From: Thomasclavelia spiroformis DSM 1552 | GTDB taxonomy: Bacteria > Bacillota_I > Bacilli_A > Erysipelotrichales > Coprobacillaceae | Assembly (NCBI RefSeq): GCF_025149465.1 | Contig: NZ_CP102275.1 | Span: forward strand, 372,001 to 436,000 | DNA: 64,000 bases | Direction: 5' to 3' | Part shown: positions 1 to 64,000 of the stretch, piece by piece | How the letters are laid out: every line of letters starts with the position of its first letter | How positions within the stretch are numbered: the first letter of the stretch is position 1 | Notes under the pieces: model-generated | The model's database searches: none | Told to the model about the DNA's origin: nothing | Seen by the model: the letters and a program-made list of their open reading frames with translations, nothing else | Made by a program: the position numbers and the translations under genes

Positions 1-1119
1 TTTAATATAAATATTTTTTAAATTATCTTTGCGAGTATAATTTGAATAATATTTTTTTAAAAATGTATTTGATATTTCCAAATATATTTTATTAAAATCA
101 TATACTAAATCACTTTGAAAATGAAAATATTCCATAGTTATTTCAATTCCGCGAATAAAATAATCTTTTAAATCTAAATTATTGAGATAAGTATCGGTTT
201 TTAATAAATCTGTTAATGGTAAATTTGAGGAAAATAATGTTTTATTGATAATATTTTTATTAATAGCTGCTTCAAAACTTATAACCGACCAATAAAACTT
301 ATTTAAAATATTTATATCAATATCACAATTATAGAAAATAAAGCGATAACCCATTAATTTATTAAATGTTTTTAATGTATCATAGTAACCTAGTTTAATT
401 CGCCAATCAAGTAATTCACGATTAAAATCAAGGAAACTACCTAGATCATAGCTAGGACAAATTAATTTAATATATGGGCGATTATTAAAGTGATTGTGAG
501 TAATTTCTTTTGAAAGTTCAATAGCAATAATTTCATCAGCTTTCATTTTTAAAGCTAGTGAAATGGGAAGGTTATCATAATAACCACCATCAATATATCC
601 TTGTTTATTTATATAATGGATGGGAAATGCTGGAAAACAAGAAGCAGAAGCAATTGCATACTCTACTGGTTCGTTTGGTTTCATATCTTTTTTTGTGATT
701 TGTAATGGAGATAGACTAGGATATTTAACAGTTACAATGCCATAGTCAATGTTACTATCAAACAATTTTTTATCATTATATAAAGAACGAATTTTTTTCT
801 TTAGGGGAGTTATATCTGCACCTTTTTCGTTAATATATGATTTAAAAAATGGTTCAATAAGATTGGTTTGTGAAATCATTGACTCAATTGAAAAATTAAG
901 ATTAATGGGATCTTTTAATACATCACTTATTTTTATTTCATCCCATAGTTTATATAGTGCTTCATAATCTTTTTGTACTACAAGCAAGGCGTTTAAAGCA
1001 CCAACTGATGTACCAGTAACAATATTAAAGTTATAGCCTAATTTTATTAATGCTTTGATGCATCCTGATTGATAGGCGCCTTTAGAACCGCCACCAGCCA
1101 ATACTAATGCTTGTTTCAA
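1..1119 (-). CDS. Patatin-like phospholipase (3' end beyond window)
   Basis: Likely a patatin-family serine lipase/acyl hydrolase acting on membrane lipids. The frame is open from a TTG start at 1119 to base 1, giving 373 visible residues with no stop, so the C-terminus is missing. The start follows an AGGTGAT ribosome binding site. The N-terminus carries the oxyanion loop GGGSKG (residues 9-14), then the nucleophile elbow GTSVG with Ser38, then the catalytic Asp177 in a DGG motif; together these are the Ser-Asp dyad of bacterial patatins. No signal peptide or membrane segment is evident, which suggests a cytosolic enzyme. It is divergent from ridA. The natural substrate cannot be told from sequence. 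Confidence 0.85.
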   Translation of the reverse strand, partial: MKQALVLAGGGSKGAYQSGCIKALIKLGYNFNIVTGTSVGALNALLVVQKDYEALYKLWDEIKISDVLKDPINLNFSIESMISQTNLIEPFFKSYINEKGADITPLKKKIRSLYNDKKLFDSNIDYGIVTVKYPSLSPLQITKKDMKPNEPVEYAIASASCFPAFPIHYINKQGYIDGGYYDNLPISLALKMKADEIIAIELSKEITHNHFNNRPYIKLICPSYDLGSFLDFNRELLDWRIKLGYYDTLKTFNKLMGYRFIFYNCDIDINILNKFYWSVISFEAAINKNIINKTLFSSNLPLTDLLKTDTYLNNLDLKDYFIRGIEITMEYFHFQSDLVYDFNKIYLEISNTFLKKYYSNYTRKDNLKNIYIK

Positions 1120-1197
1120 ATTTATCACCTAATATAAATTATGTATTTTTTATAAATAGTAGTACAAAATTTTGCTTTTTTATTATAAAGTCAAAGT

Positions 1198-1226
1198 TTG
1201 TTTTGCTGGATTAATTTTGCTATAAT
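1198..1226 (+). promoter_or_regulatory. Sigma-A-type promoter of ridA
   Basis: TTGTTT at 1198-1203 and a perfect TATAAT at 1221-1226 are separated by 17 bases. They lie 23 bases upstream of the ridA start, with an AAGGAGG site between. Confidence 0.65.
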
Positions 1227-1248
1227 GGATTAAAAAGGAGGTAATAAG

Positions 1249-1623
1249 ATGAAAAACGTAGTAAAAACTGATAAAGCACCAGGTGCAATTGGACCATATA
1301 GTCAAGGAATTAATGTTGGCAATATGTATTTTTTCTCTGGACAAATTCCTTTAAATCCAGAAACTGGTTTAATGCCTGAAGGAATAGAAGCACAAGCTCA
1401 TCAAGCTTTAAAAAATGTAAAAGGATTATTAGATAGTCAAGGATTAGATTTTTCTAATGTTGTTAAAACAACTGTATTTTTAGATAACATGGATGATTTT
1501 GTGACAGTAAATGATATTTATGCTACATATTTTGTTGAACCATTTCCAGCTCGTAGTGCAGTTGAAGTGGCAAAGCTTCCAAAAGGAGCTTTGATTGAAG
1601 TGGAAGTTATCGCAGTTAAATAA
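1249..1623 (+). CDS. ridA: RidA family reactive enamine/imine deaminase
   Basis: RidA (YjgF/UK114 family) hydrolyses reactive enamine/imine intermediates such as 2-aminoacrylate released by PLP enzymes, forming a cytosolic trimer. The 124-residue length is typical. The conserved pocket residues Tyr17, Arg102 and Glu117 (counterparts of the E. coli Arg105/Glu120 region) are present, as is the C-terminal LIEVEVIAV strand of the family. The ATG follows AAGGAGGT at good spacing and its own promoter. It is a single-gene unit, closed by a palindromic terminator. Confidence 0.95.
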   Translation: MKNVVKTDKAPGAIGPYSQGINVGNMYFFSGQIPLNPETGLMPEGIEAQAHQALKNVKGLLDSQGLDFSNVVKTTVFLDNMDDFVTVNDIYATYFVEPFPARSAVEVAKLPKGALIEVEVIAVK

Positions 1624-1670
1624 AATAATTGGTATAGTTAATTAACTATACCAATTATTTTATTTTTTAA
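1623..1670. terminator. Bidirectional terminator between ridA and uppP-like gene
   Basis: A perfect 38-base palindrome (arms 1623-1641 and 1642-1660) is followed by a T-rich run on the plus strand and a weaker one on the minus strand. It sits between convergent genes. Confidence 0.85.
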
Positions 1671-1671
1671 G

Positions 1672-2517
1672 TTATAGGAATAATACTGTTAAGATACCTG
1701 CAATTAAACAATATCTAGAAAAGAAAATTAATTTTCTCTTTTTTAATAATTTAAATAATAATTTCAAAGAAAAATATGTTGTAACTGTACTAACTAAAAA
1801 AATAGTTAGATATAGTGACCATGATACTTGAGATACATTTGTATTAAAAAGTTCATTTAATTTTAAAATAATATTAATAATGCCAACGGGAATGAACATA
1901 AGAAAAGAAAAATCTTGAGCTGTTTTTGGTGTTAAACCACTTAACATACCTACACTTAAAGTTACACCGCTACGAGAAATACCTGGCAATAGTGAAAAAA
2001 GTTGAACTATCCCCATTTTTAAAGCATCAAAAAGATTTATTTTTTTTCCAGAACGTCTTTTTTTGTGATATCCAAATTTATGAAGTAATAATATAAATAT
2101 TGCTGTTACGAGTAATGAACATCCAACTAATTTTGGTTCGTGGAATAATGTCTCGATTTTATCAATGAATAAATAACTTCCAATAACAGTGGGAAGCGTA
2201 GCTATAAGGAGTAAAATACAATAACGAAACCCATAAATATAATTATTTTGAGGGTTGCTTTTTTTAATATAGTTAATAAACATTGTGAATAATTCAATAA
2301 TTTATCGGCGATAATAATACGTGATTGCAATTAATGAACCGAAACTAATGATTATTTCAAATGTTATATCGTTAATTTGAGGTGCTGTAAGATTCATTTT
2401 GTCAAAAATATTTTGAAAAATAATTAAATGACCATTACTGGAAATAGGTATGGGCACAGCGAATCCACAAATTGCACCTAAAATACCATAGATTATAATA
2501 TTTTTAATTAATTCCAT
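1672..2517 (-). pseudogene. Undecaprenyl-diphosphatase-like (UppP/BacA) gene broken by an in-frame stop
   Basis: UppP recycles undecaprenyl pyrophosphate, the lipid carrier for the cell wall, in the membrane. Two pieces in the same reading frame together match one UppP: residues 1-71 from 2517, then TAA at 2304-2302, then, six codons later, a second segment of 203 residues. Read through, the length (about 280) is normal for the family. The second piece keeps the PGISRSG signature and hydrophobic helices, but its Met at 2283 has no ribosome binding site. The first piece keeps PISSNGH, but the two glutamates of the family EGxxE motif (Glu17 and Glu21 in E. coli) are Cys17 and Val21. So it is both interrupted and lacks key acids; a divergent paralogue that has decayed is the simplest reading. 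Confidence 0.75.
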
Positions 2518-2611
2518 GTAATCACCTCGGTCACATTATAACTTAATTAAAAATAAAAATATAGTAAAACATGATTTAATAAAGTATACATATAATTATA
2601 TGGGAGGATAT

Positions 2612-3190
2612 ATGAAAGATATAATTGTTAATTGGGTTAAAGAAGACGAAGAGTTATTAGAATCATATGAATGGGATGAAAGCGATGATTTAGAAATTAT
2701 TTCCGTTTTAAATGCTTATTTAGTAGATGATAAAACATTGCATGATTTTATATATGGATGTATTAATTTATTTGATAAACAATATTTTAGCAGTATATTT
2801 ATTGTAGGTAATGGAAATTATAGTGTGGTAGTTGAGATTAATAATATAGGCAAATTGGCTTATCGATCATTACCAATGATAAATCAGCGTGCATTAATTA
2901 ATGATTATTTAAAAACACAAAGCTTAACAATATTTAATTATTACATGTATGATGAAGGATTAGCTAAAGAATATGGTTTAACAAGAAACGAACGAATAAA
3001 AAAGCAGTATGTTGATAATATGATAGATAAGTTATATGTCGAAGATTATGATAAGTTTTTAAAGATTTGTAATGAATTAGAAATTAAAGATGAAAAAAGC
3101 ATCGGTATGTATTTAAGATTAAAAAAGAAGTTGGAACATGGTTATTCATTTATTCATGAATTATTGTATAATGAGTTTGTTAAAAAGTAA
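2612..3190 (+). CDS. DUF3603 family protein (YjbA-like)
   Basis: A 192-residue cytosolic protein of unknown function resembling Bacillus YjbA (DUF3603). Family landmarks visible are the N-terminal VNWV, the YEW segment, the strand pair around NNIGKLAYRSLPMINQR and the GLTRNERIKKQY motif. An upstream in-frame ATG at 2600 would contain the GGGAGG ribosome binding site (2602-2607) inside the coding region, so the ATG at 2612 is preferred. It is divergent from the broken uppP-like gene and stands alone. No catalytic motif is recognisable. Confidence 0.75.
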   Translation: MKDIIVNWVKEDEELLESYEWDESDDLEIISVLNAYLVDDKTLHDFIYGCINLFDKQYFSSIFIVGNGNYSVVVEINNIGKLAYRSLPMINQRALINDYLKTQSLTIFNYYMYDEGLAKEYGLTRNERIKKQYVDNMIDKLYVEDYDKFLKICNELEIKDEKSIGMYLRLKKKLEHGYSFIHELLYNEFVKK

Positions 3191-3294
3191 TTAGCGATAT
3201 TTTAAGAAATAATAGTATTTAACTAGGTTTTAACGGAAAATGATAGCAAAATAATAAAAATAATGTATAATGAATAAGTAAGGGAGATGATATT

Positions 3295-3741
3295 ATGATT
3301 CGAATATATACGGCACCTAGTTGCGCATCATGTAGAAAGGTGAAATCATGGCTGAAAGAACATAATATTCCGTATGTGGAAAAGAATATTTTTTCAACCC
3401 TACTTAGAGAAATTGAATTGAAAGAATTATTGGAACGAAGTGAAAATGGAACAGATGATATCATTTCCAAACGGAGTAAGATAATCAAAGAAAATGATAT
3501 TGATATTGATAGTATGTCAATTAATGAATTGATTAAGTTTATTCAAGATAATCCATCTGTATTAAAAAGACCAATTATGATTGATGAAAGAAGATTTCAA
3601 GTTGGTTATAATGCAGAGGAAATTAGAGTCTTTATTCCAAGAGAACTTCGTAAATTGGCAGAATGTCCTAGCAAAGATAACTGTCCACAGTTCATAGGCA
3701 ATCCGTGCAATATGAAGGAAGCGTATTTTAAATCAAAATAA
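3295..3741 (+). CDS. spx: Spx/ArsC family redox regulator with Cys-bearing C-terminal tail
   Basis: Spx binds the RNA polymerase alpha C-terminal domain and redirects transcription during disulfide stress. The 148 residues begin with the redox switch Cys10-x-x-Cys13 in a thioredoxin-like fold. They also carry Arg92-Pro-Ile (the RPI motif) and the GTDDIIS and DERRFQVGYN segments that match Bacillus Spx closely. The family is normally near 131 residues; here the tail after about residue 120 is extended and holds three more cysteines (Cys124, Cys130, Cys138). The ATG follows AGGGAG. It is a single gene with TATAAT at 3266-3271 upstream. Confidence 0.9.
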   Translation: MIRIYTAPSCASCRKVKSWLKEHNIPYVEKNIFSTLLREIELKELLERSENGTDDIISKRSKIIKENDIDIDSMSINELIKFIQDNPSVLKRPIMIDERRFQVGYNAEEIRVFIPRELRKLAECPSKDNCPQFIGNPCNMKEAYFKSK

Positions 3742-3837
3742 TTTTTGTATTCGAATAATTTAGATATTTGTTTTAATTACACAGTTATCTTTTGATTTAT
3801 AAAGATGTGTTTTTAGTTAATTAAATATTTAGATAAG

Positions 3838-3886
3838 AAAAAGTATCGATTAGAATTTGATGATTTTAAATCGATACTTTTTATTT
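3838..3886. terminator. Bidirectional terminator between spx and CYTH gene
   Basis: Perfect 14-base arms 3838-3851 and 3869-3882 flank a 17-base loop, with T-rich sequence on both outward sides. It separates two convergent genes. Confidence 0.8.
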
Positions 3887-3899
3887 TGTAATTATAAAT

Positions 3900-4463
3900 T
3901 TATTTTGATAATGAATTAATAAGTCGATTAATTTTACTGATACAGTTATGCTCATATGATAAATTATATTGTTTGATAAAATTTAAAAAAGCTTTTTTAC
4001 CTTGTTTATAATCAATGACTTCGTATTCTAATTCATAATCTTCAAGATTGTTATAACAATTATAATCAAGACAGATTAATCCGTGGGGAGTATGTATTTC
4101 TTTTCGAAGCGTTTTTAATGAATGGTTTGTATTGAACATTGTACTGTCTAGATTATATTCAGTTAATAAATCAAATACTTTATTATGAACTAATTTATTA
4201 TTTAAAATTTTATCTTTGGCATCTTTGTTTATAATTAAATTTGTTTCTAGGGTACCTGTAGTTTGTGGTTGTTTTAATGTTAATTCATACTGATTGTTTT
4301 TTTCTCTAATTCTAAGTGAGTATTTTAATTTACTTAAAATAGGGTGCATTAAATAATAATTTGTTTGTGTATATGATGTATCAATTGAATAATCGTTAAT
4401 AATTTGATCATAAACTTTTTTATCTAATAATATTTTAAATTCTATTTCTAAGTTTTCTTCCAT
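3900..4463 (-). CDS. CYTH domain protein (triphosphate tunnel metalloenzyme)
   Basis: A 187-residue protein of the CYTH superfamily, enzymes that bind triphosphorylated substrates in an eight-stranded tunnel; relatives include YjbK-type proteins and thiamine triphosphatases. The N-terminal ExExK signature (ENLEIEFKILL) is present, followed by basic and acidic strand residues such as YSLRIREKN, ELTLKQP and ELEYEV. The start at 4463 follows GGAGGTAACT; an ATG at 4475 would lie upstream of that site. It is divergent from nadK, with a 22-base palindrome between them. The true substrate (inorganic triphosphate or nucleotide) is not determinable. Confidence 0.85.
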   Translation of the reverse strand: MEENLEIEFKILLDKKVYDQIINDYSIDTSYTQTNYYLMHPILSKLKYSLRIREKNNQYELTLKQPQTTGTLETNLIINKDAKDKILNNKLVHNKVFDLLTEYNLDSTMFNTNHSLKTLRKEIHTPHGLICLDYNCYNNLEDYELEYEVIDYKQGKKAFLNFIKQYNLSYEHNCISKINRLINSLSK

Positions 4464-4476
4464 AGTTACCTCCATT

Positions 4477-4498
4477 AGTATATACTATAGTATATACT
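4477..4498. promoter_or_regulatory. 22-bp palindrome in the CYTH/nadK divergent region
   Basis: A perfect inverted repeat built from AGTATATACT halves fills almost the whole divergent gap. It contains TATACT and TATAGT hexamers readable on either strand, so it may hold overlapping -10 elements, an operator, or both. Confidence 0.5.
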
Positions 4499-4516
4499 TT
4501 AAGGTTGGTGAAAACA

Positions 4517-5299
4517 ATGAAACAATATGCATTAGTAATAAAACAAGATCAATTATCTCATCAAATTGCAAAAGAAATTAAAGCACAGTTAAATGGTATA
4601 ATGGAATATAATCAAGAAAACCCGGATTTAGTAATTAGTGTTGGTGGAGATGGGACTATGTTGTTATCTGTCCATCAGTATTTAAATCAAAATGTTAATT
4701 TTGTAGGGGTTCATACCGGAACATTAGGATTTTTTACTGATTTTCAAAAAGATGAAGTAATGGAATTGGTTGAAGCAATTAAAAGTGAATGTTATCATCT
4801 TATGCCTCGTAATTTATTGGAAGTAAAGGTTAAACATGGAAAAAAAGAAGATACTTATTTTGCTTTAAATGAAATGCGCATTGATTATGGTTATACAACA
4901 CAAGTGATAGATGTTTATATTAATGATGAATTGTTGGAAGTGTTTAGAGGAAATGGTTTGTGTGTTTCAACACCTTCTGGCTCTACTGCTTATAATAAAT
5001 CTATTGGAGGGGCAGTCATTTATCCAGGTACGCCATTGATGCAGTTAACTGAGGTGGCTGGAATTCAACATAATGCGTATCGTAGCTTAGGTTCAAGTTT
5101 GATTTTAGATGCAAGTAATGTTGTTAAATTAGTTGGTCATAATTTTGAGCAAGTTTATTTAGGAATTGATCATCTGTCTTATCGAATTGAAGATGTTGAA
5201 AGTATTGAGATTAAAATTGCAAAAGAGACAATTAATTTTATTGAATATAAAGGTAAGTCATTTATTCAAAGAATAAGAAGGGCATTTATTAATGAATAA
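4517..5299 (+). CDS. nadK: NAD kinase
   Basis: Phosphorylates NAD to NADP in the cytosol. The 260 residues contain the family GGDGT motif (residues 43-47, catalytic Asp45), the NE segment LNEMRIDYG and the nucleotide-binding TPSGSTAYNKSIGGA loop. The longest frame opens with TTG at 4505, but ATG at 4517 behind AAGGTTGGTG gives the usual N-terminus. It is the first gene of a two-gene unit: its last codons overlap the start of the pseudouridine synthase by 8 bases, a linkage also common in Bacillus. Confidence 0.95.
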   Translation: MKQYALVIKQDQLSHQIAKEIKAQLNGIMEYNQENPDLVISVGGDGTMLLSVHQYLNQNVNFVGVHTGTLGFFTDFQKDEVMELVEAIKSECYHLMPRNLLEVKVKHGKKEDTYFALNEMRIDYGYTTQVIDVYINDELLEVFRGNGLCVSTPSGSTAYNKSIGGAVIYPGTPLMQLTEVAGIQHNAYRSLGSSLILDASNVVKLVGHNFEQVYLGIDHLSYRIEDVESIEIKIAKETINFIEYKGKSFIQRIRRAFINE

Positions 5300-6119
5300 A
5301 TTTATTATAGGAATAGAAGATGATGAAGTTTTATTGAAAGATTTTTTGTTTAAACAGAATTTAAGTAAAAAAGCAATTAAGGCTATTAAGATGAATGGCG
5401 ATATTTTAGTAAATGGTAACCATCAAACAGTCAGGTATCGTTTAAAAAAAAATGATGTGATTGAGTTGATTTGGCCAGATGAAATATCAACAATGGAACC
5501 TTATGAATATTCTTTAAAAATTATATATGAAGATGAAAATTATTTAATAATTGATAAACCAGCAGGTATCCCATGTATGCCAACTAAACGCTATCCAAAT
5601 AAAACGATTGCAAATGCAATAATTTATTATTTTCAAATGTGTAATCTTAAGGCGACGGTACATTTAGTAAATCGTTTAGATAAAGATACTCAAGGATTGA
5701 TGTTAATAGCTAAAAATAGGCAAGCCCATTATTTATTATCAAAAGATATTAAACAAGTAAAAAGAGTTTATCATTGTCTTGTAGAAGGAATATTAAAAGG
5801 TGAAGGCATAATCGATAAACCGATTATTAAAGATAAAAATAGTGTTAAAAGGTTAATTGATGCAAGTGGAAAAAAGGCAATTACAGTTTATCGTAGCTTG
5901 AAAATATTTGACAATAAAAGTCTGATTGAATGTGATTTAAAAACAGGAAGAACACATCAGATTAGAGTTCATTTAAGTTCGATTGGTCATCCTTTAGTAG
6001 GAGATGGTTTGTATGGATCAATGGAAACAAAAACATATTATTTAGATAGTGTATATTTGGAATTTGTTTCACCTTTTACTAATAAATTAATACAAATAAA
6101 AAAAGATATTAAAATTTAA
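5292..6119 (+). CDS. RluA family pseudouridine synthase (nadK-linked)
   Basis: Isomerises specific uridines in rRNA or tRNA to pseudouridine. The 275 residues hold an N-terminal S4-like region (residues 10-55), then the catalytic motif NRLDKDTQG with Asp130, then the RTHQIRVHLSSIGHPLVGD segment of the RluA/RluC/RluD group. The first position of the usual HRLD motif is Asn here. It overlaps nadK, so translation is probably coupled. Which uridine it modifies is not predictable; a second RluA paralogue is encoded at 16170. Confidence 0.9.
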   Translation: MNKFIIGIEDDEVLLKDFLFKQNLSKKAIKAIKMNGDILVNGNHQTVRYRLKKNDVIELIWPDEISTMEPYEYSLKIIYEDENYLIIDKPAGIPCMPTKRYPNKTIANAIIYYFQMCNLKATVHLVNRLDKDTQGLMLIAKNRQAHYLLSKDIKQVKRVYHCLVEGILKGEGIIDKPIIKDKNSVKRLIDASGKKAITVYRSLKIFDNKSLIECDLKTGRTHQIRVHLSSIGHPLVGDGLYGSMETKTYYLDSVYLEFVSPFTNKLIQIKKDIKI

Positions 6120-7312
6120 TATCTTTTTTTACGTTCAATAATTCGTGTTTGTTTTTCCATATCTAAAAAGATACCCATGGCAATCATATATGAAAGTAAT
6201 GATGAACCTCCATATGATAAAAATGGTAAGGTTATACCGGTTATTGGAAAGAGACCAAGAACCATTCCAATATTCCAAACTTGTTGAAAAATCAAAAGTC
6301 CAAAAATGCCGGCAGTAAAATATTTATCACGATTATTTTGTGATTTAAATCCAATCCTAATTAATAATATATCAAAAACACATATAGCTAGGATTGTAAA
6401 TCCACCACCAATAAATCCAAAACTTAAAGCAATTACAGCAAAGATAAAGTCAGTTTGTGCTTCTGGTAAGTTGATTAATGCGGTTTCCATTCCATGTCCC
6501 CATAAACCAGCTGTACCATATGATAATAAAGCATTGAATAATTGATATCCTTGTTTTCCATAAGTTCCTTCAGGGTCAATCCATCCATAGAAACGATCAA
6601 GTTTATGATCACCACCAATAATACTAACAAATAAATCGTGTTCATATATAAATATATATACTAATGTTCCTAAGATAATCGCAACAATTATTCCACCAAT
6701 AATAAACCATCCAGCTTGAATACCAGACATAAAGATAATAAACACAATTGATGCTAACATAATCATTGTTACTCCAGCATCGTTTTGTAAATAAACTAAA
6801 ATACATGGTGGTATTGATACTGCTAAAATTTTACCAATTAACAAGCAGTCGTTATGAAAATTATGAGTAAGATATTTATTGTTATGTTTATCAATCGTAT
6901 CTGCCATTACTACAACCATGATAATTTTCATAAATTCTGAAGGTTGAAAGTCAAAACCGGGTAATGTATACCAGGACGTTGCTCCTCCGGCAAATTTTGC
7001 TAACGGTACTATTTGGATACCAAAACGTGTATGTAGAAAGTGTTCTACTGCCAAGCCGACAAGTAAAACCATTAAGATACCATAAATAATCCACATAGAT
7101 GAGTATATTCGATCATTTGAAATTTTAAAAACAATAAACATCAATGTAAATGATATTCCGTAAAATGCTAACTGTTTTATCCAATATGTACTAGGGTTTC
7201 CTTTTGTGATTAACGGAGTAGCGCTTTTTATTCCAAGACAACTAATAAAGCAAAATAACAATAATAAGCTAATCAAAGACCAACAGATTAAAGATTTTTC
7301 TTTTTCTTCCAC
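6116..7312 (-). CDS. rodA: RodA/FtsW/SpoVE family peptidoglycan glycosyltransferase (RodA-like)
   Basis: A SEDS-family polytopic membrane protein that polymerises lipid II with a partner class B PBP. The 398 residues show about ten hydrophobic helices and the family landmarks DFQPSEFMK, GYQLFNALLSYG, LPEAQTDFIFAVIAL and a C-terminal PITGITLPFLSYGGSSLL. The start is GTG at 7312, seven bases after AGGAGGG. The motif pattern and absence of division genes nearby favour RodA over FtsW, but the assignment within SEDS is inferred. Its 3' end overlaps the convergent rluA stop by 4 bases. Confidence 0.85.
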   Translation of the reverse strand: MEEKEKSLICWSLISLLLLFCFISCLGIKSATPLITKGNPSTYWIKQLAFYGISFTLMFIVFKISNDRIYSSMWIIYGILMVLLVGLAVEHFLHTRFGIQIVPLAKFAGGATSWYTLPGFDFQPSEFMKIIMVVVMADTIDKHNNKYLTHNFHNDCLLIGKILAVSIPPCILVYLQNDAGVTMIMLASIVFIIFMSGIQAGWFIIGGIIVAIILGTLVYIFIYEHDLFVSIIGGDHKLDRFYGWIDPEGTYGKQGYQLFNALLSYGTAGLWGHGMETALINLPEAQTDFIFAVIALSFGFIGGGFTILAICVFDILLIRIGFKSQNNRDKYFTAGIFGLLIFQQVWNIGMVLGLFPITGITLPFLSYGGSSLLSYMIAMGIFLDMEKQTRIIERKKRY

Positions 7313-7332
7313 AAAATCCCTCCTTTATAAAA

Positions 7333-7368
7333 AAGATAGTTTTTTCTATCTTGGTATAGTATACTATA
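7333..7368. promoter_or_regulatory. Divergent promoter region with hairpin and 14-bp palindrome
   Basis: Between rodA and the EIIB-like gene there is a 7-base-stem hairpin (7333-7339/7346-7352, T6 loop). Next to it lies a perfect palindrome TATAGTATACTATA (7355-7368) containing -10-like hexamers on both strands. The design echoes the palindrome at 4477. Confidence 0.4.
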
Positions 7369-7400
7369 ATTATATAATAATTAATAGGGGGTAGATGTTA

Positions 7401-7745
7401 ATGAATGATTATTTATTATATGGAATAGTTGCATTAATTGTTATAATTGTATTAGCGATTGTTTTTACTTATATTATAAAAAACAGACATCCAAAACAAA
7501 TCAAAGCTGGTGATATTCCTCTAGATATAAATATGCTAATAAATGCAGTTGGTGGAACAAATAATATTAAGGAAACTACAGCTAGTTCTTCTAGAATAAC
7601 TTTTTTTGTAAAAGATGATAGTCTTGTTAGTTTAGAGGATTTAAAAACTTTAGGAGCATCGGGAATTGTTCAAACGACAAATAAAGTGAGTGCAATTTTT
7701 GGGAAATATTCTAAAGAGATATCTAATATGATTAATAATAGATAA
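7401..7745 (+). CDS. Membrane-anchored EIIB-like (glucose family) protein lacking the active cysteine
   Basis: A 114-residue protein: one N-terminal transmembrane helix (about residues 5-27), a short basic linker, then a domain aligning with glucose-family PTS EIIB (PLDINMLINAVGGTNNIK ... LGASGIVQTTNKVSAIFG). In true EIIB the phosphorylated Cys lies in a CITR motif; here that stretch is SSSR, with Ser62 in the Cys position. Phosphotransfer through Cys is therefore not possible. Compare the intact Cys430 in the EIICB at 43166. ATG 7401 is preferred to ATG 7395 because the AGGGGG site lies only 3 bases before 7395. It is divergent from rodA. A sensing or scaffold role is speculative. Confidence 0.7.
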   Translation: MNDYLLYGIVALIVIIVLAIVFTYIIKNRHPKQIKAGDIPLDINMLINAVGGTNNIKETTASSSRITFFVKDDSLVSLEDLKTLGASGIVQTTNKVSAIFGKYSKEISNMINNR

Positions 7746-7772
7746 GCAGATTAGTATATCTGCTTATTTGTA
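7743..7772 (+). terminator. Terminator after EIIB-like gene
   Basis: Nine-base arms 7743-7751 and 7758-7766 with loop TAGTAT are followed by a short T-rich tail. Confidence 0.6.
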
Positions 7773-7789
7773 TAATGGGGTTAAAGAAT

Positions 7790-10006
7790 ATGAATATTAA
7801 AGATCGGATAATAAGTTATGAGCCACTTTTTGATAAATGGGTTTTAGATGAGATAATAGATGTATATGATCAAGAAAGTATTGTTAGAATTAAAGATCAA
7901 AGTTATGGTAGTAATCAATTTGCTTATTTGAAAGTAATTACTATATATGATCAAGATGATGATTTAAAATGTTTGGAACAACGGGTTGAAAGTATTAAAA
8001 GTGATTTGGAAATAGGTTTATTAAAAAGTGAATTTATTGATTGTGAACAATATTTAATTGAAAATAATCAAAGTGATGTTATTGGAATTGATCTTTGTTT
8101 ATTGATGAAAAATCATGAATATAAAATAGAAAATATTAATAATTTAAACGGTGAGCTACTATATGAATTGGGATTAAAGTTATTTGATCGCCATGAATAT
8201 GATGAGGCACTTATTTATTTTAAAAAAGGCGAAGAGATAGGTAATAGTGATTGTATTTGTGTTATTGGTTATTTATATGAACGAGGACTTGGAGTTGAAC
8301 AAAGTGATATAATGGCAGCACATTATTATCAAAAAGCTACTGATTTGAAAAACGTGGTAGCGAGTTGTAATTTGGCTTATTTTTATGAAATGGGTATTGG
8401 TGTTGAACAAGATTATCAAAAAGCATATGAATTATATTTAAAAGGAGCTAAAGCGGGTTTCCCTCGTGCTATTTGTAATTTAGGATATTGTTATGAATAT
8501 GGTTATGGTGTTGAAGCTGATATATATCAAGCTGTAGAATACTATATTGAAGCTGCAAAATTAGGCTATAGCGAAGCTATATATAGTTTGGGAACATGTT
8601 TTGAATTTGGTGAGGGAATTGAGCAAAATGATGAAAGAGCATTTAAATGCTATGAAGAAGCAGCAAACCAAGGTCATGAACGTTCACAATATCGCTTAGC
8701 TAATTGTTATGAAAATGGAATAGGTACACCAAAAGATTTTATTAAAGCATTTTATTGGTATAAACAAGCAAGTATAAAAGAATATCCTCCAGCACTAATT
8801 TCATTAGCGACATGCTATGAACTTGGACAAGGAATAGAAAAGGATTTAAAACAAGCACGTAAATATTATCAAAAAGCTGCTCATTTAGGTTATGCTCGTG
8901 GACAATTTTGGTTTGGATATTTTTATGAGAATCATCCAGAAATAAAAAATGCTGCATATCGTTGTACATATTGGTATCGTCAAGCTAGTAAACAAAATGA
9001 TGTTCAAGCGCTTGTTGCTCTTGGATATTGTTATGAAAGTGGTTTTGGAGTTAAAAAGAATTTAAAAAAAGCGGTTGATTTGTATTTACAAGCAGCAAAG
9101 ATGAATTATGCACCTGGTCAATGTAATTTAGCATATTGTTATGAAATTGGAATAGGTGTTGAAGTTGATTTAAATAAAGCAATTTATTATTATCATCTTG
9201 CAAGTAAAGCAAATTATCCAAGAGCGATGTGTAATTTAGGATATTTATATACTCATGGTCAAGGAGTAGAAGTAGATCATCAAAAAGCTTTTGATTTGTA
9301 TTTACAAGCAGCAAAGATGAATTATGCTCCAGGATTATATTATACTGGATTAGCGTATGAAGAAGGAAATGCAGTAAATGTTGATATTGATAAAGCAATT
9401 GAATATTATCAAAAAGCTACTGATTTAAATTATAGTGCAGCAATGTATAATTTAGGTTTGATTTATGAAAATAACATTGATTATCATGATGATTTAAAAG
9501 CAATTGAATATTATCAAGCAGCAATTGAATATAACGATGCAAGAGCAATGTATCGCATGGCTTTATATTTAGATGAAGGTCAAGTAATTAAAAGAGATCT
9601 TCAAAAAGCTTTTGATTATATACAATCTTCGGCAAATCAAGCATATAGTCCAGCTTTGAATATGTATGGGATTTATTTAGAAAATGGACTGGCTGGAAAT
9701 AAAGATATGGAAGAGGCGTATAGATGTTTTTTAAAAGCAGCTAGAGCGGGATATGCACCAGCGGTTTATAATTTAGGAAGATGTTATTTTTATGGGATAG
9801 GAATCGAAATTGATAAAGAACTTGCATTTGAATTGTTTTGTAAAGCAAGTGATTCAAATTATCGTGAAGCAAGTTTTATGGCAGGATATATGTGTTATTA
9901 TGGAGATGGTGTTAGTAAGGATGTAAATAAAGCTAAGAAATTTTATCAAAAAGCTGCAAAGTTGGGAATGAAAGAAGCAAAAGATGAACTAGATAAATTG
10001 GGTTAA
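7790..10006 (+). CDS. Sel1-repeat protein with kinase N-lobe-like N-terminus
   Basis: A 738-residue protein. From about residue 120 to the end it is a run of roughly 16-17 Sel1-like repeats of 36 residues (AxYNLGxxYExGxGVExDxxKAxxYYxKAA), an alpha-solenoid used for protein binding. The first ~110 residues are not repeats. They resemble the small lobe of a Ser/Thr kinase: strands around KWVLDEIIDVYDQESIVRIKD, a Lys in AYLKVITI where the ATP-binding Lys would be, a long helix (VESIKSDLEIGLLKSEFIDC) and a hinge-like VIGIDLCLLMKN. There is no Gly-rich loop and no catalytic lobe. ATG 7790 is chosen; ATG 7775 overlaps a TATAAT and has no ribosome site. Likely cytosolic. Confidence 0.8.
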   Translation: MNIKDRIISYEPLFDKWVLDEIIDVYDQESIVRIKDQSYGSNQFAYLKVITIYDQDDDLKCLEQRVESIKSDLEIGLLKSEFIDCEQYLIENNQSDVIGIDLCLLMKNHEYKIENINNLNGELLYELGLKLFDRHEYDEALIYFKKGEEIGNSDCICVIGYLYERGLGVEQSDIMAAHYYQKATDLKNVVASCNLAYFYEMGIGVEQDYQKAYELYLKGAKAGFPRAICNLGYCYEYGYGVEADIYQAVEYYIEAAKLGYSEAIYSLGTCFEFGEGIEQNDERAFKCYEEAANQGHERSQYRLANCYENGIGTPKDFIKAFYWYKQASIKEYPPALISLATCYELGQGIEKDLKQARKYYQKAAHLGYARGQFWFGYFYENHPEIKNAAYRCTYWYRQASKQNDVQALVALGYCYESGFGVKKNLKKAVDLYLQAAKMNYAPGQCNLAYCYEIGIGVEVDLNKAIYYYHLASKANYPRAMCNLGYLYTHGQGVEVDHQKAFDLYLQAAKMNYAPGLYYTGLAYEEGNAVNVDIDKAIEYYQKATDLNYSAAMYNLGLIYENNIDYHDDLKAIEYYQAAIEYNDARAMYRMALYLDEGQVIKRDLQKAFDYIQSSANQAYSPALNMYGIYLENGLAGNKDMEEAYRCFLKAARAGYAPAVYNLGRCYFYGIGIEIDKELAFELFCKASDSNYREASFMAGYMCYYGDGVSKDVNKAKKFYQKAAKLGMKEAKDELDKLG

Positions 10007-10028
10007 TGAAAATTCATTAGCCTTTTTT
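10001..10028 (+). terminator. Terminator after Sel1-repeat gene
   Basis: GGTTAATGAA (10001-10010) pairs with TTCATTAGCC (10013-10022, one G-T pair), followed by six T. The stem includes the stop codon. Confidence 0.8.
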
Positions 10029-10075
10029 ATTAAAAAGTGAATGATTGTTTTTATTAAAAAGTGAATGATTGTTTT
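10024..10075. repeat. 24-bp tandem direct repeat, two copies
   Basis: A 24-base unit containing ATTAAAAAGTGAATGATTG occurs twice head to tail (cores at 10029 and 10053), ending just before the DUF1893 gene promoter area. It is intergenic and of unknown role. Confidence 0.8.
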
Positions 10076-10136
10076 GTTAAAGTGAAAAAAAGTGGTAAAA
10101 TAATACTATAAATTTGTTGTTTGTTTGGAGGATTAA

Positions 10137-10559
10137 ATGAATTTAATAAAAAAAGGCAGAAGAATATTGGTGGAAAATGGATATACTTTTGTTGCTTTAA
10201 AAAAAGATGAGATATATAGTTCTACTTTGCATGGAATTAAACCACTGATGAGTAAGATTTTTGTAAGTAATGACTATTTTAAAGATTATATTGTTATTGA
10301 TAGAGTGATTGGTCGCGCTGCAGCACTTTTATTGATTCGTTCTAAAGTTAAATATATTCATGGATTTATTTTAAGTGAACCAGCAAAAGATTTATTAGAA
10401 CAATATCATATTGATTATAGTTATGATTACTTGGTGCCTTATATCACAAATCGTGATAAAAACAGAATGTGTTCATTAGAAGCTAGTGTTTTAGATGTTG
10501 ATGATCTTGAACAAGGTTTTAAGATTATTTGTCGAGAAATGATTGAAAAAAATAAATAA
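10137..10559 (+). CDS. DUF1893 family protein (TM1506-like)
   Basis: A 140-residue protein resembling the TM1506/DUF1893 family, which has a cytidine-deaminase-like fold but no proven activity. Landmarks are GIKPLM, the helix VIGRAAALLLIRSKVKYIHG, the SEPAKDLLEQY segment, VPYITNRDKNRMCSLE with a conserved Cys, and a C-terminal helix. It starts at ATG 10137 after TTTGGAGGA. It ends about 10 bases before the aminopeptidase start, so the two genes probably form an operon. Cytosolic; substrate unknown. Confidence 0.8.
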   Translation: MNLIKKGRRILVENGYTFVALKKDEIYSSTLHGIKPLMSKIFVSNDYFKDYIVIDRVIGRAAALLLIRSKVKYIHGFILSEPAKDLLEQYHIDYSYDYLVPYITNRDKNRMCSLEASVLDVDDLEQGFKIICREMIEKNK

Positions 10560-10569
10560 AGGAGAATTT

Positions 10570-11802
10570 ATGTCATTTAAAGAAAAGTTATCTAAATATG
10601 CAAAATTGATTGTAAAATCAGGATTGAATGTACAAACTGATCAAATTGTAGTAATTGATGCACCGATAGAAAGCGTTGAGTTAGTGCGTTTGATTACAAA
10701 AGAAGCTTATGAAGTTGGTGCAAAAGAAGTTGTAGTTAAATACAATGATGAAGTTGTTTCACGTTATAAATATGAATATGTTGATAAAGATGAATTTGGT
10801 AATGTACCATCTTGGTTTAGTGAGTTTAGAAATGGATATGCTAGTAAAAATGCATCATTTTTAACTATTCATAGTGATGATCCTGAAGGATTTAAAGGAA
10901 TTGATCCAGCTAAAATGGCATTATGGTCAAAAAGTGTTTCTTTAGCATGTAAACCTTTTTATGATAGTCTGGATTTAGGTGTTAATACATGGTGTATTGT
11001 TGCTAGTAGTTCGTTAAAATGGGCGAATAAAGTATATCCTGATATGTCTGATGATGAGGCAGTAGAGGCTTTATGGAATGCCATTTTTAAGGCGACTAAA
11101 GTTGATAGTGATGATCCAATTGCTGCGTGGGATCAACATCGTAAGAGTTTTGAAAAACGTGTTGAATATTTAAATAGTCTTGATTTAAAAGAGTTGAAAT
11201 ATACAAATTCTTTAGGAACAGATTTGACAGTGACTTTAAATAAAGATTATTTATTTGCAGGTGGAGGATCTTATACTACAAATAATATTTATTTCTTTGC
11301 AAATATTCCTACAGAAGAGATTTTTACAAGTCCTAATTATAAAGGAACAAATGGTGTGGTTTACAGTTCTTTGCCATTAAATTATCATGGTAATATAATT
11401 GATGAATTTAAATTGGTATTTAAAGATGGAAAAATTGTAGATTATGATGCTAAAGTAGGTAAAGATATTTTAAAAGAAATGATTAGTATTGATGAAGGTA
11501 GTCGTTATTTAGGTGAAATAGCATTAGTTCCATATAATTCTCCAATATCAAATATGAAAACATTATTTTATAATACACTATTTGATGAAAATGCTTCTTG
11601 TCATTTAGCGATTGGTAAGGGATTTAGTGAGTGTATTAAAGATGGTTTGAAGATGACTAAAGAAGAGTTGTTGGAACATGGGATTAATGATTCTTTGACA
11701 CATGTTGATTTCATGATTGGAACTGCTGATTTACGTATTGTTGGAAAAACAGTAGATAATCAAGAAGTAGTCATTTTTGATAATGGTAATTTTGTATTTT
11801 AG
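10570..11802 (+). CDS. M29 family aminopeptidase (AmpS/AmpT type)
   Basis: A thermophilic-type (M29) metal-dependent exopeptidase that removes N-terminal residues from peptides in the cytosol. The 410 residues include the family features NIPTEEIFTSP (metal ligand Glu), DEGSRYLGEIALV (Glu), NASCHLAIGKGF (His) and THVDFMIGTADL (His and Asp), in the expected order. The ATG at 10570 lies 6 bases after AAAGGAGAA; an upstream in-frame ATG at 10543 lies inside the DUF1893 gene and has no site. A GGGG/CCCC terminator follows. Confidence 0.92.
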   Translation: MSFKEKLSKYAKLIVKSGLNVQTDQIVVIDAPIESVELVRLITKEAYEVGAKEVVVKYNDEVVSRYKYEYVDKDEFGNVPSWFSEFRNGYASKNASFLTIHSDDPEGFKGIDPAKMALWSKSVSLACKPFYDSLDLGVNTWCIVASSSLKWANKVYPDMSDDEAVEALWNAIFKATKVDSDDPIAAWDQHRKSFEKRVEYLNSLDLKELKYTNSLGTDLTVTLNKDYLFAGGGSYTTNNIYFFANIPTEEIFTSPNYKGTNGVVYSSLPLNYHGNIIDEFKLVFKDGKIVDYDAKVGKDILKEMISIDEGSRYLGEIALVPYNSPISNMKTLFYNTLFDENASCHLAIGKGFSECIKDGLKMTKEELLEHGINDSLTHVDFMIGTADLRIVGKTVDNQEVVIFDNGNFVF

Positions 11803-11810
11803 ATACATAT

Positions 11811-11832
11811 AAAAAGGGGATAACCCCTTTTT
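11811..11832 (+). terminator. Terminator after aminopeptidase
   Basis: Perfect stem AAAAAGGGG / CCCCTTTTT with loop ATAA, ending in T5. Confidence 0.9.
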
Positions 11833-11860
11833 ATATTATGTTTTAAAAATTAGATTTTAG

Positions 11861-11889
11861 TTGACAAATTCATGATTAATCTATATCAT
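11861..11889 (+). promoter_or_regulatory. Promoter of prfC
   Basis: Consensus TTGACA (11861-11866), 17-base spacer and TATCAT (11884-11889), 25 bases before the prfC start. Confidence 0.75.
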
Positions 11890-11913
11890 TTACCATTGCA
11901 AGGAGACATTAAA

Positions 11914-13500
11914 ATGAGCGAATTTATTAAAGAGGTAGAAAAAAGAAGAACATTTGCCATCATCTCGCATCCCGATGCTGGTAAAACAACATTAACAGAA
12001 AAATTTTTATTATATGGTGGAGCAATTCAACAAGCTGGAACTGTAAAAGGTAAAAAAAATAGTAAACATGCTACAAGCGACTGGATGGAAATAGAAAAAC
12101 AAAGAGGAATTTCAGTTACTTCTTCTGTATTACAATTTAATTACAATGGATTTTGTATCAATATTTTAGATACACCAGGACATCAAGACTTTTCTGAAGA
12201 TACTTATCGTACTTTAATGGCTGCTGATTGTGCAGTAATGGTAATTGATGCAAGTAAAGGGGTCGAAGATCAAACACGTAAACTGTTTAAAGTTTGTACG
12301 ATGCGAAATATCCCGATTTTTACTTTTATTAATAAGATGGATCGTGAAGCTCAAGATCCATATCAATTAATGGAAGAAATAGAACAGGAATTAGGAATCG
12401 ATACTTGTGCAATTAACTGGCCAATTGGTTCTGGAAAAGAGTTTAAAGGTGTTTATGAACGTAATGATAAAGAGGTAATTCGTTTTATTCCAGTTGATGG
12501 TGGGCGTAAAGAAGTAGATACTAAAATCATGAAATTTGATGATCCTGAACTTATTAATGAATTGGATGAAGAGTTATATAATAAACTTCAAGAAGATATT
12601 GAATTATTAGATATGGCAGGAAATAATTTTGATTTGGAAAAAGTACGTCAAGGTAAACTTTCACCGGTTTGTTTTGGTTCGGCATTAACAAATTTTGGAA
12701 TTGAACCATTTTTAAAACACTTCTTACAAATGACTACATCACCATTACCACGTCGTACTAAAGATAAAGTAATCGATCCATTTAGTGAAGATTTTAGTGC
12801 GTTTGTATTTAAGATTCAAGCCAATATGAATAAAGCACATCGTGATAGAATGGCCTTTTTTAGAATTTGTTCTGGTAAATTTACTAAAGGTATGGAGGTT
12901 TATCATTATCAAGGTGGACGTAAGATAAAATTAAATCAGTCAAAACAATTAATGGCTGATGAGCGTCAAGAAGTTGATGAAGCGTATGCAGGTGATATTA
13001 TTGGGGTATTTGATCCAGGAATTTTTTCTATTGGTGATACAATAACTACAGGTAAAGAAAAATTTGCGTTTGAAGGTATTCCAACTTTTGCACCTGAACA
13101 TTTTTCTTTGATTCGTAATAAAGATACTATGAAAAGAAAACAATTTGTCAAAGGTGTTGAACAAATTGCAAAAGAAGGCGCTATTCAGATTTTTACTGAA
13201 TTAGGCGGTGGAATGGAAGAAATTATTGTTGGTGTTGTTGGGGTGTTGCAATTTGAAGTGTTAGAACATCGTTTAAAAAATGAATATAATGTTGATATTA
13301 TAAAACAACCACTTCCTTATCAGTATATTAGATGGGTTAAAGAAGGTTGTGATTTAAATTCATTGAATTTGTCTAGTGATACTAAGAAAGTTCAGGATTT
13401 AAAAGGACAATATTTATTATTGTTTACTAATGACTGGGGAGTTCGCTGGGCTAGTGAAAAAAATCCAAATTTAGAATTATTAGAATTTAGTAAAAATTAG
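11914..13500 (+). CDS. prfC: Peptide chain release factor 3
   Basis: RF3 is a translational GTPase that recycles RF1/RF2 from the ribosome after termination. The 528 residues start with the G domain: P-loop SHPDAGKTTLTEK (residues 18-30), switch region TSDWMEIEKQRGISVTSSV, DTPGHQDFSEDT and the INKMDREAQDP specificity motif. Domain 2 and a C-terminal EF-G-like domain follow. ATG 11914 behind AAGGAGA is the start; the frame opens 42 bases earlier without a site and between the promoter elements. It is a single gene with its own promoter and terminator. Confidence 0.95.
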   Translation: MSEFIKEVEKRRTFAIISHPDAGKTTLTEKFLLYGGAIQQAGTVKGKKNSKHATSDWMEIEKQRGISVTSSVLQFNYNGFCINILDTPGHQDFSEDTYRTLMAADCAVMVIDASKGVEDQTRKLFKVCTMRNIPIFTFINKMDREAQDPYQLMEEIEQELGIDTCAINWPIGSGKEFKGVYERNDKEVIRFIPVDGGRKEVDTKIMKFDDPELINELDEELYNKLQEDIELLDMAGNNFDLEKVRQGKLSPVCFGSALTNFGIEPFLKHFLQMTTSPLPRRTKDKVIDPFSEDFSAFVFKIQANMNKAHRDRMAFFRICSGKFTKGMEVYHYQGGRKIKLNQSKQLMADERQEVDEAYAGDIIGVFDPGIFSIGDTITTGKEKFAFEGIPTFAPEHFSLIRNKDTMKRKQFVKGVEQIAKEGAIQIFTELGGGMEEIIVGVVGVLQFEVLEHRLKNEYNVDIIKQPLPYQYIRWVKEGCDLNSLNLSSDTKKVQDLKGQYLLLFTNDWGVRWASEKNPNLELLEFSKN

Positions 13501-13508
13501 ATGTTCTT

Positions 13509-13536
13509 AAAAAGCCTAGGGATACTGGGCTTTTTC
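13509..13536 (+). terminator. Terminator after prfC
   Basis: AAAAAGCC (13509-13516) pairs with GGCTTTTT (13528-13535) over an 11-base loop that can extend the stem, ending in T5. Confidence 0.8.
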
Positions 13537-13574
13537 TATTTTATTAGACATGTTATAATATTATTTGAAAAGAG

Positions 13575-13811
13575 GTGGGTACTATCGCAAATATTGGAAA
13601 GAGACGGAAATGTCGTTGTATTAAAACTATGAATATTGTCATTGGTAAACAGCAAAGAGATTTATTTACTAAAGGGCATATTTATGATTGCGTAATTAGG
13701 GATAGTGGTCAGCTACAAATTTATTACAAGATTTATGGTGATGAATTTGATCTTTCATGTACTAAAGATGAATTTGATGAGAATTTTATATTGATTGATA
13801 AAAAGAAATAA
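13575..13811 (+). CDS. Small hypothetical protein
   Basis: Not recognised. Up to 78 residues, basic N-terminus (GKRRKCRC), then alternating beta-strand-like stretches and an acidic C-terminal part; no membrane segment. An extended -10 (TGTTATAAT, 13551-13559) lies just upstream, so a transcript should begin near 13566. The start is unclear: the GTG at 13575 sits inside the likely ribosome binding site AGAGGTGG (13571-13578), which suggests a rare start a few codons later (ATC 13584 or ATT 13593). The first in-frame ATG, at 13629, has no site. The reading frame looks real because it is placed squarely behind the promoter. Confidence 0.55.
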   Translation: MGTIANIGKRRKCRCIKTMNIVIGKQQRDLFTKGHIYDCVIRDSGQLQIYYKIYGDEFDLSCTKDEFDENFILIDKKK

Positions 13812-14144
13812 TTTGTTCGTGGTGATTTTAAAGCTTGATGTCTAGAAGAGATATTAAAATAATGGAATAATAATATTATTATATAGTAGGAAATTGGGTT
13901 TATAAATTATTTTATTATAGCTACTAATTGTAATAAGAAATGTAATTAGACATAAAAGTGTTTTTTAATTTGAAAGTTATTTTTTAGAAGAAATGTATTT
14001 AATGTCATATCCTAAAAGGATAAGTGAAGATAAATTTATTTGATTATATGGTGTGATTTTTAAACTTATATCTGGAATAGAAAAGTAGATTTGGCATTTT
14101 GGTGAAGATATGATAAAATGAAAAAGATTAGAAAGGAGGTTTTT
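13812..14144. other. Intergenic region with promoter at its end
   Basis: No gene seen in 333 AT-rich bases. Only the promoter at 14091-14119 and the AAAGGAGGT site of the next gene are recognisable. Confidence 0.6.
14091..14119 (+). promoter_or_regulatory. Promoter of P-type ATPase-like gene
   Basis: TTGGCA (14091-14096) and TAAAAT (14114-14119) with a 17-base spacer, 25 bases before the start codon. Confidence 0.65.
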
Positions 14145-16094
14145 ATGGCTCGTAATTTCTATATTGATAATATAAATGATAATGATAAATTAAATGAAAT
14201 TAGTATATTGTTAAATGACATGGAAGAAGTGTCGAGAATAAAAATAAATAAAAATGGGATATCTTTTTATAGCGAACATCCAGAAAATGTTGATGAACTT
14301 TTAAAAGAACGTTATCCTGATTTGATTTTAAAAGAAGAAATTAATTCACGTAAACGTGAATATGTTGCAACAAAAAAGAAAATTGAATATATTTTTATGT
14401 TTACAAATCTTGAATCAGAAGAAGATGCAAAAGAAATAGAGGAAGTTATTTCTCATTATTCTGATTATGAAAATGTAAGCTTAGATTTTACTAATAAATT
14501 ATTGAAAGTTACTACTAGTCAAAAAAATGTTTTGGTTAGATTAAATCGTTTAGTTGATAAAGTTAATCCTAATATTGATGTTGAACAATGGAAAAAGCCA
14601 TTTAAATCACAGGATTTATTTCAAGAAAAATATTTAAAAAACATGTTAATAATTGCAATTTTATTAGTTGCAATAGCATTAGGATTAGTAACAGGTAAAG
14701 ATCCAAGTATTCTTACAAATATTGCATGGTTTGTAGCCCTTGTTATCGTAAATGAAGAGATTATTCGCCGTGCATATAAAGATTTAAAAGTGAGGAATTT
14801 TTTAAGTGAAAATGTTACGATTAATTTAGCTTGTTTATTTGGTTGGGTTTATGGTGCATATGTTGAGGCATTAATTGTATCTTTGATTTTTCAAGCTAGT
14901 GAACGTTTTCAAATATATTTAATTAATTTAACGATGGATAAAATTGACAAGATGATTTCACCGGTAAAATTAGGGCGAAAGGAAATTAAAGATAATGAAT
15001 ATGAAATGGTTTCTTTAGAAGATATTGATATTGGTGATATTATTGTGGTTATGCCAGGTGAAACGATTCCTCTTGGTGGAAAAGTTGTTTCTGGAAGTAG
15101 TGATCTTGATATGTTTGCAATTAATGGTAGTGATATTTTAGAAAACGTTAAAGAAGGTGTAGAAGTACAAAGCGGTAGCGTGAATGTTGGTAATACATTG
15201 AAAATTGAGGTTTTGTATACTTATGATTATAGTGCAATGAATAAAGTTTTAGAAATTGCAATGATGGCACCAGTTAATTCTTCTAGAACGCATAAATTAG
15301 TAGAGTTGATTTGTAAGATTTATACCATCTTTTTGGTTGTTGCTGGAATTTTTTGTGCAATACTTGTACCTTGGGTAGATTTTACTAATAATTTTAAATA
15401 TGTATATTTAGGAGCTATTTTATTAACTATTTCAGGATCATTTGCTTATAAGCAAGTTTCATCATTCGCGATTTTATCAGGTGTGGCTAAGGCTTTTTCT
15501 AGAAATATTATCATTAAGGAAAATAGTGGGTTAGATGCATTGAATTTATGTAAAACAATAATATATGATCGTTTTGATGGTGTAGAAGTTACTGAAGAGG
15601 AAATGGATTTATTCCATGAACTTTCTAAATTAAATCGCAATTTGATTATTTTTAATGATGGTCCAGTTGATTTAGAGGATGATCAATATCGAATTCATAA
15701 TAATTTATCTGTTGATGAGAAATTAAAAATAATGAATGAAGCTAATATTAATGGGCCGGTTGCTTATATTGGGGATAATTCTAAAGATATTGCGTTATTG
15801 CAAAAAGCATATGTTGCTATTAGTCGAGGTGGAATAAAAAATAAAAAAGTTATTGAAAATAGTGATATTATGTTGATGAATTCAGATTTAAATACGGTCA
15901 TAGAAACATTTAAGATATCAAAGAAACAAAAAAATGTTACATTTGAAAATATCTTTGCTGGATTAGCTATTAATTTTATTATGATGCTTGCAGCATTAGG
16001 TGGTATTTTACCATGGTGGGTAGCTTTGGTTATTTATTTGACTGAAGAAATAATTGTTTTATTAAATACTCATAGAATTCTTGATATGAAATAA
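14145..16094 (+). CDS. Degenerate heavy-metal P-type ATPase-like membrane protein
   Basis: A 649-residue protein with the overall layout of a P1B (CadA/ZntA-like) metal pump. It has two N-terminal ferredoxin-like regions without CxxC (about 3-65 and 75-150), a first group of transmembrane helices (about 165-260), an actuator-like domain (280-360), a helix pair (390-450), a HAD-like region (460-590) and a last helix pair (600-645). Every catalytic signature is altered. TGES becomes NGSD (about 327-330), the CPC ion motif becomes GSFAYK, DKTGT becomes DRFDG (Asp475), and GDGxND becomes GDNSKD (543-548). The nucleotide domain is reduced to about 60 residues. ATP-driven pumping is unlikely; a regulatory or binding role is possible. 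The start follows AAAGGAGGT; the frame is intact over 1.9 kb, so it is under selection rather than a pseudogene. Confidence 0.75.
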   Translation: MARNFYIDNINDNDKLNEISILLNDMEEVSRIKINKNGISFYSEHPENVDELLKERYPDLILKEEINSRKREYVATKKKIEYIFMFTNLESEEDAKEIEEVISHYSDYENVSLDFTNKLLKVTTSQKNVLVRLNRLVDKVNPNIDVEQWKKPFKSQDLFQEKYLKNMLIIAILLVAIALGLVTGKDPSILTNIAWFVALVIVNEEIIRRAYKDLKVRNFLSENVTINLACLFGWVYGAYVEALIVSLIFQASERFQIYLINLTMDKIDKMISPVKLGRKEIKDNEYEMVSLEDIDIGDIIVVMPGETIPLGGKVVSGSSDLDMFAINGSDILENVKEGVEVQSGSVNVGNTLKIEVLYTYDYSAMNKVLEIAMMAPVNSSRTHKLVELICKIYTIFLVVAGIFCAILVPWVDFTNNFKYVYLGAILLTISGSFAYKQVSSFAILSGVAKAFSRNIIIKENSGLDALNLCKTIIYDRFDGVEVTEEEMDLFHELSKLNRNLIIFNDGPVDLEDDQYRIHNNLSVDEKLKIMNEANINGPVAYIGDNSKDIALLQKAYVAISRGGIKNKKVIENSDIMLMNSDLNTVIETFKISKKQKNVTFENIFAGLAINFIMMLAALGGILPWWVALVIYLTEEIIVLLNTHRILDMK

Positions 16095-16121
16095 AAGTCA
16101 GTTATTTTAACTGGCTTTTAT
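16093..16121 (+). terminator. Terminator after P-type ATPase-like gene
   Basis: AAAGTCAGTT (16094-16103) pairs with AACTGGCTTT (16109-16118, one G-T pair), then TTATT. Confidence 0.75.
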
Positions 16122-16169
16122 TATAAAGATTAGGTATAGAATTTAATAATAGTAAGAGGAGATAAGTTA

Positions 16170-17006
16170 ATGAATAAATATCAGGTGAAAAAAGATATTT
16201 TATTAATGGATTTTTTATTGAATTATTATAATAAAAAAAATGTTAAGAATTTATTGAAATATAAGTTAGTTATGGTTAATGAAAATGTTATTAGTCAATT
16301 TGATTTTCCGTTAAAAATTGGAGATGTGGTTATTGTTAATAAAAAAGAAGATAATAAGCATAATTTAGAAATAATTTATGAAGATAAAGAATTAATTGTA
16401 ATTAATAAGCCTTCAGGTTTATTGAGTATCTCAGGAGGGAATGAAAAAGAAAAAACAGCATATCATTTAGTTGGTGAATATTTAAAAAATAAAAATAAAA
16501 AGGCTAAAGTATTTGTAATTCATCGTTTAGATAAGGATACTTCAGGAGTTTTAATGTTTGCTAAAAATGAAGAGATAAAAAATAAACTTCAAAATAATTG
16601 GAATAAAATTGTATATAAACGAGGTTATCTTGCAATTATAGAAGGCAGATTGAAAGAAAAAAGTGGTACAATTAAAAATTATTTAGATGAAAGTAAGACA
16701 CAGATGGTTTATATTACTAATAATAAAAAAGGGAAATTAGCGATTACTAATTATCGGGTTTTAAAAGAGACAAAATATAATTCTTTAGTTGAAATATTTT
16801 TAGATACAGGTCGTAAAAATCAAATTAGAGTACATATGCAATCATTAGGACATAGTATAATAGGCGATAAAAAATATGGGGCAACGACTAATCCAATAAA
16901 AAGAATGGCACTTCATAGTCATGTTTTTGCATTTGTTCATCCTGATACTAAGAAAAAAATGATTTTTGAAGCTAAATATCCTGAGGAGTTTAAAAAAATA
17001 TTTTAG
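16170..17006 (+). CDS. RluA family pseudouridine synthase
   Basis: Second RluA-type enzyme in the window. The 278 residues have an N-terminal S4-like part, the catalytic motif HRLDKDTSG with Asp121, and the RKNQIRVHMQSLGHSIIGDKKYG segment. It differs from the paralogue at 5292 by keeping the canonical HRLD. The ATG at 16170 follows AAGAGGAGA. It is preceded by a terminator, so it is probably its own unit. Target uridine unknown. Confidence 0.9.
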   Translation: MNKYQVKKDILLMDFLLNYYNKKNVKNLLKYKLVMVNENVISQFDFPLKIGDVVIVNKKEDNKHNLEIIYEDKELIVINKPSGLLSISGGNEKEKTAYHLVGEYLKNKNKKAKVFVIHRLDKDTSGVLMFAKNEEIKNKLQNNWNKIVYKRGYLAIIEGRLKEKSGTIKNYLDESKTQMVYITNNKKGKLAITNYRVLKETKYNSLVEIFLDTGRKNQIRVHMQSLGHSIIGDKKYGATTNPIKRMALHSHVFAFVHPDTKKKMIFEAKYPEEFKKIF

Positions 17007-17056
17007 TGAAATAGTAATATAGTTATAAATATTTCATATAATGTGATGGTGATGGA

Positions 17057-17134
17057 ATGTTTACAATTATTGTTTTATTAATTTTTTTGATGATGGGATT
17101 ATTTAAATATTTACGAATAAAAGAAGATAAATAA
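17057..17134 (+). CDS. Candidate 25-residue membrane peptide
   Basis: A short frame: ATG 17057, a hydrophobic stretch of about 15 residues (FTIIVLLIFLMMGLF), then a basic/acidic tail ending KEDK. GGTGATGGA precedes it. Size and shape fit a single-pass small membrane protein, but nothing else supports it. Confidence 0.3.
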   Translation: MFTIIVLLIFLMMGLFKYLRIKEDK

Positions 17135-17144
17135 GTAAAAAAGC

Positions 17145-17173
17145 TTGACTTTAAAAAAGTAAAATGATATCAT
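17145..17173 (+). promoter_or_regulatory. Promoter of the infC-rpmI-rplT operon
   Basis: TTGACT (17145-17150) and TATCAT (17168-17173) with a 17-base spacer. Transcription would begin about 155 bases before infC, leaving a long structured leader. Confidence 0.75.
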
Positions 17174-17179
17174 ACGAAA

Positions 17180-17334
17180 GTAAATGAAAAGTAGTGGAAA
17201 GAAGAAGTGCCTACTTCTCGCCTGATTGATAATATCGATAGGCAAATGTCACTAAGATAGTTATCTTATTGTCAATATGTGGGTACTTAATGTGCTCACT
17301 TTTTATTTAAACTACTAAAATGGAGGTGGCTTTT
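17180..17334 (+). promoter_or_regulatory. Ribosomal-protein (L20-type) leader of infC operon with attenuator
   Basis: The leader holds four successive hairpins: 17203-17218 (AGAAGT/ACTTCT, loop GCCT), 17220-17243 (GCCT/AGGC with inner pairing), 17248-17273 (AAGATA/TATCTT core) and a terminator at 17279-17299. In Bacillus this operon is controlled by L20 binding its leader and causing premature termination. The same position and gene content suggest the same control here. Assignment to the Rfam L20 leader was not tested. Confidence 0.65.
17279..17305 (+). terminator. Attenuator terminator in infC leader
   Basis: GTGGGTAC (17279-17286) pairs with GTGCTCAC (17292-17299, G-T pairs) over a 5-base loop, followed by T5. 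It is placed 30 bases before the infC start, so it can stop transcription before the coding region. Confidence 0.75.
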
Positions 17335-17874
17335 ATTAGCAGATTTGATAACAAAAAACCAAAACAACCAGATGAGTTAGTAAATGAAAAAATTCGTTTT
17401 AAAGAAGTATTGGTAATTGATCAAAATGGAGATCAATTGGGAGTGAAGTCTCGTAATCAAGCAATTGATATTGCATATAACGAAGGTTTAGATTTAGTGT
17501 GTGTTGCACCTAATGCAAAACCTCCAGTATGTCGTATTATGGACTTCGGTAAGTATCGTTTTGAACAACAAAAGAAAGCTAAAGAAATGAAGCGTAATTC
17601 TAAAGTTGTTGCAGTCAAAGAAACACAATTATCTGTAACTATTGATGTTCATGATAAAAATGTAAAATTAAAAAGAACATTAAAATGGTTAGAAGAAGGT
17701 AATAAAGTTAAAGTAGCAATTAGATTTAGAGGACGTCAGTTAGCTCATATGGATCTTGGTAAAAAAGTTATTGATGACTTCGTAGCTGAATGTGCAGAAG
17801 TTGGACAAATTGAAAAACCAGCCAAGCTAGAAGGTAGAACTCTAACTGCAATAATTGCACCAAAGAAAAAATAA
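17335..17874 (+). CDS. infC: Translation initiation factor IF-3, AUU start
   Basis: IF-3 binds the 30S subunit, prevents premature 50S joining and checks start codons. The start is ATT at 17335, 7 bases after GGAGGTGG; the in-frame ATG at 17320 lies upstream of that site and the usual N-terminus begins ISRFDNKK. IF-3 genes commonly use AUU, which lets IF-3 repress its own translation. The 179 residues include the N-domain (KEVLVIDQNGDQLG, NAKPPVCRIMDFGKYRFE) and the C-domain (KVAIRFRGRQLAHMDLG). First gene of infC-rpmI-rplT. Confidence 0.95.
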   Translation: MSRFDNKKPKQPDELVNEKIRFKEVLVIDQNGDQLGVKSRNQAIDIAYNEGLDLVCVAPNAKPPVCRIMDFGKYRFEQQKKAKEMKRNSKVVAVKETQLSVTIDVHDKNVKLKRTLKWLEEGNKVKVAIRFRGRQLAHMDLGKKVIDDFVAECAEVGQIEKPAKLEGRTLTAIIAPKKK

Positions 17875-17891
17875 TTTAGGAGGAACTTATT

Positions 17892-18086
17892 ATGCCAAAA
17901 ATGAAATCACATAGCGGTCTTAAAAAACGTTTAAAAAGAACAGGTAGTGGAAAATTAAAACGTAGTCATGCTTATGTTTCACATTTATCACATAACAAAA
18001 CTCATAAACAAAAGAAACATTTAGCTAAAGCAACTTTAGTTCATGCTTCTGATTATAAGAGAATCAAGTCAAGATTATGTAAATAG
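17892..18086 (+). CDS. rpmI: 50S ribosomal protein L35
   Basis: A 64-residue very basic protein with the bL35 pattern ([26 protein letters not shown]). It is part of the large ribosomal subunit. It begins after TTAGGAGGAA, 17 bases after infC, and is cotranscribed with infC and rplT. Confidence 0.97.
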
Positions 18087-18108
18087 TTTAAATAGGAGGA
18101 ATATATAA

Positions 18109-18468
18109 ATGGCAAGAGTAAAAGGTGGATATACTACAAGACGTAGAAGAAAAAAAATATTAAAATTAGCCAAAGGTTATTTTGGTGCTAAACATAGATT
18201 ATATAAAACAGCTCATGAACAAGTTATGCACTCATTAGCTTATTCATATAGAGATAGAAGACAAGTAAAAAGAGATATGAGAAAATTGTGGATTGCTCGT
18301 ATTAATGCGGCAGCTAGATTAAATGATATCTCATATTCTAAATTAATGCATGGGTTAAAATTAGCTAATGTTGAAATTAACCGTAAAATGTTATCTGAAA
18401 TTGCAATTTGTGATCCTAAAGGATTTACTGAAATTGTAAATACAGCAAAAAAAGCATTAGAAAAATAA
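18109..18468 (+). CDS. rplT: 50S ribosomal protein L20
   Basis: A 119-residue bL20 with the basic N-terminal extension ([25 protein letters not shown]) that threads into 23S rRNA, and the globular C-terminal part that binds the operon leader in species with autogenous control. It follows TAGGAGGAA and is the last gene of the operon, closed by a strong terminator. Confidence 0.97.
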
Positions 18469-18477
18469 TTATTTGTA

Positions 18478-18506
18478 AACTGTTGGATTATTCCAACGGT
18501 TTTTTA
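18478..18506 (+). terminator. Terminator after rplT
   Basis: AACTGTTGG (18478-18486) pairs with CCAACGGTT (18493-18501) over ATTATT, followed by T6. Confidence 0.9.
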
Positions 18507-18551
18507 TTATGCTATAATATAAATAGATTTTATATATTTGGAGGAATAGCT

Positions 18552-18956
18552 ATGAAAAAAGTAGAGATGAAGGTTTATTTCAAAAATGATATTGAAAAAG
18601 TTTTTAATGTAATTACAAATATGAAAGATTGTTCTTGGCGTAGTGATCTTTCTAAAGTAGAATGTATAGATGATGGAAAATATATCGAATATAACCGTAA
18701 AAATCATCCTACTAAGATTTTAGTTACTGAGTATTTAAAAAATATCCAATTTGAATATGATATTCAAAATGAATATTATAAAGGACATTGGTGTGGACAA
18801 TTTGCACCATTAAAAGATGGAGGATGTGTTATGTATTTATTATTTTATTTTGAATCAGTTTCATTTTTAGGTAAGTTTATAAATGTAGATAAATTTGAAA
18901 AACGATATATCGAGGATTTGAAAAAGGAATTGAATGAGTATAGTATTGATAAATAA
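18552..18956 (+). CDS. SRPBCC/START-fold protein
   Basis: A 134-residue protein with the layout of the SRPBCC (polyketide cyclase/Bet v1-like) fold. It has an N-terminal strand MKKVEMKVYFKNDIEKVFNVITNM, central antiparallel strands, and a long C-terminal helix ending in KFEKRYIEDLKKELNEY. Such proteins bind hydrophobic ligands in the cytosol; no catalytic residue is recognisable. The ATG at 18552 sits after GGAGGAATAGCT; the frame opens 69 bases earlier without a site. TATAAT at 18513-18518 gives it a separate promoter. Confidence 0.75.
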   Translation: MKKVEMKVYFKNDIEKVFNVITNMKDCSWRSDLSKVECIDDGKYIEYNRKNHPTKILVTEYLKNIQFEYDIQNEYYKGHWCGQFAPLKDGGCVMYLLFYFESVSFLGKFINVDKFEKRYIEDLKKELNEYSIDK

Positions 18957-18962
18957 TTTAAT

Positions 18963-19445
18963 TTATTTATTAAATGGATTACATGGTTGATGAGTTTTAA
19001 TATTATAAAATGTTACTTTTTTGGTTTTTGTATCATATATACAATATGTTGGGAAATGATAATGTCCTCGTGGTAAACAAATACTTCCAGGATTAATAAC
19101 TATCATATCATCGATTACTAATGATAAGGGCTGATGACTATGACCAAAGCAAACTGCATTAGCCTTTTTTTGTTTAGCAATAGTAATTAACTGATTGAAA
19201 GTATAGCGATGACCATGCGTGACAAAAAATAATTGATTATCAATTGATATGAGTAATTCATCTGGAATTTTAGTATTATAATCGTTATTTCCTTTAACTA
19301 AGTAAAAATTTGGTAAAGTAATTTTGTCAAAACTTTTATATATATCACCACAATGAATATAGTAGTCAACATGATTGTTTTTTAATAATGTCAGTAAATC
19401 GGTTTTTGAAATATGATGTGAATCAGATAAAATCATTACTTTCAT
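18963..19445 (-). CDS. YfcE/MJ0936-type metallophosphoesterase
   Basis: A 160-residue calcineurin-like phosphoesterase, a cytosolic two-metal phosphodiesterase. Metal-binding motifs are in order: SDSHH (Asp8, His10 region), HCGDI, KGNND, THGHR and FGHSHQP. The C-terminal NPGSICLPRG is typical of the YfcE group. The start follows GGAGGGTTAGAA. It is convergent with the SRPBCC gene and divergent from the ABC transporter genes. Substrate unknown. Confidence 0.9.
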   Translation of the reverse strand: MKVMILSDSHHISKTDLLTLLKNNHVDYYIHCGDIYKSFDKITLPNFYLVKGNNDYNTKIPDELLISIDNQLFFVTHGHRYTFNQLITIAKQKKANAVCFGHSHQPLSLVIDDMIVINPGSICLPRGHYHFPTYCIYDTKTKKVTFYNIKTHQPCNPFNK

Positions 19446-19585
19446 TTCTAACCCTCCTTGTAATATAATTTTAACATTTTAATGATAGAATTTGTATAAT
19501 AATACCAATGTAAAAATGTGACTTCTTTAAGAGATAATTGTTTCATGGTATAATTATAATATGGTATAGAAAGGTAGTGGCAATA

Positions 19586-20290
19586 ATGAATAGCTTTATA
19601 GTTTTTGATAATGTTAAAAAAACATATAAAGTCGGAGATATAGAAATTAATGCATCTGATGGTGTTGATTTTAATATTCAAAAAGGAGAATTTGTAGTAA
19701 TAGTAGGACCTTCTGGGGCAGGTAAAACTACAATCTTAAATCTCCTTGGAGGTATGGATAAAGCAACTAGTGGAAGGATATTAGTTGATGGTAAAGATGT
19801 TGCAAAATATAGTGAAAGACAATTAACTCAATATCGTAGAAATGATATTGGTTTTGTTTTTCAATTTTATAATTTAGTTCAGAATTTAACAGCTTTAGAA
19901 AATGTTGAATTGGCAACACAAATATCAAAAAATCCCTTAGATGTAAAGATGGTTTTAAAACGAGTAGGGTTAGAAAATAGAATGAATAATTTTCCTGCTC
20001 AACTATCAGGAGGGGAACAACAACGTGTAGCAATAGCTAGAGCAATTGCTAAAAATCCTAAATTATTACTATGTGATGAACCAACTGGTGCTTTAGATTA
20101 TCAAACTGGTAAAGCGATTTTAGCTTTACTTAGAGAAATGTGTAATAAATATAAAATGACAGTTATTGTAATTACTCATAATAGTGCTTTGGCTCCAATG
20201 GCAGATCGTATTATTCATTTAAAAAATGGTCGCGTTGCTTCATCAGCTATTAATGAAAATCCTAAACCGATAGAAGAAATTGAGTGGTAG
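19586..20290 (+). CDS. ABC transporter ATP-binding protein (MacB/LolD type)
   Basis: The ATPase that powers the FtsX-like permease encoded directly downstream. The 234 residues contain Walker A GPSGAGKT (41-48), the Q-loop [11 protein letters not shown], the signature LSGGEQQ (140-146), Walker [13 protein letters not shown] (161-171) and the H-loop VITHN. The sequence is of the MacB/LolD group, which drives mechanotransmission rather than substrate passage. ATG 19586 is chosen (usual N-terminus [14 protein letters not shown]); TATAAT sequences lie just upstream. The stop is 2 bases before the permease start. Confidence 0.95.
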
Positions 20291-20292
20291 AT

Positions 20293-23200
20293 ATGAAAAA
20301 AAGAGCTTATGTAAAAAATCAAATTCAAATTATTCGTAAAACTAAAGCGAGATTTTTGTCTATTTTTTGTATTGTATTTTTAGGTGCTGCATTTTTTGCG
20401 GGATTACGTCATACTTCTTCGATTATGGAAATAACTATGGATGATTATTTGAAGAAGTATGAGTATAATGATTTGAATTATATAAGTACTTTAGGTTTTG
20501 ATGAAAGTATTGTTGATAAGATAGCTAAAGTAGATGAAGTTGAAAATATTGAGTATGGAAATAGATTTGATGCTTTAATGGATTTTGAAGATAGTCGAAA
20601 AGGTGTAACTGTTTATACTAACAATGATTTTAAAAATAGCGTTGATAAATTAGAGTTAGTGGAAGGAAGTTTTCCTACGAAAGATAATGAATGTGTGATT
20701 GACTATAATTTCACGACAAGAAATAAGGTCAATGTTGGTGATAAAATAGTTTTATCAAATGATAATGGTGTTAAAGAGTTTGCTGTAAGTGGCTTAGTTA
20801 ATGATACAAGGTATTTTAGTACGGTTGAGCGCGGGACTAATACGCTAGGTGATGGAACTAATGAAGCATTTATTATGATTTTATCTAATGGAAATGAAGA
20901 ATTTGCACTACCAAAAGAGTTATATGATTTACGTGGAAAAATTGTTTTTAATGAACTTAGAGTAACATTAAAAAATCCTAATGACTATAGTATTTTTAGT
21001 GATGAGTATTTGAGGTATAGTGATGATGTAAATAAACAAATTGAAAAGATATTGAATAGTGAAATTGATTTAGTAAATGATAGTTTAGTCATGAATGCTA
21101 ATGATGAACTTGCACAAGGTGAAAAAGATTATGAGGATGCTAAAGCAAAGTATGAAGATGGTGTTAATCAATATAATGAAGGGTTAGTTCAATATCAAAA
21201 TGGGTATAGTCAATATCTTGATGGAGTTAGTGAATATAATAAAGGTTATGATCAATATAGTGATGGATTAAAACAATATAATGATGGTTTAGCGCAGTAT
21301 CAAACAGGTTTGCAACAATATCTTGATGGTGAAAGTCAATATAATCAAGGTTTAAGTAAATGGCAAGAAGGTTTTAAGCAATATCAAGAATTAGTAAATC
21401 AGTATAATCAATTAAGTCAAGTATATAATCAAAAACTTGATGAATATAATCAATATATTGAAGCTGGTATTCCTGAAAGTGAATTGATAGAACTTAAAGA
21501 ATTTTTAAGGGAAACTAGTGAGAAAATGAGTATATTACAAACCACGTATTCTAATTTAAAAAGTGAATTAGATAATAATAAAGCTATTTTAGATGAAAAA
21601 GGTATTGTTTTAAATGAAAATAAAATTTTATTAGAAAATACTAAAAGTAAATTAGATAAATCTAAAATAGAGCTTGATAATAGTAATGCAAAATTAATTG
21701 CATCTAAACAACAATTAGATGATACAAAAATAAAATTAGAAGAATCTAAAAAAATTTTGGATCAAACAAAAATTGATTTAGATAATGCGAAAATACAATT
21801 AGATGATGCTAGAGCAAAATTGAACCAAGGGTATGATGGGATAAAAGATATTCCTGAAGGCGAGTTAGTTACTATTACAAGAGAAGAAAATGCAAGTATC
21901 ATAAGTTATATTTCAACTTGTGATTCAATGAGAGCTTTAGCTCTTGTTTTCCCTTTGATTTTCTTTTTAGTAGCAGCGCTTGTTAGTCTTACAACTATGA
22001 CTAGAATGGTTGAAGAGCAACGAGTTCAAAGCGGAACATTTAGGGCGCTAGGATACGATAAAAAAGATGTCATTAATCAGTATATATTTTATGCTTTTTC
22101 AGCCACTTTTTTTGCAAGTATTATAGGAGTAGTTGCAGGAGTATATTTTTTCCCAAATATTATTTACTATTTGTATCGTATGATATTATTTAATGTTGGT
22201 GCACCGATAAATATAACCTTTGATATGTTTATCTGTATTCAGACATTTGTTATTTCTGTAGCAATAACAATATTAGTAACATATATCGTAGTAAGACAAG
22301 AATTAAGCGAAACTCCAGCTAGTCTACTTCGTCCAAAACCACCTAAAATGGGCAAAAGAATTGTATTGGAGAGAATAACTTTTATTTGGAAAAGATTGTC
22401 ATTTAATCAGAAAGTAACTATGCGTAATATTTTTAGATATAAGAAGCGATTTTTTATGTCTATTGTGGGAATTGCAGGATGCACAGGGTTGATCGTAGTA
22501 GGGTTTGGAATTAAGAATTCAGTTTCCACACTTGCAGATAAGCAATATGGTGAAATATGGACTTATGATGGAGTTGTGGTGTTTGATAAAAATTTAAGTC
22601 AAGAAGATTTATTATTAGAACAAAGTAAGTTTAACGACGTTAAGGGAATTAAAAATAGTGATGCTTTTTATCGGCAAACAGTGACGGTTTCTGGAGATAA
22701 GGAACATTATACAACGTTAGAAATATTTGATAATGATCAAGAATTAAGTAAATATATTAAATTAGAAGATTATAAAACACATGATCGCTTAAAATTAAGT
22801 AATAATGGAGTAATTATTTCAGCAAAGCTTTCAGAATTATTAAGGGTTCAAGCTGGAGATCAAATTAAGATAAAAATTAATAATGATAGTTATCAAGTTA
22901 AAGTTAATGGAGTTATGATGTTGCATTTCCAACACCACATTTATATGACTAAGGAATTTTATCATCAATTAACTGGTAAAGAAGTACTTGATAATTATGC
23001 TTACTTTGATTTAACTAAAAATGCTAATGAGCAGGTAATTAGTGATTATTGTAATAATAATGAAAAAATTAATTCTGTAAATTATATAATGGGTATTTCT
23101 CAAGGTTTTAGAGATCAAATGGGAAGTATTGATAGTGTTGTTATAATATTAATTGCTTGTGCTGGAGCATTAGCGTTTATAGTATTATATAATCTAACAA

Positions 23201-23529
23201 ATATTAATATTCAAGAACGTAAAAGTGAAATAGCTACAGTTAAGGTACTTGGCTTTTATCCAAAAGAGGTTTATGATTATGTATTTAGAGAAAATCGTAT
23301 TTTGGGATTAATTGGGGCTATGGTTGGACTTGTTCTTGGTAAAATTCTTCACATGTTTATTATCAGAACTGTTGAAGTAGAAATTGCAATGTTTGTAAGA
23401 AATGTTAATATATTAAGTTATGTTTATGCTGTTTTGATTACTTTATTTTTTACGTCTCTTATTAATTTTGTAATGCGTAAAGTATTAGATAAAATTGATA
23501 TGGTTGAGTCGTTAAAGAGTGTAGAATAG
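20293..23529 (+). CDS. FtsX-family ABC permease with long periplasm-side coiled coil
   Basis: Large (1078 residues) MacB/FtsX-type permease. One transmembrane helix near residues 20-40 is followed by a MacB-like extracytoplasmic domain. Then comes a long helical segment (about 270-515) made first of seven-residue repeats of the form QYxxGLx (about 290-365) and then of LDxxKxxLDxxK heptads. After it come three helices with the FtsX core (SLTTMTRMVEEQRVQSGTFRALGYDKKDV), a second extracytoplasmic domain and three C-terminal helices (LYNLTNINIQERKSEIATVKVLGFYPKEV). Relatives are putative export/lipid or peptide-resistance transporters. It forms a two-gene operon with the ATPase. Confidence 0.9.
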   Translation: MKKRAYVKNQIQIIRKTKARFLSIFCIVFLGAAFFAGLRHTSSIMEITMDDYLKKYEYNDLNYISTLGFDESIVDKIAKVDEVENIEYGNRFDALMDFEDSRKGVTVYTNNDFKNSVDKLELVEGSFPTKDNECVIDYNFTTRNKVNVGDKIVLSNDNGVKEFAVSGLVNDTRYFSTVERGTNTLGDGTNEAFIMILSNGNEEFALPKELYDLRGKIVFNELRVTLKNPNDYSIFSDEYLRYSDDVNKQIEKILNSEIDLVNDSLVMNANDELAQGEKDYEDAKAKYEDGVNQYNEGLVQYQNGYSQYLDGVSEYNKGYDQYSDGLKQYNDGLAQYQTGLQQYLDGESQYNQGLSKWQEGFKQYQELVNQYNQLSQVYNQKLDEYNQYIEAGIPESELIELKEFLRETSEKMSILQTTYSNLKSELDNNKAILDEKGIVLNENKILLENTKSKLDKSKIELDNSNAKLIASKQQLDDTKIKLEESKKILDQTKIDLDNAKIQLDDARAKLNQGYDGIKDIPEGELVTITREENASIISYISTCDSMRALALVFPLIFFLVAALVSLTTMTRMVEEQRVQSGTFRALGYDKKDVINQYIFYAFSATFFASIIGVVAGVYFFPNIIYYLYRMILFNVGAPINITFDMFICIQTFVISVAITILVTYIVVRQELSETPASLLRPKPPKMGKRIVLERITFIWKRLSFNQKVTMRNIFRYKKRFFMSIVGIAGCTGLIVVGFGIKNSVSTLADKQYGEIWTYDGVVVFDKNLSQEDLLLEQSKFNDVKGIKNSDAFYRQTVTVSGDKEHYTTLEIFDNDQELSKYIKLEDYKTHDRLKLSNNGVIISAKLSELLRVQAGDQIKIKINNDSYQVKVNGVMMLHFQHHIYMTKEFYHQLTGKEVLDNYAYFDLTKNANEQVISDYCNNNEKINSVNYIMGISQGFRDQMGSIDSVVIILIACAGALAFIVLYNLTNINIQERKSEIATVKVLGFYPKEVYDYVFRENRILGLIGAMVGLVLGKILHMFIIRTVEVEIAMFVRNVNILSYVYAVLITLFFTSLINFVMRKVLDKIDMVESLKSVE

Positions 23530-23614
23530 TTAAATTTTATTTATGAATATAGGAATATATTTTTAGGAGTTAATAAAATATTAAAGAAATATTAAAAAAA
23601 TCTAAAAAAAACAT

Positions 23615-23651
23615 TTTGCTATAACGTAAGCCTGGCTTAAGTTATAGCAAA
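23615..23651. promoter_or_regulatory. Large imperfect palindrome upstream of the NlpC/P60 gene
   Basis: Arms of 18 bases (23615-23632 and 23634-23651) match with one mismatch around a single central base. No T tract follows on the plus strand, so it is not a good terminator for the ABC permease. A long T-rich run follows on the minus strand, where no gene would need it. Possible operator or cruciform. Confidence 0.45.
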
Positions 23652-23742
23652 TGATAAAATGTAAACAGCTTTCAAAGGGTGGAATTTTAAATAGAATAGT
23701 AATATAATAATAGATGGATATATTATTGAAAGGAGGTAACGA

Positions 23743-25188
23743 ATGGATATAAATATTAAGACAAAGTTTAAAGATTTGTTTGATGAGTATATTGTTAACC
23801 GTAAAGCTATGTTTATTCCAATTGTAGCTGTAGCAAGTTTTATGTTTGTTGGTTATGCTGCAACTGATAAAGAAAAGCCCGATATTAAATCTAATCAAAT
23901 TGAAGTCCCGTATGGAGAAAAATTAGATTTAAATAGTATTAACATTACTGACAATAAAGATAGCCGTGATTTAATTCACGTTGATGTAGACACTGATACA
24001 TTAAATGTAAATCAATTAGGAACATATGATGTTGAAGTAACTGCTATTGATCAAGGTTCAAATGAAGCAAGAAAAACGATTGAAGTAGTTGTTGTGGATA
24101 ATAAAGAACCTGAATTTGAAATGTTAGGAACTAATGGAGGTTATACTGTAGAAGTTCCAGTAAAAGGTAGTACAGATTTTTCAAGTTATATAAAAGCTTT
24201 TGATAATGTAGATGGTGATGTAACACCATTTATTGAAGCAAGTGCATCATTAAATACTGATGTACCAAGTTTTCAGGATATTACTTTAACAGTAAGTGAT
24301 AGTTCTGGAAATGAAAAAAGTGAAACTTTTACATTTGCAGTAAGTGATTTAGAAGCTCCTGTAATTAACTTTTTACAAGGAGAAACTGTAACTGTTGATT
24401 ATGGTAGTACTTTTGATATAAATAACTATATAAAAGTTGTTGATAATCTTGATGGAGAAATGATACCTAGTGTTGAAGGAAGTATCGATACTTTAAAATT
24501 AGATGAAGTTCAACCGTTAAAATTATCGGTTAAAGATAGTTCTGGCAATATTGTTGAAGGTACATTAAATGTTGTTGTAAAAGATTTATCAGCACCAGTA
24601 ATTACATTAAAAGAAACAAGTATTACTATCAGTGCTGGTGACAGTGTTGATTTTAGTTCTTATATTGTTTCTGCAATCGATAATAAAGATGGTGATGTAA
24701 GAGCAAAAGTATCAATTGATGCACCAGATACAAGTAAAGCAGGAAATAAAACGGCTACATACACTGTAATTGATGAAGCGGGTAATAGAGCAAGTGCTTC
24801 ACTAAATGTTAAAATTAATAAAGTATATAGTGTTGAAGCTGGAAGTAATCCCTATGCAAATACAATTTTATCAGCAGCATATTCTAAATTAGGAACACCA
24901 TATAAATGGGGCGCTGAAGGGCCTAATGCTTTTGACTGTTCAGGATTTGTAAAATGGTGTTATGCAAAAGCTGGAATTTCTTTACCGCATTCATCATCAG
25001 GACAGAAAAATGCAGGTACACAAATTAGTGTTTCTGCTGCTCAACCTGGAGATATTTTGTGGAAATCGGGACATGTAGGAATATATATTGGTGGCGGTAA
25101 ATATATCCATGCACCAAATACTGGAGATGTTGTTAAAATTTCATCGGTTTCTGGTTCGGGATTTGTTTGCGCAGTAAGAGTTAAATAA
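23743..25188 (+). CDS. Ig-like repeat NlpC/P60 peptidoglycan hydrolase
   Basis: A surface enzyme that cleaves peptidoglycan stem peptides. The 481 residues have an N-terminal transmembrane anchor or uncleaved signal (about 21-40), four bacterial Ig-like (DUF5011-type) repeats of about 80 residues (42-118, 122-200, 204-280, 284-358; each ends in a VxDxxGN-like turn), and a C-terminal NlpC/P60 domain (370-481). The catalytic residues are visible: Cys399 in DCSGF, His444 in GHVGIYIG and His456 in YIHAP. The start follows AAAGGAGGTAACG. It is a single gene between a palindrome and a terminator. Confidence 0.93.
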   Translation: MDINIKTKFKDLFDEYIVNRKAMFIPIVAVASFMFVGYAATDKEKPDIKSNQIEVPYGEKLDLNSINITDNKDSRDLIHVDVDTDTLNVNQLGTYDVEVTAIDQGSNEARKTIEVVVVDNKEPEFEMLGTNGGYTVEVPVKGSTDFSSYIKAFDNVDGDVTPFIEASASLNTDVPSFQDITLTVSDSSGNEKSETFTFAVSDLEAPVINFLQGETVTVDYGSTFDINNYIKVVDNLDGEMIPSVEGSIDTLKLDEVQPLKLSVKDSSGNIVEGTLNVVVKDLSAPVITLKETSITISAGDSVDFSSYIVSAIDNKDGDVRAKVSIDAPDTSKAGNKTATYTVIDEAGNRASASLNVKINKVYSVEAGSNPYANTILSAAYSKLGTPYKWGAEGPNAFDCSGFVKWCYAKAGISLPHSSSGQKNAGTQISVSAAQPGDILWKSGHVGIYIGGGKYIHAPNTGDVVKISSVSGSGFVCAVRVK

Positions 25189-25207
25189 CAATTGAATATA
25201 TTTAAAG

Positions 25208-25234
25208 AGGAATCTTCTTACAGATTCCTTTTTT
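25208..25234 (+). terminator. Terminator after NlpC/P60 gene
   Basis: AGGAATC (25208-25214) pairs with GATTCCT (25223-25229), followed by T6. Confidence 0.8.
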
Positions 25235-25356
25235 GTTTGATATGATAGTAAATTTATTGATTTTTATAAATTAGACGATTAAAAATGTATAGGTTTTTTT
25301 TAGTGTTTGTTTTATAATGATAATATATAAAATATTAGAAAGTATTGGTGAAAGAT

Positions 25357-26832
25357 ATGTATGTTGCAACAAGTAAACAGATGAAAGCTTATGATCAAGC
25401 TTTGTTAAATAAAGGGTATAAGATAGAGGAATTAGTAGATAAAGCTAGTGATGCTATTTTACCTCATTGTCGTGATTATGATAAAATTGTAATTGTCTGC
25501 GGTCCTGGTAATAATGGTGCAGATGGGTTGAGCTTAGGGATTAAATTGCATTTAAGAGCTCGAAAGATTAAATTATATTGCTTTGGTAATCCTAACAAAT
25601 TATCTAAGGCTAATGATTACTATATAGGTCAAGCACAAGAAATTGGGGTTCCAATTACTTTTATGGATGATGATGATATTCAACTATTTATTAATGATGC
25701 AAGAAAAGCAGATGTGGTAATAGATGCTATGTTTGGATTTGGGTTAAATAGTGAAGTCAGAGGAATTGCAAAAACATTAGTTAATGAAATTAATAATTTA
25801 TATAATGTTGATATAATTTCAATAGATATTCCTACTGGATTAAATCCTGATACAGGGATTCCATATGGTGAAGTTATCCGTGCTAATAAAACAGTAACTC
25901 TTACAGCAGTTAAACAAGCTTTTTTAAATGATGAATGTCATGTGTATACTGGAGAAATTGCAGTTGAGTTATTAGAGGTGAAAGATTTAAGACGTGAATT
26001 GAAATTAGCAAAATTAGTTAATCCATTAAGAATTAAAAATCATCTTAAACCACGTGATTATTATGGGCATAAAGGGGTATATGGAAAAATTTTGCATATA
26101 ACAGGTTGCAATCATTATCGAGGAGCTGCACTACTATCAGCGCGTGCGGCTGTTTATACAGGAAGTGGAATTGTTTGTGTTTATTCAAGTAATAAAGTTA
26201 TTGATGCTTTATCAACAACAATACCAGAATGTACTTCTTTAATTAGAAATGATGTGCTGGATACAAATTTATTTGATAAATATGATGTAATTTTAATTGG
26301 TTCGGGACTTGGTTTAAATAAGCAAAGTGAACAGTATGTTATCGATGTACTTAAAAATGCAACATGTCCATTGGTTATCGATGGAGATGCATTAACAATT
26401 GTTTCTAAACATCTTGATTTATTAAAAGACTTTAAACATCCGGTTATTTTGACCCCTCATCATGGTGAATTTAAACGTTTATGTGATTATGAAGATGAAT
26501 TAGATATGATAGAAAAAGTAAATCAATTTGCTTTAGAATATGAAGTAGTTGTTGTTTTAAAAGGACCAAATACAATTATTACTGATGGTAGCGAAATTTA
26601 TCGTAATATTACTGCAAATAAAGCAATGGCAACAGCAGGTATGGGTGATGTTTTAGCAGGAATGATTTCTAGTTTTGTTGGACAAGGATATTCATCTAAA
26701 AATGCAGCTATTTTAGGAACATATATTCATGGTAGTTGTGGAGATGTAATTGCTGAAAACGCATATACAGTGATACCAAGCAAAATGATTAATTTAATTC
26801 CTAAAGTTATGTATAAGATTATTAAAGAATGA
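25357..26832 (+). CDS. nnr: Bifunctional NAD(P)H-hydrate epimerase/dehydratase
   Basis: Repairs hydrated NAD(P)H in the cytosol. Two domains are fused. The N-terminal YjeF_N epimerase (about 1-215) carries CGPGNNGADGLSLG and the acid in DAMFGFGLNSEVRG. The C-terminal ADP-dependent dehydratase of ribokinase fold (about 225-491) has GSGLG, the IDGDALT segment and NKAMATAGMGDVLAGMI with the catalytic Asp. The 491-residue length is normal for the fusion. ATG 25357 is preferred over TTG 25345. It converges with pgeF on a long shared terminator. Confidence 0.95.
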   Translation: MYVATSKQMKAYDQALLNKGYKIEELVDKASDAILPHCRDYDKIVIVCGPGNNGADGLSLGIKLHLRARKIKLYCFGNPNKLSKANDYYIGQAQEIGVPITFMDDDDIQLFINDARKADVVIDAMFGFGLNSEVRGIAKTLVNEINNLYNVDIISIDIPTGLNPDTGIPYGEVIRANKTVTLTAVKQAFLNDECHVYTGEIAVELLEVKDLRRELKLAKLVNPLRIKNHLKPRDYYGHKGVYGKILHITGCNHYRGAALLSARAAVYTGSGIVCVYSSNKVIDALSTTIPECTSLIRNDVLDTNLFDKYDVILIGSGLGLNKQSEQYVIDVLKNATCPLVIDGDALTIVSKHLDLLKDFKHPVILTPHHGEFKRLCDYEDELDMIEKVNQFALEYEVVVVLKGPNTIITDGSEIYRNITANKAMATAGMGDVLAGMISSFVGQGYSSKNAAILGTYIHGSCGDVIAENAYTVIPSKMINLIPKVMYKIIKE

Positions 26833-26874
26833 AATAAAAACTGGTTTATCAAGTTGATAAACCAGTTTTTATTT
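26832..26874. terminator. Bidirectional terminator between nnr and pgeF
   Basis: Perfect 21-base arms (26832-26852 and 26854-26874) around one central base, giving A-rich/T-rich ends on both strands. It overlaps both stop regions. Confidence 0.92.
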
Positions 26875-27624
26875 AGAAGACGATTTTCTTTTGATAATAG
26901 TAATATTTCTAGCACTATCTTTATATTTTCGATAACTATAAAATAAATCACTATTTTCAACTGTGCAATAGTTAGACACTGTTATATTTGTATTTAAAAG
27001 TCCTAAATTTAAAAGCATTTGTTTATTAAGTCCTTGGTTGTCCATAAGATAATGGCTATCATCAGTCTTATAATAATATGGTGAGGTATCAAAATCCATT
27101 TTTTTAACTAGATCAATGACATTATCCATTACTTCAAGACAATTTTTACAAATACAAGGTCCAATATATGCAAGCATTGTTTTAGGATTACAGTGTTCGT
27201 TTTCAATTAAATGTTGAGTAACTTTAGAAACAATTTGTTTAGTTGTTCCTAACCAGCCTGAATGAATTGCTGCAATAATATTTGTTTCAGGACTATATAA
27301 TAGAACAGGTGTACAATCAGCATGAAATGATAAAAGAAACAAATTAGCATCTTTTGTATATAAAGCATCAGTATTATCAAATGCACTTTCTTGATCATAG
27401 ATGCCTTTACCACCATCAGCAATCGAAACTTCTTTAAAGTTTGCAGAATGTACTTGATGTGGGGCAACCATATGATTTAAATCTGTATTTAAATATTCAG
27501 CTAGCTTTTTTCGATTGTTTAAAATTAATTCTTGATCAGGATTATTAAAAGACATGTCACCAAATTCTTTGGTTACAGTGTATGCTTCAATATTATCGTC
27601 AGTATTCCATTTAATTAATTTCAT
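26869..27624 (-). CDS. pgeF: PgeF/YfiH family protein (purine nucleoside phosphorylase/laccase-like)
   Basis: A 251-residue member of the YfiH/DUF152 group. These were described both as polyphenol oxidases and as a peptidoglycan editing factor or purine nucleoside phosphorylase/adenosine deaminase. The zinc ligands are recognisable: His59 in APHQVH, Cys104 in HADCTPV and His121 in AIHSGW. The C-terminal SYRKYKDSARNITII is also typical. The start is ATG 27624. It is convergent with nnr and divergent from the Cys-rich coat-like gene. Confidence 0.9.
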   Translation of the reverse strand: MKLIKWNTDDNIEAYTVTKEFGDMSFNNPDQELILNNRKKLAEYLNTDLNHMVAPHQVHSANFKEVSIADGGKGIYDQESAFDNTDALYTKDANLFLLSFHADCTPVLLYSPETNIIAAIHSGWLGTTKQIVSKVTQHLIENEHCNPKTMLAYIGPCICKNCLEVMDNVIDLVKKMDFDTSPYYYKTDDSHYLMDNQGLNKQMLLNLGLLNTNITVSNYCTVENSDLFYSYRKYKDSARNITIIKRKSSSK

Positions 27625-27672
27625 TTTTTTATCCTTTCTGTGTTATTTGTCTTAGCTATTATTTATATAAAA

Positions 27673-27681
27673 CATATAGTA
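27673..27681 (+). promoter_or_regulatory. Possible late-sporulation -10 element
   Basis: CATATAGTA matches the CATAnnnTA form of sigma-K-type -10 elements and lies 28 bases before the coat-like gene. No clear -35 is visible. Confidence 0.3.
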
Positions 27682-27701
27682 TATTAGAGGAGGTGAAAAG
27701 A

Positions 27702-28058
27702 ATGTTTAATAATTGTGGATGTGGATGTTGTGGAAATGGTTTTGGAAGATGGAATAATAGTTGCCGTGCTACACCAATTGTAGCACCTAGAAAAGTATGT
27801 ACTACTTGTTCTAATCAATATGTAGAACAACCAATTATTTGTCCAATCGAATGTAGACATATTAGAAATATTGTTTATTATCCAACTTATTATCCTCGTT
27901 ATGAACGTACTTGTATGACTCAAAGTAATGGTAATCCATTTGTAAATGGAAATAATTCAATGGTAAATGGAGAATATAGTAATAACTCAATGGGAGGATA
28001 CAGTAATAATTCAGATGGAATGTCTAACTGGCAAAATGGTTGTGGATGTAATCGTTAG
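27702..28058 (+). CDS. Cys-rich CotD-like putative spore coat protein
   Basis: A 118-residue protein of low complexity. It has a Cys/Gly-rich head (NNCGCGCCGNG), a central part resembling CotD (TPIVAPRKVCTTC, VEQPIICPIECRHI, VYYPTYYP), and an Asn/Ser/Gly-rich tail with repeated YSNNSMGG and VNGN units ending in GCGCNR. Cross-linked coat proteins of endospores look like this; a crust or other surface role is possible. The ATG at 27702 lies after AGAGGAGGTG. A sporulation-type -10 is possible upstream. The family call is by eye only. Confidence 0.6.
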   Translation: MFNNCGCGCCGNGFGRWNNSCRATPIVAPRKVCTTCSNQYVEQPIICPIECRHIRNIVYYPTYYPRYERTCMTQSNGNPFVNGNNSMVNGEYSNNSMGGYSNNSDGMSNWQNGCGCNR

Positions 28059-28087
28059 AAAAATAGATGCTTGAGCATCTATTTTTT
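28059..28087. terminator. Bidirectional terminator between coat-like gene and rqcH
   Basis: Perfect 13-base arms (28059-28071 and 28074-28086) with a 2-base centre and A/T runs at both ends. Confidence 0.9.
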
Positions 28088-29722
28088 CTTTAGTTCATTT
28101 AGACAATTAATATCAGGATCAATATAAATAGTTTTATATGAGTCCAAAATTACTTGACCAGGTTTAGCACCATGTGGTTTTTTTAAAGTTTTGATCAATG
28201 TATAATTTACAGGTACACTGCTACTATTTTTTCCTTTAGAATAACAAGCAGCAATATTACTAGCTAATCGAATAGTATATTCATCTAATTGATTCTCTTT
28301 TACAACAACATGGCTACCGGGCATATCTTTTACATGGAACCATGTATCATAACGGTGAGCATGTTTGAAAGTTAAATAATCATTTTGAAGATTGTTTTTA
28401 CCAACTGATATTTCAATATTATCTTTTGTATAATATGTTTCAAATGCTGGCTTTTTGTTTTTACGAATTGTATTAATTTTCTTTTTCTTTTTTAAATAAC
28501 CTAAGTTTTCTAACTCTTCTTTTATTTCTAATGCATCATAGTATGAAGCATTATCCATTAAAGTAAGTAAACTATCAAAATATTCAATTTCTTTTTTAGT
28601 TAATTCAATTTGTTCATTTAATATATTTATAGAATTTTTAGCTTTTTGATATTTATTATAATATTTTTGAGCATTTTCTTTAGGACTTAATTTTTCATCT
28701 AAATCAATCATGATTTTAGTATTATCATAATAATTATCTAATTCTACATGCTTCATTCCTTTTTTTATTATATGTAAGTTTGAATATAGTAAATCACCAA
28801 TAATACGATATTCTTCGCTGTTTTTAGAGTCTTCTAATGTTGCTTGTAGTTTAATTAATTTAGAAACATTTTTTTGATGTTCATTGGAAATGAATTTTAA
28901 TAAGTTTGAGGTTTGTTGTTTTATTCTTTCTTTTTGATCAATCAAATTAAAATGTTGATCTAAACCATCAAATAGTGAATAGTTTGATATTTGAGCATTT
29001 AAATGTGTTAAAGGAATTAAATGAAAGTATTCTTTGTTTTCGGTTTTACATAAATATAATGTAGAACTTTTTTTAATCTCTGTCATAATATTTTTAAATG
29101 ATATACCATTATCATGTCTAAAAAGAATTTCTTTTGAAAGAATAGGAGAAATACCTTGATATATTTTTGTTAAATTATTATTTTCAATGAAATCACTAGT
29201 AAAAGGATTTAGTTTTGTTTTATCCATTGGAGGTAATCGATAAATTGCTCCTGGTTGAATAAATCTTTCACTATTGATATTTGGGGTAATTCGTTTTAAA
29301 CAATCAATAATCTTTTTATCATGATTACAAAGAATAATATTTGAATGTTTGCCCATTATTTCTATAAAACAATGATATTCAATATAATCACCAAATTCAT
29401 TGTGACAGCCAAAAAGAATATGACAAATTCGATCTAATTCAATTTGTTCAATTGCTCTAATATATCCTCCTTCTAAATGTTTGCGAAATAACATAGTTAA
29501 AGGATTTGGACTTTCAGGAGTAGGATAATCTAAATTTGTCAGTTGAATTCTTGCGTACATTGGATGGCAAGAAAGTAAAAGTTTATAGTTAATACGATTA
29601 TTTCTTATTTGGATTAATAATTCGTATTTTGAGATTTGGTAGATTTTGTTGATTCTACCACCAGTTATTGTTTTATTTAAAGCATCGATTACTTGATGCA
29701 TCATTATTCCATCATAAGCCAT
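28079..29722 (-). CDS. rqcH: RqcH (Rqc2/NFACT family ribosome quality control protein)
   Basis: RqcH binds stalled 50S-peptidyl-tRNA complexes and adds C-terminal alanine tails that mark the nascent chain for degradation. The 547 residues show NFACT-N (1-~200; MAYDGIMMHQVIDALNKTI, ARIQLT), a helical coiled-coil middle (~250-420) and NFACT-R (~430-545) with YDTWFHVKDMPGSHVVV. It was formerly annotated as fibronectin-binding protein. It begins at ATG 29722 and is a single gene divergent from gmk. Confidence 0.95.
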   Translation of the reverse strand: MAYDGIMMHQVIDALNKTITGGRINKIYQISKYELLIQIRNNRINYKLLLSCHPMYARIQLTNLDYPTPESPNPLTMLFRKHLEGGYIRAIEQIELDRICHILFGCHNEFGDYIEYHCFIEIMGKHSNIILCNHDKKIIDCLKRITPNINSERFIQPGAIYRLPPMDKTKLNPFTSDFIENNNLTKIYQGISPILSKEILFRHDNGISFKNIMTEIKKSSTLYLCKTENKEYFHLIPLTHLNAQISNYSLFDGLDQHFNLIDQKERIKQQTSNLLKFISNEHQKNVSKLIKLQATLEDSKNSEEYRIIGDLLYSNLHIIKKGMKHVELDNYYDNTKIMIDLDEKLSPKENAQKYYNKYQKAKNSINILNEQIELTKKEIEYFDSLLTLMDNASYYDALEIKEELENLGYLKKKKKINTIRKNKKPAFETYYTKDNIEISVGKNNLQNDYLTFKHAHRYDTWFHVKDMPGSHVVVKENQLDEYTIRLASNIAACYSKGKNSSSVPVNYTLIKTLKKPHGAKPGQVILDSYKTIYIDPDINCLNELKKK

Positions 29723-29787
29723 TTTTTATCACCGATGTAAGTATAACATATATTCTAAATAATTGATATTATATAGTTTGAAAACAA

Positions 29788-29816
29788 TTGACATTATAGA
29801 TAGTATTTTGTATGAT
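29788..29816 (+). promoter_or_regulatory. Promoter of gmk
   Basis: Consensus TTGACA (29788-29793) and TATGAT (29811-29816) with a 17-base spacer. Confidence 0.8.
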
Positions 29817-29844
29817 GGACATATCAAAAAAAGGGGTGTAGAGT

Positions 29845-30417
29845 GTGCAAAAAGGAATGTTGATAATACTTAGTGGGCCTAGTGGTGTTGGTAAAGGAAC
29901 AGTAAGAGAAGAATTGTTTAAAGATGATAGTTTAAATTTAGCTTATTCGATTTCAATGACAACCAGAAAACCACGACCAAATGAAAGAGATGGAATTGAT
30001 TATTTTTTTGTAGAAGAGGAAGAGTTTAAAAATAAAATTGAGGAAGGAAAACTTTTGGAGTGGGCTCAGTTTGTTGGTAATTACTACGGAACCCCTAAAG
30101 ATTATGTTGATCAATTACTAAATGAAGGGAAAAATGTGGTATTGGAAATAGAAGTTCAGGGTGCTCTTCAGGTTATGAAAAAATGTCCTGATGCAACAAC
30201 TATTTTTATTGTACCACCTAGTCTAGAAGAATTGGAAAGAAGAATACGTGGTCGTCGTACAGAGGATGAGGAAATTGTTCAACAACGTTTAGCTAAAGCA
30301 AGAAAAGAAATTGCAACAAAGGATGAATATAAATATGTTGTTGAAAATGATGATTTAATTGCTGCTAAAAATAAAATTGCAGATATTATTAGAAATCATC
30401 GTACTAATCAGGGGTAA
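29845..30417 (+). CDS. gmk: Guanylate kinase
   Basis: Phosphorylates GMP to GDP. The 190 residues contain the P-loop GPSGVGKGT (11-19), the GMP-binding SMTTRKPRPNERDGIDYFFV segment and the lid RIRGRRTEDEE. The start is GTG 29845 after AAGGGGTG; the ATG four codons later has no properly spaced site. It is the first gene of a run that in many Firmicutes leads to rpoZ, coaBC and priA; here two other genes come before priA. Confidence 0.96.
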   Translation: MQKGMLIILSGPSGVGKGTVREELFKDDSLNLAYSISMTTRKPRPNERDGIDYFFVEEEEFKNKIEEGKLLEWAQFVGNYYGTPKDYVDQLLNEGKNVVLEIEVQGALQVMKKCPDATTIFIVPPSLEELERRIRGRRTEDEEIVQQRLAKARKEIATKDEYKYVVENDDLIAAKNKIADIIRNHRTNQG

Positions 30418-30432
30418 ATATCCCTGATTTTT
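30406..30432 (+). terminator. Terminator overlapping the gmk stop
   Basis: AATCAGGG (30406-30413) pairs with CCCTGATT (30422-30429), then TTT. It may be partial, as the next gene starts 14 bases later. Confidence 0.6.
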
Positions 30433-30445
30433 AGTAGGAGGTAAA

Positions 30446-30856
30446 ATGGAAAAAGTAAAAGATTATTTGAAATTATTCACATATATTTTTTATCCTGGTA
30501 TTGTTTTTATTTTATATCTTTCACAAATACTTGAAGGAAATTTAGGAATTAATTTGATTTTTTGTCCAACTGATTTAGCTTTTATGGCAGTTGTTTTGAT
30601 TTTATATGTAATATTTGATATGTATAAAATTTCTGAAAGTAAATTGATTAAAAAAATAAAGAAAGATGATGGTAGATATAAATTATCGTTTATGTTTATT
30701 TTTATTATTTTATTAGTATTGTTGATGAGTTTATATGATGATTTAAAAGTATATTTTTATTTAAATAATAATGTTAGTGTTAATTTAATTATTGTTTTTA
30801 TTATTTGGTTGGTTTTATTTGGAATTTGTTATTTTATAGATATGAAACAAAAATAA
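30446..30856 (+). CDS. Hypothetical four-helix membrane protein
   Basis: Not recognised. The 136 residues have four hydrophobic helices (about 10-30, 40-62, 85-105 and 112-132) with a basic loop LIKKIKKDDGRYK between helices 2 and 3. The ATG follows TAGGAGGT. It lies between gmk and a DUF218 gene and is followed by a terminator. Confidence 0.7.
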   Translation: MEKVKDYLKLFTYIFYPGIVFILYLSQILEGNLGINLIFCPTDLAFMAVVLILYVIFDMYKISESKLIKKIKKDDGRYKLSFMFIFIILLVLLMSLYDDLKVYFYLNNNVSVNLIIVFIIWLVLFGICYFIDMKQK

Positions 30857-30860
30857 TTTA

Positions 30861-30890
30861 GAGGGGAGTATTCCCCTCTTGTCGTATTTC
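30861..30890 (+). terminator. Terminator after membrane protein gene
   Basis: GAGGGGA (30861-30867) pairs with TCCCCTC (30872-30878) over GTAT, with a short T-rich tail. Confidence 0.75.
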
Positions 30891-30918
30891 CAAGGAAATA
30901 TTGAAAGAAGGTGATAAA

Positions 30919-31491
30919 ATGTTTAAATATGTAGTTTTGTGTTTTGTTTTAATTAATGTTTTGATTTTTATCACGGTATTTAAAAAAACTCAAAAGAGAC
31001 AAAAACAAAGTAAATATGATTGTGCAATAGTCTGTGGTTTTCCTGCAAATAGTGATGGGAGTCCTTCATTAATTATGAAATCACGTGTTGAAAAAGCAAT
31101 AGAATTGTATTGTCATAATAAAATCGATTATATTATTTTTTCTGGTGGCAAAGTTCATAATACTTATGAAGAAGCAGCGATTATGGAAAAATATGCAATA
31201 TCATTAGGTTTAGATAAAAAAATAATTATCAAAGAAAACAAAGCAATAAGTACTTTTCATAATTTGTTGTATTGTACTGAAATAATGAATGAACATAATT
31301 TTAATAGTTGTTTGGTTGTTACAAATGGATGGCATTTACGTAAAGCTAATCATTATGCTAGAAAAAATAAATTAAATTATGCGATGGTAGTTGCTGATAA
31401 TCCAAGTGAATTTAATAAGTTAAAGATATTATATTTATATCTTAAAACTAATTTAATAATGTATATTAATTTATTTAAGGGATATTATTGA
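30919..31491 (+). CDS. DUF218 (YdcF/SanA-like) membrane-anchored protein
   Basis: A 190-residue protein: an N-terminal transmembrane anchor (about 3-20), a basic stretch (KKTQKRQKQSK), then a DUF218 fold with CAIVCGFPANSDGSPS, SRVEKAIELY, IIFSGGKVHNTYEEA and VVTNGWHLRKANHYA. Family members are implicated in envelope integrity (SanA) or bind nucleotides (YdcF). The start ATG 30919 follows AGAAGGTGAT; a TTG at 30901 would be upstream of that site. Function unknown. Confidence 0.85.
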   Translation: MFKYVVLCFVLINVLIFITVFKKTQKRQKQSKYDCAIVCGFPANSDGSPSLIMKSRVEKAIELYCHNKIDYIIFSGGKVHNTYEEAAIMEKYAISLGLDKKIIIKENKAISTFHNLLYCTEIMNEHNFNSCLVVTNGWHLRKANHYARKNKLNYAMVVADNPSEFNKLKILYLYLKTNLIMYINLFKGYY

Positions 31492-31559
31492 TTGTACAAA
31501 TTTAAATAATGAAGTCTATTTTATTTTATGATAAAATAGGAAAAACGGAGATGATTGTA

Positions 31560-33749
31560 GTGTATATTGTACAAGTATTAGTTGAGCATCCAACTCATGC
31601 TTTAGATACAGCTTTTGATTATTTATCTAATGAAGAAGTTTTAAAAGGTGTAAGAGTTAAAATTGATTTTGGACATCAAAAAATCATAGGATATGTAATT
31701 AATTGTCAATATAGTAAGTTATCAAAAGATGAGTTAGAAAAAGAGGCAGGTTTTAAATATCGTTATATTAGTGAAATAATTGATGATAAACCGCTCTTAA
31801 ATCATGAATTACAAGAATTATCGCTAACGCTGTCTAAATTAACATTATCGCCTCGAATTAGTTGTTTTCAAGCAATGTTGCCGCCACAATTAAAGCCTAG
31901 TAGTAATAAAAGTACAGGAATTAAATATCAAAAAGCAATTAAGTTTTTAAGTAATCAAGTAAAAACATCCAAACAAAAAGAAGCTCTTGAGTATTTAAAA
32001 AATCATGATGAGGCATTTTTAAAAGATTTTCCATATAGTCGGGGATTACTTAATAATTTAATTGAACAAAATGCAGTTAAAATCATTGAAAAAGAAATTT
32101 ATCGTGATCCGTTTTTAGATAATTGTAAAGATGAAAAAGAATTTATTTTAACAGATGATCAACAACAAGTTGTTAATGGAATTAGAGCAAAGATTGATAA
32201 ATTTCATACGGCTTTGATTCATGGAGTAACTGGCTCAGGTAAAACAGAGGTGTATTTGCATTTATCTAAACATGTGATCAACCAAGGAAAAACTGTCTTA
32301 ATACTTGTTCCAGAGATTTCTTTGACCCCAATGATGGTTAATGTGTTTAAACATCGTTTTAAAAATCAAGTAGCAATTCTTCATTCTAAGCTTTCGCCTG
32401 GTGAAAGATATGATGAATATCGCCGGATTTTAAATAAAGATGTTAAGATTGTTGTTGGAGCGCGTAGTGCTGTTTTTGCACCATTAGAAAAAATAGGTTT
32501 GATTATTTTAGATGAAGAACATGATGCTAGTTATAAACAGGAAACTAAACCGCGTTATCAAACAATTCAAATTGCGCGAATACGTGGTCAATATCATAAT
32601 TGTCCAGTTGTATTAGGAAGTGCGACTCCTTCATTAGAGTCGTATAGTCGAGCGTTAAAGGGGATATATGATTTATATGAACTAAATAACAGAATCAATA
32701 AATTTCCTTTACCTAAAATTGAATTAATAGATATGGCTGATGAAATTAGGCATAAAAATTATTCAATATTTTCTACAGCAATGAAAGCAAAGATACAAGA
32801 TTGCATTGATAAAGATGAACAAATTATTTTGTTTTTAAATAAGCGTGGCTATGCTACATACGTTCGTTGTCTTGATTGTGGTGAGGTAATAAAGTGTCCT
32901 CATTGTGATGTTACTTTAACTTATCATAAACATGATAATAAATTACGCTGTCATTATTGTGAGTATCAAAGGGATATGTTTATAAGTTGTCCTAACTGTA
33001 ATGGACATAATTTGAAATTTGTTGGTAGTGGTACCCAAAAGATAGAGGAACAAATTAATAGTATTTTTAATGGTGCTAAGGTAATTAGATATGATGTAGA
33101 TACTACTAAACAAAAAGATGGTCATCAAAAGTTATTAGAAAAATTTGAAAGAAAAGAAGCTAATATTTTATTAGGTACACAAATGATAGCTAAAGGGTTA
33201 GATTTTGAAAATGTTACTTTTGTTGGTGTTTTAAATGCTGATATAAGTTTGAATATTCCTGATTTCAGAGCTAATGAAAGGACATTTCAATTATTAGAAC
33301 AAGTTTCAGGAAGAAGTGGACGGGGTAAAAAAGAAGGAATGGTAATGATTCAAACTTATAATTCTAATCATTTTGTTTTGCAATGCGTAAAAAAACATGA
33401 TTATCTGAAATTTTTTAATGAAGAAATGGAATTTAGGAAATTAGCAAAATATCCTCCTTATGTACATTTAGTAAGTGTTTTGATTCAAGGTAAAGATGAG
33501 GATGTAGTATCAAAATGTACGACACAAATTAAAACATATTTTCAAAAACAGTTAAAAGATGTATTAATATTAGGGCCAGCTAATAGTTTGATTTATCGCA
33601 TGCATGATATTTATCGTAAACGAATTTTGATTAAATTTACTAATAGTAAAACATTGTATCCGGTATTATTTAAATTAAATGATTTTTATAATAGAACGGG
33701 ACATAAAGTAAATGTAGTATGTGATTTTAATCCATATAATCAAATATAG
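31560..33749 (+). CDS. priA: Primosomal replication protein N' (helicase)
   Basis: PriA recognises stalled forks and reloads the replicative helicase. The 729 residues contain the N-terminal DNA-binding domain, Walker A GVTGSGKTEVY, the DEEHDASYK box, the aromatic-rich loop and a zinc-binding insertion with eight cysteines in four CxxC pairs (RCLDCGEVIKCPHCDVTL ... RCHYCEY ... SCPNCNG). GTG 31560 is chosen: ACGGAG ends right at the upstream ATG 31551 and so can only serve the GTG. TAAAAT at 31532-31537 is a likely -10. The IS110 element lies immediately downstream. Confidence 0.94.
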   Translation: MYIVQVLVEHPTHALDTAFDYLSNEEVLKGVRVKIDFGHQKIIGYVINCQYSKLSKDELEKEAGFKYRYISEIIDDKPLLNHELQELSLTLSKLTLSPRISCFQAMLPPQLKPSSNKSTGIKYQKAIKFLSNQVKTSKQKEALEYLKNHDEAFLKDFPYSRGLLNNLIEQNAVKIIEKEIYRDPFLDNCKDEKEFILTDDQQQVVNGIRAKIDKFHTALIHGVTGSGKTEVYLHLSKHVINQGKTVLILVPEISLTPMMVNVFKHRFKNQVAILHSKLSPGERYDEYRRILNKDVKIVVGARSAVFAPLEKIGLIILDEEHDASYKQETKPRYQTIQIARIRGQYHNCPVVLGSATPSLESYSRALKGIYDLYELNNRINKFPLPKIELIDMADEIRHKNYSIFSTAMKAKIQDCIDKDEQIILFLNKRGYATYVRCLDCGEVIKCPHCDVTLTYHKHDNKLRCHYCEYQRDMFISCPNCNGHNLKFVGSGTQKIEEQINSIFNGAKVIRYDVDTTKQKDGHQKLLEKFERKEANILLGTQMIAKGLDFENVTFVGVLNADISLNIPDFRANERTFQLLEQVSGRSGRGKKEGMVMIQTYNSNHFVLQCVKKHDYLKFFNEEMEFRKLAKYPPYVHLVSVLIQGKDEDVVSKCTTQIKTYFQKQLKDVLILGPANSLIYRMHDIYRKRILIKFTNSKTLYPVLFKLNDFYNRTGHKVNVVCDFNPYNQI

Positions 33750-33914
33750 AAAGACAACTATATTAAAGTCAAGTAGTAGATTATGAAATAGTATGAAAAT
33801 AAATTACTTGAAAATATAGTATTTGATCTTTGAAATTGTGAATGAAAAAATGTTAAAAAGAACTATCGTAAAAATAGCTTATTTTAATAGAATTTAGTTC
33901 GATAAATATTTTGA

Positions 33915-35075
33915 TTATTTAAGAGAATTTATATCAAAAGTAATATGATTTATTTCAAGATGATAAATGATTCTTAAAAGTTTTCTAACACAATGACCTA
34001 AAGCGCAAAGATGTCCTTTACCTTGACTTCGTTTTAAATGATAGTAGTTATTAAATGCAGGGTTGTGGCGTATTACAGGTATGATGACTCGATAAAGTGT
34101 TGCCCTTAGATATTTAGAACCTTTCTTGGTTATGGCTGTTTTATCAGCTGAAAATTCGCCAGATTCACTGATATATGGATTCACACCTGCAAATTTAATT
34201 AATTTTCCTGCATTTGAGTATTTACTTATATCACCAAGTTCAGCTAAAATAGAAGTACCAGTAATAATTGATATTCCTGGTATTGATGTGATAGAAGAAT
34301 CTTGTGTGATGGCGAGTTCTTCTATTTTTTTATCTAATTCTTCAATTTGAGAGTTTATTAAATCAATACTGGAAATAACCGATTGAATGATAAAAGAAAT
34401 AGAAACATCATGAATACCCACAGAATTAGAAGCTAATTCTTTTAAGTCTTCTGCTGAGAAGATATTACAGTATTTAAAACATTTTCTTAAAGAACGAATA
34501 TCTGTATGTGCAATGGTATAGGCATCACCATATTTTCTTAAAATATTTAAATATGTAATGGTGTATTCATTATTAAATAATGTATTAAATTCAGGAAAAA
34601 CAATATCAATATGTCTTTGAAGAATATTCTTCTTACGATTCATTTCAATTGTCAATTGTGTACGATAGCGCGTTAATTCTTTGGCCTCCTTTAATTTCTC
34701 ATCTTGAATAGAGATGATGCGATAGTAATCTTTATCTAGGAGAGCTTTGGTAATTAAAATAGCATCTTCTTTATCGCTTTTAACAGTTTTTAAAGAAGCT
34801 TTTCTAAGGTTCTTAGTGGTAATAGGATTGATTAAAGCAACTTTATAACCTTTAGCCAATAAGCAGCTTTCAATGGCAAAGTTATAGTGTCCGGTATCTT
34901 CCATACCGATTAAAAGTTCATCTTGTGTGTATTTATTAAGTTCGTCATAAAATTTTTGAAATCCATCTTTATTGTTTTTGAATAAAAAAGGATCACATAA
35001 AGATTCGCCAGTAGAAGCATCCATGATAAAAGCGGCATGTTTATATTTGGCAATGTCAATTCCAACAAGTTTCAT
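33915..35075 (-). CDS. IS110-family transposase (RuvC-like DEDD recombinase)
   Basis: A 386-residue site-specific recombinase. The N-terminal RuvC-like domain shows the acidic tetrad Asp7 (GIDIAK), Glu59 (GMEDTGHYN), Asp101 and Asp104 (KSDKEDA). The middle is a coiled-coil helix. The C-terminal transposase_20 domain has SIPGISIITGTSILAELGD and KFAGVNP, with Ser305 in ISESG as the probable covalent nucleophile, then KKGSKYLRATLYR. The start ATG 35075 follows AAAGGA; the longer frame from 35126 adds an unlikely N-terminus. The gene is full length and looks functional. Confidence 0.93.
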   Translation of the reverse strand: MKLVGIDIAKYKHAAFIMDASTGESLCDPFLFKNNKDGFQKFYDELNKYTQDELLIGMEDTGHYNFAIESCLLAKGYKVALINPITTKNLRKASLKTVKSDKEDAILITKALLDKDYYRIISIQDEKLKEAKELTRYRTQLTIEMNRKKNILQRHIDIVFPEFNTLFNNEYTITYLNILRKYGDAYTIAHTDIRSLRKCFKYCNIFSAEDLKELASNSVGIHDVSISFIIQSVISSIDLINSQIEELDKKIEELAITQDSSITSIPGISIITGTSILAELGDISKYSNAGKLIKFAGVNPYISESGEFSADKTAITKKGSKYLRATLYRVIIPVIRHNPAFNNYYHLKRSQGKGHLCALGHCVRKLLRIIYHLEINHITFDINSLK

Positions 35076-35379
35076 AATTATCAATTCCTTTCTTAAGATG
35101 ATTTGTGATTGTGAAATCAGATCCACTTCAAAGGTATCAAAAACCTGGTGTGTTCAGAATTCAAAAGACTCATACAACTAATAATAAATGCGATACAAAG
35201 AAGTGGTAAGATCCTTTCTGAAAAGTCAAAGCAATAAGGAAAAAAATACAAATCCACATTCACAATTACACATTTTAACACAACCTGAAGTGATACCAAA
35301 TAATTCAGGTAGAAAGGAGAATTGGTATATTAGATTTATTACTCTTTGTATGAGTAACTTCAATATACCAGGAAAAATT
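35076..35379 (-). ncRNA. Candidate IS110 bridge-RNA region
   Basis: Some IS110 elements encode a bridge RNA in the non-coding end upstream of the transposase, which pairs with donor and target DNA. This 304-base flank holds no gene and several hairpins. One is 35323-35331 pairing with 35362-35370, with an inner stem TTACTC/GAGTAA (35339-35344/35352-35357). Another is ACCTGAA/TTCAGGT (35283-35289/35304-35310) with a 14-base loop. A third is a small AGGT/ACCT hairpin near 35135-35147. The hairpins closest to rsmB may be native DNA instead. Boundaries and guide loops are not resolved. Confidence 0.4.
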
Positions 35380-36633
35380 ATGGCAAGAGAAGTTGCATTA
35401 GAAATATTATTGAAGTATCATAATGAACATAGTTATTTAAATATAACTTTAAATGAATATTTAAAAAATAGTACATTATCTAGGAATGATAAGGATTTAG
35501 TTACACGAATCGTATATGGTACAGTTCAAAATATGATATATCTTGAATATCAATTAGAACCGTATATAAAAAATAAGAAGGTAAAAAGTAGAGAGAAAAT
35601 GATTTTATTGATGTCTTTGTATCAATTGATATTTTTAGATAAAGTACCTGAATATGCAATCATTGATGAGGCAGTGAAATTAGCTAAAAAGAAAAATTTT
35701 TATGCTGGAAAGTTTGTAAATGCAATTTTACGTAATTACCTTCGTAATGGAAAAAGAAAAATTGAAACTAAAGATGAGTTAGAAAAGTTATCTATTGAAA
35801 CGAGTCATCCATTATGGTTAGTAAAAATGTTTACTAAACAATATGACTATGAAACAGCAAAAAAAATTTGTATTCATGATAATACACCGCCAGGTAGAAC
35901 GGCACGTGTAAACACATTAAAGACAAATAAAAATACATTATTAAAAGAGGGATGTTTTGAAAATGGAAATTTAGCACCTGATGCCCTTTTATATAATGCT
36001 GGAAATATTGCTGAAAGTACGTATTTTAAAGAAGGTTTGGTTACGATTCAAGATGAGTCGAGTCAATTAGTAGCACCTTTATTATCGCCTAGTGAAGATG
36101 ATTTGGTTTTAGATATGTGTTGTGCTCCAGGAAGTAAGACAACACATCTAGCGGCATTGATGAATAATAAAGGAAAGATCATTGCATGTGATTTGTTTGA
36201 ACATAAAATTAAATTAGTTAAAGAAAATTTAAAGCGTTTGAATATTAGCAATGTTGAATTACATGCAATAGATGCAACTACTTTAAAAGAAAAATATCTA
36301 GAAGGAACGTTTGATAAAATTTTATTAGATGCTCCTTGTAGTGGCTTAGGAGTAATGAAAAGGAAACCAGAAATTAAATATCATGATTCTAGTGTAATGG
36401 ATACAATTATTCCATTACAAGCAAAATTATTAGACAATGCCTACTATTTATTGAAAAATAATGGTAAAATGGTATATAGTACTTGTACTATAAATAAAAA
36501 AGAAAATGAACAGATGATAAAAAAATTTCTTGATAAATATCCTGATATGAAGATAGTTGAGGAAAGAAAAATTTTACCATTTGTTTATGATAGCGATGGT
36601 TTTTATATGTGTAAATTAGAAAAAGGAAAATAA
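35380..36633 (+). CDS. rsmB: 16S rRNA m5C967 methyltransferase
   Basis: RsmB/Sun methylates C967 of 16S rRNA using SAM. The 417 residues have an N-terminal NusB-like RNA-binding domain (about 1-130), then the Rossmann domain with DMCCAPGSKTTHLAAL, DLFEHK, DAPCSGLG (Cys of the PC motif) and YSTCTINKKENE (second catalytic Cys). The frame is open upstream to 35188, but that part lies in the IS flank. The conserved start MAREVALEILLKY is ATG 35380 behind AGGAAAAAT. The stop is 1 base before the rlmN start, so it heads a long operon. Confidence 0.94.
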   Translation: MAREVALEILLKYHNEHSYLNITLNEYLKNSTLSRNDKDLVTRIVYGTVQNMIYLEYQLEPYIKNKKVKSREKMILLMSLYQLIFLDKVPEYAIIDEAVKLAKKKNFYAGKFVNAILRNYLRNGKRKIETKDELEKLSIETSHPLWLVKMFTKQYDYETAKKICIHDNTPPGRTARVNTLKTNKNTLLKEGCFENGNLAPDALLYNAGNIAESTYFKEGLVTIQDESSQLVAPLLSPSEDDLVLDMCCAPGSKTTHLAALMNNKGKIIACDLFEHKIKLVKENLKRLNISNVELHAIDATTLKEKYLEGTFDKILLDAPCSGLGVMKRKPEIKYHDSSVMDTIIPLQAKLLDNAYYLLKNNGKMVYSTCTINKKENEQMIKKFLDKYPDMKIVEERKILPFVYDSDGFYMCKLEKGK

Positions 36634-36634
36634 G

Positions 36635-37663
36635 ATGAAAAATATATATGATTATTCTTTAGAACAATTAACTGAATACTTTCAATCAATCAAGCAAAAG
36701 CCATTTAGAGCCAAACAAGTTTTTAGTTGGCTTTATCAAAAAGATGCGCGTTCATTTGATGATATGTCAGATTTATCAAAAGAGCTTAGAAACAGTTTAA
36801 AAGATGAATTCAATTTTGATATATTAAAAATCAAAGAAAAACAGGTATCTAGAGATGGGACGATTAAGTATTTATTTGAATTATTAGATGGAAGCTTGAT
36901 TGAATCGGTATTAATGATTCATGATTATGGTAAATCATTGTGTGTTACAAGCCAAGTTGGATGTAATATGAAATGTAAATTTTGCGCAAGTGGATTGCTT
37001 AATAAACAACGAGATCTATCACCAGGCGAAATTGTTAGTCAAATTATTAAAATACAACAGGATACCAATCAACGGATTAGTCATGTTGTTGTTATGGGAA
37101 CTGGTGAGCCATTTGATAATTATGATAATGTAATGGATTTTGTAAGAATTATTAATCATCCAAATGGATTAGCAATAGGGGCAAGACATATTACAATATC
37201 AACATGTGGTTTAATAAAAGGAATTGAAAGATATAGTGATGAAGGAATTCAGACTAATTTAGCTATTTCTTTACATGCACCAAATGACGAAATTCGAAAT
37301 GAATTAATGCCAATTAATAAGATTTATCCAATGGATAAATTAAGACAGGTAGTTAGTGATTATATAGATAAAACTAATCGACGAGTTACATTTGAATATA
37401 TATTATTAAAAGATATTAATGATGATATAATTTATGCAAGACAGTTGGCTCATTATTTAAGAGGATTAAATGCATATGTAAATTTAATTCCATATAACAG
37501 TGTTGATGAACATGGTTATCAGCCAAGTAAAAAAGAACAAGCAGAATTATTTAAAAGTGAATTGCTTAGATTGCATATAAATGTAACAATGAGAAAAGAG
37601 CATGGTCGTGATATAGATGGCGCTTGTGGGCAACTACGGGCTAAAAGAAGTGGGGTGAAATAA
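36635..37663 (+). CDS. rlmN: Dual-specificity 23S rRNA/tRNA m2A methyltransferase
   Basis: Radical-SAM enzyme that methylates C2 of A2503 in 23S rRNA and A37 in some tRNAs. The 342 residues contain the iron-sulfur motif Cys110-x3-Cys114-x2-Cys117 (CNMKCKFC), MGTGEPFDNYDNV and the C-terminal methyl-carrying Cys331 in GACGQL; the second conserved Cys (Cys residue of the radical mechanism) is in the expected C-terminal region. Its TAA overlaps the ATG of prpC (TAATG), giving coupled translation. Confidence 0.96.
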   Translation: MKNIYDYSLEQLTEYFQSIKQKPFRAKQVFSWLYQKDARSFDDMSDLSKELRNSLKDEFNFDILKIKEKQVSRDGTIKYLFELLDGSLIESVLMIHDYGKSLCVTSQVGCNMKCKFCASGLLNKQRDLSPGEIVSQIIKIQQDTNQRISHVVVMGTGEPFDNYDNVMDFVRIINHPNGLAIGARHITISTCGLIKGIERYSDEGIQTNLAISLHAPNDEIRNELMPINKIYPMDKLRQVVSDYIDKTNRRVTFEYILLKDINDDIIYARQLAHYLRGLNAYVNLIPYNSVDEHGYQPSKKEQAELFKSELLRLHINVTMRKEHGRDIDGACGQLRAKRSGVK

Positions 37664-38400
37664 TGAACTATTATGCAAATACTGACATTGGAAGAGTAAG
37701 AAGTAAAAATCAAGATCAAGCAATGGTGATTGTTAATATAAAAGATCAAATTGTTGCTGTAGTATGTGATGGTATGGGTGGCCATCGCTCTGGAGAAATT
37801 GCTTCAAGGGTAGTGATAGAACATGTGATGAGCTGTTTTAATTGTATACCGCCTTTTGATAATGATATAGAAGTTAAAAAATGGTTACAAGATACAATTG
37901 AAGAAGCTAATATTATTGTAAAAAAGATGGCAATGCAAAATGAAGAACATCGTGGTATGGGAACAACGATTGTAATTGCAGTTTTTATGAATGGAATGTT
38001 GTATATATCACATGTTGGTGATAGTCGTGCCTATGTTTTTAAAAATGATGAATTGATTCAAGTAACTATGGATCATACGTTGGTTAATGAATTGATTGAA
38101 CGTGGAGTAATTAGTGAAGAAGAAGGTAAGAATCATAGTCAAAAACATGTTTTGACACAAGCGATAGGCGCAGATACTAAATTGACCCCTTCTTTAATTG
38201 AGTTAGAGTTTGCGGATAGTTTATTATTACTTTGTAGTGATGGGTTGTATAATACCCTTGATAATGAAAAGATAATTAGTGTTTTGAAAAAAGATGTAAA
38301 AGTTACTGATATGGTAAATGGATTAATTGATTTAGCCAATGAAAATGGTGGATATGACAATATTGCTGTAGCTATTATTGATAATAGGGGAGGTAAATAG
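37663..38400 (+). CDS. prpC: PP2C-type protein phosphatase PrpC/Stp
   Basis: Dephosphorylates proteins phosphorylated by the adjacent PASTA kinase. The 245 residues have the metal-binding motifs of PPM phosphatases: NTDIGRVRSKNQDQ, CDGMGGHRSGE, HVGDSRAY and ENGGYDNIAVA. Cytosolic. It overlaps rlmN by 1 base and ends just before the kinase start, the usual order prpC-prkC in Firmicutes. Confidence 0.95.
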   Translation: MNYYANTDIGRVRSKNQDQAMVIVNIKDQIVAVVCDGMGGHRSGEIASRVVIEHVMSCFNCIPPFDNDIEVKKWLQDTIEEANIIVKKMAMQNEEHRGMGTTIVIAVFMNGMLYISHVGDSRAYVFKNDELIQVTMDHTLVNELIERGVISEEEGKNHSQKHVLTQAIGADTKLTPSLIELEFADSLLLLCSDGLYNTLDNEKIISVLKKDVKVTDMVNGLIDLANENGGYDNIAVAIIDNRGGK

Positions 38401-38401
38401 A

Positions 38402-40351
38402 ATGTCAAAAATTATTGCAGAACGTTATGAGTTATTGGAATTAATTGGACAAGGTGGAATGGCTGATGTTTATTTAGCTAAAGATATTATATTAAATCGA
38501 ACAATTGCAATTAAAATATTACGTACTAGTTTAGCTAAAGATCCAATTTATGTAACTAGATTTCAGCGTGAAGCTAGTGCGGCTGCAGCACTTTCACATA
38601 AGAATATTGTTGAAATATATGACGTAGGTGAAGATGAAGATAAATATTATATTGTAATGGAATATGTTCCTGGAACAACATTAAAAGAACTGATTTTAAA
38701 GCGTGGAGCTCTTCATTATGTAGAGGCCATTGATATTATGAAACAGGTAGTTGGCGGGATTGCTAAAGCTCATCAACTTGGTATTATTCATCGAGATTTA
38801 AAACCACAAAATATTTTAGTTACTGATAGTGGTGTTGCAAAGATTGCTGATTTTGGAATTGCATCGATGCAATCACTAGAACAAGTTACTCAAACTGATG
38901 TAATAATGGGGTCATTACATTATTTAGCCCCAGAAATAGCACGTGGTGAAAAAGCCACAGTGCAAAGTGATATTTATGCTTTAGGGATTGCTTTTTATGA
39001 GTTATTAAGAGGTGAAGTTCCATTTAATGGGGAGTCTCCTGTTAATATTGCATTAAAACATATGCAAGATGATTTACCATCTTTATTGGAATTTAATCCA
39101 TCTATTCCTCAATCAGTTGAAAATATTATTATAAAAGCGACAGCTAAGAATTTAAATGACCGATATCATAATGCAACTGAGATGTTGGATGACTTAAATA
39201 CTTGTTTAGATCGTTTAAATGAAGAAAAATTAGTTTTTTCTTATGATAATGAACCTGAACCAACAATTGTACTTGATTCACGTGAAGTATTTAGTGGTGA
39301 AAATACAGGAAATATTGCATCAAAGGAAGCAATTAAAGATGACGATGCTAAGGAAGATAAAGGTATTAAAAAGTTAATTAATAAATTTAAGAGTTTAAGT
39401 ACCAAAGCAAAAGTGGGAATTATTGCAGCAATAGTTCTTGTTGTTGCAGTAATTGCATTCTTTCTTTATGCAAATATTCGCCCAGATACAAATTTAATGC
39501 CAGATTTAGAGGGTAAAACTAGAAAACAGGCAATTGCTTTGTTGAAAGATTACAACGTTACTATTAGTGATGATGTTACTGAGAAATTATCAGATGAATA
39601 TGATAAAGGTAAAATTCTTGAAACTGATCCTAAAAAGGGTACTACTATTAAAGAGGGTGATGTTGTTAAGTTAACAATTTCTAAAGGAAAGTATATTGTT
39701 ATCGATGATTATATTGGTATGGATGAAGAAAAAGCAACAAAGGCTTTAGAAAAACTTGGTCTTGAAGTAGAAATAGAAGAAGAGGTTTCTTCAAAATCGA
39801 GAGGAACAGTTATTGATCAAAGTATTGATGAGGGAGAAAAATTAGATCCAACTAAGAAAAAAGAATTAAAGATAACATTAACAGTATCTAAAGGTAACTA
39901 TACTATTATTGGTGATTATTTAGGTATGGATGTAGAAAAAGCTAAAGAAGCTTTAGCAAAATTAGGCTTTGAGGTAGTTGTTAAAGAAGAAGAATCAGAA
40001 AAGCCTGTTGGAACAGTTATTGATCAGAGTTTACAAAGTGGTCACAAAGTTGATCCTGATGAAACTAATCGAACAATTACTTTAACAGTTTCATCTGGGA
40101 TTAAAATTGAAGTACCTAATGTTGTAGGAATGGATATAAATGCAGCTAAAAGTCGTTTGGAAAGTAAAGGATTTGTAGTAGTTCTTAATAAGTTGTCTAC
40201 TGATTCTTTAACTGAAGAAGAGATAAATCAAATTGTTGTTAATAGAGTTGTAAGACAAAGTCCAGATGCCTTTAGTACCGTTACTAAAAATGGAGAAACT
40301 GTTACTTTGGATTATTATGATAAAAAACCGGAAATACCTGAAGATGAATAG
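38402..40351 (+). CDS. prkC: PASTA-domain Ser/Thr protein kinase PrkC
   Basis: Membrane kinase that senses muropeptides or lipid II and controls wall growth and dormancy exit. The 649 residues have the kinase domain (9-~270; Gly loop GQGGMAD, Lys38, HRDLKPQN with Asp132, DFG 150-152), a juxtamembrane part, one transmembrane helix (about 335-357) and four PASTA repeats (about 363-425, 428-495, 496-562, 565-645). ATG 38402 after GGGGAGGT is chosen over an earlier in-frame start within prpC. It is followed by rsgA, the common order. Confidence 0.96.
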   Translation: MSKIIAERYELLELIGQGGMADVYLAKDIILNRTIAIKILRTSLAKDPIYVTRFQREASAAAALSHKNIVEIYDVGEDEDKYYIVMEYVPGTTLKELILKRGALHYVEAIDIMKQVVGGIAKAHQLGIIHRDLKPQNILVTDSGVAKIADFGIASMQSLEQVTQTDVIMGSLHYLAPEIARGEKATVQSDIYALGIAFYELLRGEVPFNGESPVNIALKHMQDDLPSLLEFNPSIPQSVENIIIKATAKNLNDRYHNATEMLDDLNTCLDRLNEEKLVFSYDNEPEPTIVLDSREVFSGENTGNIASKEAIKDDDAKEDKGIKKLINKFKSLSTKAKVGIIAAIVLVVAVIAFFLYANIRPDTNLMPDLEGKTRKQAIALLKDYNVTISDDVTEKLSDEYDKGKILETDPKKGTTIKEGDVVKLTISKGKYIVIDDYIGMDEEKATKALEKLGLEVEIEEEVSSKSRGTVIDQSIDEGEKLDPTKKKELKITLTVSKGNYTIIGDYLGMDVEKAKEALAKLGFEVVVKEEESEKPVGTVIDQSLQSGHKVDPDETNRTITLTVSSGIKIEVPNVVGMDINAAKSRLESKGFVVVLNKLSTDSLTEEEINQIVVNRVVRQSPDAFSTVTKNGETVTLDYYDKKPEIPEDE

Positions 40352-40361
40352 GAGGTAATTG

Positions 40362-41219
40362 ATGTTTCAAGGTAGAATAGTTAAAGCTTTATCGGGATTT
40401 TATTATGTCGAAGATAATGATAATATTATTGAATGTCGTGCAAGAGGTAAATTTCGTAAAGATGAAATAAAACCTCTTGTAGGAGATTTTGTTGAATATC
40501 AAGATGGTTATATTATGAAATTACTTCCTAGAAATAATTTCTTGGTTCGTCCCCCAATATGTAATATTGATCAGGCATTGATAGTAAGTGCATGTAAAGA
40601 ACCTGATTTTTCATCAACATTATTGGATAAATTTTTATTGGTAGTGGAACATTTAAATATTGAACCAATAATTGTTTTATCTAAAATGGATTTAGATGAT
40701 GGCAGTATCGAAAGTTATGTTAATGATTATCGAAAAGCTGGATATAAAGTTTATGAAATTAGTTCTAAAGATAATTATGGAATTGATGAAATAAAATCTA
40801 TTTTTGAAGATAAAGTAACTGTAATTACTGGACAAAGTGGAGTGGGTAAAAGCAGTTTATTAAATGCTTTAGATATTAATTTGAATTTAGAAACAAATAA
40901 TATTTCAAAAGCATTAGGACGAGGTAAGCATACTACTAGACATGTTGAATTGATCAAGATGTATGGTGGGTATATTGGTGATACACCAGGTTTTTCTTCA
41001 TTAGAATTAGATATGACACCAGAGCAATTAGCAGTTGCATATCATGATTTTGAAGAATATAGTCAAAATTGTAAATTTAGAGGTTGTCTTCATGATAGTG
41101 AACCTAGATGTGCAATAAAAAAGGCAGTTGAAGATGGGATGATTTCTAAAGAGAGATATGAGCATTATTTATTAAGTTTACAAGAAGTTAAAAAGAAAGA
41201 GGAACGTAAATATGGTTAA
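40362..41219 (+). CDS. rsgA: Ribosome small subunit-dependent GTPase A
   Basis: RsgA (YloQ) helps late 30S maturation. The 285 residues show the OB domain, the circularly permuted GTPase order (LSKMDLDDG first, then Walker A GQSGVGKSSLL, then DTPGFSSLEL) and the zinc site Cys-rich tail (NCKFRGCLHDSEPRCAI). ATG 40362 follows GGAGGTAATTG. It overlaps rpe by 8 bases. In Firmicutes RsgA can be phosphorylated by PrkC, encoded next door. Confidence 0.96.
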   Translation: MFQGRIVKALSGFYYVEDNDNIIECRARGKFRKDEIKPLVGDFVEYQDGYIMKLLPRNNFLVRPPICNIDQALIVSACKEPDFSSTLLDKFLLVVEHLNIEPIIVLSKMDLDDGSIESYVNDYRKAGYKVYEISSKDNYGIDEIKSIFEDKVTVITGQSGVGKSSLLNALDINLNLETNNISKALGRGKHTTRHVELIKMYGGYIGDTPGFSSLELDMTPEQLAVAYHDFEEYSQNCKFRGCLHDSEPRCAIKKAVEDGMISKERYEHYLLSLQEVKKKEERKYG

Positions 41220-41853
41220 AATTGCGCCTTCGTTGTTATCAGCGGATTTTGCATGTTTAAAAAAAGAAATTGATAAAATTAAAGTAGCTGAATGGATTCA
41301 TTATGATGTAATGGATGGTCATTTTGTACCAAATATTTCATTTGGTTATAGTATTTTAAAAGATGTTAGTAAGGTTACTGATAAATATTTAGATGTTCAT
41401 TTAATGATTAGTGATCCATTTAAATATGTTGATAATTTTATTGCAAGTAATGCTTCGTTAATTGTTTTTCATTATGAAGCTGTTGAAGAAAATGAGATAA
41501 ATAAATTAATTAAACATATTAAAAATAATAATATTGATGTTGGAATCGCAATTAAACCGGATACTTGCCAGGATGTACTAAAACCATTTTTATCTCAGTT
41601 AGATTTAGTTTTAGTAATGTCAGTTGAACCAGGTTTTGGTGGACAAACATTTAATCACAGTGCAATAGAAAAAATTTCAAAACTTGCAAAGCTTAGAGAA
41701 GAAAATAATTATCATTATTTAATTGAAGTAGATGGCGGAATAAATGAATCCACTGCTAAGTTATGTAGACAAGCAGGTGTTGATGTACTTGTTGCTGGAA
41801 GCTATGTTTTTAATAGTGATGATTATACTAAAGCAATTGAATCGTTGAAATGA
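41212..41853 (+). CDS. rpe: Ribulose-phosphate 3-epimerase
   Basis: Interconverts ribulose-5-phosphate and xylulose-5-phosphate in the pentose phosphate pathway. The 213 residues form a TIM barrel with PSLLSADF, HYDVMDGHFVPNISFG (metal His/Asp), DVHLMI, VEPGFGGQTF and the second catalytic Asp in VDGGINEST. It overlaps both rsgA and thiN, so it is part of the long rsmB-thiN operon. Confidence 0.97.
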   Translation: MVKIAPSLLSADFACLKKEIDKIKVAEWIHYDVMDGHFVPNISFGYSILKDVSKVTDKYLDVHLMISDPFKYVDNFIASNASLIVFHYEAVEENEINKLIKHIKNNNIDVGIAIKPDTCQDVLKPFLSQLDLVLVMSVEPGFGGQTFNHSAIEKISKLAKLREENNYHYLIEVDGGINESTAKLCRQAGVDVLVAGSYVFNSDDYTKAIESLK

Positions 41854-42446
41854 AAATAGGAATATGTAGTGCCATGGCTAAAGAAATTGATATTTCTTTA
41901 GATTATATTGGAGTTGATCGTGGTATTGAAGTTTTAATTGATCAAGGAATAAAACCAATTTATGCAATTGGTGATTTTGATTCAATTAGAGATGAAAATT
42001 TATTATCGAATTTAAAAATAGAGCGTTTGCCAACAAGAAAAGATGTTACAGATACACATGCAGCACTTGAGTATGTAATTGATAAAGGTTATGATGAAGT
42101 TGATATTTATGGTGTTACTGGAGGACGATTAGATCATTTTTTTGGAGCTATGTGTTTACTTGAAAAATATTCAGATATAAAAATTAGAATAATTGATAAT
42201 CAAAATATTATTGAACTTTTAAAGCCGGGAAGACATAAAGTTTATGGAGATGAATATAAATATTTTTCTTTATTTGCATGTAATGGTAGTTATATTGATA
42301 TTAAGCATGCTCAATACCAATTAGATAATTATTATTTAAAGCATGATGATCCATTATGTGTTTCTAATCAAGTGATTGATGGTTTTGCATATATAAAAAA
42401 TAGTGAAAATGTTATTTTAATTAGAACTAAAGATACATACAAATAA
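41850..42446 (+). CDS. thiN: Thiamine pyrophosphokinase
   Basis: Transfers pyrophosphate from ATP to thiamine to make TPP. The 198 residues include VDRGIEVL, the substrate motif GDFDSI, the KDVTDTHAALEY segment and TGGRLDHFF, all typical of TPK. The start overlaps the rpe stop (ATGA). It completes thiamine salvage together with the riboswitch-controlled genes at 51.5-54.4 kb. Last gene of the operon, closed by a 20-bp-stem terminator. Confidence 0.95.
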   Translation: MKIGICSAMAKEIDISLDYIGVDRGIEVLIDQGIKPIYAIGDFDSIRDENLLSNLKIERLPTRKDVTDTHAALEYVIDKGYDEVDIYGVTGGRLDHFFGAMCLLEKYSDIKIRIIDNQNIIELLKPGRHKVYGDEYKYFSLFACNGSYIDIKHAQYQLDNYYLKHDDPLCVSNQVIDGFAYIKNSENVILIRTKDTYK

Positions 42447-42476
42447 CTGTTGATTTTCAACAGTTATTTGTATGTA
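42434..42476. terminator. Bidirectional terminator between thiN and EIIA gene
   Basis: Perfect 20-base arms (42434-42453 and 42457-42476) with a TTT loop. The stem contains the thiN stop and ends inside the EIIA 3' end. Confidence 0.9.
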
Positions 42477-42949
42477 TAGATGATTTTGCCACTCTTAATT
42501 GATGAGGCAGTGGTCATTGTTTTAATGGGGTGATTGTGATAATTACAAATAACAACAGGAGTTATTATTTTGTAATTATATTTTTTTAATAATTTATCAC
42601 TCAATTTTACAATTGGTGTACCAATATTTACTTCATCCCCGACTTTTATGTGATATATATAATTTGAAGGATCTGGTTTTAAAGCTTGTATACCGATATG
42701 TACTAGAATCTCAACACCATCTGCAGTAATGATACCAAATGCATGTTTAGTCGGGGCAATTATGTTTATTTTTCCTTTACATGGAGAATAAATACAGTTT
42801 GAATTTATTTCGATAGCTAGACCATCACCGATCAATTTATTAGAAAAAGCTTTATCATTTAAGAATTGTAAATGGACTATTTTACCGGTTGCTGGAGCAC
42901 ATATATATTTAGTTTTATTATGAGAAATAAATTTTGATAATATATCCAT
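42464..42949 (-). CDS. Glucose-family PTS EIIA protein
   Basis: Stand-alone EIIA of the glucose superfamily that accepts phosphate from HPr and passes it to a EIIB such as Cys430 of the divergent EIICB. The 161 residues include APATGKIVHL, the stabilising His69 (TKHAFG) and the phosphorylated His84 (GVEILVHIG). ATG 42949 follows GAGGTGGTTATC. Its leader has a promoter, a RAT-like element and a terminator, so it is probably controlled by antitermination. No EIIA is fused to the EIICB here, which fits the pairing. Confidence 0.92.
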   Translation of the reverse strand: MDILSKFISHNKTKYICAPATGKIVHLQFLNDKAFSNKLIGDGLAIEINSNCIYSPCKGKINIIAPTKHAFGIITADGVEILVHIGIQALKPDPSNYIYHIKVGDEVNIGTPIVKLSDKLLKKYNYKIITPVVICNYHNHPIKTMTTASSIKSGKIIYTYK

Positions 42950-42965
42950 GATAACCACCTCTTTT

Positions 42966-43010
42966 AGAATAAAAGGCATTAGCTGTTATGAGTAATAACT
43001 GCTAATGCCT
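42966..43010 (-). terminator. Leader terminator of EIIA gene
   Basis: On the minus strand AGGCATTAGC (43010-43001) and GCTAATGCCT (42983-42974) pair, extended by GTTAT/ATAAC inside, followed by TTTTATT. It lies between the promoter and the ribosome binding site, so it can stop transcription before the gene. Confidence 0.75.
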
Positions 43011-43028
43011 AATTTAATAGTAACATTA
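43003..43028 (-). promoter_or_regulatory. RAT-like antiterminator (LicT/GlcT type) overlapping the terminator
   Basis: Reading the minus strand: TAAT, GTTAC, a TA/TA-closed loop, GGC, ATTA. This reproduces the RAT layout (lower stem, GTTAC internal-loop strand, upper stem, GGCA strand). Its 3' half is the 5' arm of the terminator, so the two folds exclude each other. The PRD antiterminator encoded at 44639 is the obvious candidate to bind it. Confidence 0.65.
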
Positions 43029-43035
43029 TATTTAA

Positions 43036-43064
43036 ATTTTATCTTTTAATTTTGTTGCTGTCAA
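43036..43064 (-). promoter_or_regulatory. Promoter of EIIA gene
   Basis: On the minus strand TTGACA (43064-43059), 17-base spacer, TAAAAT (43041-43036). Transcription should start near 43029, right at the RAT-like element. Confidence 0.8.
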
Positions 43065-43090
43065 CTATCTATTTGATATTATTGTTTTTG

Positions 43091-43120
43091 TTGACATATT
43101 TTGATATTAAAGGGTATAAT
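43091..43120 (+). promoter_or_regulatory. Promoter of EIICB-licT operon
   Basis: TTGACA (43091-43096) and TATAAT (43115-43120) with an 18-base spacer. No terminator-like hairpin is seen between it and the EIICB start. Confidence 0.8.
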
Positions 43121-43165
43121 TTTCAAAGATAAGAGTAGATGATAAGTTGGAAAGGTAGGGAGACT

Positions 43166-44623
43166 ATGAGCTATGTTCAACGATTAGGAAAATCTTTAAT
43201 GTTGCCGGTTTCTGTAATGCCTATAGCAGCTTTATTAAAAGGAATTGGTTATTGGATTGATCCTGTTGGTTGGGGTAGCAATAATTTAATTTCTGCTTTT
43301 TTGATTGAGTCGGGTTCAGCAATAATAGATAATTTACCACTTTTTTTTGCGATTGGTGTAGCTGTAGGGATGGTAAAAGAAAAAGATACGATTCTAAGTT
43401 TATGTGCAGTTGTTTCGTATTTAGTAGTAGCTAGATTATTATCTGTTGAAACAGTTTCTTTAATTAGAGATATTCCTATTGAAGAAGTTCCGATAGCCTT
43501 TGAGAATTCTGCAAATAGTTTGGTTGGTATATTAGTGGGATTGGTTGTAGCATTTAATTATACACATTTTTCAAAAATTCAATTACCAATGGCTTTATCA
43601 TTTTTTGGAGGGAAGCGTTTTGTTCCAATTATTTCAACAGTAATGATGCTTTTGATATCAGGAATATTGATGGTTGTATGGCCAGCTTTATATAGTATGT
43701 CGATTAGTTTTGGCGAAGCAATATCTGGTTTAGGACCGATTGGTGCGGGATTATATGGATTTTTTAATCGATTATTAGTTCCAACAGGTTTACATCATGC
43801 ATTGAATTCTGTATTTTGGTTTGACAGTGCAGGAATTAATGATATAGGAAAATTTTGGGGAACAATACCTGGAAGTGTAGTAGGAGAAACAGGCATGTAT
43901 CAAGCAGGATTTTTTCCTGTGATGATGTTTGGATTACCGGCTGCAGCAATTGCAATTTATAACTGTGCAAGACCAGAAAAGAAAAAACAGGTAGTAGCTG
44001 TTTTATTATCAGCAGGATTTGCATCTTTTTTGACAGGAGTAACCGAACCATTAGAGTTTTCATTTATGTTTGTCGCGCCAATTTTATATGTTATACATGC
44101 TCTAATGACAGGAATAATGATGTTTATTGCTGCATTATTTCAATGGATAGCGGGATTTGGTTTTTCAGCAGGGTTAATCGATTATATTTTAAGCATTCGC
44201 TCACCTTATGCACATAATATTTTTATGTTAATACCTTTAGGAGTTATATGTGGGATTATTTATTATTGTATTTTTAGATTTATGATTATTCGCTATAATC
44301 TTATGACACCAGGAAGAGAAATTGATGACTCTGTAGAAGAAATTAATAAAAATGAATCTAATGTTATTTTAGTTAGTGATGATTATGATGAACTGGCAAT
44401 TATTTTATTGGAAGCATTGGGAGGGCGTAGTAATGTTATGTATGTTGATAGCTGTATTACACGGTTAAGGGTAGAATTAAAAAATCTTGATTTGGTAAAT
44501 GAACAACAAATTTTATCAACTGGAGCAACTGGAATAGTAAAGGTTGGAAAAAATAGTATTCAGATTATTATTGGAACTAAAGTTGGTTTTATTGTTGATT
44601 CAATAAATGATATTTTAATGTAG
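43166..44623 (+). CDS. Glucose-family PTS EIICB transporter (NagP-like)
   Basis: Membrane permease with a fused EIIB domain that imports and phosphorylates a hexose. The 485 residues have about ten hydrophobic helices (EIIC, 1-~385; ALMLP-like start, GLHHALNSVFWF, GITEPLEF-like GVTEPLEF), a linker (TPGRE) and EIIB with the phosphocysteine Cys430 in SCITRLR. By eye the EIIC sequence follows Bacillus NagP (N-acetylglucosamine) closely, including FPVMMFGLPAA and FGFSAGLIDYILS. GlcNAc as substrate is inferred from that and from the nearby GH84 enzyme. ATG 43166 follows AGGGAG. Confidence 0.9.
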   Translation: MSYVQRLGKSLMLPVSVMPIAALLKGIGYWIDPVGWGSNNLISAFLIESGSAIIDNLPLFFAIGVAVGMVKEKDTILSLCAVVSYLVVARLLSVETVSLIRDIPIEEVPIAFENSANSLVGILVGLVVAFNYTHFSKIQLPMALSFFGGKRFVPIISTVMMLLISGILMVVWPALYSMSISFGEAISGLGPIGAGLYGFFNRLLVPTGLHHALNSVFWFDSAGINDIGKFWGTIPGSVVGETGMYQAGFFPVMMFGLPAAAIAIYNCARPEKKKQVVAVLLSAGFASFLTGVTEPLEFSFMFVAPILYVIHALMTGIMMFIAALFQWIAGFGFSAGLIDYILSIRSPYAHNIFMLIPLGVICGIIYYCIFRFMIIRYNLMTPGREIDDSVEEINKNESNVILVSDDYDELAIILLEALGGRSNVMYVDSCITRLRVELKNLDLVNEQQILSTGATGIVKVGKNSIQIIIGTKVGFIVDSINDILM

Positions 44624-44638
44624 TAAGAGGTGATTGAG

Positions 44639-45475
44639 TTGAAAATATTAAAAGTTTTTAACAATAACAGTGTAGCAGCGATTTCTGATGACTTGGGAGA
44701 TATTATATTAACAGGTTCAGGAATAGGCTTTCAAAAAAAAGCGGGTGATTTAGTTGATCAAACTAAAATAGAAAAAACATATTTATTTAAAGATGACCAA
44801 AAAAAGCGTTTTGAACAGTCTATTGCAGAAGTACCTGCTGTTTATTATGAAATAGCACATAAAATTGTTTCTAAAGCAGTGAAAGATTTAAAAGTTGATT
44901 TTAGTGGTGAGATTTTTATTGCTATAAGTGATCATCTTTCTTTTGCAGTTAAAAGAAAAAAAGAAAATATTTATTTACCAAACATTATTTTAAATGAAAC
45001 AAAAATAATATATAAAGAAGAATATAAAGTAGGATTATGGGCATTGAATTATATAGAAAATAAAATAGGCATTCGCTTAGATGAAGATGAAGCAGGGTAT
45101 TTAGCATTACATTTAGTTAATTTTTCACTTAGTAATAATGCAAATAATGCTATGAAAATTGTTACTCTTACAAAAGAAGTTTTGAATTTGATAAAAAAGA
45201 CAATGAAAGTGGAGTTAGAAGAGGATTCAATTGGCTATACTCGTATTTCCACGCATCTTAAATTTTTAGCAGAAAGAATTTTTCGGGATGATGCTAGTAG
45301 TGTCGTAGATACTACTTCTGATATTCGTGAAATGCTTAAGGAAGATGCTAGGTTAGCTTTGTGCATTAATAGAATTGTTAAATTGATTAAAGAAAGATAT
45401 AATTATGACTTATCACCTGATGAACAGACATATCTTTGTATTCATATAAAAAAGAATACCAATACTAATAATTAG
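44639..45475 (+). CDS. LicT/BglG-family transcription antiterminator
   Basis: RNA-binding antiterminator that prevents leader termination when its sugar is available. The 278 residues hold the CAT RNA-binding domain (1-~55, MKILKVFNNNSVAAI), PRD1 (about 65-170; VYYEIAHKIV, AISDHLSFAVKR with the regulatory His) and PRD2 (about 175-278; STHLKFLAERIF, CIHIKK). It starts at TTG 44639 behind AAGAGGTGAT. It is cotranscribed with the EIICB, whose EIIB would phosphorylate and inactivate it. Its likely target is the RAT-like leader of the divergent EIIA gene. Confidence 0.92.
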   Translation: MKILKVFNNNSVAAISDDLGDIILTGSGIGFQKKAGDLVDQTKIEKTYLFKDDQKKRFEQSIAEVPAVYYEIAHKIVSKAVKDLKVDFSGEIFIAISDHLSFAVKRKKENIYLPNIILNETKIIYKEEYKVGLWALNYIENKIGIRLDEDEAGYLALHLVNFSLSNNANNAMKIVTLTKEVLNLIKKTMKVELEEDSIGYTRISTHLKFLAERIFRDDASSVVDTTSDIREMLKEDARLALCINRIVKLIKERYNYDLSPDEQTYLCIHIKKNTNTNN

Positions 45476-45493
45476 TAATTTTATAAAATATTT

Positions 45494-45517
45494 AAACGGT
45501 AAAGAACCGTTTTTTTA
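45494..45517 (+). terminator. Terminator after licT-type gene
   Basis: AAACGGT (45494-45500) pairs with ACCGTTT (45506-45512), followed by T5 more. Confidence 0.85.
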
Positions 45518-45529
45518 TTTTGTGCTTAT

Positions 45530-45557
45530 TTGACATGACTATGTATGATGATATAAT
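45530..45557 (+). promoter_or_regulatory. Promoter of GH84 gene
   Basis: TTGACA (45530-45535) and TATAAT (45552-45557) with a 16-base spacer. A second TATAAT at 45633-45638 may mark another start. Confidence 0.7.
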
Positions 45558-45565
45558 AAATATGG

Positions 45566-45632
45566 TAGGATTGTTTTTAATTTACAAATATCTAAAAATA
45601 TAAAATTTGTAGTTAATTTTATGATAATCCTA
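45566..45632 (+). promoter_or_regulatory. Long stem-loop in the GH84 leader
   Basis: TAGGATT (45566-45572) pairs with AATCCTA (45626-45632), and ACAAAT (45584-45589) with ATTTGT (45605-45610), forming one 67-base two-part hairpin at the 5' end of the message. No T tract follows. It may stabilise the mRNA or bind a regulator. Confidence 0.5.
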
Positions 45633-45705
45633 TATAATACGTGGGTTTTGATGATTAGTAAACGTGGACTAATTTTATCTAAAATTTACGGGAAAGGGGA
45701 AAAGA

Positions 45706-48700
45706 ATGAAAAGAACGTTTAAAAAAGTATTGGCTGCTGTTTTAACTTTAACAATGACATTTAGTTCATTGGTAATTTTACAACCAGTAAATGCTGAAAA
45801 TGAAGTGTCTGAATACACAATTTATCCAACACCTCATGAAGTTGTATATGATGATAGTGAGTTTGCAATTTCTGATGATGTTAATGTTGTGTATGGTGAT
45901 GCTATTGATAGTTTTACTAAAGATCATGCTGTAGATGTTTTAAATATTTTAGAAAAAACAAATACAGTAAGTGATGCAATTGATGAAAGTAAAACAAACT
46001 TGATTGTTGGGACTTATAATTCAGATGATTATGCTGATAAATATTTTAAAGACAATGCTTTAATTGATAGTGAAGATTTATTCACTCATAGCGATTCTTA
46101 TATTCTAAATGTTGATAACAATGTTATTGCAGTATTAGGTAGAGATACTGATGCAGCTTTCCACGGAATAACATCTCTAAAACATATCTTTAATCAAATT
46201 AAAGATAATAACATTTTAGAATTAAAAATCAATGATTATGCCGATGTAAAAGGACGTGGATTTATTGAAGGATATTATGGTAATCCATGGTCTAATGAAG
46301 ATCGTGCAGATTTAATGACTTTTGGAGGAGATTATAAATTAAATCAATATATTTATGCTCCAAAAGATGATCCAAAACATAATTCAAATTGGAGAGGTTT
46401 ATATACTGAAGATGAACTAGTTGAAGTTCGTAAGTTAGCTGAAGCTGGTAATAAAAGTAAATGTTACTATGTTTATGCATTACATACATTTATGTATAAT
46501 CCAATCAGATTTGATACTGAAGAAAACTATCAAAATGATTTAAATGTTATCAAAACAAAATTTGAACAATTGATGGGTGCAGGAGTTAAACAATTTGCAA
46601 TTTTAGCAGATGATGCAGCTGTTCCTGCTCAAGGTGCTCAATGCTATGTGCGTTTGATGACAGATTTAACAAACTGGTTAATTGAAAAACAAGCAACTGT
46701 ATCAGGGTTAAAATCAGATATGATTTTCTGTCCAAATGATTACACAGGATTTGGTACTAGTGCACAAATGCAAACATTAAAACAATTACCAGATTCTGTA
46801 AGTATTATCCAAACAGGTGGTAGAGTTTGGGGAGAAGTTGGTCCAAACTTCAACGAACAGTTTTATAGTAATATGGGACGCCCAGCTTATATGTGGATTA
46901 ATTGGCCATGTAGTGATAATACTAAAGATGGATTAATTATGGGTGGAGCTGAAGCTGTTTTAAAACCAAATGTTCGCCCAGAAACTGTAGAAGGTATTGT
47001 TTTAAATCCAATGCAACAATCTGAACCAAGTAAAGAAGCATTATTTACTAATGCAGATTATGCATGGAATATTTGGGAAGAGGCAAGTCATTACGAAAAA
47101 GTTTGGCATGATTCATTTAATTATATGGATCATGGAACTATCGAAGATACACCTGCTTCTATCGCATTACGTGAATTAAGTAAACACATGATGAATTCTC
47201 AACAAATTGGTAATGAAGAATCAATTGAATTAAAAGATAGATTATCAAGTTTCATCAATGCTTTGAATTCAGGTAGTGATATTACTGCTAGCGCAGATGA
47301 TTTAATTGGTGAATTTAAACTATTACAAGATAGCGCTAACACATATCGTGAAAATCCAGGTAATGAAAGAACAAGAGATCAAATTATCTATTGGTTAGAT
47401 TGCTGGCAAGATACAACAGAAGCAATTATCAATTATTTAGAAGCAGCAAAAGGATTACAAAATGGTGCTGATAATGATGAAATATGGGATAAATTCTCAA
47501 CAGGTCAAGCAGAATTTGATAAATCTAGAACACATGGATTTAATTACGTTGATCATATTGAATATGCAAAAGTAGGTAGAAAATATATCTATCCATTTAT
47601 GCAAAACTTAGATACAATTTTATCTGTTAAAGTAGGTACTATTGTAAATCCAGATCAACAAATTGTTACATTTATTACAAATCGTACTGATACACCAACT
47701 GGTTCTACTAAAAGTGCATTAGATAATAATGCATCTACTGAATTAACATATAAGAGTCCAAATACTATTTCTACTGGAACATATGTAGGTATTAGTTATA
47801 GTAAGGCAATTGATGTTAACAGTGTTACTTTTAGATTAGGACAAAGTGGTAACTTAAGAGATACATTTGCTAAAGCGAAGGTTGAATATACAACTGATGG
47901 AAAAACTTGGCAAGATGTTAATGGTGAAGAATATGAATTACCACAAGAAGTTACTATAAGTGATCTTGATTTAAAAGATGTAAAAGGAATTAGAATGATT
48001 GCTACTGCTGATAAAGCTAATACTTGGTTAGGTATTCGTGATATTGTTGTAAATGGAAAAGGTGTTGATGAAAGTACTGGCGAAAAATATTCAGGTACTG
48101 TAATTAAATCACCAAATTATGGTATTTATGGATCATATGGTGAAGCAAATATGCTTGATGATGATGATAATACATTTACATGGTATAACCAAAATACTAA
48201 AGTTGGAGATTATGTAGGGCTTGACTTAGGAGAAGTTGTACCTCTAGGAGTTGTAAGATTTATCATGGGTAATAGTGGAAACGATTACTGGAATGCTTAT
48301 GACTTAGAATATTCAACAGACGGGCAAAGTTATACTGTATTTGAAAGCTATACACAAAATCTTGAAAAGAAAACAGTGACTGCTGATTTAACAGGTATTA
48401 AAGCTCGTTATGTAAGAGTTAGAAATACCCAACCTAAGAATGTATGGTTAAAGATGTCTGATTTTAGAGTCAATCGACCAAATGATACTTTTGTTGATAC
48501 AAACAACGATAGTTTAAAAGAAATTGCAACTAAGATTGATACAAGTGTTGCTTCAGTTGCAACAGTTGAATCAGCAACTTTAAATCAAAATGAATATTTA
48601 GGAATTATTTTACCAAGAATTAGAGATTTATCTAATATTAATTTACAATTAGTAGGTGGAGATGCATTAACATTACAAGTATCAAAAAATTATGTTGATT

Positions 48701-50670
48701 GGGTAGATGTTGATGCAAGTAGTACTGATTTACCAGATGCTAGATATGTAAGATTAATAAATAAAACAGCAGATTCAATTACATTTGGAATTGAAAAATT
48801 TGAAGTATATTCAAATGAAATCTCTGCACCATTATTATTAGATTCTGATATTGGTGTTGATCCAAGCTGGGGGGTGGCTGAAGATAGTCGTGAAAATGGA
48901 GCTGCATTTGATGGTGATATGGACACTTCTACTGAGTTTGGTTCTACTGTTGAAAAAGGACAATATATTATTTATGATTTAGGTCAAGAAAGAACTATTA
49001 ATAAATTAGCAATGTATTGTCAAGATAGTGCAGTTAATTATATTCGTGATGCTGAAATTTTTGTTTCTGATAATTTAGACGAATGGACAAAAGTTATTAC
49101 AATTGGTGATGGTATAGAAAATGTTGATGAAGCGAATGTTACTTGTATAAATTCTGATGCAGGTTATAAAGCTTCTACAACTTATCCAAATAAAGTTTAT
49201 GTTGAAGGTAGTGCTGATAGTGTTAAGGCACGTTATATTAAAATTGTTATGACTGCTCCTAATACAGAACGTGCAGTATTATTTAATGAAATCGTTATTA
49301 ATGATGGTGAATATGTACCTGTAATTAACGATCCAACATTTAGTTCAAGTGCTATTGAAAAACAAGGATTTGAACCCCAAGATATGTTTGATGGTAATTT
49401 ATCAACATCTTATCGTCCTGATACTATTAAAGCAGGATATATTAGTTATACACTTTCTGAAAAACTTGATGTAACTAAGATAAATATTATTCAAACAGGT
49501 ACTGTTAGCAATGCTAAGTTATTAGCTTTAGTTGATGGTGAAAGTGCTAGAGAATGGGTACAAATAGGTACTTTAAATAAATCATTAAATGAAATTTATT
49601 TACCATTCTGGGAAAATATTTATGAATTAAAAATTGAATGGGATGCAAATAGTGTTCCGGCAATTTCTGAAATTGTCCTTATGAATGATGATGCATTACT
49701 ACCAAATCGTAGTGTATTACAAGAATATATTAATGGTTTAAATATTGATGAAGATGAATATACACCAGAATCTTATCAAGTATTTGCTGAAAAATTAGCT
49801 GCTGCTAATGAAGTATTAGCTAATAATAACAGTAATCAAAAAGCTATTGATAATGCACTAGCTGATTTACAAACAGCTGTAGAAAACTTAGTTCCTAGTG
49901 TTGAAGCTGATAAAACAGCATTAAAAATTGCAATTGATCTAGCAAATGCAATCACTGATGAAGATTTAACTAATGTTGTACCAGCAGTAGCTGATGAATT
50001 CAAAGCAGCAAGAGATGAAGCTAATGCTATTTATGGTGATAGAGGCGCAACTCAAGAAGAAGTAAATAATGCATTTGATCGACTTGCAAATGCAATGCAT
50101 ATGTTAGACTTTGTAAAAGGAGATAAAACAGCATTAAAAGCATTCATCGATAAAGTAAGCGGATTAGAAGCTGCTAAATATACAGAAACTACATGGACAG
50201 CATTTGAAACAGAATTAAATGAAGCAATTGCTGTATATAACGATGAAAATGCAATGCAAGAAGAAGTAAACAGTGCATACAGTGAATTAGTAACAGCATT
50301 CTTGAACTTAAGATTAATTCCAGATAAGAGCTTATTAGAAGACTTAATCAATCAAGCAAATGGATTAAATAGTGCAAATTATACAAAAGCAACATTTGAT
50401 GGATTAACAAAAGCATTAAATGAAGCAAAAGCAGTATATGAAAATCCAAATGCAACACAAGAAGAAGTAGACAATGCAAAAGATGTTCTAGCCAAAGCAA
50501 TTGCCGGATTACAAACAGTAACAACTGATAACACAGTAAGTACACCAGTAAATAATGGTGATACAACTACAAGTGTAAAAACTGGAGATGAAAGCTTAGC
50601 GGGAATGTTTGCAACAATCGCATTATTAAGTGTAGCTGGATATACAGTACTTAGAAAAAAAGAAGATTAA
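45706..50670 (+). CDS. Secreted GH84 beta-N-acetylglucosaminidase (hyaluronidase/NagJ-like), multidomain
   Basis: A 1654-residue exported enzyme that removes GlcNAc from mucin or other host glycans. In order: signal peptide with likely cleavage after Ala30; an N-terminal GH20b-like domain (~35-175); the GH84 barrel (~180-470) opening with GRGFIEGYYGNPW and with the catalytic pair Asp302-Asp303 in ILADDAA; a helical post-barrel domain (~480-640); about five beta-sandwich F5/8C-like domains (~650-1320); four FIVAR repeats of about 65 residues (~1340-1605); a Thr-rich linker; and an anchor SVKTGDESLAG followed by a hydrophobic helix and RKKED. The sorting motif is VKTGD rather than LPxTG. The ribosome site is AAAGGGG. 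Confidence 0.93.
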   Translation: MKRTFKKVLAAVLTLTMTFSSLVILQPVNAENEVSEYTIYPTPHEVVYDDSEFAISDDVNVVYGDAIDSFTKDHAVDVLNILEKTNTVSDAIDESKTNLIVGTYNSDDYADKYFKDNALIDSEDLFTHSDSYILNVDNNVIAVLGRDTDAAFHGITSLKHIFNQIKDNNILELKINDYADVKGRGFIEGYYGNPWSNEDRADLMTFGGDYKLNQYIYAPKDDPKHNSNWRGLYTEDELVEVRKLAEAGNKSKCYYVYALHTFMYNPIRFDTEENYQNDLNVIKTKFEQLMGAGVKQFAILADDAAVPAQGAQCYVRLMTDLTNWLIEKQATVSGLKSDMIFCPNDYTGFGTSAQMQTLKQLPDSVSIIQTGGRVWGEVGPNFNEQFYSNMGRPAYMWINWPCSDNTKDGLIMGGAEAVLKPNVRPETVEGIVLNPMQQSEPSKEALFTNADYAWNIWEEASHYEKVWHDSFNYMDHGTIEDTPASIALRELSKHMMNSQQIGNEESIELKDRLSSFINALNSGSDITASADDLIGEFKLLQDSANTYRENPGNERTRDQIIYWLDCWQDTTEAIINYLEAAKGLQNGADNDEIWDKFSTGQAEFDKSRTHGFNYVDHIEYAKVGRKYIYPFMQNLDTILSVKVGTIVNPDQQIVTFITNRTDTPTGSTKSALDNNASTELTYKSPNTISTGTYVGISYSKAIDVNSVTFRLGQSGNLRDTFAKAKVEYTTDGKTWQDVNGEEYELPQEVTISDLDLKDVKGIRMIATADKANTWLGIRDIVVNGKGVDESTGEKYSGTVIKSPNYGIYGSYGEANMLDDDDNTFTWYNQNTKVGDYVGLDLGEVVPLGVVRFIMGNSGNDYWNAYDLEYSTDGQSYTVFESYTQNLEKKTVTADLTGIKARYVRVRNTQPKNVWLKMSDFRVNRPNDTFVDTNNDSLKEIATKIDTSVASVATVESATLNQNEYLGIILPRIRDLSNINLQLVGGDALTLQVSKNYVDWVDVDASSTDLPDARYVRLINKTADSITFGIEKFEVYSNEISAPLLLDSDIGVDPSWGVAEDSRENGAAFDGDMDTSTEFGSTVEKGQYIIYDLGQERTINKLAMYCQDSAVNYIRDAEIFVSDNLDEWTKVITIGDGIENVDEANVTCINSDAGYKASTTYPNKVYVEGSADSVKARYIKIVMTAPNTERAVLFNEIVINDGEYVPVINDPTFSSSAIEKQGFEPQDMFDGNLSTSYRPDTIKAGYISYTLSEKLDVTKINIIQTGTVSNAKLLALVDGESAREWVQIGTLNKSLNEIYLPFWENIYELKIEWDANSVPAISEIVLMNDDALLPNRSVLQEYINGLNIDEDEYTPESYQVFAEKLAAANEVLANNNSNQKAIDNALADLQTAVENLVPSVEADKTALKIAIDLANAITDEDLTNVVPAVADEFKAARDEANAIYGDRGATQEEVNNAFDRLANAMHMLDFVKGDKTALKAFIDKVSGLEAAKYTETTWTAFETELNEAIAVYNDENAMQEEVNSAYSELVTAFLNLRLIPDKSLLEDLINQANGLNSANYTKATFDGLTKALNEAKAVYENPNATQEEVDNAKDVLAKAIAGLQTVTTDNTVSTPVNNGDTTTSVKTGDESLAGMFATIALLSVAGYTVLRKKED

Positions 50671-50678
50671 TACGCTAT

Positions 50679-50707
50679 ACGGTTATGAATTTTCATAACC
50701 GTTTTTT
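50679..50707 (+). terminator. Terminator after GH84 gene
   Basis: ACGGTTATGA (50679-50688) pairs with TCATAACCGT (50693-50702), followed by T5. Confidence 0.9.
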
Positions 50708-50820
50708 GATTCTTTAATGGACATAAAATTTAGAGAGAGTATAATTATAAATATGGTATATTTTGTCGAAATGAAGATTATTTTTGACATAAAAAATGAT
50801 ATTTTAATTATTTATTTGTA

Positions 50821-50848
50821 TTGACTTTTATAAAAAAAATAGTATACT
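50821..50848 (+). promoter_or_regulatory. Promoter of rubrerythrin gene
   Basis: TTGACT (50821-50826) and TATACT (50843-50848) with a 16-base spacer, directly upstream of a palindromic operator. Confidence 0.75.
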
Positions 50849-50858
50849 AATATTAGTA

Positions 50859-50876
50859 ATCGTTATCGATAACGAT
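50859..50876. promoter_or_regulatory. Operator palindrome upstream of rubrerythrin
   Basis: Perfect 18-base palindrome ATCGTTATCGATAACGAT placed just after the -10, covering the likely transcription start, as a repressor site would be. A redox or metal repressor (Fur/PerR class) is plausible, but the sequence does not match their canonical boxes exactly. Confidence 0.6.
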
Positions 50877-50902
50877 AAAAATATAAAATGGAGGAAATTA
50901 TA

Positions 50903-51448
50903 ATGGCAAAATTTGTATGTTCTGTATGTGGATATGTTTATGAAGGAGATAAAGCACCTGAACAATGTCCAGTATGTAAAGTAGGTGCTGATAAGTTTGT
51001 AGAACAAACTGGAGAAATGACTTGGGCTTCTGAACATGTTGTTGGTGTAGCTAAAGATGTAGATGAAGAAATTAAAAAAGAATTAAGAGCTAATTTTGAA
51101 GGTGAATGCTCTGAAGTTGGTATGTATTTAGCTATGGCACGTGTTGCACATCGTGAAGGATATCCTGAAATTGGATTATATTGGGAAAAAGCAGCTTATG
51201 AAGAAGCTGAACATGCTGCAAAATTTGCAGAATTATTAGGAGAAGTAGTAACTGATTCTACTAAGAAAAATCTTGAAATGCGTGTTGAAGCTGAAAATGG
51301 AGCTACTATGGGTAAAACTGAATTAGCTAAAAAAGCTAAAGCTGCTAACTTAGATGCTATTCATGATACTGTACATGAAATGGCACGTGATGAAGCAAGA
51401 CATGGTAAAGCTTTCCAAGGTTTACTTGAAAGATATTTTGGAAAATAA
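50903..51448 (+). CDS. Reverse rubrerythrin (rubredoxin-ferritin-like peroxidase)
   Basis: Reduces hydrogen peroxide in anaerobes. Domain order is reversed compared with classical rubrerythrin: an N-terminal rubredoxin domain with Cys6, Cys9, Cys22 and Cys25 (CSVCGY, CPVC), then a ferritin-like di-iron domain (about 50-181) with ligands in [29 protein letters not shown] and [14 protein letters not shown]. The 181-residue length fits. ATG 50903 follows GGAGGAAATTATA. It has its own promoter and an operator palindrome, which suggests induction by oxygen or peroxide. Confidence 0.95.
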
Positions 51449-51464
51449 TAATTGTTTAATAAAT

Positions 51465-51512
51465 AAAAAGAAATACTATTTACATTTATAGTAGATAGTA
51501 TTTCTTATTTTT
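51465..51512. terminator. Bidirectional terminator between rubrerythrin and thiD
   Basis: AAGAAATACTAT (51468-51479) pairs with ATAGTATTTCTT (51495-51506), with T-rich sequence following on the plus strand and A/T-rich on the other. Confidence 0.75.
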
Positions 51513-52297
51513 TATTTATCAAAAATGAAAAAGTGATTTAATGGACCTGATCCTTTTCCTAAATTAAGTTGACTTAAAAGAGCATCTGAGATATATTTTT
51601 TAGCATTTTCAACAGCTAATTTAAGTTCCATACCACTAGCAAGATTAGATGCAATAGCTGAAGATAGTGTACAACCTGTACCATGTGTGTTAGGATTATC
51701 TATTTTATTACCATAGAACCAATATCCTTTTCCGTTTTTAAAAAGGAAATCATTTGCATCATTGATATTATGCCCTCCTTTAATTAAAACGGAGCAATTA
51801 TAATTATTGGCAATTTTTTTTGCAGCGTTTTCCATATCAAGGTTAGTATCTATTTTAATATCTGAAAGAATTTCTGCTTCTAAGACATTAGGTGTAATGA
51901 CTGTAGCAATAGGAAATAGTTTTTCCTTTAGAACATCTAAGGCATCATCTTGAATTAACTTTGAACCAGATGTTGAAACCATTACAGGATCAACTACAAT
52001 ATTTTGTGCTTTATAGCAGCATAATCTTTCTGCAATAACTTCAATTAGTTTAGCTGAAGAAACCATACCAATTTTAACTGCATCAGGAAAGATGTCTGTA
52101 AATATCGCATCAAGTTGTGCTAAAAGAAATGATGGAGAAACTTCTAGGATATCAGTTACTCCTAATGTATTTTGAGCAGTTAATGCCGTAATTGCACTCA
52201 TTGCATAAATATAATGAGCTGACATTGTTTTAATATCCGCTTGGATTCCTGCACCGCCGGAACAATCGCTTCCAGCAATTGTTAATGCTGTTTTCAT
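51512..52297 (-). CDS. thiD: Hydroxymethylpyrimidine/phosphomethylpyrimidine kinase
   Basis: Phosphorylates HMP and HMP-P to HMP-PP, the pyrimidine half of thiamine. The 261 residues show the ribokinase fold with ALTIAGSDCSGGAGIQADIKT, VDPVMVSTSG, TPNVLEAEIL, LIKGGH and the C-terminal NTHGTGCTLSSAIAS (catalytic Asp/Cys loop region). ATG 52297 lies after GAGGAGTAAGAAT. Fourth and last gene of the TPP-controlled operon thiM-thiE-HAD-thiD. Confidence 0.95.
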   Translation of the reverse strand: MKTALTIAGSDCSGGAGIQADIKTMSAHYIYAMSAITALTAQNTLGVTDILEVSPSFLLAQLDAIFTDIFPDAVKIGMVSSAKLIEVIAERLCCYKAQNIVVDPVMVSTSGSKLIQDDALDVLKEKLFPIATVITPNVLEAEILSDIKIDTNLDMENAAKKIANNYNCSVLIKGGHNINDANDFLFKNGKGYWFYGNKIDNPNTHGTGCTLSSAIASNLASGMELKLAVENAKKYISDALLSQLNLGKGSGPLNHFFIFDK

Positions 52298-52301
52298 ATT
52301 C

Positions 52302-52979
52302 TTACTCCTCTCGTATATTATTTTTAAAATATTTTGTAAAAATTTCATTATTACTAAAGTCATCTAAATAATAATCTACAGATGCTTGAAAAATTTCTTT
52401 ATTATAAATATTAAATGTATCTTCTATTGCGATAGTGATAAATCCATTTTCTTTTGCGGTATTTATCGCATCTAAATTATCCTCAAAAACTAATGTATGT
52501 TGAGGTTTACTATTTATATAATGAGCAGCTTTATCGAAAATATAAGGCTCTTTTTTTGTTGTTTGCATTTCATCACATGTAAAAATGGCTTTAAAATATT
52601 TTAAAAGATTTAACCTTTTTAAAGCTACTATAGCTAAATCTTTGTTGCCTGAAGTGGTTAAAACCATGGGTATATTTAATTTTTTTAGTGTTGCTAAAAA
52701 ATTATTAACTCCTTTTTTTGAGGGAACCTCAAAATAATAAAAGTCATTTAAGATTTTTAAAAGATCTTGTTCTATTTTATCTGTTGAATAAGTTAAAGAG
52801 TAATGATTTTTTAAATAAAGACAACTTTCATTTAAAGTCATTGGATATAATACTTTTGAAAGATTATTTTCAGGTTGAATACCAAGTTTTAGTAAGTACC
52901 TTTCACCTAAATTATCCCAAATTTTCATGGAATCAATAAGTGTACCATCAATATCAAAAATTGCACCAGTAATTATCAT
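52302..52979 (-). CDS. HAD-family phosphatase within the thiamine operon
   Basis: A 225-residue HAD hydrolase (subfamily IA, phosphoglucomutase/phosphatase type) with the nucleophile and acid Asp9 and Asp11 (FDIDGTLIDS), motif II VLTTSGN, Lys in motif III and the motif IV acids in FEDNLDA. It overlaps thiE by 4 bases (ATGA) and ends 4 bases before thiD, so it belongs to the same transcript. The operon location suggests a thiamine- or HMP-linked phosphatase, for example TMP to thiamine for ThiN; this is inference. Confidence 0.9.
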   Translation of the reverse strand: MIITGAIFDIDGTLIDSMKIWDNLGERYLLKLGIQPENNLSKVLYPMTLNESCLYLKNHYSLTYSTDKIEQDLLKILNDFYYFEVPSKKGVNNFLATLKKLNIPMVLTTSGNKDLAIVALKRLNLLKYFKAIFTCDEMQTTKKEPYIFDKAAHYINSKPQHTLVFEDNLDAINTAKENGFITIAIEDTFNIYNKEIFQASVDYYLDDFSNNEIFTKYFKNNIREE

Positions 52980-53614
52980 TTTACTATCTCTTCAATAAGT
53001 TCTTTAAGTTTCATTGCTGCATTTTTTATATTTTTGTTTGCATATATGGCACTAATAACAGCAATACCGCTAATTCCAGTTTTAGAGAGTTGTTTAGCAT
53101 TATTTTCATCAATTCCACCGATTGCAACTACAGGAATATTAACAACATTACAAATTTCTTTTAATGTATTAATACTTACGCTTTTTGCATCATCTTTTGA
53201 AGTTGTTGTAAAGATTGATCCAACTCCTAAATAATTAGCACCTTGGCTTTGTGCAAGAAGTGCTTGTTCTACAGTTTGAACAGAAACACCGAGAATTTTT
53301 TCTTTTCCAATTAGTTTTCGTACTTCTTCTACACCCATATCATCTTGCCCAACATGAATACCATCAGCATTAGATTTTAAAGCTATTTCAACATTATCAT
53401 TAATAATAAATGGTACGTTATATTTTTTACAAAGCTCTTTTATTTTAATAGCTTCTTTAAAAAAAGAATCTATGTCTAAATTTTTTTCACGAAGTTGAAG
53501 AAAAGTTACTCCACCTTCAAGAGATTCTTCGATGTGTTTGTAAAAAGTATCGTTGTAACTCCATCTTCGATCAGTAACAGCATATAGTAAAAGAGATTTA
53601 TTATTTAATTTCAT
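52976..53614 (-). CDS. thiE: Thiamine-phosphate synthase
   Basis: Joins HMP-PP and thiazole phosphate to give thiamine phosphate. The 212 residues form a TIM barrel with LYAVTDRRW, GVTFLQLREKN, INDNVEIALKSNADGIHVGQDD, LGVSVQT, YLGVGSIFTTTSKDDA and VAIGGIDENNA. Its start overlaps the thiM 3' end by 14 bases. Part of the TPP-controlled operon. Confidence 0.96.
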   Translation of the reverse strand: MKLNNKSLLLYAVTDRRWSYNDTFYKHIEESLEGGVTFLQLREKNLDIDSFFKEAIKIKELCKKYNVPFIINDNVEIALKSNADGIHVGQDDMGVEEVRKLIGKEKILGVSVQTVEQALLAQSQGANYLGVGSIFTTTSKDDAKSVSINTLKEICNVVNIPVVAIGGIDENNAKQLSKTGISGIAVISAIYANKNIKNAAMKLKELIEEIVK

Positions 53615-54422
53615 ATTGAGCTTCCTTTTCTAAAATATCACTAGTTAAATTAAAAATTTCATCGAAAATTTTATTTTTATAAGTAAGATTTCCTTCATTT
53701 TTTTGTAATTTATCAAAAGCTCTTTGACCACAAATTCCCATAGCACAAATTGCAGATAGACATCCTCCAATCATATCGTCTTGATTAGCAGCAATATAAG
53801 CACTAGTCATTGCACTAAGCATACAGCCCGTACCGGAAATTTTACTCATCATAGGATGACCATTCGATACAACATAAGCAATCTCATTATTTGCAATGAT
53901 ATCTTTAGCCCCAGTAATAATTATTATGGAATTAGTTTTTTTAGCGAATTCTTTAGCAAAAGATACAATTTGATCAATATTATCAAGAGTTATTGCATCA
54001 TCTTCATTAGCATCAACGCCTTTAGTTGCAGAATTATTTCCTGCCAATGCTTTGATTTCTGAAATGTTTCCACGAATAACAGAAAATTTAATTTCTTCAA
54101 TTAATTTTTTGGCAGTATTGGTACGATATGTAGATGCACCTGCTCCAACGGGATCTAATAAAATAGGATGATTTAATTTATTAGAAATTTTTCCAGCTTC
54201 AAGCATTGAAGGGATAGTAAGGTGATTAAGTGTTCCAATATTAATATTTAGTGCTGAGCAAATTGATGTAATTTCTTTAACATCTTCAATTTCATCTGAC
54301 ATAATTGGTGCTCCACCACAGGCAATTAAAATATTTGCACAGTCATTAACAGTTACATAATTAGTAATATTATGTACTAACGGATTTAGTTTTCTTACAT
54401 TTTCTAGTTTTTCCCCAAGCAT
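53601..54422 (-). CDS. thiM: Hydroxyethylthiazole kinase
   Basis: Phosphorylates the thiazole alcohol in thiamine salvage. The 273 residues carry NPLVHNITNYVTVNDCANILIACGGAP, DPVGAGAS, IRGNISEIKAL, ITGAKD and SGTGCMLSAMTSAY. First gene after the TPP riboswitch; ATG 54422 follows ATGGAGGT. The presence of thiM and thiD without thiC/thiG here indicates salvage rather than full synthesis, at least at this locus. Confidence 0.96.
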   Translation of the reverse strand: MLGEKLENVRKLNPLVHNITNYVTVNDCANILIACGGAPIMSDEIEDVKEITSICSALNINIGTLNHLTIPSMLEAGKISNKLNHPILLDPVGAGASTYRTNTAKKLIEEIKFSVIRGNISEIKALAGNNSATKGVDANEDDAITLDNIDQIVSFAKEFAKKTNSIIIITGAKDIIANNEIAYVVSNGHPMMSKISGTGCMLSAMTSAYIAANQDDMIGGCLSAICAMGICGQRAFDKLQKNEGNLTYKNKIFDEIFNLTSDILEKEAQYEIK

Positions 54423-54471
54423 ATTTTACCTCCATATAATCTATTTTTGACAAAATTATATAAGGGTTAGC

Positions 54472-54508
54472 AATAAAATAAAAATGAGCATACCAAACAG
54501 ATATACTC
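54472..54508 (-). terminator. Riboswitch-controlled leader terminator
   Basis: On the minus strand GAGTATA (54508-54502) pairs with TATGCTC (54492-54486, with a G-T pair), followed by ATTTTTATTTTATT. It lies between the TPP aptamer and thiM. A competing small hairpin (CACTA/TAGTG, 54508-54523) precedes it. Confidence 0.75.
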
Positions 54509-54528
54509 ACTAAAATTATAGTGTATTT

Positions 54529-54612
54529 TATCCCTACGTTGGCATTATCCAAATCAGGTTATGGGTCGAAGGTAATACCTTCCTCTCAGCCTGTACAACA
54601 AGCTCCCCTTAA
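54529..54612 (-). promoter_or_regulatory. TPP riboswitch (THI element)
   Basis: The minus strand shows the conserved pieces in order: AAGGGGAGC, GGCTGAGAGGAAGG, CGACCC, AACCTGAT, GGATAATGCCAACGTAGGGA. With the terminator downstream this is a classical transcription-off switch that turns down thiM-thiE-HAD-thiD when TPP is high. Confidence 0.97.
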
Positions 54613-54628
54613 TAATGTTGTCATATTA

Positions 54629-54657
54629 ATTTTACTTTGAATGTAAAAAAATATCAA
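54629..54657 (-). promoter_or_regulatory. Promoter of the thiamine operon
   Basis: On the minus strand TTGATA (54657-54652), 17-base spacer, TAAAAT (54634-54629). Start would be about 10 bases before the riboswitch. Confidence 0.7.
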
Positions 54658-54697
54658 GTAAACAAAATATTAGTAGATAGATAAAAATAAAATATTT

Positions 54698-54724
54698 TTA
54701 GCACTCAGGTGTTGACAGTGCTAG
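54698..54724. promoter_or_regulatory. CIRCE element 1 (imperfect), HrcA operator
   Basis: TTAGCACTC, nine bases, then CAGTGCTAG (7 of 9 matches to GAGTGCTAA). It covers the clpB -35 region. Confidence 0.75.
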
Positions 54725-54739
54725 AATTTTGTGTATAAT
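54712..54739 (+). promoter_or_regulatory. Promoter of clpB
   Basis: TTGACA (54712-54717) and TATAAT (54734-54739), 16-base spacer, lying between and overlapping the two CIRCE elements. Confidence 0.85.
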
Positions 54740-54743
54740 ATAA

Positions 54744-54770
54744 TTAGCACTTGGATAGATAGAGTGCTAA
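54744..54770. promoter_or_regulatory. CIRCE element 2, HrcA operator
   Basis: TTAGCACTT, nine bases, GAGTGCTAA: one mismatch to the consensus. It covers the transcription start, so HrcA binding would block clpB directly. Confidence 0.9.
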
Positions 54771-54783
54771 AGGAGTGATGACA

Positions 54784-57348
54784 ATGAACATTGAAAAGTG
54801 GACAACTAAGATGCAAGAGGCGATTCAAAAAGCTATTAAAATGGCTAGTGAAATGAATCATCAAGTAGTAGATGTAGAACATTTTTTATTAGCATTACTA
54901 GAAGATAATGCGGGTATTATGTATCGTGTGTTAGTAAAATGTAATGTTGATATTGCTAGATTACAAAATAGCTTAACTGCAAGATTGCAAAATAAGCCGA
55001 TTGTAAATAATGTGGATATAAATAGCATACGTCTTTCTTATGATTTAAATCAGTTATTTGGTTTGGCTGATAAGCAAATGTCTAAGTTTAAAGATGAGTA
55101 TTTAAGTGTAGAACATTTGATCATGGCTTTATTTGATTTGAATAGTTCATGGGTCAAAGATTTATTAAATGAATTTCATTTAAATCGAAAAGATGTAAAG
55201 AAAGTTATTGATGAAATGCGGGGTGGAAATATGGTAAATAATCAAAATCCTGAAAATCAATATGAAGTATTAGAAAAATATGGACGTGATTTAACTAAAG
55301 ATGTAGCTGATGGTAAACTTGATCCAGTCATTGGGCGTGATGAAGAAATTCGTCGTGTGATTCAGATTTTATCACGTAAAACTAAGAATAATCCGATTTT
55401 AATTGGAGAACCAGGTGTTGGTAAAACTGCGATTGTAGAAGGATTAGCATGGCGTATTTTTAAAAACGATGTACCAGTTTCTTTGCAAAATAAAACTTTA
55501 TATGAATTGGATTTAGGTGCATTAGTTGCAGGGGCTAAATATCGTGGAGAATTTGAAGAACGTCTAAAAGCTGTTTTAAATGAAATAAAAAAAGCAGAAG
55601 GAAATATTATCTTATTTATCGATGAAATTCATCAATTAGTTGGTGCTGGTAAAACTGATGGGGCAATGGATGCTGCAAACTTATTGAAACCGATGTTAGC
55701 ACGTGGTGAACTTCACTGTATTGGTGCAACAACTTTAGATGAATATCGTATGTATATTGAAAAAGATGTAGCGTTAGAAAGAAGATTTCAAAAAGTTCAA
55801 GTTGATGAACCTGATCAAGATGATACAATTGCAATCTTACGTGGTTTAAAAGATTCATTTGAATCACATCATGGAGTTCAAATAACTGATAGTGCGATCA
55901 TTGGTGCTGTAAATATGTCACAAAGATATATTACTGATCGTTTTTTACCCGATAAAGCAATTGATTTAATTGATGAAGCATGTGCTTCAATTCGTATGGA
56001 AATTGATTCTTTGCCAGAGGAACTTGATACGATTACACGTGAGAAAAATCGTTTGGAAATGGAACGTATTTCAATTGAAAAAGAGGATAAAAGTGAAGAT
56101 AATGAAAAGCGTTTAAATGAAATAAAAAGTCGTATTGCTTCATTAGATGAACAAGTAAAAGGTTTAAGTGATAAATGGCAAGAAGAAAAGAAATCTTTGG
56201 ATCATATTAAAGAATTAAAAGATCAAAAAGTTCGTTTAGAAGCGTTAAAAGAAAAATATCAAACAGAAGGTAATTTAGAAGAAGCATCTAAGATCAAATA
56301 TCAAACATTACCTCAAATTGAAAAAGAAATAAGTCAATTTGAAGCATCTAAAAAAGAAGATGATTTATTACAGGAAAAAGTAACTGTAGAAACAGTTAGC
56401 GAAGTAATTGCTCGTTGGACTGGTATACCTGTAAATAAACTTATGGAATCTGAACGTGAAAAATTATTACACCTAGATGAAGCTTTGAAAGTTAGAGTTA
56501 TTGGACAAGATGATGCAATTGAAAAAGTTACTGATGCAATTTTAAGATCACGTGCAGGTATTAATGATGAAAACCGTCCAATTGGAAGTTTCTTATTCTT
56601 AGGACCTACGGGAGTAGGTAAAACAGAAGTAGCAAAATCACTTGCTGAACAATTGTTTGATACTGAAAAAAATATTGTTCGAATTGATATGTCAGAATAT
56701 ATGGAAAAATTTAGTGTATCTCGTTTAGTAGGAGCTCCACCAGGATATGTAGGCTACGAAGAAGGCGGGCAATTGACTGAAGCGGTACGTCGTCATCCGT
56801 ATAGTATTGTTTTATTAGATGAAATTGAAAAAGCACATCCAGAAGTGTTTAATATCTTATTACAAGTTTTAGATGATGGACGTATTACTGATTCTAAAGG
56901 TAATTTGGTAAGTTTTAAAAATACTATCATTATTATGACATCAAATATTGGTTCCAACTATTTATTAGAAGGAAATAATGAAGAAACTAGAGCAGCAATC
57001 GATAATGAATTAAAAAATCATTTTAAACCAGAATTTTTAAATCGTATTGATGAAATTGTTTACTTCAATTCTCTTGATCAAAGTGTTGTTAACAAAATCA
57101 TTAATAAATTCATTAATCAATTATCACATCGTTTAGAGGATAAAAAGATAACTATTAATGTAACTGATCGTGCTAAGGCAATTATTAGTGAATATGGTTA
57201 TGACGTGACATTTGGAGCTCGTCCATTAAAGAGATTTATTCAATCTAATATTGAAACTTTAATTGCTCGTGAAATGATTAAAGGAACAATAAAAAATGGA
57301 AGTACCGTAACTGTTGATTATGATGATGGATTTAAATTAATTAGTTAA
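54784..57348 (+). CDS. clpB: ClpB disaggregase
   Basis: Hexameric AAA+ chaperone that rescues aggregated proteins with DnaK. The 854 residues contain the Clp N domain (1-~145), AAA-1 with Walker A GEPGVGKT (208-215) and [12 protein letters not shown], a coiled-coil M domain (~405-520), AAA-2 with GPTGVGKT (607-614) and the ClpB C-terminal domain. The middle domain distinguishes it from ClpA/ClpC. ATG 54784 follows AAAGGAG; GTG 54775 and ATG 54778 are too close to the site. Two CIRCE elements point to HrcA control. Confidence 0.95.
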
Positions 57349-57353
57349 AATAT

Positions 57354-57390
57354 GGCTAGAAAGTAACTTTCTAGCCTTTGTTTATTTTTT
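57354..57390 (+). terminator. Terminator after clpB
   Basis: GGCTAGAAAGT (57354-57364) pairs with ACTTTCTAGCC (57366-57376), followed by a T-rich run. Confidence 0.85.
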
Positions 57391-57437
57391 TATAAGCTGG
57401 TTAAAATATAAATAAATAATGATATCGAGGTGTCATA

Positions 57438-58256
57438 ATGCATAGATTTAAACGGGTTGTTATAAAATTTTTTTCATCTCAAGGAAATTTATTTCGTTAC
57501 TCTTCTAGTTTTTGTATGTTACTAGGATTGTTACCAGGTTTGATTATTGTATTGAGAATTTTTCAAAATGAAATATTAAATAATCCTAAATTAGTTGAGT
57601 TTTTATATTGGTATTTACCAAAAGAATTAATTTCTCCGTTTATCGAATATGTTTTATCAAAACATTATGATACGTATTTATCGTTAATAATCTCGATGGG
57701 ATTATCAATTTATTTAGCTAGTAATGCAATTTATTCATTTATGTTGATTTCAAAGGATGATGAAGATTTTAATACTTATAATATTTTGATTAGAATTAAA
57801 GCAATTATAATGTTTATATCGTTGATTATAGGCTTAATATTATTGGCATTTATTAATTATTTTACAAGAAGTATAATTGTTATTGGAATAGGTTTTTTGG
57901 TATTGTTTTATTTTTTTTATCGTTTTTTATCTTTTGAAAAAAGATTTATTACTTATGGAATAGTTGGTTCGTTATTTACATGTATCGGTATAATGATTGT
58001 TGGTATCGGATTTATATATTTTATAGATAATTATACAAGATATGATGTTTTGTATGGACCATTAGCTAGCATTGTAGTTTTATTAATTTCAATTTATTTA
58101 ATTTCTAGTATTATTTATTTTGGATATTGTTTGAATCATGAATATACTAAATATGTAAAAAAACCTGAATATAAGGGATCATGGTATTATAATAGTGGTA
58201 GTTGGGTAATTAGAAAAGTTATTAAATTTATAAATAGTTTAAAAAATGGACTTTAG
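57438..58256 (+). CDS. YihY/BrkB family membrane protein
   Basis: A 272-residue inner-membrane protein with about six hydrophobic helices, formerly called RNase BN, now of unknown function (transport of small molecules or lipids proposed). The family pattern is visible as helix-loop-helix pairs, with GIVGSLFTCIGIMIVGIGFIYF-like spacing and NYTRYDVLYGPLASIVVLLI. The ATG follows GAGGTGTCATA. It is a single gene between terminators. Confidence 0.85.
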   Translation: MHRFKRVVIKFFSSQGNLFRYSSSFCMLLGLLPGLIIVLRIFQNEILNNPKLVEFLYWYLPKELISPFIEYVLSKHYDTYLSLIISMGLSIYLASNAIYSFMLISKDDEDFNTYNILIRIKAIIMFISLIIGLILLAFINYFTRSIIVIGIGFLVLFYFFYRFLSFEKRFITYGIVGSLFTCIGIMIVGIGFIYFIDNYTRYDVLYGPLASIVVLLISIYLISSIIYFGYCLNHEYTKYVKKPEYKGSWYYNSGSWVIRKVIKFINSLKNGL

Positions 58257-58273
58257 TATAAAGTCTATTTTTT
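58242..58273 (+). terminator. Terminator overlapping the yihY-like stop
   Basis: AAAAATGGACTTTA (58242-58255) pairs with TAAAGTCTATTTTT (58259-58272, one G-T pair), loop GTA. Confidence 0.85.
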
Positions 58274-58337
58274 ATTGATAGATTAAAATTCTTTTATCCG
58301 TGTATTAAACATGTTAGAATGGTAGCGGAGGAATATT

Positions 58338-59078
58338 ATGCAGCGATATTTTATAGATGAAGATTTAAAAGATAAAGATTGTTTGATATTAACAGGTAAT
58401 GATTTACATCATTTGAAAAATGTTATGAGAAGTAAAAATGGTGAAAAGATTATTTGTATTGATATAAATGGTATGGTTTATCTTTGTGTACTAGATGATT
58501 TGGATCAAGGATTGATCAAGATTGTTGAGGAATTGGATGAAAATAATGAATTGGATGTTGAGGTTACTTTAGTTTATGCTTTACCTAAAGGTGATAAATT
58601 TGAATTGGTTTTACAAAAAACAACAGAACTAGGAGTTAGTAGAATTGTTCCTTTAATTACAAGACGATGTGTTGTTAAAAGTGATAAAGCAAAATTTTCT
58701 AAAAAACTAACTCGTTATGAAAAAATCTTAAAAGAAGCTACGCAACAGTCAAGAAGAAATAAAGTTCCAGAAATAGTTAATGTAATAAAATTAGATGAAC
58801 TTAAAGAATATTTAGGTGACTATAATTTAGTTGCCTATGAAGAAAAGGCAAAAAATGATACCGATTTTGCATTAAAAGAATGTTTGAAACAATTGAATCC
58901 TGGTGATAAAATAACAATTATTGTAGGCAGTGAAGGTGGTTTTGATTATGAAGAAATTAGTATGATGGAATCAATGAATATAAATGCTTGTTCTTTAGGA
59001 AAAAGAATTTTAAGAAGCGAAACTGCACCATTGTACTTATTAAGTGTTATTGGTTTTGCTAGGGAGATTGGTAAATGA
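58338..59078 (+). CDS. rsmE: 16S rRNA m3U1498 methyltransferase
   Basis: SPOUT-class (knotted) SAM enzyme that methylates U1498 of 16S rRNA. The 246 residues have an N-terminal PUA-like domain (MQRYFIDED ... HHLKNVMRSKNGEKI), then the SPOUT domain with ALPKGDKFELVLQKTTELGV, QQSRRNKVP, IIVGSEGGFDYEEI and the C-terminal LGKRILRSETAPLYLLSVIGF. The ATG follows GCGGAGGAAT. Its 3' end overlaps the next gene by 4 bases. Confidence 0.95.
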   Translation: MQRYFIDEDLKDKDCLILTGNDLHHLKNVMRSKNGEKIICIDINGMVYLCVLDDLDQGLIKIVEELDENNELDVEVTLVYALPKGDKFELVLQKTTELGVSRIVPLITRRCVVKSDKAKFSKKLTRYEKILKEATQQSRRNKVPEIVNVIKLDELKEYLGDYNLVAYEEKAKNDTDFALKECLKQLNPGDKITIIVGSEGGFDYEEISMMESMNINACSLGKRILRSETAPLYLLSVIGFAREIGK

Positions 59079-59842
59079 AAGTATTAAAGTTATTATATAA
59101 GTATCGTTATGAAGTGAAATTAAATAAAACGAAATTATTTGAATTTGTTAATAATGGTAGTAAAGAAATTGAACAAGAAGGTTTCGTTTATAAAGTTAAA
59201 AATCCATGGGATTTATTTGCTTATGAAGTTATTTTAAAAGGTATTAGAGCAAAAAAAGAAATTGATCAATGTTATAATAATTTTATAGCTAATAACTATG
59301 ATTTATTTGAACATATCAATTATAAACAACGACAAAGTATTTTTAAGTATGATATAAATAAGATTACAAAAGATCTCATAAATTTTGTTGATCGTAATAG
59401 TAAGGAAATTATCCATATACCATACTTAGAGCCATTTATAAATAAATATTATCTTAATGATTATATGTTGGTAACATTAAAACATCATATACAATATATT
59501 AATGATTTTTCTAAAGATATTGATATTTTTATTAAATTATATGATATGCAACCATATGAATCAGATTTTTCTTCTTTACAGCTAGTGGGTAAAGATCAAG
59601 AAAATGAATATTTATATCATGATGATTTTAAAGTGGTTTATCAATTTAAGAATAATAAAATAGTAAATGAAATATGTTTAGTTGATAAGTATACAAAAAA
59701 ATATCCTGATTTACAAAATATTAAAGATGTAATTGATAAAATTATTAAGCAAGAAGATGATGAAAATATTTTAGAATATTTATATGAACATGAATTAATT
59801 GGGGAAAAGACCCATAAAAAAATAAAAAGAAAATTAAAATAG
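59075..59842 (+). CDS. Hypothetical protein between rsmE and mtaB
   Basis: Not recognised. 255 residues, predicted soluble and mainly helical with a high Lys/Asn/Tyr/Ile content; no Cys motif or signal peptide. Features are an N-terminal KVLKLLYKYRYEVKLN, a middle KQRQSIFKYDINKITKDL and a C-terminal charged helix (EKTHKKIKRKLK). It overlaps rsmE (ATGA) and ends 8 bases before mtaB, so it is translated as part of the rsmE-mtaB-murE-like operon. Confidence 0.7.
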   Translation: MKVLKLLYKYRYEVKLNKTKLFEFVNNGSKEIEQEGFVYKVKNPWDLFAYEVILKGIRAKKEIDQCYNNFIANNYDLFEHINYKQRQSIFKYDINKITKDLINFVDRNSKEIIHIPYLEPFINKYYLNDYMLVTLKHHIQYINDFSKDIDIFIKLYDMQPYESDFSSLQLVGKDQENEYLYHDDFKVVYQFKNNKIVNEICLVDKYTKKYPDLQNIKDVIDKIIKQEDDENILEYLYEHELIGEKTHKKIKRKLK

Positions 59843-59850
59843 GTGAGTAA

Positions 59851-61137
59851 ATGAAAACAATAGCATTTCATACATTAGGTTGTAAAGTAAATACATATGA
59901 ATCAAATGCAATGTTAAAAATATTTAACGAAGCAGGTTATCAAGAAGTTGATTTTAAAGAAATTGCAGATGTATATGTAATAAATACATGTACTGTCACT
60001 AATACAGGTGATAGTAAATCAAGACAGATGATTCGTAAAGCAATTCGTAAAAATCCTCAAGCTACAGTGTGTGTAGCTGGGTGTTATAGTCAAATAGCAC
60101 CAGAAGAAATTGAACAAATTGAAGGGGTTGGAGTTGTTTTAGGAACTCAACATCGAAAAGATATTGTTAAATATGTTGATGAATATTTGAAAACAGGGAA
60201 ACCGGTTATTAAAGTTGATAATGTTATGAACTTGAAAAAGTTTGAGGATTTAAATATTGATCGTTTTAAAAATACTAGAGCTTTTTTAAAGATCCAAGAT
60301 GGGTGTAATAATTTTTGTACATATTGTATTATCCCATATGCGCGGGGTAGGGTTCGCTCAAGGGATAAAGATAGTGTTTTAAATCAAGCCAAAACCCTGG
60401 TGGCTAATGGTTATGTTGAAATTGTTTTGACAGGAATTCATACAGCAGGGTATGGAGAAGACTTGGATAATTATAGTTTTTATGATTTATTAGTTGATTT
60501 GGTTAAAATAGATGGTCTTAAAAGATTAAGAATATCTTCAATTGAGACGAGTCAGATTAGTGATGAAATAATTAATTTGATTGGCTCTAATGATATAATT
60601 GTTGATCATTTACATATTCCATTACAATCAGGTTGTGATGCTACATTAAAGAGAATGAATCGTAAATATACAACAAGTCAATATTTAGAAAAAATTAATA
60701 AAATTCGTAATTATCTACCCAATATTGCTTTTACTACGGATGTGATTGTTGGATTTCCAGGTGAAAGTGACGAGGAATTTGAAGAGACTTATAATTTTAT
60801 TAAAGAAGTTAATTATAGTGAATTACATGTATTCCCTTATTCACTGCGTAGAAATACACCTGCAGCTAAGATGAAAGATCAAGTAGATGATAAAATTAAA
60901 CATGAAAGAGTTAATAGATTGTTAGAGTTATCAAAGAAATTAAATCGTGATTTTGCTTTAAAACAAATAGGTAAGATTTTAAAAGTATTATTTGAAAAGA
61001 GAGATGGTGATTATCTAGTAGGTCATGCTAGTGATTATTTAAAAGTTAAAGTAAAAACTACTGATAATTTGATCGGTGAAATTGTTGAAGTTAAAATTAA
61101 TAATTATGAAGGGATATTGGAAGGAAGTGTAGTTTAA
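59851..61137 (+). CDS. mtaB: tRNA (t6A37) methylthiotransferase
   Basis: MtaB turns t6A37 into ms2t6A37 in tRNAs reading ANN codons. The 428 residues have the UPF0004 domain with three cysteines (Cys11 in LGCKVN, INTCTVTN, AGCYSQ), the radical-SAM motif Cys152-x3-Cys156-x2-Cys159 (GCNNFCTYC) and a C-terminal TRAM domain (~365-428). The GxGxxN spacing and CKVNTYES match MtaB rather than MiaB/RimO. Its stop overlaps the next start by 1 base. Confidence 0.95.
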   Translation: MKTIAFHTLGCKVNTYESNAMLKIFNEAGYQEVDFKEIADVYVINTCTVTNTGDSKSRQMIRKAIRKNPQATVCVAGCYSQIAPEEIEQIEGVGVVLGTQHRKDIVKYVDEYLKTGKPVIKVDNVMNLKKFEDLNIDRFKNTRAFLKIQDGCNNFCTYCIIPYARGRVRSRDKDSVLNQAKTLVANGYVEIVLTGIHTAGYGEDLDNYSFYDLLVDLVKIDGLKRLRISSIETSQISDEIINLIGSNDIIVDHLHIPLQSGCDATLKRMNRKYTTSQYLEKINKIRNYLPNIAFTTDVIVGFPGESDEEFEETYNFIKEVNYSELHVFPYSLRRNTPAAKMKDQVDDKIKHERVNRLLELSKKLNRDFALKQIGKILKVLFEKRDGDYLVGHASDYLKVKVKTTDNLIGEIVEVKINNYEGILEGSVV

Positions 61138-62588
61138 TGAAGCGTTTGAATGAATTGTATGATATTGATAATGATATGAAAATTTATTCAATTCATAGTG
61201 ATTCACGTTATGTTAAACCTTATTCAATTTTCTTTTGTATAGAAGGATTAAGTGTAGATGGTCATCGATATATTGATGATGCGATTTTTCAAGGTGCTAA
61301 AGTAATTGTTCATTCTAAAGAATTATTAGAAAAGAAAAATGGGATTATCTATATTTTAGTTGAAAATACTTTAGAAGAGTTAAATCGTGTATCTAATATT
61401 TTTTATGACTATCCTAGTAATAAAATGAAAATAATAGGTGTTACTGGAAGTAGTGGGAAAACAGTGGTAGCCTCTATGATTAAGGATGCAATGTCTAGAT
61501 ATTGTAATACTGGCTATATCGGTACTATTTCGCTTGAGTATAATGGTTTTAAAGAAGATTGTCCATATACAACACCAGAGACTTTATATTTGCAACGTAA
61601 ATTGTATAAGATGAATCGTGGTGGTGTAAAGGTTGTAGCAATGGAGGCATCGAGTCATGGCTTAGCATTAGGAAGGGTTGATAGTGTAAATTTTAGTGTT
61701 GCGGTAATGACTAATATTGGAGCTGAACACTTAGATTTTCATGGTACTAGAGAACAATATATTTTAGCTAAACAAAAATTATTTGAAATGATTAAACCTA
61801 GTGGATGGGTAGTTTTAAATAGTGATGATGAAAATTTTTTAAGAATTAAAAATAGTACTAAAGGGAAGATATTAACATATGGAATTAATAATCAAAGTGA
61901 TGTGATGGCTAAAAGCTTTAGGCTATTTTTAGATCATAGTGAATTTGATTTGAGTTTTAAAGGAAACACTTATCACGTATCTTCACCAGTATTAGCAAAG
62001 TTTAATATTTATAATGTTTTAGCTTTAGTTTGTACTTTAATCGCAATGGGATGTGATGAAAAAATGGTTTTACAGGCAGTAAAGGAAGTAAAGCCGGTAG
62101 AAGGAAGAATGGAATTAATTAAAGCTAAACAGAATTTTTCGGTAATTATTGATTATTGTCAGCATATTAATAATTATGAACAAATTTTTGAGTTTGTAGA
62201 TAGTGTTAGACAAAATAAAGGACGTTTAATAGCTGTATTAGGGGCACCAGGGAAACGAAATTATAAAATGCGTAGAGAAATAGGTAAAGTTGCAAATAAG
62301 TATCTAGATCATGTAATATTAACACAATTAGATGATCGAGGTGAAAATGTTTATGATATTTGTAAAACAATTCAAGCAGAAATAGTTGATATTAGTAGTG
62401 TTATTATTCCCTCACGACAAGTTGCCATCGAACAAGCAATCGAAATAGCTTGTAAGGATGATATTATTTTGATTTTGGGTAAAGGACATGAAAAATTTAT
62501 TTCACTTGAAGTAGGTCATGTCGATTATCCAGGAGATAGTACAATTGTAAAAGAAGCAATTGAACGTATATATGGAGAAAATGATTAA
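61137..62588 (+). CDS. MurE-like Mur ligase (divergent)
   Basis: A 483-residue Mur ligase most similar in layout to MurE (UDP-MurNAc-L-Ala-D-Glu ligase). It has the N-terminal UDP-binding domain (HSDSRYVKPYSIFFCIEG), the central ATP domain with GVTGSSGKT (101-109), TTPETLYLQR, EASSHGLALGRVD and GAEHLDFHG, and a C-terminal ligase domain (GRMELI ... GKGHEK). Two usual MurE features differ. The DYAHxPD motif reads DYCQHI (Asp339-Ile344), and the DNPR/DNPA amino-acid-selecting motif is replaced by LDDRGENV. It may add a different amino acid, or be a paralogue. The ATG overlaps the mtaB stop. Confidence 0.8.
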   Translation: MKRLNELYDIDNDMKIYSIHSDSRYVKPYSIFFCIEGLSVDGHRYIDDAIFQGAKVIVHSKELLEKKNGIIYILVENTLEELNRVSNIFYDYPSNKMKIIGVTGSSGKTVVASMIKDAMSRYCNTGYIGTISLEYNGFKEDCPYTTPETLYLQRKLYKMNRGGVKVVAMEASSHGLALGRVDSVNFSVAVMTNIGAEHLDFHGTREQYILAKQKLFEMIKPSGWVVLNSDDENFLRIKNSTKGKILTYGINNQSDVMAKSFRLFLDHSEFDLSFKGNTYHVSSPVLAKFNIYNVLALVCTLIAMGCDEKMVLQAVKEVKPVEGRMELIKAKQNFSVIIDYCQHINNYEQIFEFVDSVRQNKGRLIAVLGAPGKRNYKMRREIGKVANKYLDHVILTQLDDRGENVYDICKTIQAEIVDISSVIIPSRQVAIEQAIEIACKDDIILILGKGHEKFISLEVGHVDYPGDSTIVKEAIERIYGEND

Positions 62589-63300
62589 TAATAAGATCAT
62601 ATACTTGGTAAACTCATTAATAATGCAAAAAAATATTGCTTGAATATACATTGATCCGGTATGGGTTAGTTATTATAAAAAGTGTTTGATTCTGATGTTA
62701 AGCTATGCATCGTTATTAGCTTTTCGTTAGGTACTAATACTGGTATTGTTAAAGCTTTTTAATAAAAAATGTAATTGATAATAGTATTACAGTTGAAATT
62801 GTGACATTAATGAAAAAGATAGCTAGAATAAGTTAAGATAAATGTTTTGGGCAGTATTTATAATATTAATGATTTGAAATTGGTAGTAAGAAAATTAAGA
62901 TTATTATTTGTAAGTAAAAGGATATAGTGATTTATATAAAATAGCACTTAAACTCAAATGAGCATAAGTGCTATTTTTGATATAATTAGATTATATAAAA
63001 TATAAAAATAATGGAACCAAATTAATTGATTAAAAATTCTTATTATAATACATTTTAATAAAAATTTTCACAAGATTTTTTACAGTTGTTCTTATAGATG
63101 ATTCAAGATATCATTCGTAGAAATTATGAAAGGAATTAATACTTCAAAGTATTTTAACTGCCATCATAGAGATAGAGGCTATGGCTTTAATATGATTTAC
63201 AGATTACATTAAAAAGATGAAAAAGAAGGAAATATCAATTTTCTAAAAAGCTAAATAAAAACATGTAAAGTAAAAAAGTTATCTAAATATATTATTTTAG
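62589..63300. other. Gene-free, apparently decayed region
   Basis: About 700 bases with stops in all frames. Short translatable stretches such as GTNTGIVKAF near 62731 and KYFNCHHRDRGYGFNMIY near 63145 look like remains of old genes (the second resembles transposon-type sequence), but neither could be assigned. A terminator lies in the middle. Confidence 0.4.
62938..62980 (+). terminator. Isolated terminator in the decayed region
   Basis: Thirteen-base arms (62938-62950 and 62965-62977) with an inner CTC/GAG stem, followed by TT. It is 350 bases downstream of the MurE-like gene, with no gene between. Confidence 0.75.
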
Positions 63301-63302
63301 GT

Positions 63303-63352
63303 AAAAAAAGGGGTAACGTCTAAAGATTAAAAATCTTTATTCGTTACAGCCC
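63303..63352 (-). terminator. Terminator after PRD regulator gene
   Basis: On the minus strand GGGCTGTAACG (63352-63342) pairs with CGTTACCCC (63318-63310) with inner AAGAT/ATCTT pairing, then T7. Confidence 0.85.
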
Positions 63353-63364
63353 TTATATTATCAC

Positions 63365-64000
63365 TTATTCTTTTGTTTTATAAAGTTTATTCATTTTATT
63401 ATTAGCTACTACAAAGTGTAATGTGATATATGCTAATTCATCATCATCAAATGATAAGTTTGTTTCTTGTTTTATAATTTTATTTAAAACCTTACTATAA
63501 TTAAATTCTTCTTGATGACGTCTAATAATTTCATCTTTCAAAGGATTCTTAATAGTTTGGACATTTGATAATCTTTCAAGTGCAGGTTCCAAATGTAATC
63601 CAATAGCAACAAATAGTTTATCATCTTTTCTAAAGTCTTTATTATATTCTTTATAAATACAAGTCATTGTTTCATCAATGATTTTATAGATACTATCATC
63701 TAATAAATCATATCCAGAGTTTATTTCTAAATCTAATTTTTGATTTTTAGTTAAATACATCGATACTAGAGATATCTCATCTTCTGGGAATTCGATATTG
63801 AATTGTTTTGAAAGGTGATTACATATTTTTTTTGCACAAGTATAGCTATCTTCTTGTTTATATGAAGCAATTTGTCCATTGCTTAAAGGTATATAACTAT
63901 CAGATTGTAATCTGATAATAGCAATGCTTAAATGAACAGCTAAATTTTTTATTGAATTAGTAGAAAGTGTCAATTTAAGGTCATCTATAGTATTTTTTAT
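63365..64000 (-). CDS. PRD-containing sugar-responsive regulator (5' end beyond window)
   Basis: C-terminal 211 residues visible; the frame is open to base 64000, so the N-terminal part is missing. Two PTS regulation domains are seen: PRD1 (IKNLAVHLSIAIIRLQ ... FPEDEISLVSMYL) and PRD2 (LFVAIGLHLEPALERL, IKNPLKDEIIR, DDDELAYITLHFV). Each carries His at the phospho-acceptor positions. It could be a LicT-type antiterminator or a LicR/MtlR-type activator; the missing N-terminus decides. It differs from the LicT homologue at 44639. Confidence 0.85.
   Translation of the reverse strand: MKNTIDDLKLTLSTNSIKNLAVHLSIAIIRLQSDSYIPLSNGQIASYKQEDSYTCAKKICNHLSKQFNIEFPEDEISLVSMYLTKNQKLDLEINSGYDLLDDSIYKIIDETMTCIYKEYNKDFRKDDKLFVAIGLHLEPALERLSNVQTIKNPLKDEIIRRHQEEFNYSKVLNKIIKQETNLSFDDDELAYITLHFVVANNKMNKLYKTKE

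Follow-up and report, generated by a model that had tools for sequence, protein, structure and literature searches.

A conserved family of apparently pump-dead P1B-ATPase descendants with a re-specified P domain in Coprobacillaceae

Here we report that the window, a 64,000-nucleotide stretch of Thomasclavelia spiroformis DSM 1552 (contig NZ_CP102275.1, positions 372,001 to 436,000 of the forward strand), encodes a 649-residue pseudo-pump, i.e., a descendant of the Zn/Cd-type P1B ATPases that appears to have lost its pumping function. We propose that its P domain was rebuilt and, tethered to the membrane, acts as a sensor or switch, a proposal for which the evidence is about evenly poised. The loss of pumping is the well-supported part of this picture, while the sensing role is what we infer. 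A sensor or partner role is possible, as had been suggested by an earlier inspection of the letters alone (hereafter the sequence-only reading).

The gene and the features discussed below are collected in Table 1. As stated in the sequence-only reading, the 1.95-kb frame is intact: its 649 codons contain no stop, and both the start, an ATG at 14145 that follows AGAAAGGAGG, and the stop at 16094 proved correct. The promoter and the ribosome site that had been assigned to the gene are each conserved in seven Thomasclavelia-type loci; the promoter-like TTGGCA-17-TAAAAT, located within TATGATAAAAT, is as a consensus match on its own not above the shuffle count, i.e., at chance level in such AT-rich DNA. 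A search for riboswitches, metal-responsive or other known RNAs found none upstream of the pseudo-pump and only L20 leaders further downstream. In the window, a ribosomal protein L20 leader (17193-17313, +) and a TPP riboswitch (54514-54619, -) score above the Rfam threshold.

Table 1. Features of the pseudo-pump gene and its upstream region (window coordinates)
Feature	Position	Strand	Basis
Small four-cysteine protein (CxC...C...C), candidate partner	13575..13811, exact start uncertain	+	Upstream of nearly every orthologue
Decayed GNAT acetyltransferase remnant	13826..14087	+	blastn/tblastn pieces, in-frame stop, middle missing
Promoter-like site TTGGCA-17-TAAAAT, TG before second hexamer	14091..14119	+	Consensus match; conserved in seven Thomasclavelia-type loci
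Ribosome-binding site AGAAAGGAGG	14130..14139	+	Sequence; conserved in seven Thomasclavelia-type loci
Probable pump-dead P1B-ATPase descendant, 649 aa	14145..16094	+	Intact frame; E1-E2_ATPase/P1B pump homology; orthologues
First ferredoxin-like (HMA-type) domain, aa 1-66, no CxxC	14145..14342	+	Strand-helix-strand-strand-helix order in model; weak CsoZ match, E 0.001
Second ferredoxin-like (HMA-type) domain, aa 80-150, no CxxC	14382..14594	+	Model; HMA at E 0.08; aligns with SsZntA HMA region
Actuator (A) domain, aa 276-378; TGES to NGSD at 15123-15134	14970..15278	+	Alignment; PF00122 match
Former CPC ion site in M4, GSF, aa 431-433	15435..15443	+	Alignment with canonical pumps
P domain (HAD core) without N domain, aa 453-590	15501..15914	+	Model, pLDDT 84.8, pTM 0.83; structure alignment to 7qbz
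YDRFDG motif, aa 474-479, Asp475 at phospho-Asp position	15564..15581	+	Alignment, 28 members
NDGP motif, aa 504-507, at TGD (HAD motif II) place	15654..15665	+	Invariant; register vs TGD uncertain by one residue
Lys526 (HAD motif III)	15720..15722	+	Invariant in pseudo-pumps and canonical pumps
GDNSKD, aa 543-548; Asp544/Asp548 kept, Asn to Lys547	15771..15788	+	G, D, K, D invariant

The P1B pump layout recognised in the sequence-only reading is confirmed as homology to P1B heavy-metal ATPases. Pfam E1-E2_ATPase (PF00122) matches residues 281-450 of the window protein with an E-value of 8e-21 and is found in 28/28 aligned family members, and NCBIfam P1B subfamilies match the protein at about 1e-49 (3e-49 for TIGR01525), at scores that lie far below the curated cut-offs (168 of 346 bits for TIGR01525 and 166 of 313.5 for TIGR01512). 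The closest solved structure is SsZntA (PDB 4umv). The T. spiroformis genome also encodes two canonical P1B pumps with complete motifs (about 622 and 812 aa), at loci about 83 kb or more from the pseudo-pump; a profile-profile alignment of the pseudo-pump with the genome's own canonical pump covers 489 columns at 100% probability. A layout of eight transmembrane helices (MA-MB and M1-M6) is predicted; hydropathy and alignment mostly agree on it, and the full-length model is weak there (pLDDT about 40 in MA-M2), too weak in the membrane for helix placement or domain contacts. With the P1B ATPases ZntA/CadA (PDB 4umv, 7qbz; TIGR01525/TIGR01512) the pseudo-pump has in common its descent and domain order (HMA-type, MA/MB, M1-M6, A, P), the fold of the P domain, the phospho-Asp position, the motif III Lys and the motif IV Asp residues. 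By descent, it is a member of the P1B group.

A first sample of 36 same-family genomes yielded orthologues with 34-82% identity in 26, and a profile search found them in 32 of 43 Coprobacillaceae genomes (T. spiroformis included). The gene-bearing genera number 11, Thomasclavelia and Faecalibacillus among them; the named carriers that a species-level genome scan turned up include Thomasclavelia saccharogumia, T. cocleata, Faecalibacillus intestinalis and F. faecis. Outside Coprobacillaceae, the samples of order, class and phylum yielded no orthologue. The class sample (346 genomes) and the phylum sample (392 genomes) gave no match at 1e-70; in the order's other family the E-values of the profile matches fall short by more than 170 orders of magnitude, and those that were aligned are canonical pumps. 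In the phylogenetic tree, 28 members form one clade (96/98) on a long stem, apart from 25 canonical pumps (100/100), with the two most degenerate members on long branches and thus unsure in their placement.

Alignment with these 25 canonical pumps was used to check the motif claims. TGE in the A domain is present in 0/28 members, which carry NGS, NGN, DGS, DGN, DGD or TST-like residues instead (the window protein has NGSD, aa 327-330, at the TGES place), and the CPC/SPC ion site in M4 is likewise found in 0/28 (GSFAYK, aa 431-436, in the window protein). DKTGT is absent from 28/28, being replaced by YDRFDG (once YDRYDG) in 27 and by YDRIDD in the remaining one; in the window protein DRFDG (aa 475-479) takes its place, with the Asp itself kept. 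GDNSKD (aa 543-548) stands for GDGxND, the pseudo-pump form of this motif being GDxxKD, and the two N-terminal domains of the window protein contain no CxxC. Moreover, the motif IV GD follows the motif I Asp at a distance of 68 residues vs 182-197 in the 25 canonical pumps, which are of the same order. No orthologue with intact motifs occurs among the 28 aligned members. Hence, every substitution listed in the sequence-only reading was confirmed, as was the absence of CxxC, and the nucleotide domain that it described as cut down is missing. Its statement that all catalytic signatures are lost holds for the motif strings of the pump but not for the HAD residues, since D475, K526, D544 and D548 are invariant; the metal-binding role that it also considered is not indicated, neither CxxC nor CPC being kept. 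Five tested features that define a working P1B-ATPase are lacking in the pseudo-pump. A protein that has neither an N domain, nor TGE, nor CPC, nor a maintained ion path cannot run the known P1B cycle, and we regard the loss of pumping as well supported.

The P-domain model contains a complete HAD Rossmann-like core. It aligns with the P domain of the Cd-ATPase 7qbz over 138/138 residues (Z 17.4, rmsd 2.5) and with SsZntA over 137 residues (Z 17.1), and the matched range in these two chains spans about 260-271 residues; this full-length fit to far longer chain ranges indicates that, in the model, the N (ATP-binding) domain, which the alignment skips, is cleanly removed and that the HAD core has closed over the gap. 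That the N-domain loss stems from a sequencing error or frameshift was ruled out by the same architecture in all 11 gene-bearing genera. All members retain D475, K526, D544, D548 and D574, and a second set of P-domain residues is newly fixed: Y474, R476, F477, D478, N504-D505-G506-P507, K547 and R561. Within the first motif, Y474, D475, R476 and D478 are invariant across the 28 members, and F477 (26/28) and G479 nearly so. In the pocket, R476 replaces the K of canonical pumps, F477 the T, K547 the N and R561 the M. The HAD motif II Thr/Ser is lost, the aligned residue being Asn or Phe/Tyr depending on the register. With a complete HAD core, which is also its best-conserved part, the protein appears to be pump-dead but not obviously active-site-dead.

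Given this, we propose that the re-specified P domain would be the working part, held at the membrane and binding a ligand or a partner. Asp475, Asp544 and Asp548, together with the new cationic Arg476, Lys547 and Arg561, may bind an anionic or phosphorylated ligand; alternatively, the same pocket residues might lock the fold without Mg2+, a lysine replacing the ion. The three cationic residues lie near the invariant acids and would therefore suit either an anionic ligand or a lysine in place of Mg2+. The state of the P domain could be read out through the membrane shell or through the neighbouring small Cys4 protein described below, so that the protein would act like a transporter-derived sensor rather than a transporter. 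We would advance only tentatively the further idea of a new functional class, in which an N-less, membrane-tethered P domain with a rebuilt HAD pocket answers to, or is phosphorylated by, a non-ATP donor and is uncoupled from transport.

The chief rival to the sensor or switch is residual HAD chemistry with a non-ATP donor, as the kept HAD catalytic residues could serve chemistry rather than sensing. The protein would then be a membrane-bound HAD hydrolase or phosphotransferase, with Asp475 taking up a phospho or acyl group from a small donor to give the enzyme intermediate. The completeness of the fold speaks for such an enzyme, as does the 28/28 invariance of the central HAD catalytic residues (Asp475, Lys526, Asp544 and Asp548). 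Cap-less HAD phosphatases (KDO8P phosphatase, PDB 4hgn; 2p9j) have in common with the pseudo-pump the cap-less Rossmann core, the Asp, the Lys and an acidic motif IV. Unlike these phosphatases, however, the pseudo-pump has Phe at D+2, has lost the motif II Thr/Ser and carries Lys547 in motif IV; moreover, it is fused to a pump membrane domain and descends in sequence from P-type ATPases. The change of the D+2 Thr/Asp to Phe, the replaced motif II Thr and the exchange of the motif IV Asn for Lys beside the Mg-binding acids all count against catalysis, as do the lack of a substrate cap domain and of an enzymatic set of neighbour genes, and we consider this enzyme unlikely. An aromatic D+2 residue is also found in haloacid dehalogenases, and Phe477 is therefore no bar to nucleophilic catalysis.

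The chromosomal neighbourhood is widely conserved in the order prfC, small Cys4 protein, pseudo-pump, (glycerate kinase), rluD, infC and rplT, of which the neighbours prfC, rluD, infC and rplT point to no pathway; this, like the lack of an upstream riboswitch, counts against a sensor or switch. The small Cys4 proteins are about 73-85 aa long, with four invariant cysteines (CxC, C, C) as well as YKIYGEEF and LSC, and gave no match to Pfam or PDB. Their gene precedes every full orthologue whose flank was read, with a GNAT or MATE-type gene intervening in some, and the two genes are jointly missing from the slot in six genera that lack the pseudo-pump. Given this, the pseudo-pump may be a non-catalytic subunit in a complex with the small Cys4 protein or with a canonical P1B pump, which it would modulate; canonical pumps are indeed present in the genome. 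However, G016 has the small Cys4 protein without a pseudo-pump, and G009 has a degenerate pump copy with no small Cys4 protein on its contig, the adjacency is inherited and thus not independent evidence, and the canonical pumps lie at the distance given above. The link between the two genes hence seems strong but not absolute, and we judge a subunit role rather improbable as the main explanation; forming a complex with the Cys4 protein would be compatible with either the switch or the HAD enzyme.

Several further observations concern this chromosomal region. In 5/6 of the genera lacking both genes, the slot after prfC holds a membrane-type-looking protein of about 210-230 aa (L108, L109, L111, L112, L113; e.g., L111:4541-5173, -), two examples of which have no Pfam match. 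In several Thomasclavelia-type genomes, a YbjQ-family protein (Pfam 'putative heavy-metal-binding') is encoded directly downstream of the pseudo-pump (L060:9976-10272, L035:7991-8293, L036 and L061); the gene is absent from that place in the T. spiroformis window. Upstream of prfC, the window encodes a 743-aa protein (7775-10006) that consists almost wholly of Sel1-type-looking repeats and is conserved there in several relatives, and at 20284-23529 a 1081-aa protein, adjoining an ABC-type ATPase gene, in which one region is a long run of QYxDGLxQYxxG-like repeats.

The distribution of constraint along the protein bears on whether the pump shell may still conduct ions. In a comparison that is rough, because the canonical sample mixes pump subtypes, the fraction of columns at least 90% conserved was 0.40 in pseudo-pumps vs 0.37 in canonical pumps for the P domain, 0.11 vs 0.20 for the A domain, 0.11 vs 0.38 for M3-M4 and 0.03 vs 0.24 for M5-M6. 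The collapse of constraint thus appears specific to the ion path and the A domain, with the P domain at the level of working pumps. At the canonical metal-site M5 Lys and M6 Asp, one pseudo-pump clade has K610/E631 and the other mostly N or S with Y. If the pump shell had become a passive channel or leak, this would fit the retention of the P1B membrane helices after the loss of energy coupling, but no part of the protein is less conserved than the ion path, whose residues are not the same in the two clades, which makes such a channel very unlikely.

Pairwise dN/dS (NG86, whole gene, pairs above 75% identity) ranged from 0.03 to 0.20; the more distant pairs approach saturation at synonymous sites, so that the closest pairs (0.033 and 0.052) give the safest values. 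Frames are intact in 28/28 aligned members. The sequence-only reading had taken the gene for a maintained pseudo-pump, naming the loss of the same motifs in related genomes and a dN/dS well below 1 as support, and this has held up: TGE, CPC and DKTGT are absent from all 28 orthologues, and the ratios are as given. Decay was ruled out by dN/dS, intact frames and the conserved promoter; the orthologues, the substitution rates and the single clade put the finding well outside chance and indicate a real family under strong selection. A pseudogene on its way out, as the many missing canonical motifs and two further eroded genera might suggest, is hardly credible given these frames and ratios, the conserved promoter and ribosome site and the invariance of the new motifs.

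What decay looks like can be seen on the same stretch of chromosome, where the neighbouring GNAT gene of T. spiroformis is broken and the pseudo-pump is intact; the GNAT gene is itself intact at the same place in sister species (L035, L036, L038, L060, L061). This difference counts in favour of a maintained sensor or switch, as does the presence of canonical pumps with complete motifs in the genome. On the other side stand two genera (G009 and G010) that keep the pump shell with an eroded P domain, which would be odd if the P domain were the working part and counts against a switch. The degenerate shells of the two genera, L058:1936-3732 (-; 593 aa) and L059:7011-8804 (-; 591 aa), lie close to prfC, and in them the P-domain motifs survive in part (DLEELE, GES-KH) or not at all. 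Hence, we are cautious about the P domain being needed in every lineage.

Pseudoenzymes are well known among kinases and proteases. In the open-licence literature, we found no description of a pseudo, inactive or degenerate P-type ATPase family. Transporter-derived sensors (transceptors) include UhpC and yeast Snf3/Rgt2, which combine a transporter fold with the absence of the ancestral transport role; by analogy, we propose the same for the pseudo-pump, although it belongs to a different superfamily and its role is inferred only. Transceptors are the subject of a review (PMC5890159), and a 2023 review raises the question of a transceptor role for eukaryotic P1B pumps, citing scaffold roles of P4A ATPases (PMC10654040). 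The functionally uncharacterised P-type ATPases (FUPA) are, like the pseudo-pump, P-type homologues of unknown function; FUPA 24, however, still has P-type functional motifs, in its C-terminal region (PMC3573892), whereas the pseudo-pump family lacks them.

The clean losses in this family make it possible to identify which parts of a pump are dispensable, namely the ATP domain, the dephosphorylation loop and the ion path, and which part is kept and re-specified, namely the P domain. The pseudo-pump thus offers a natural test of the P domain as a stand-alone switch, in a common group of gut bacteria.
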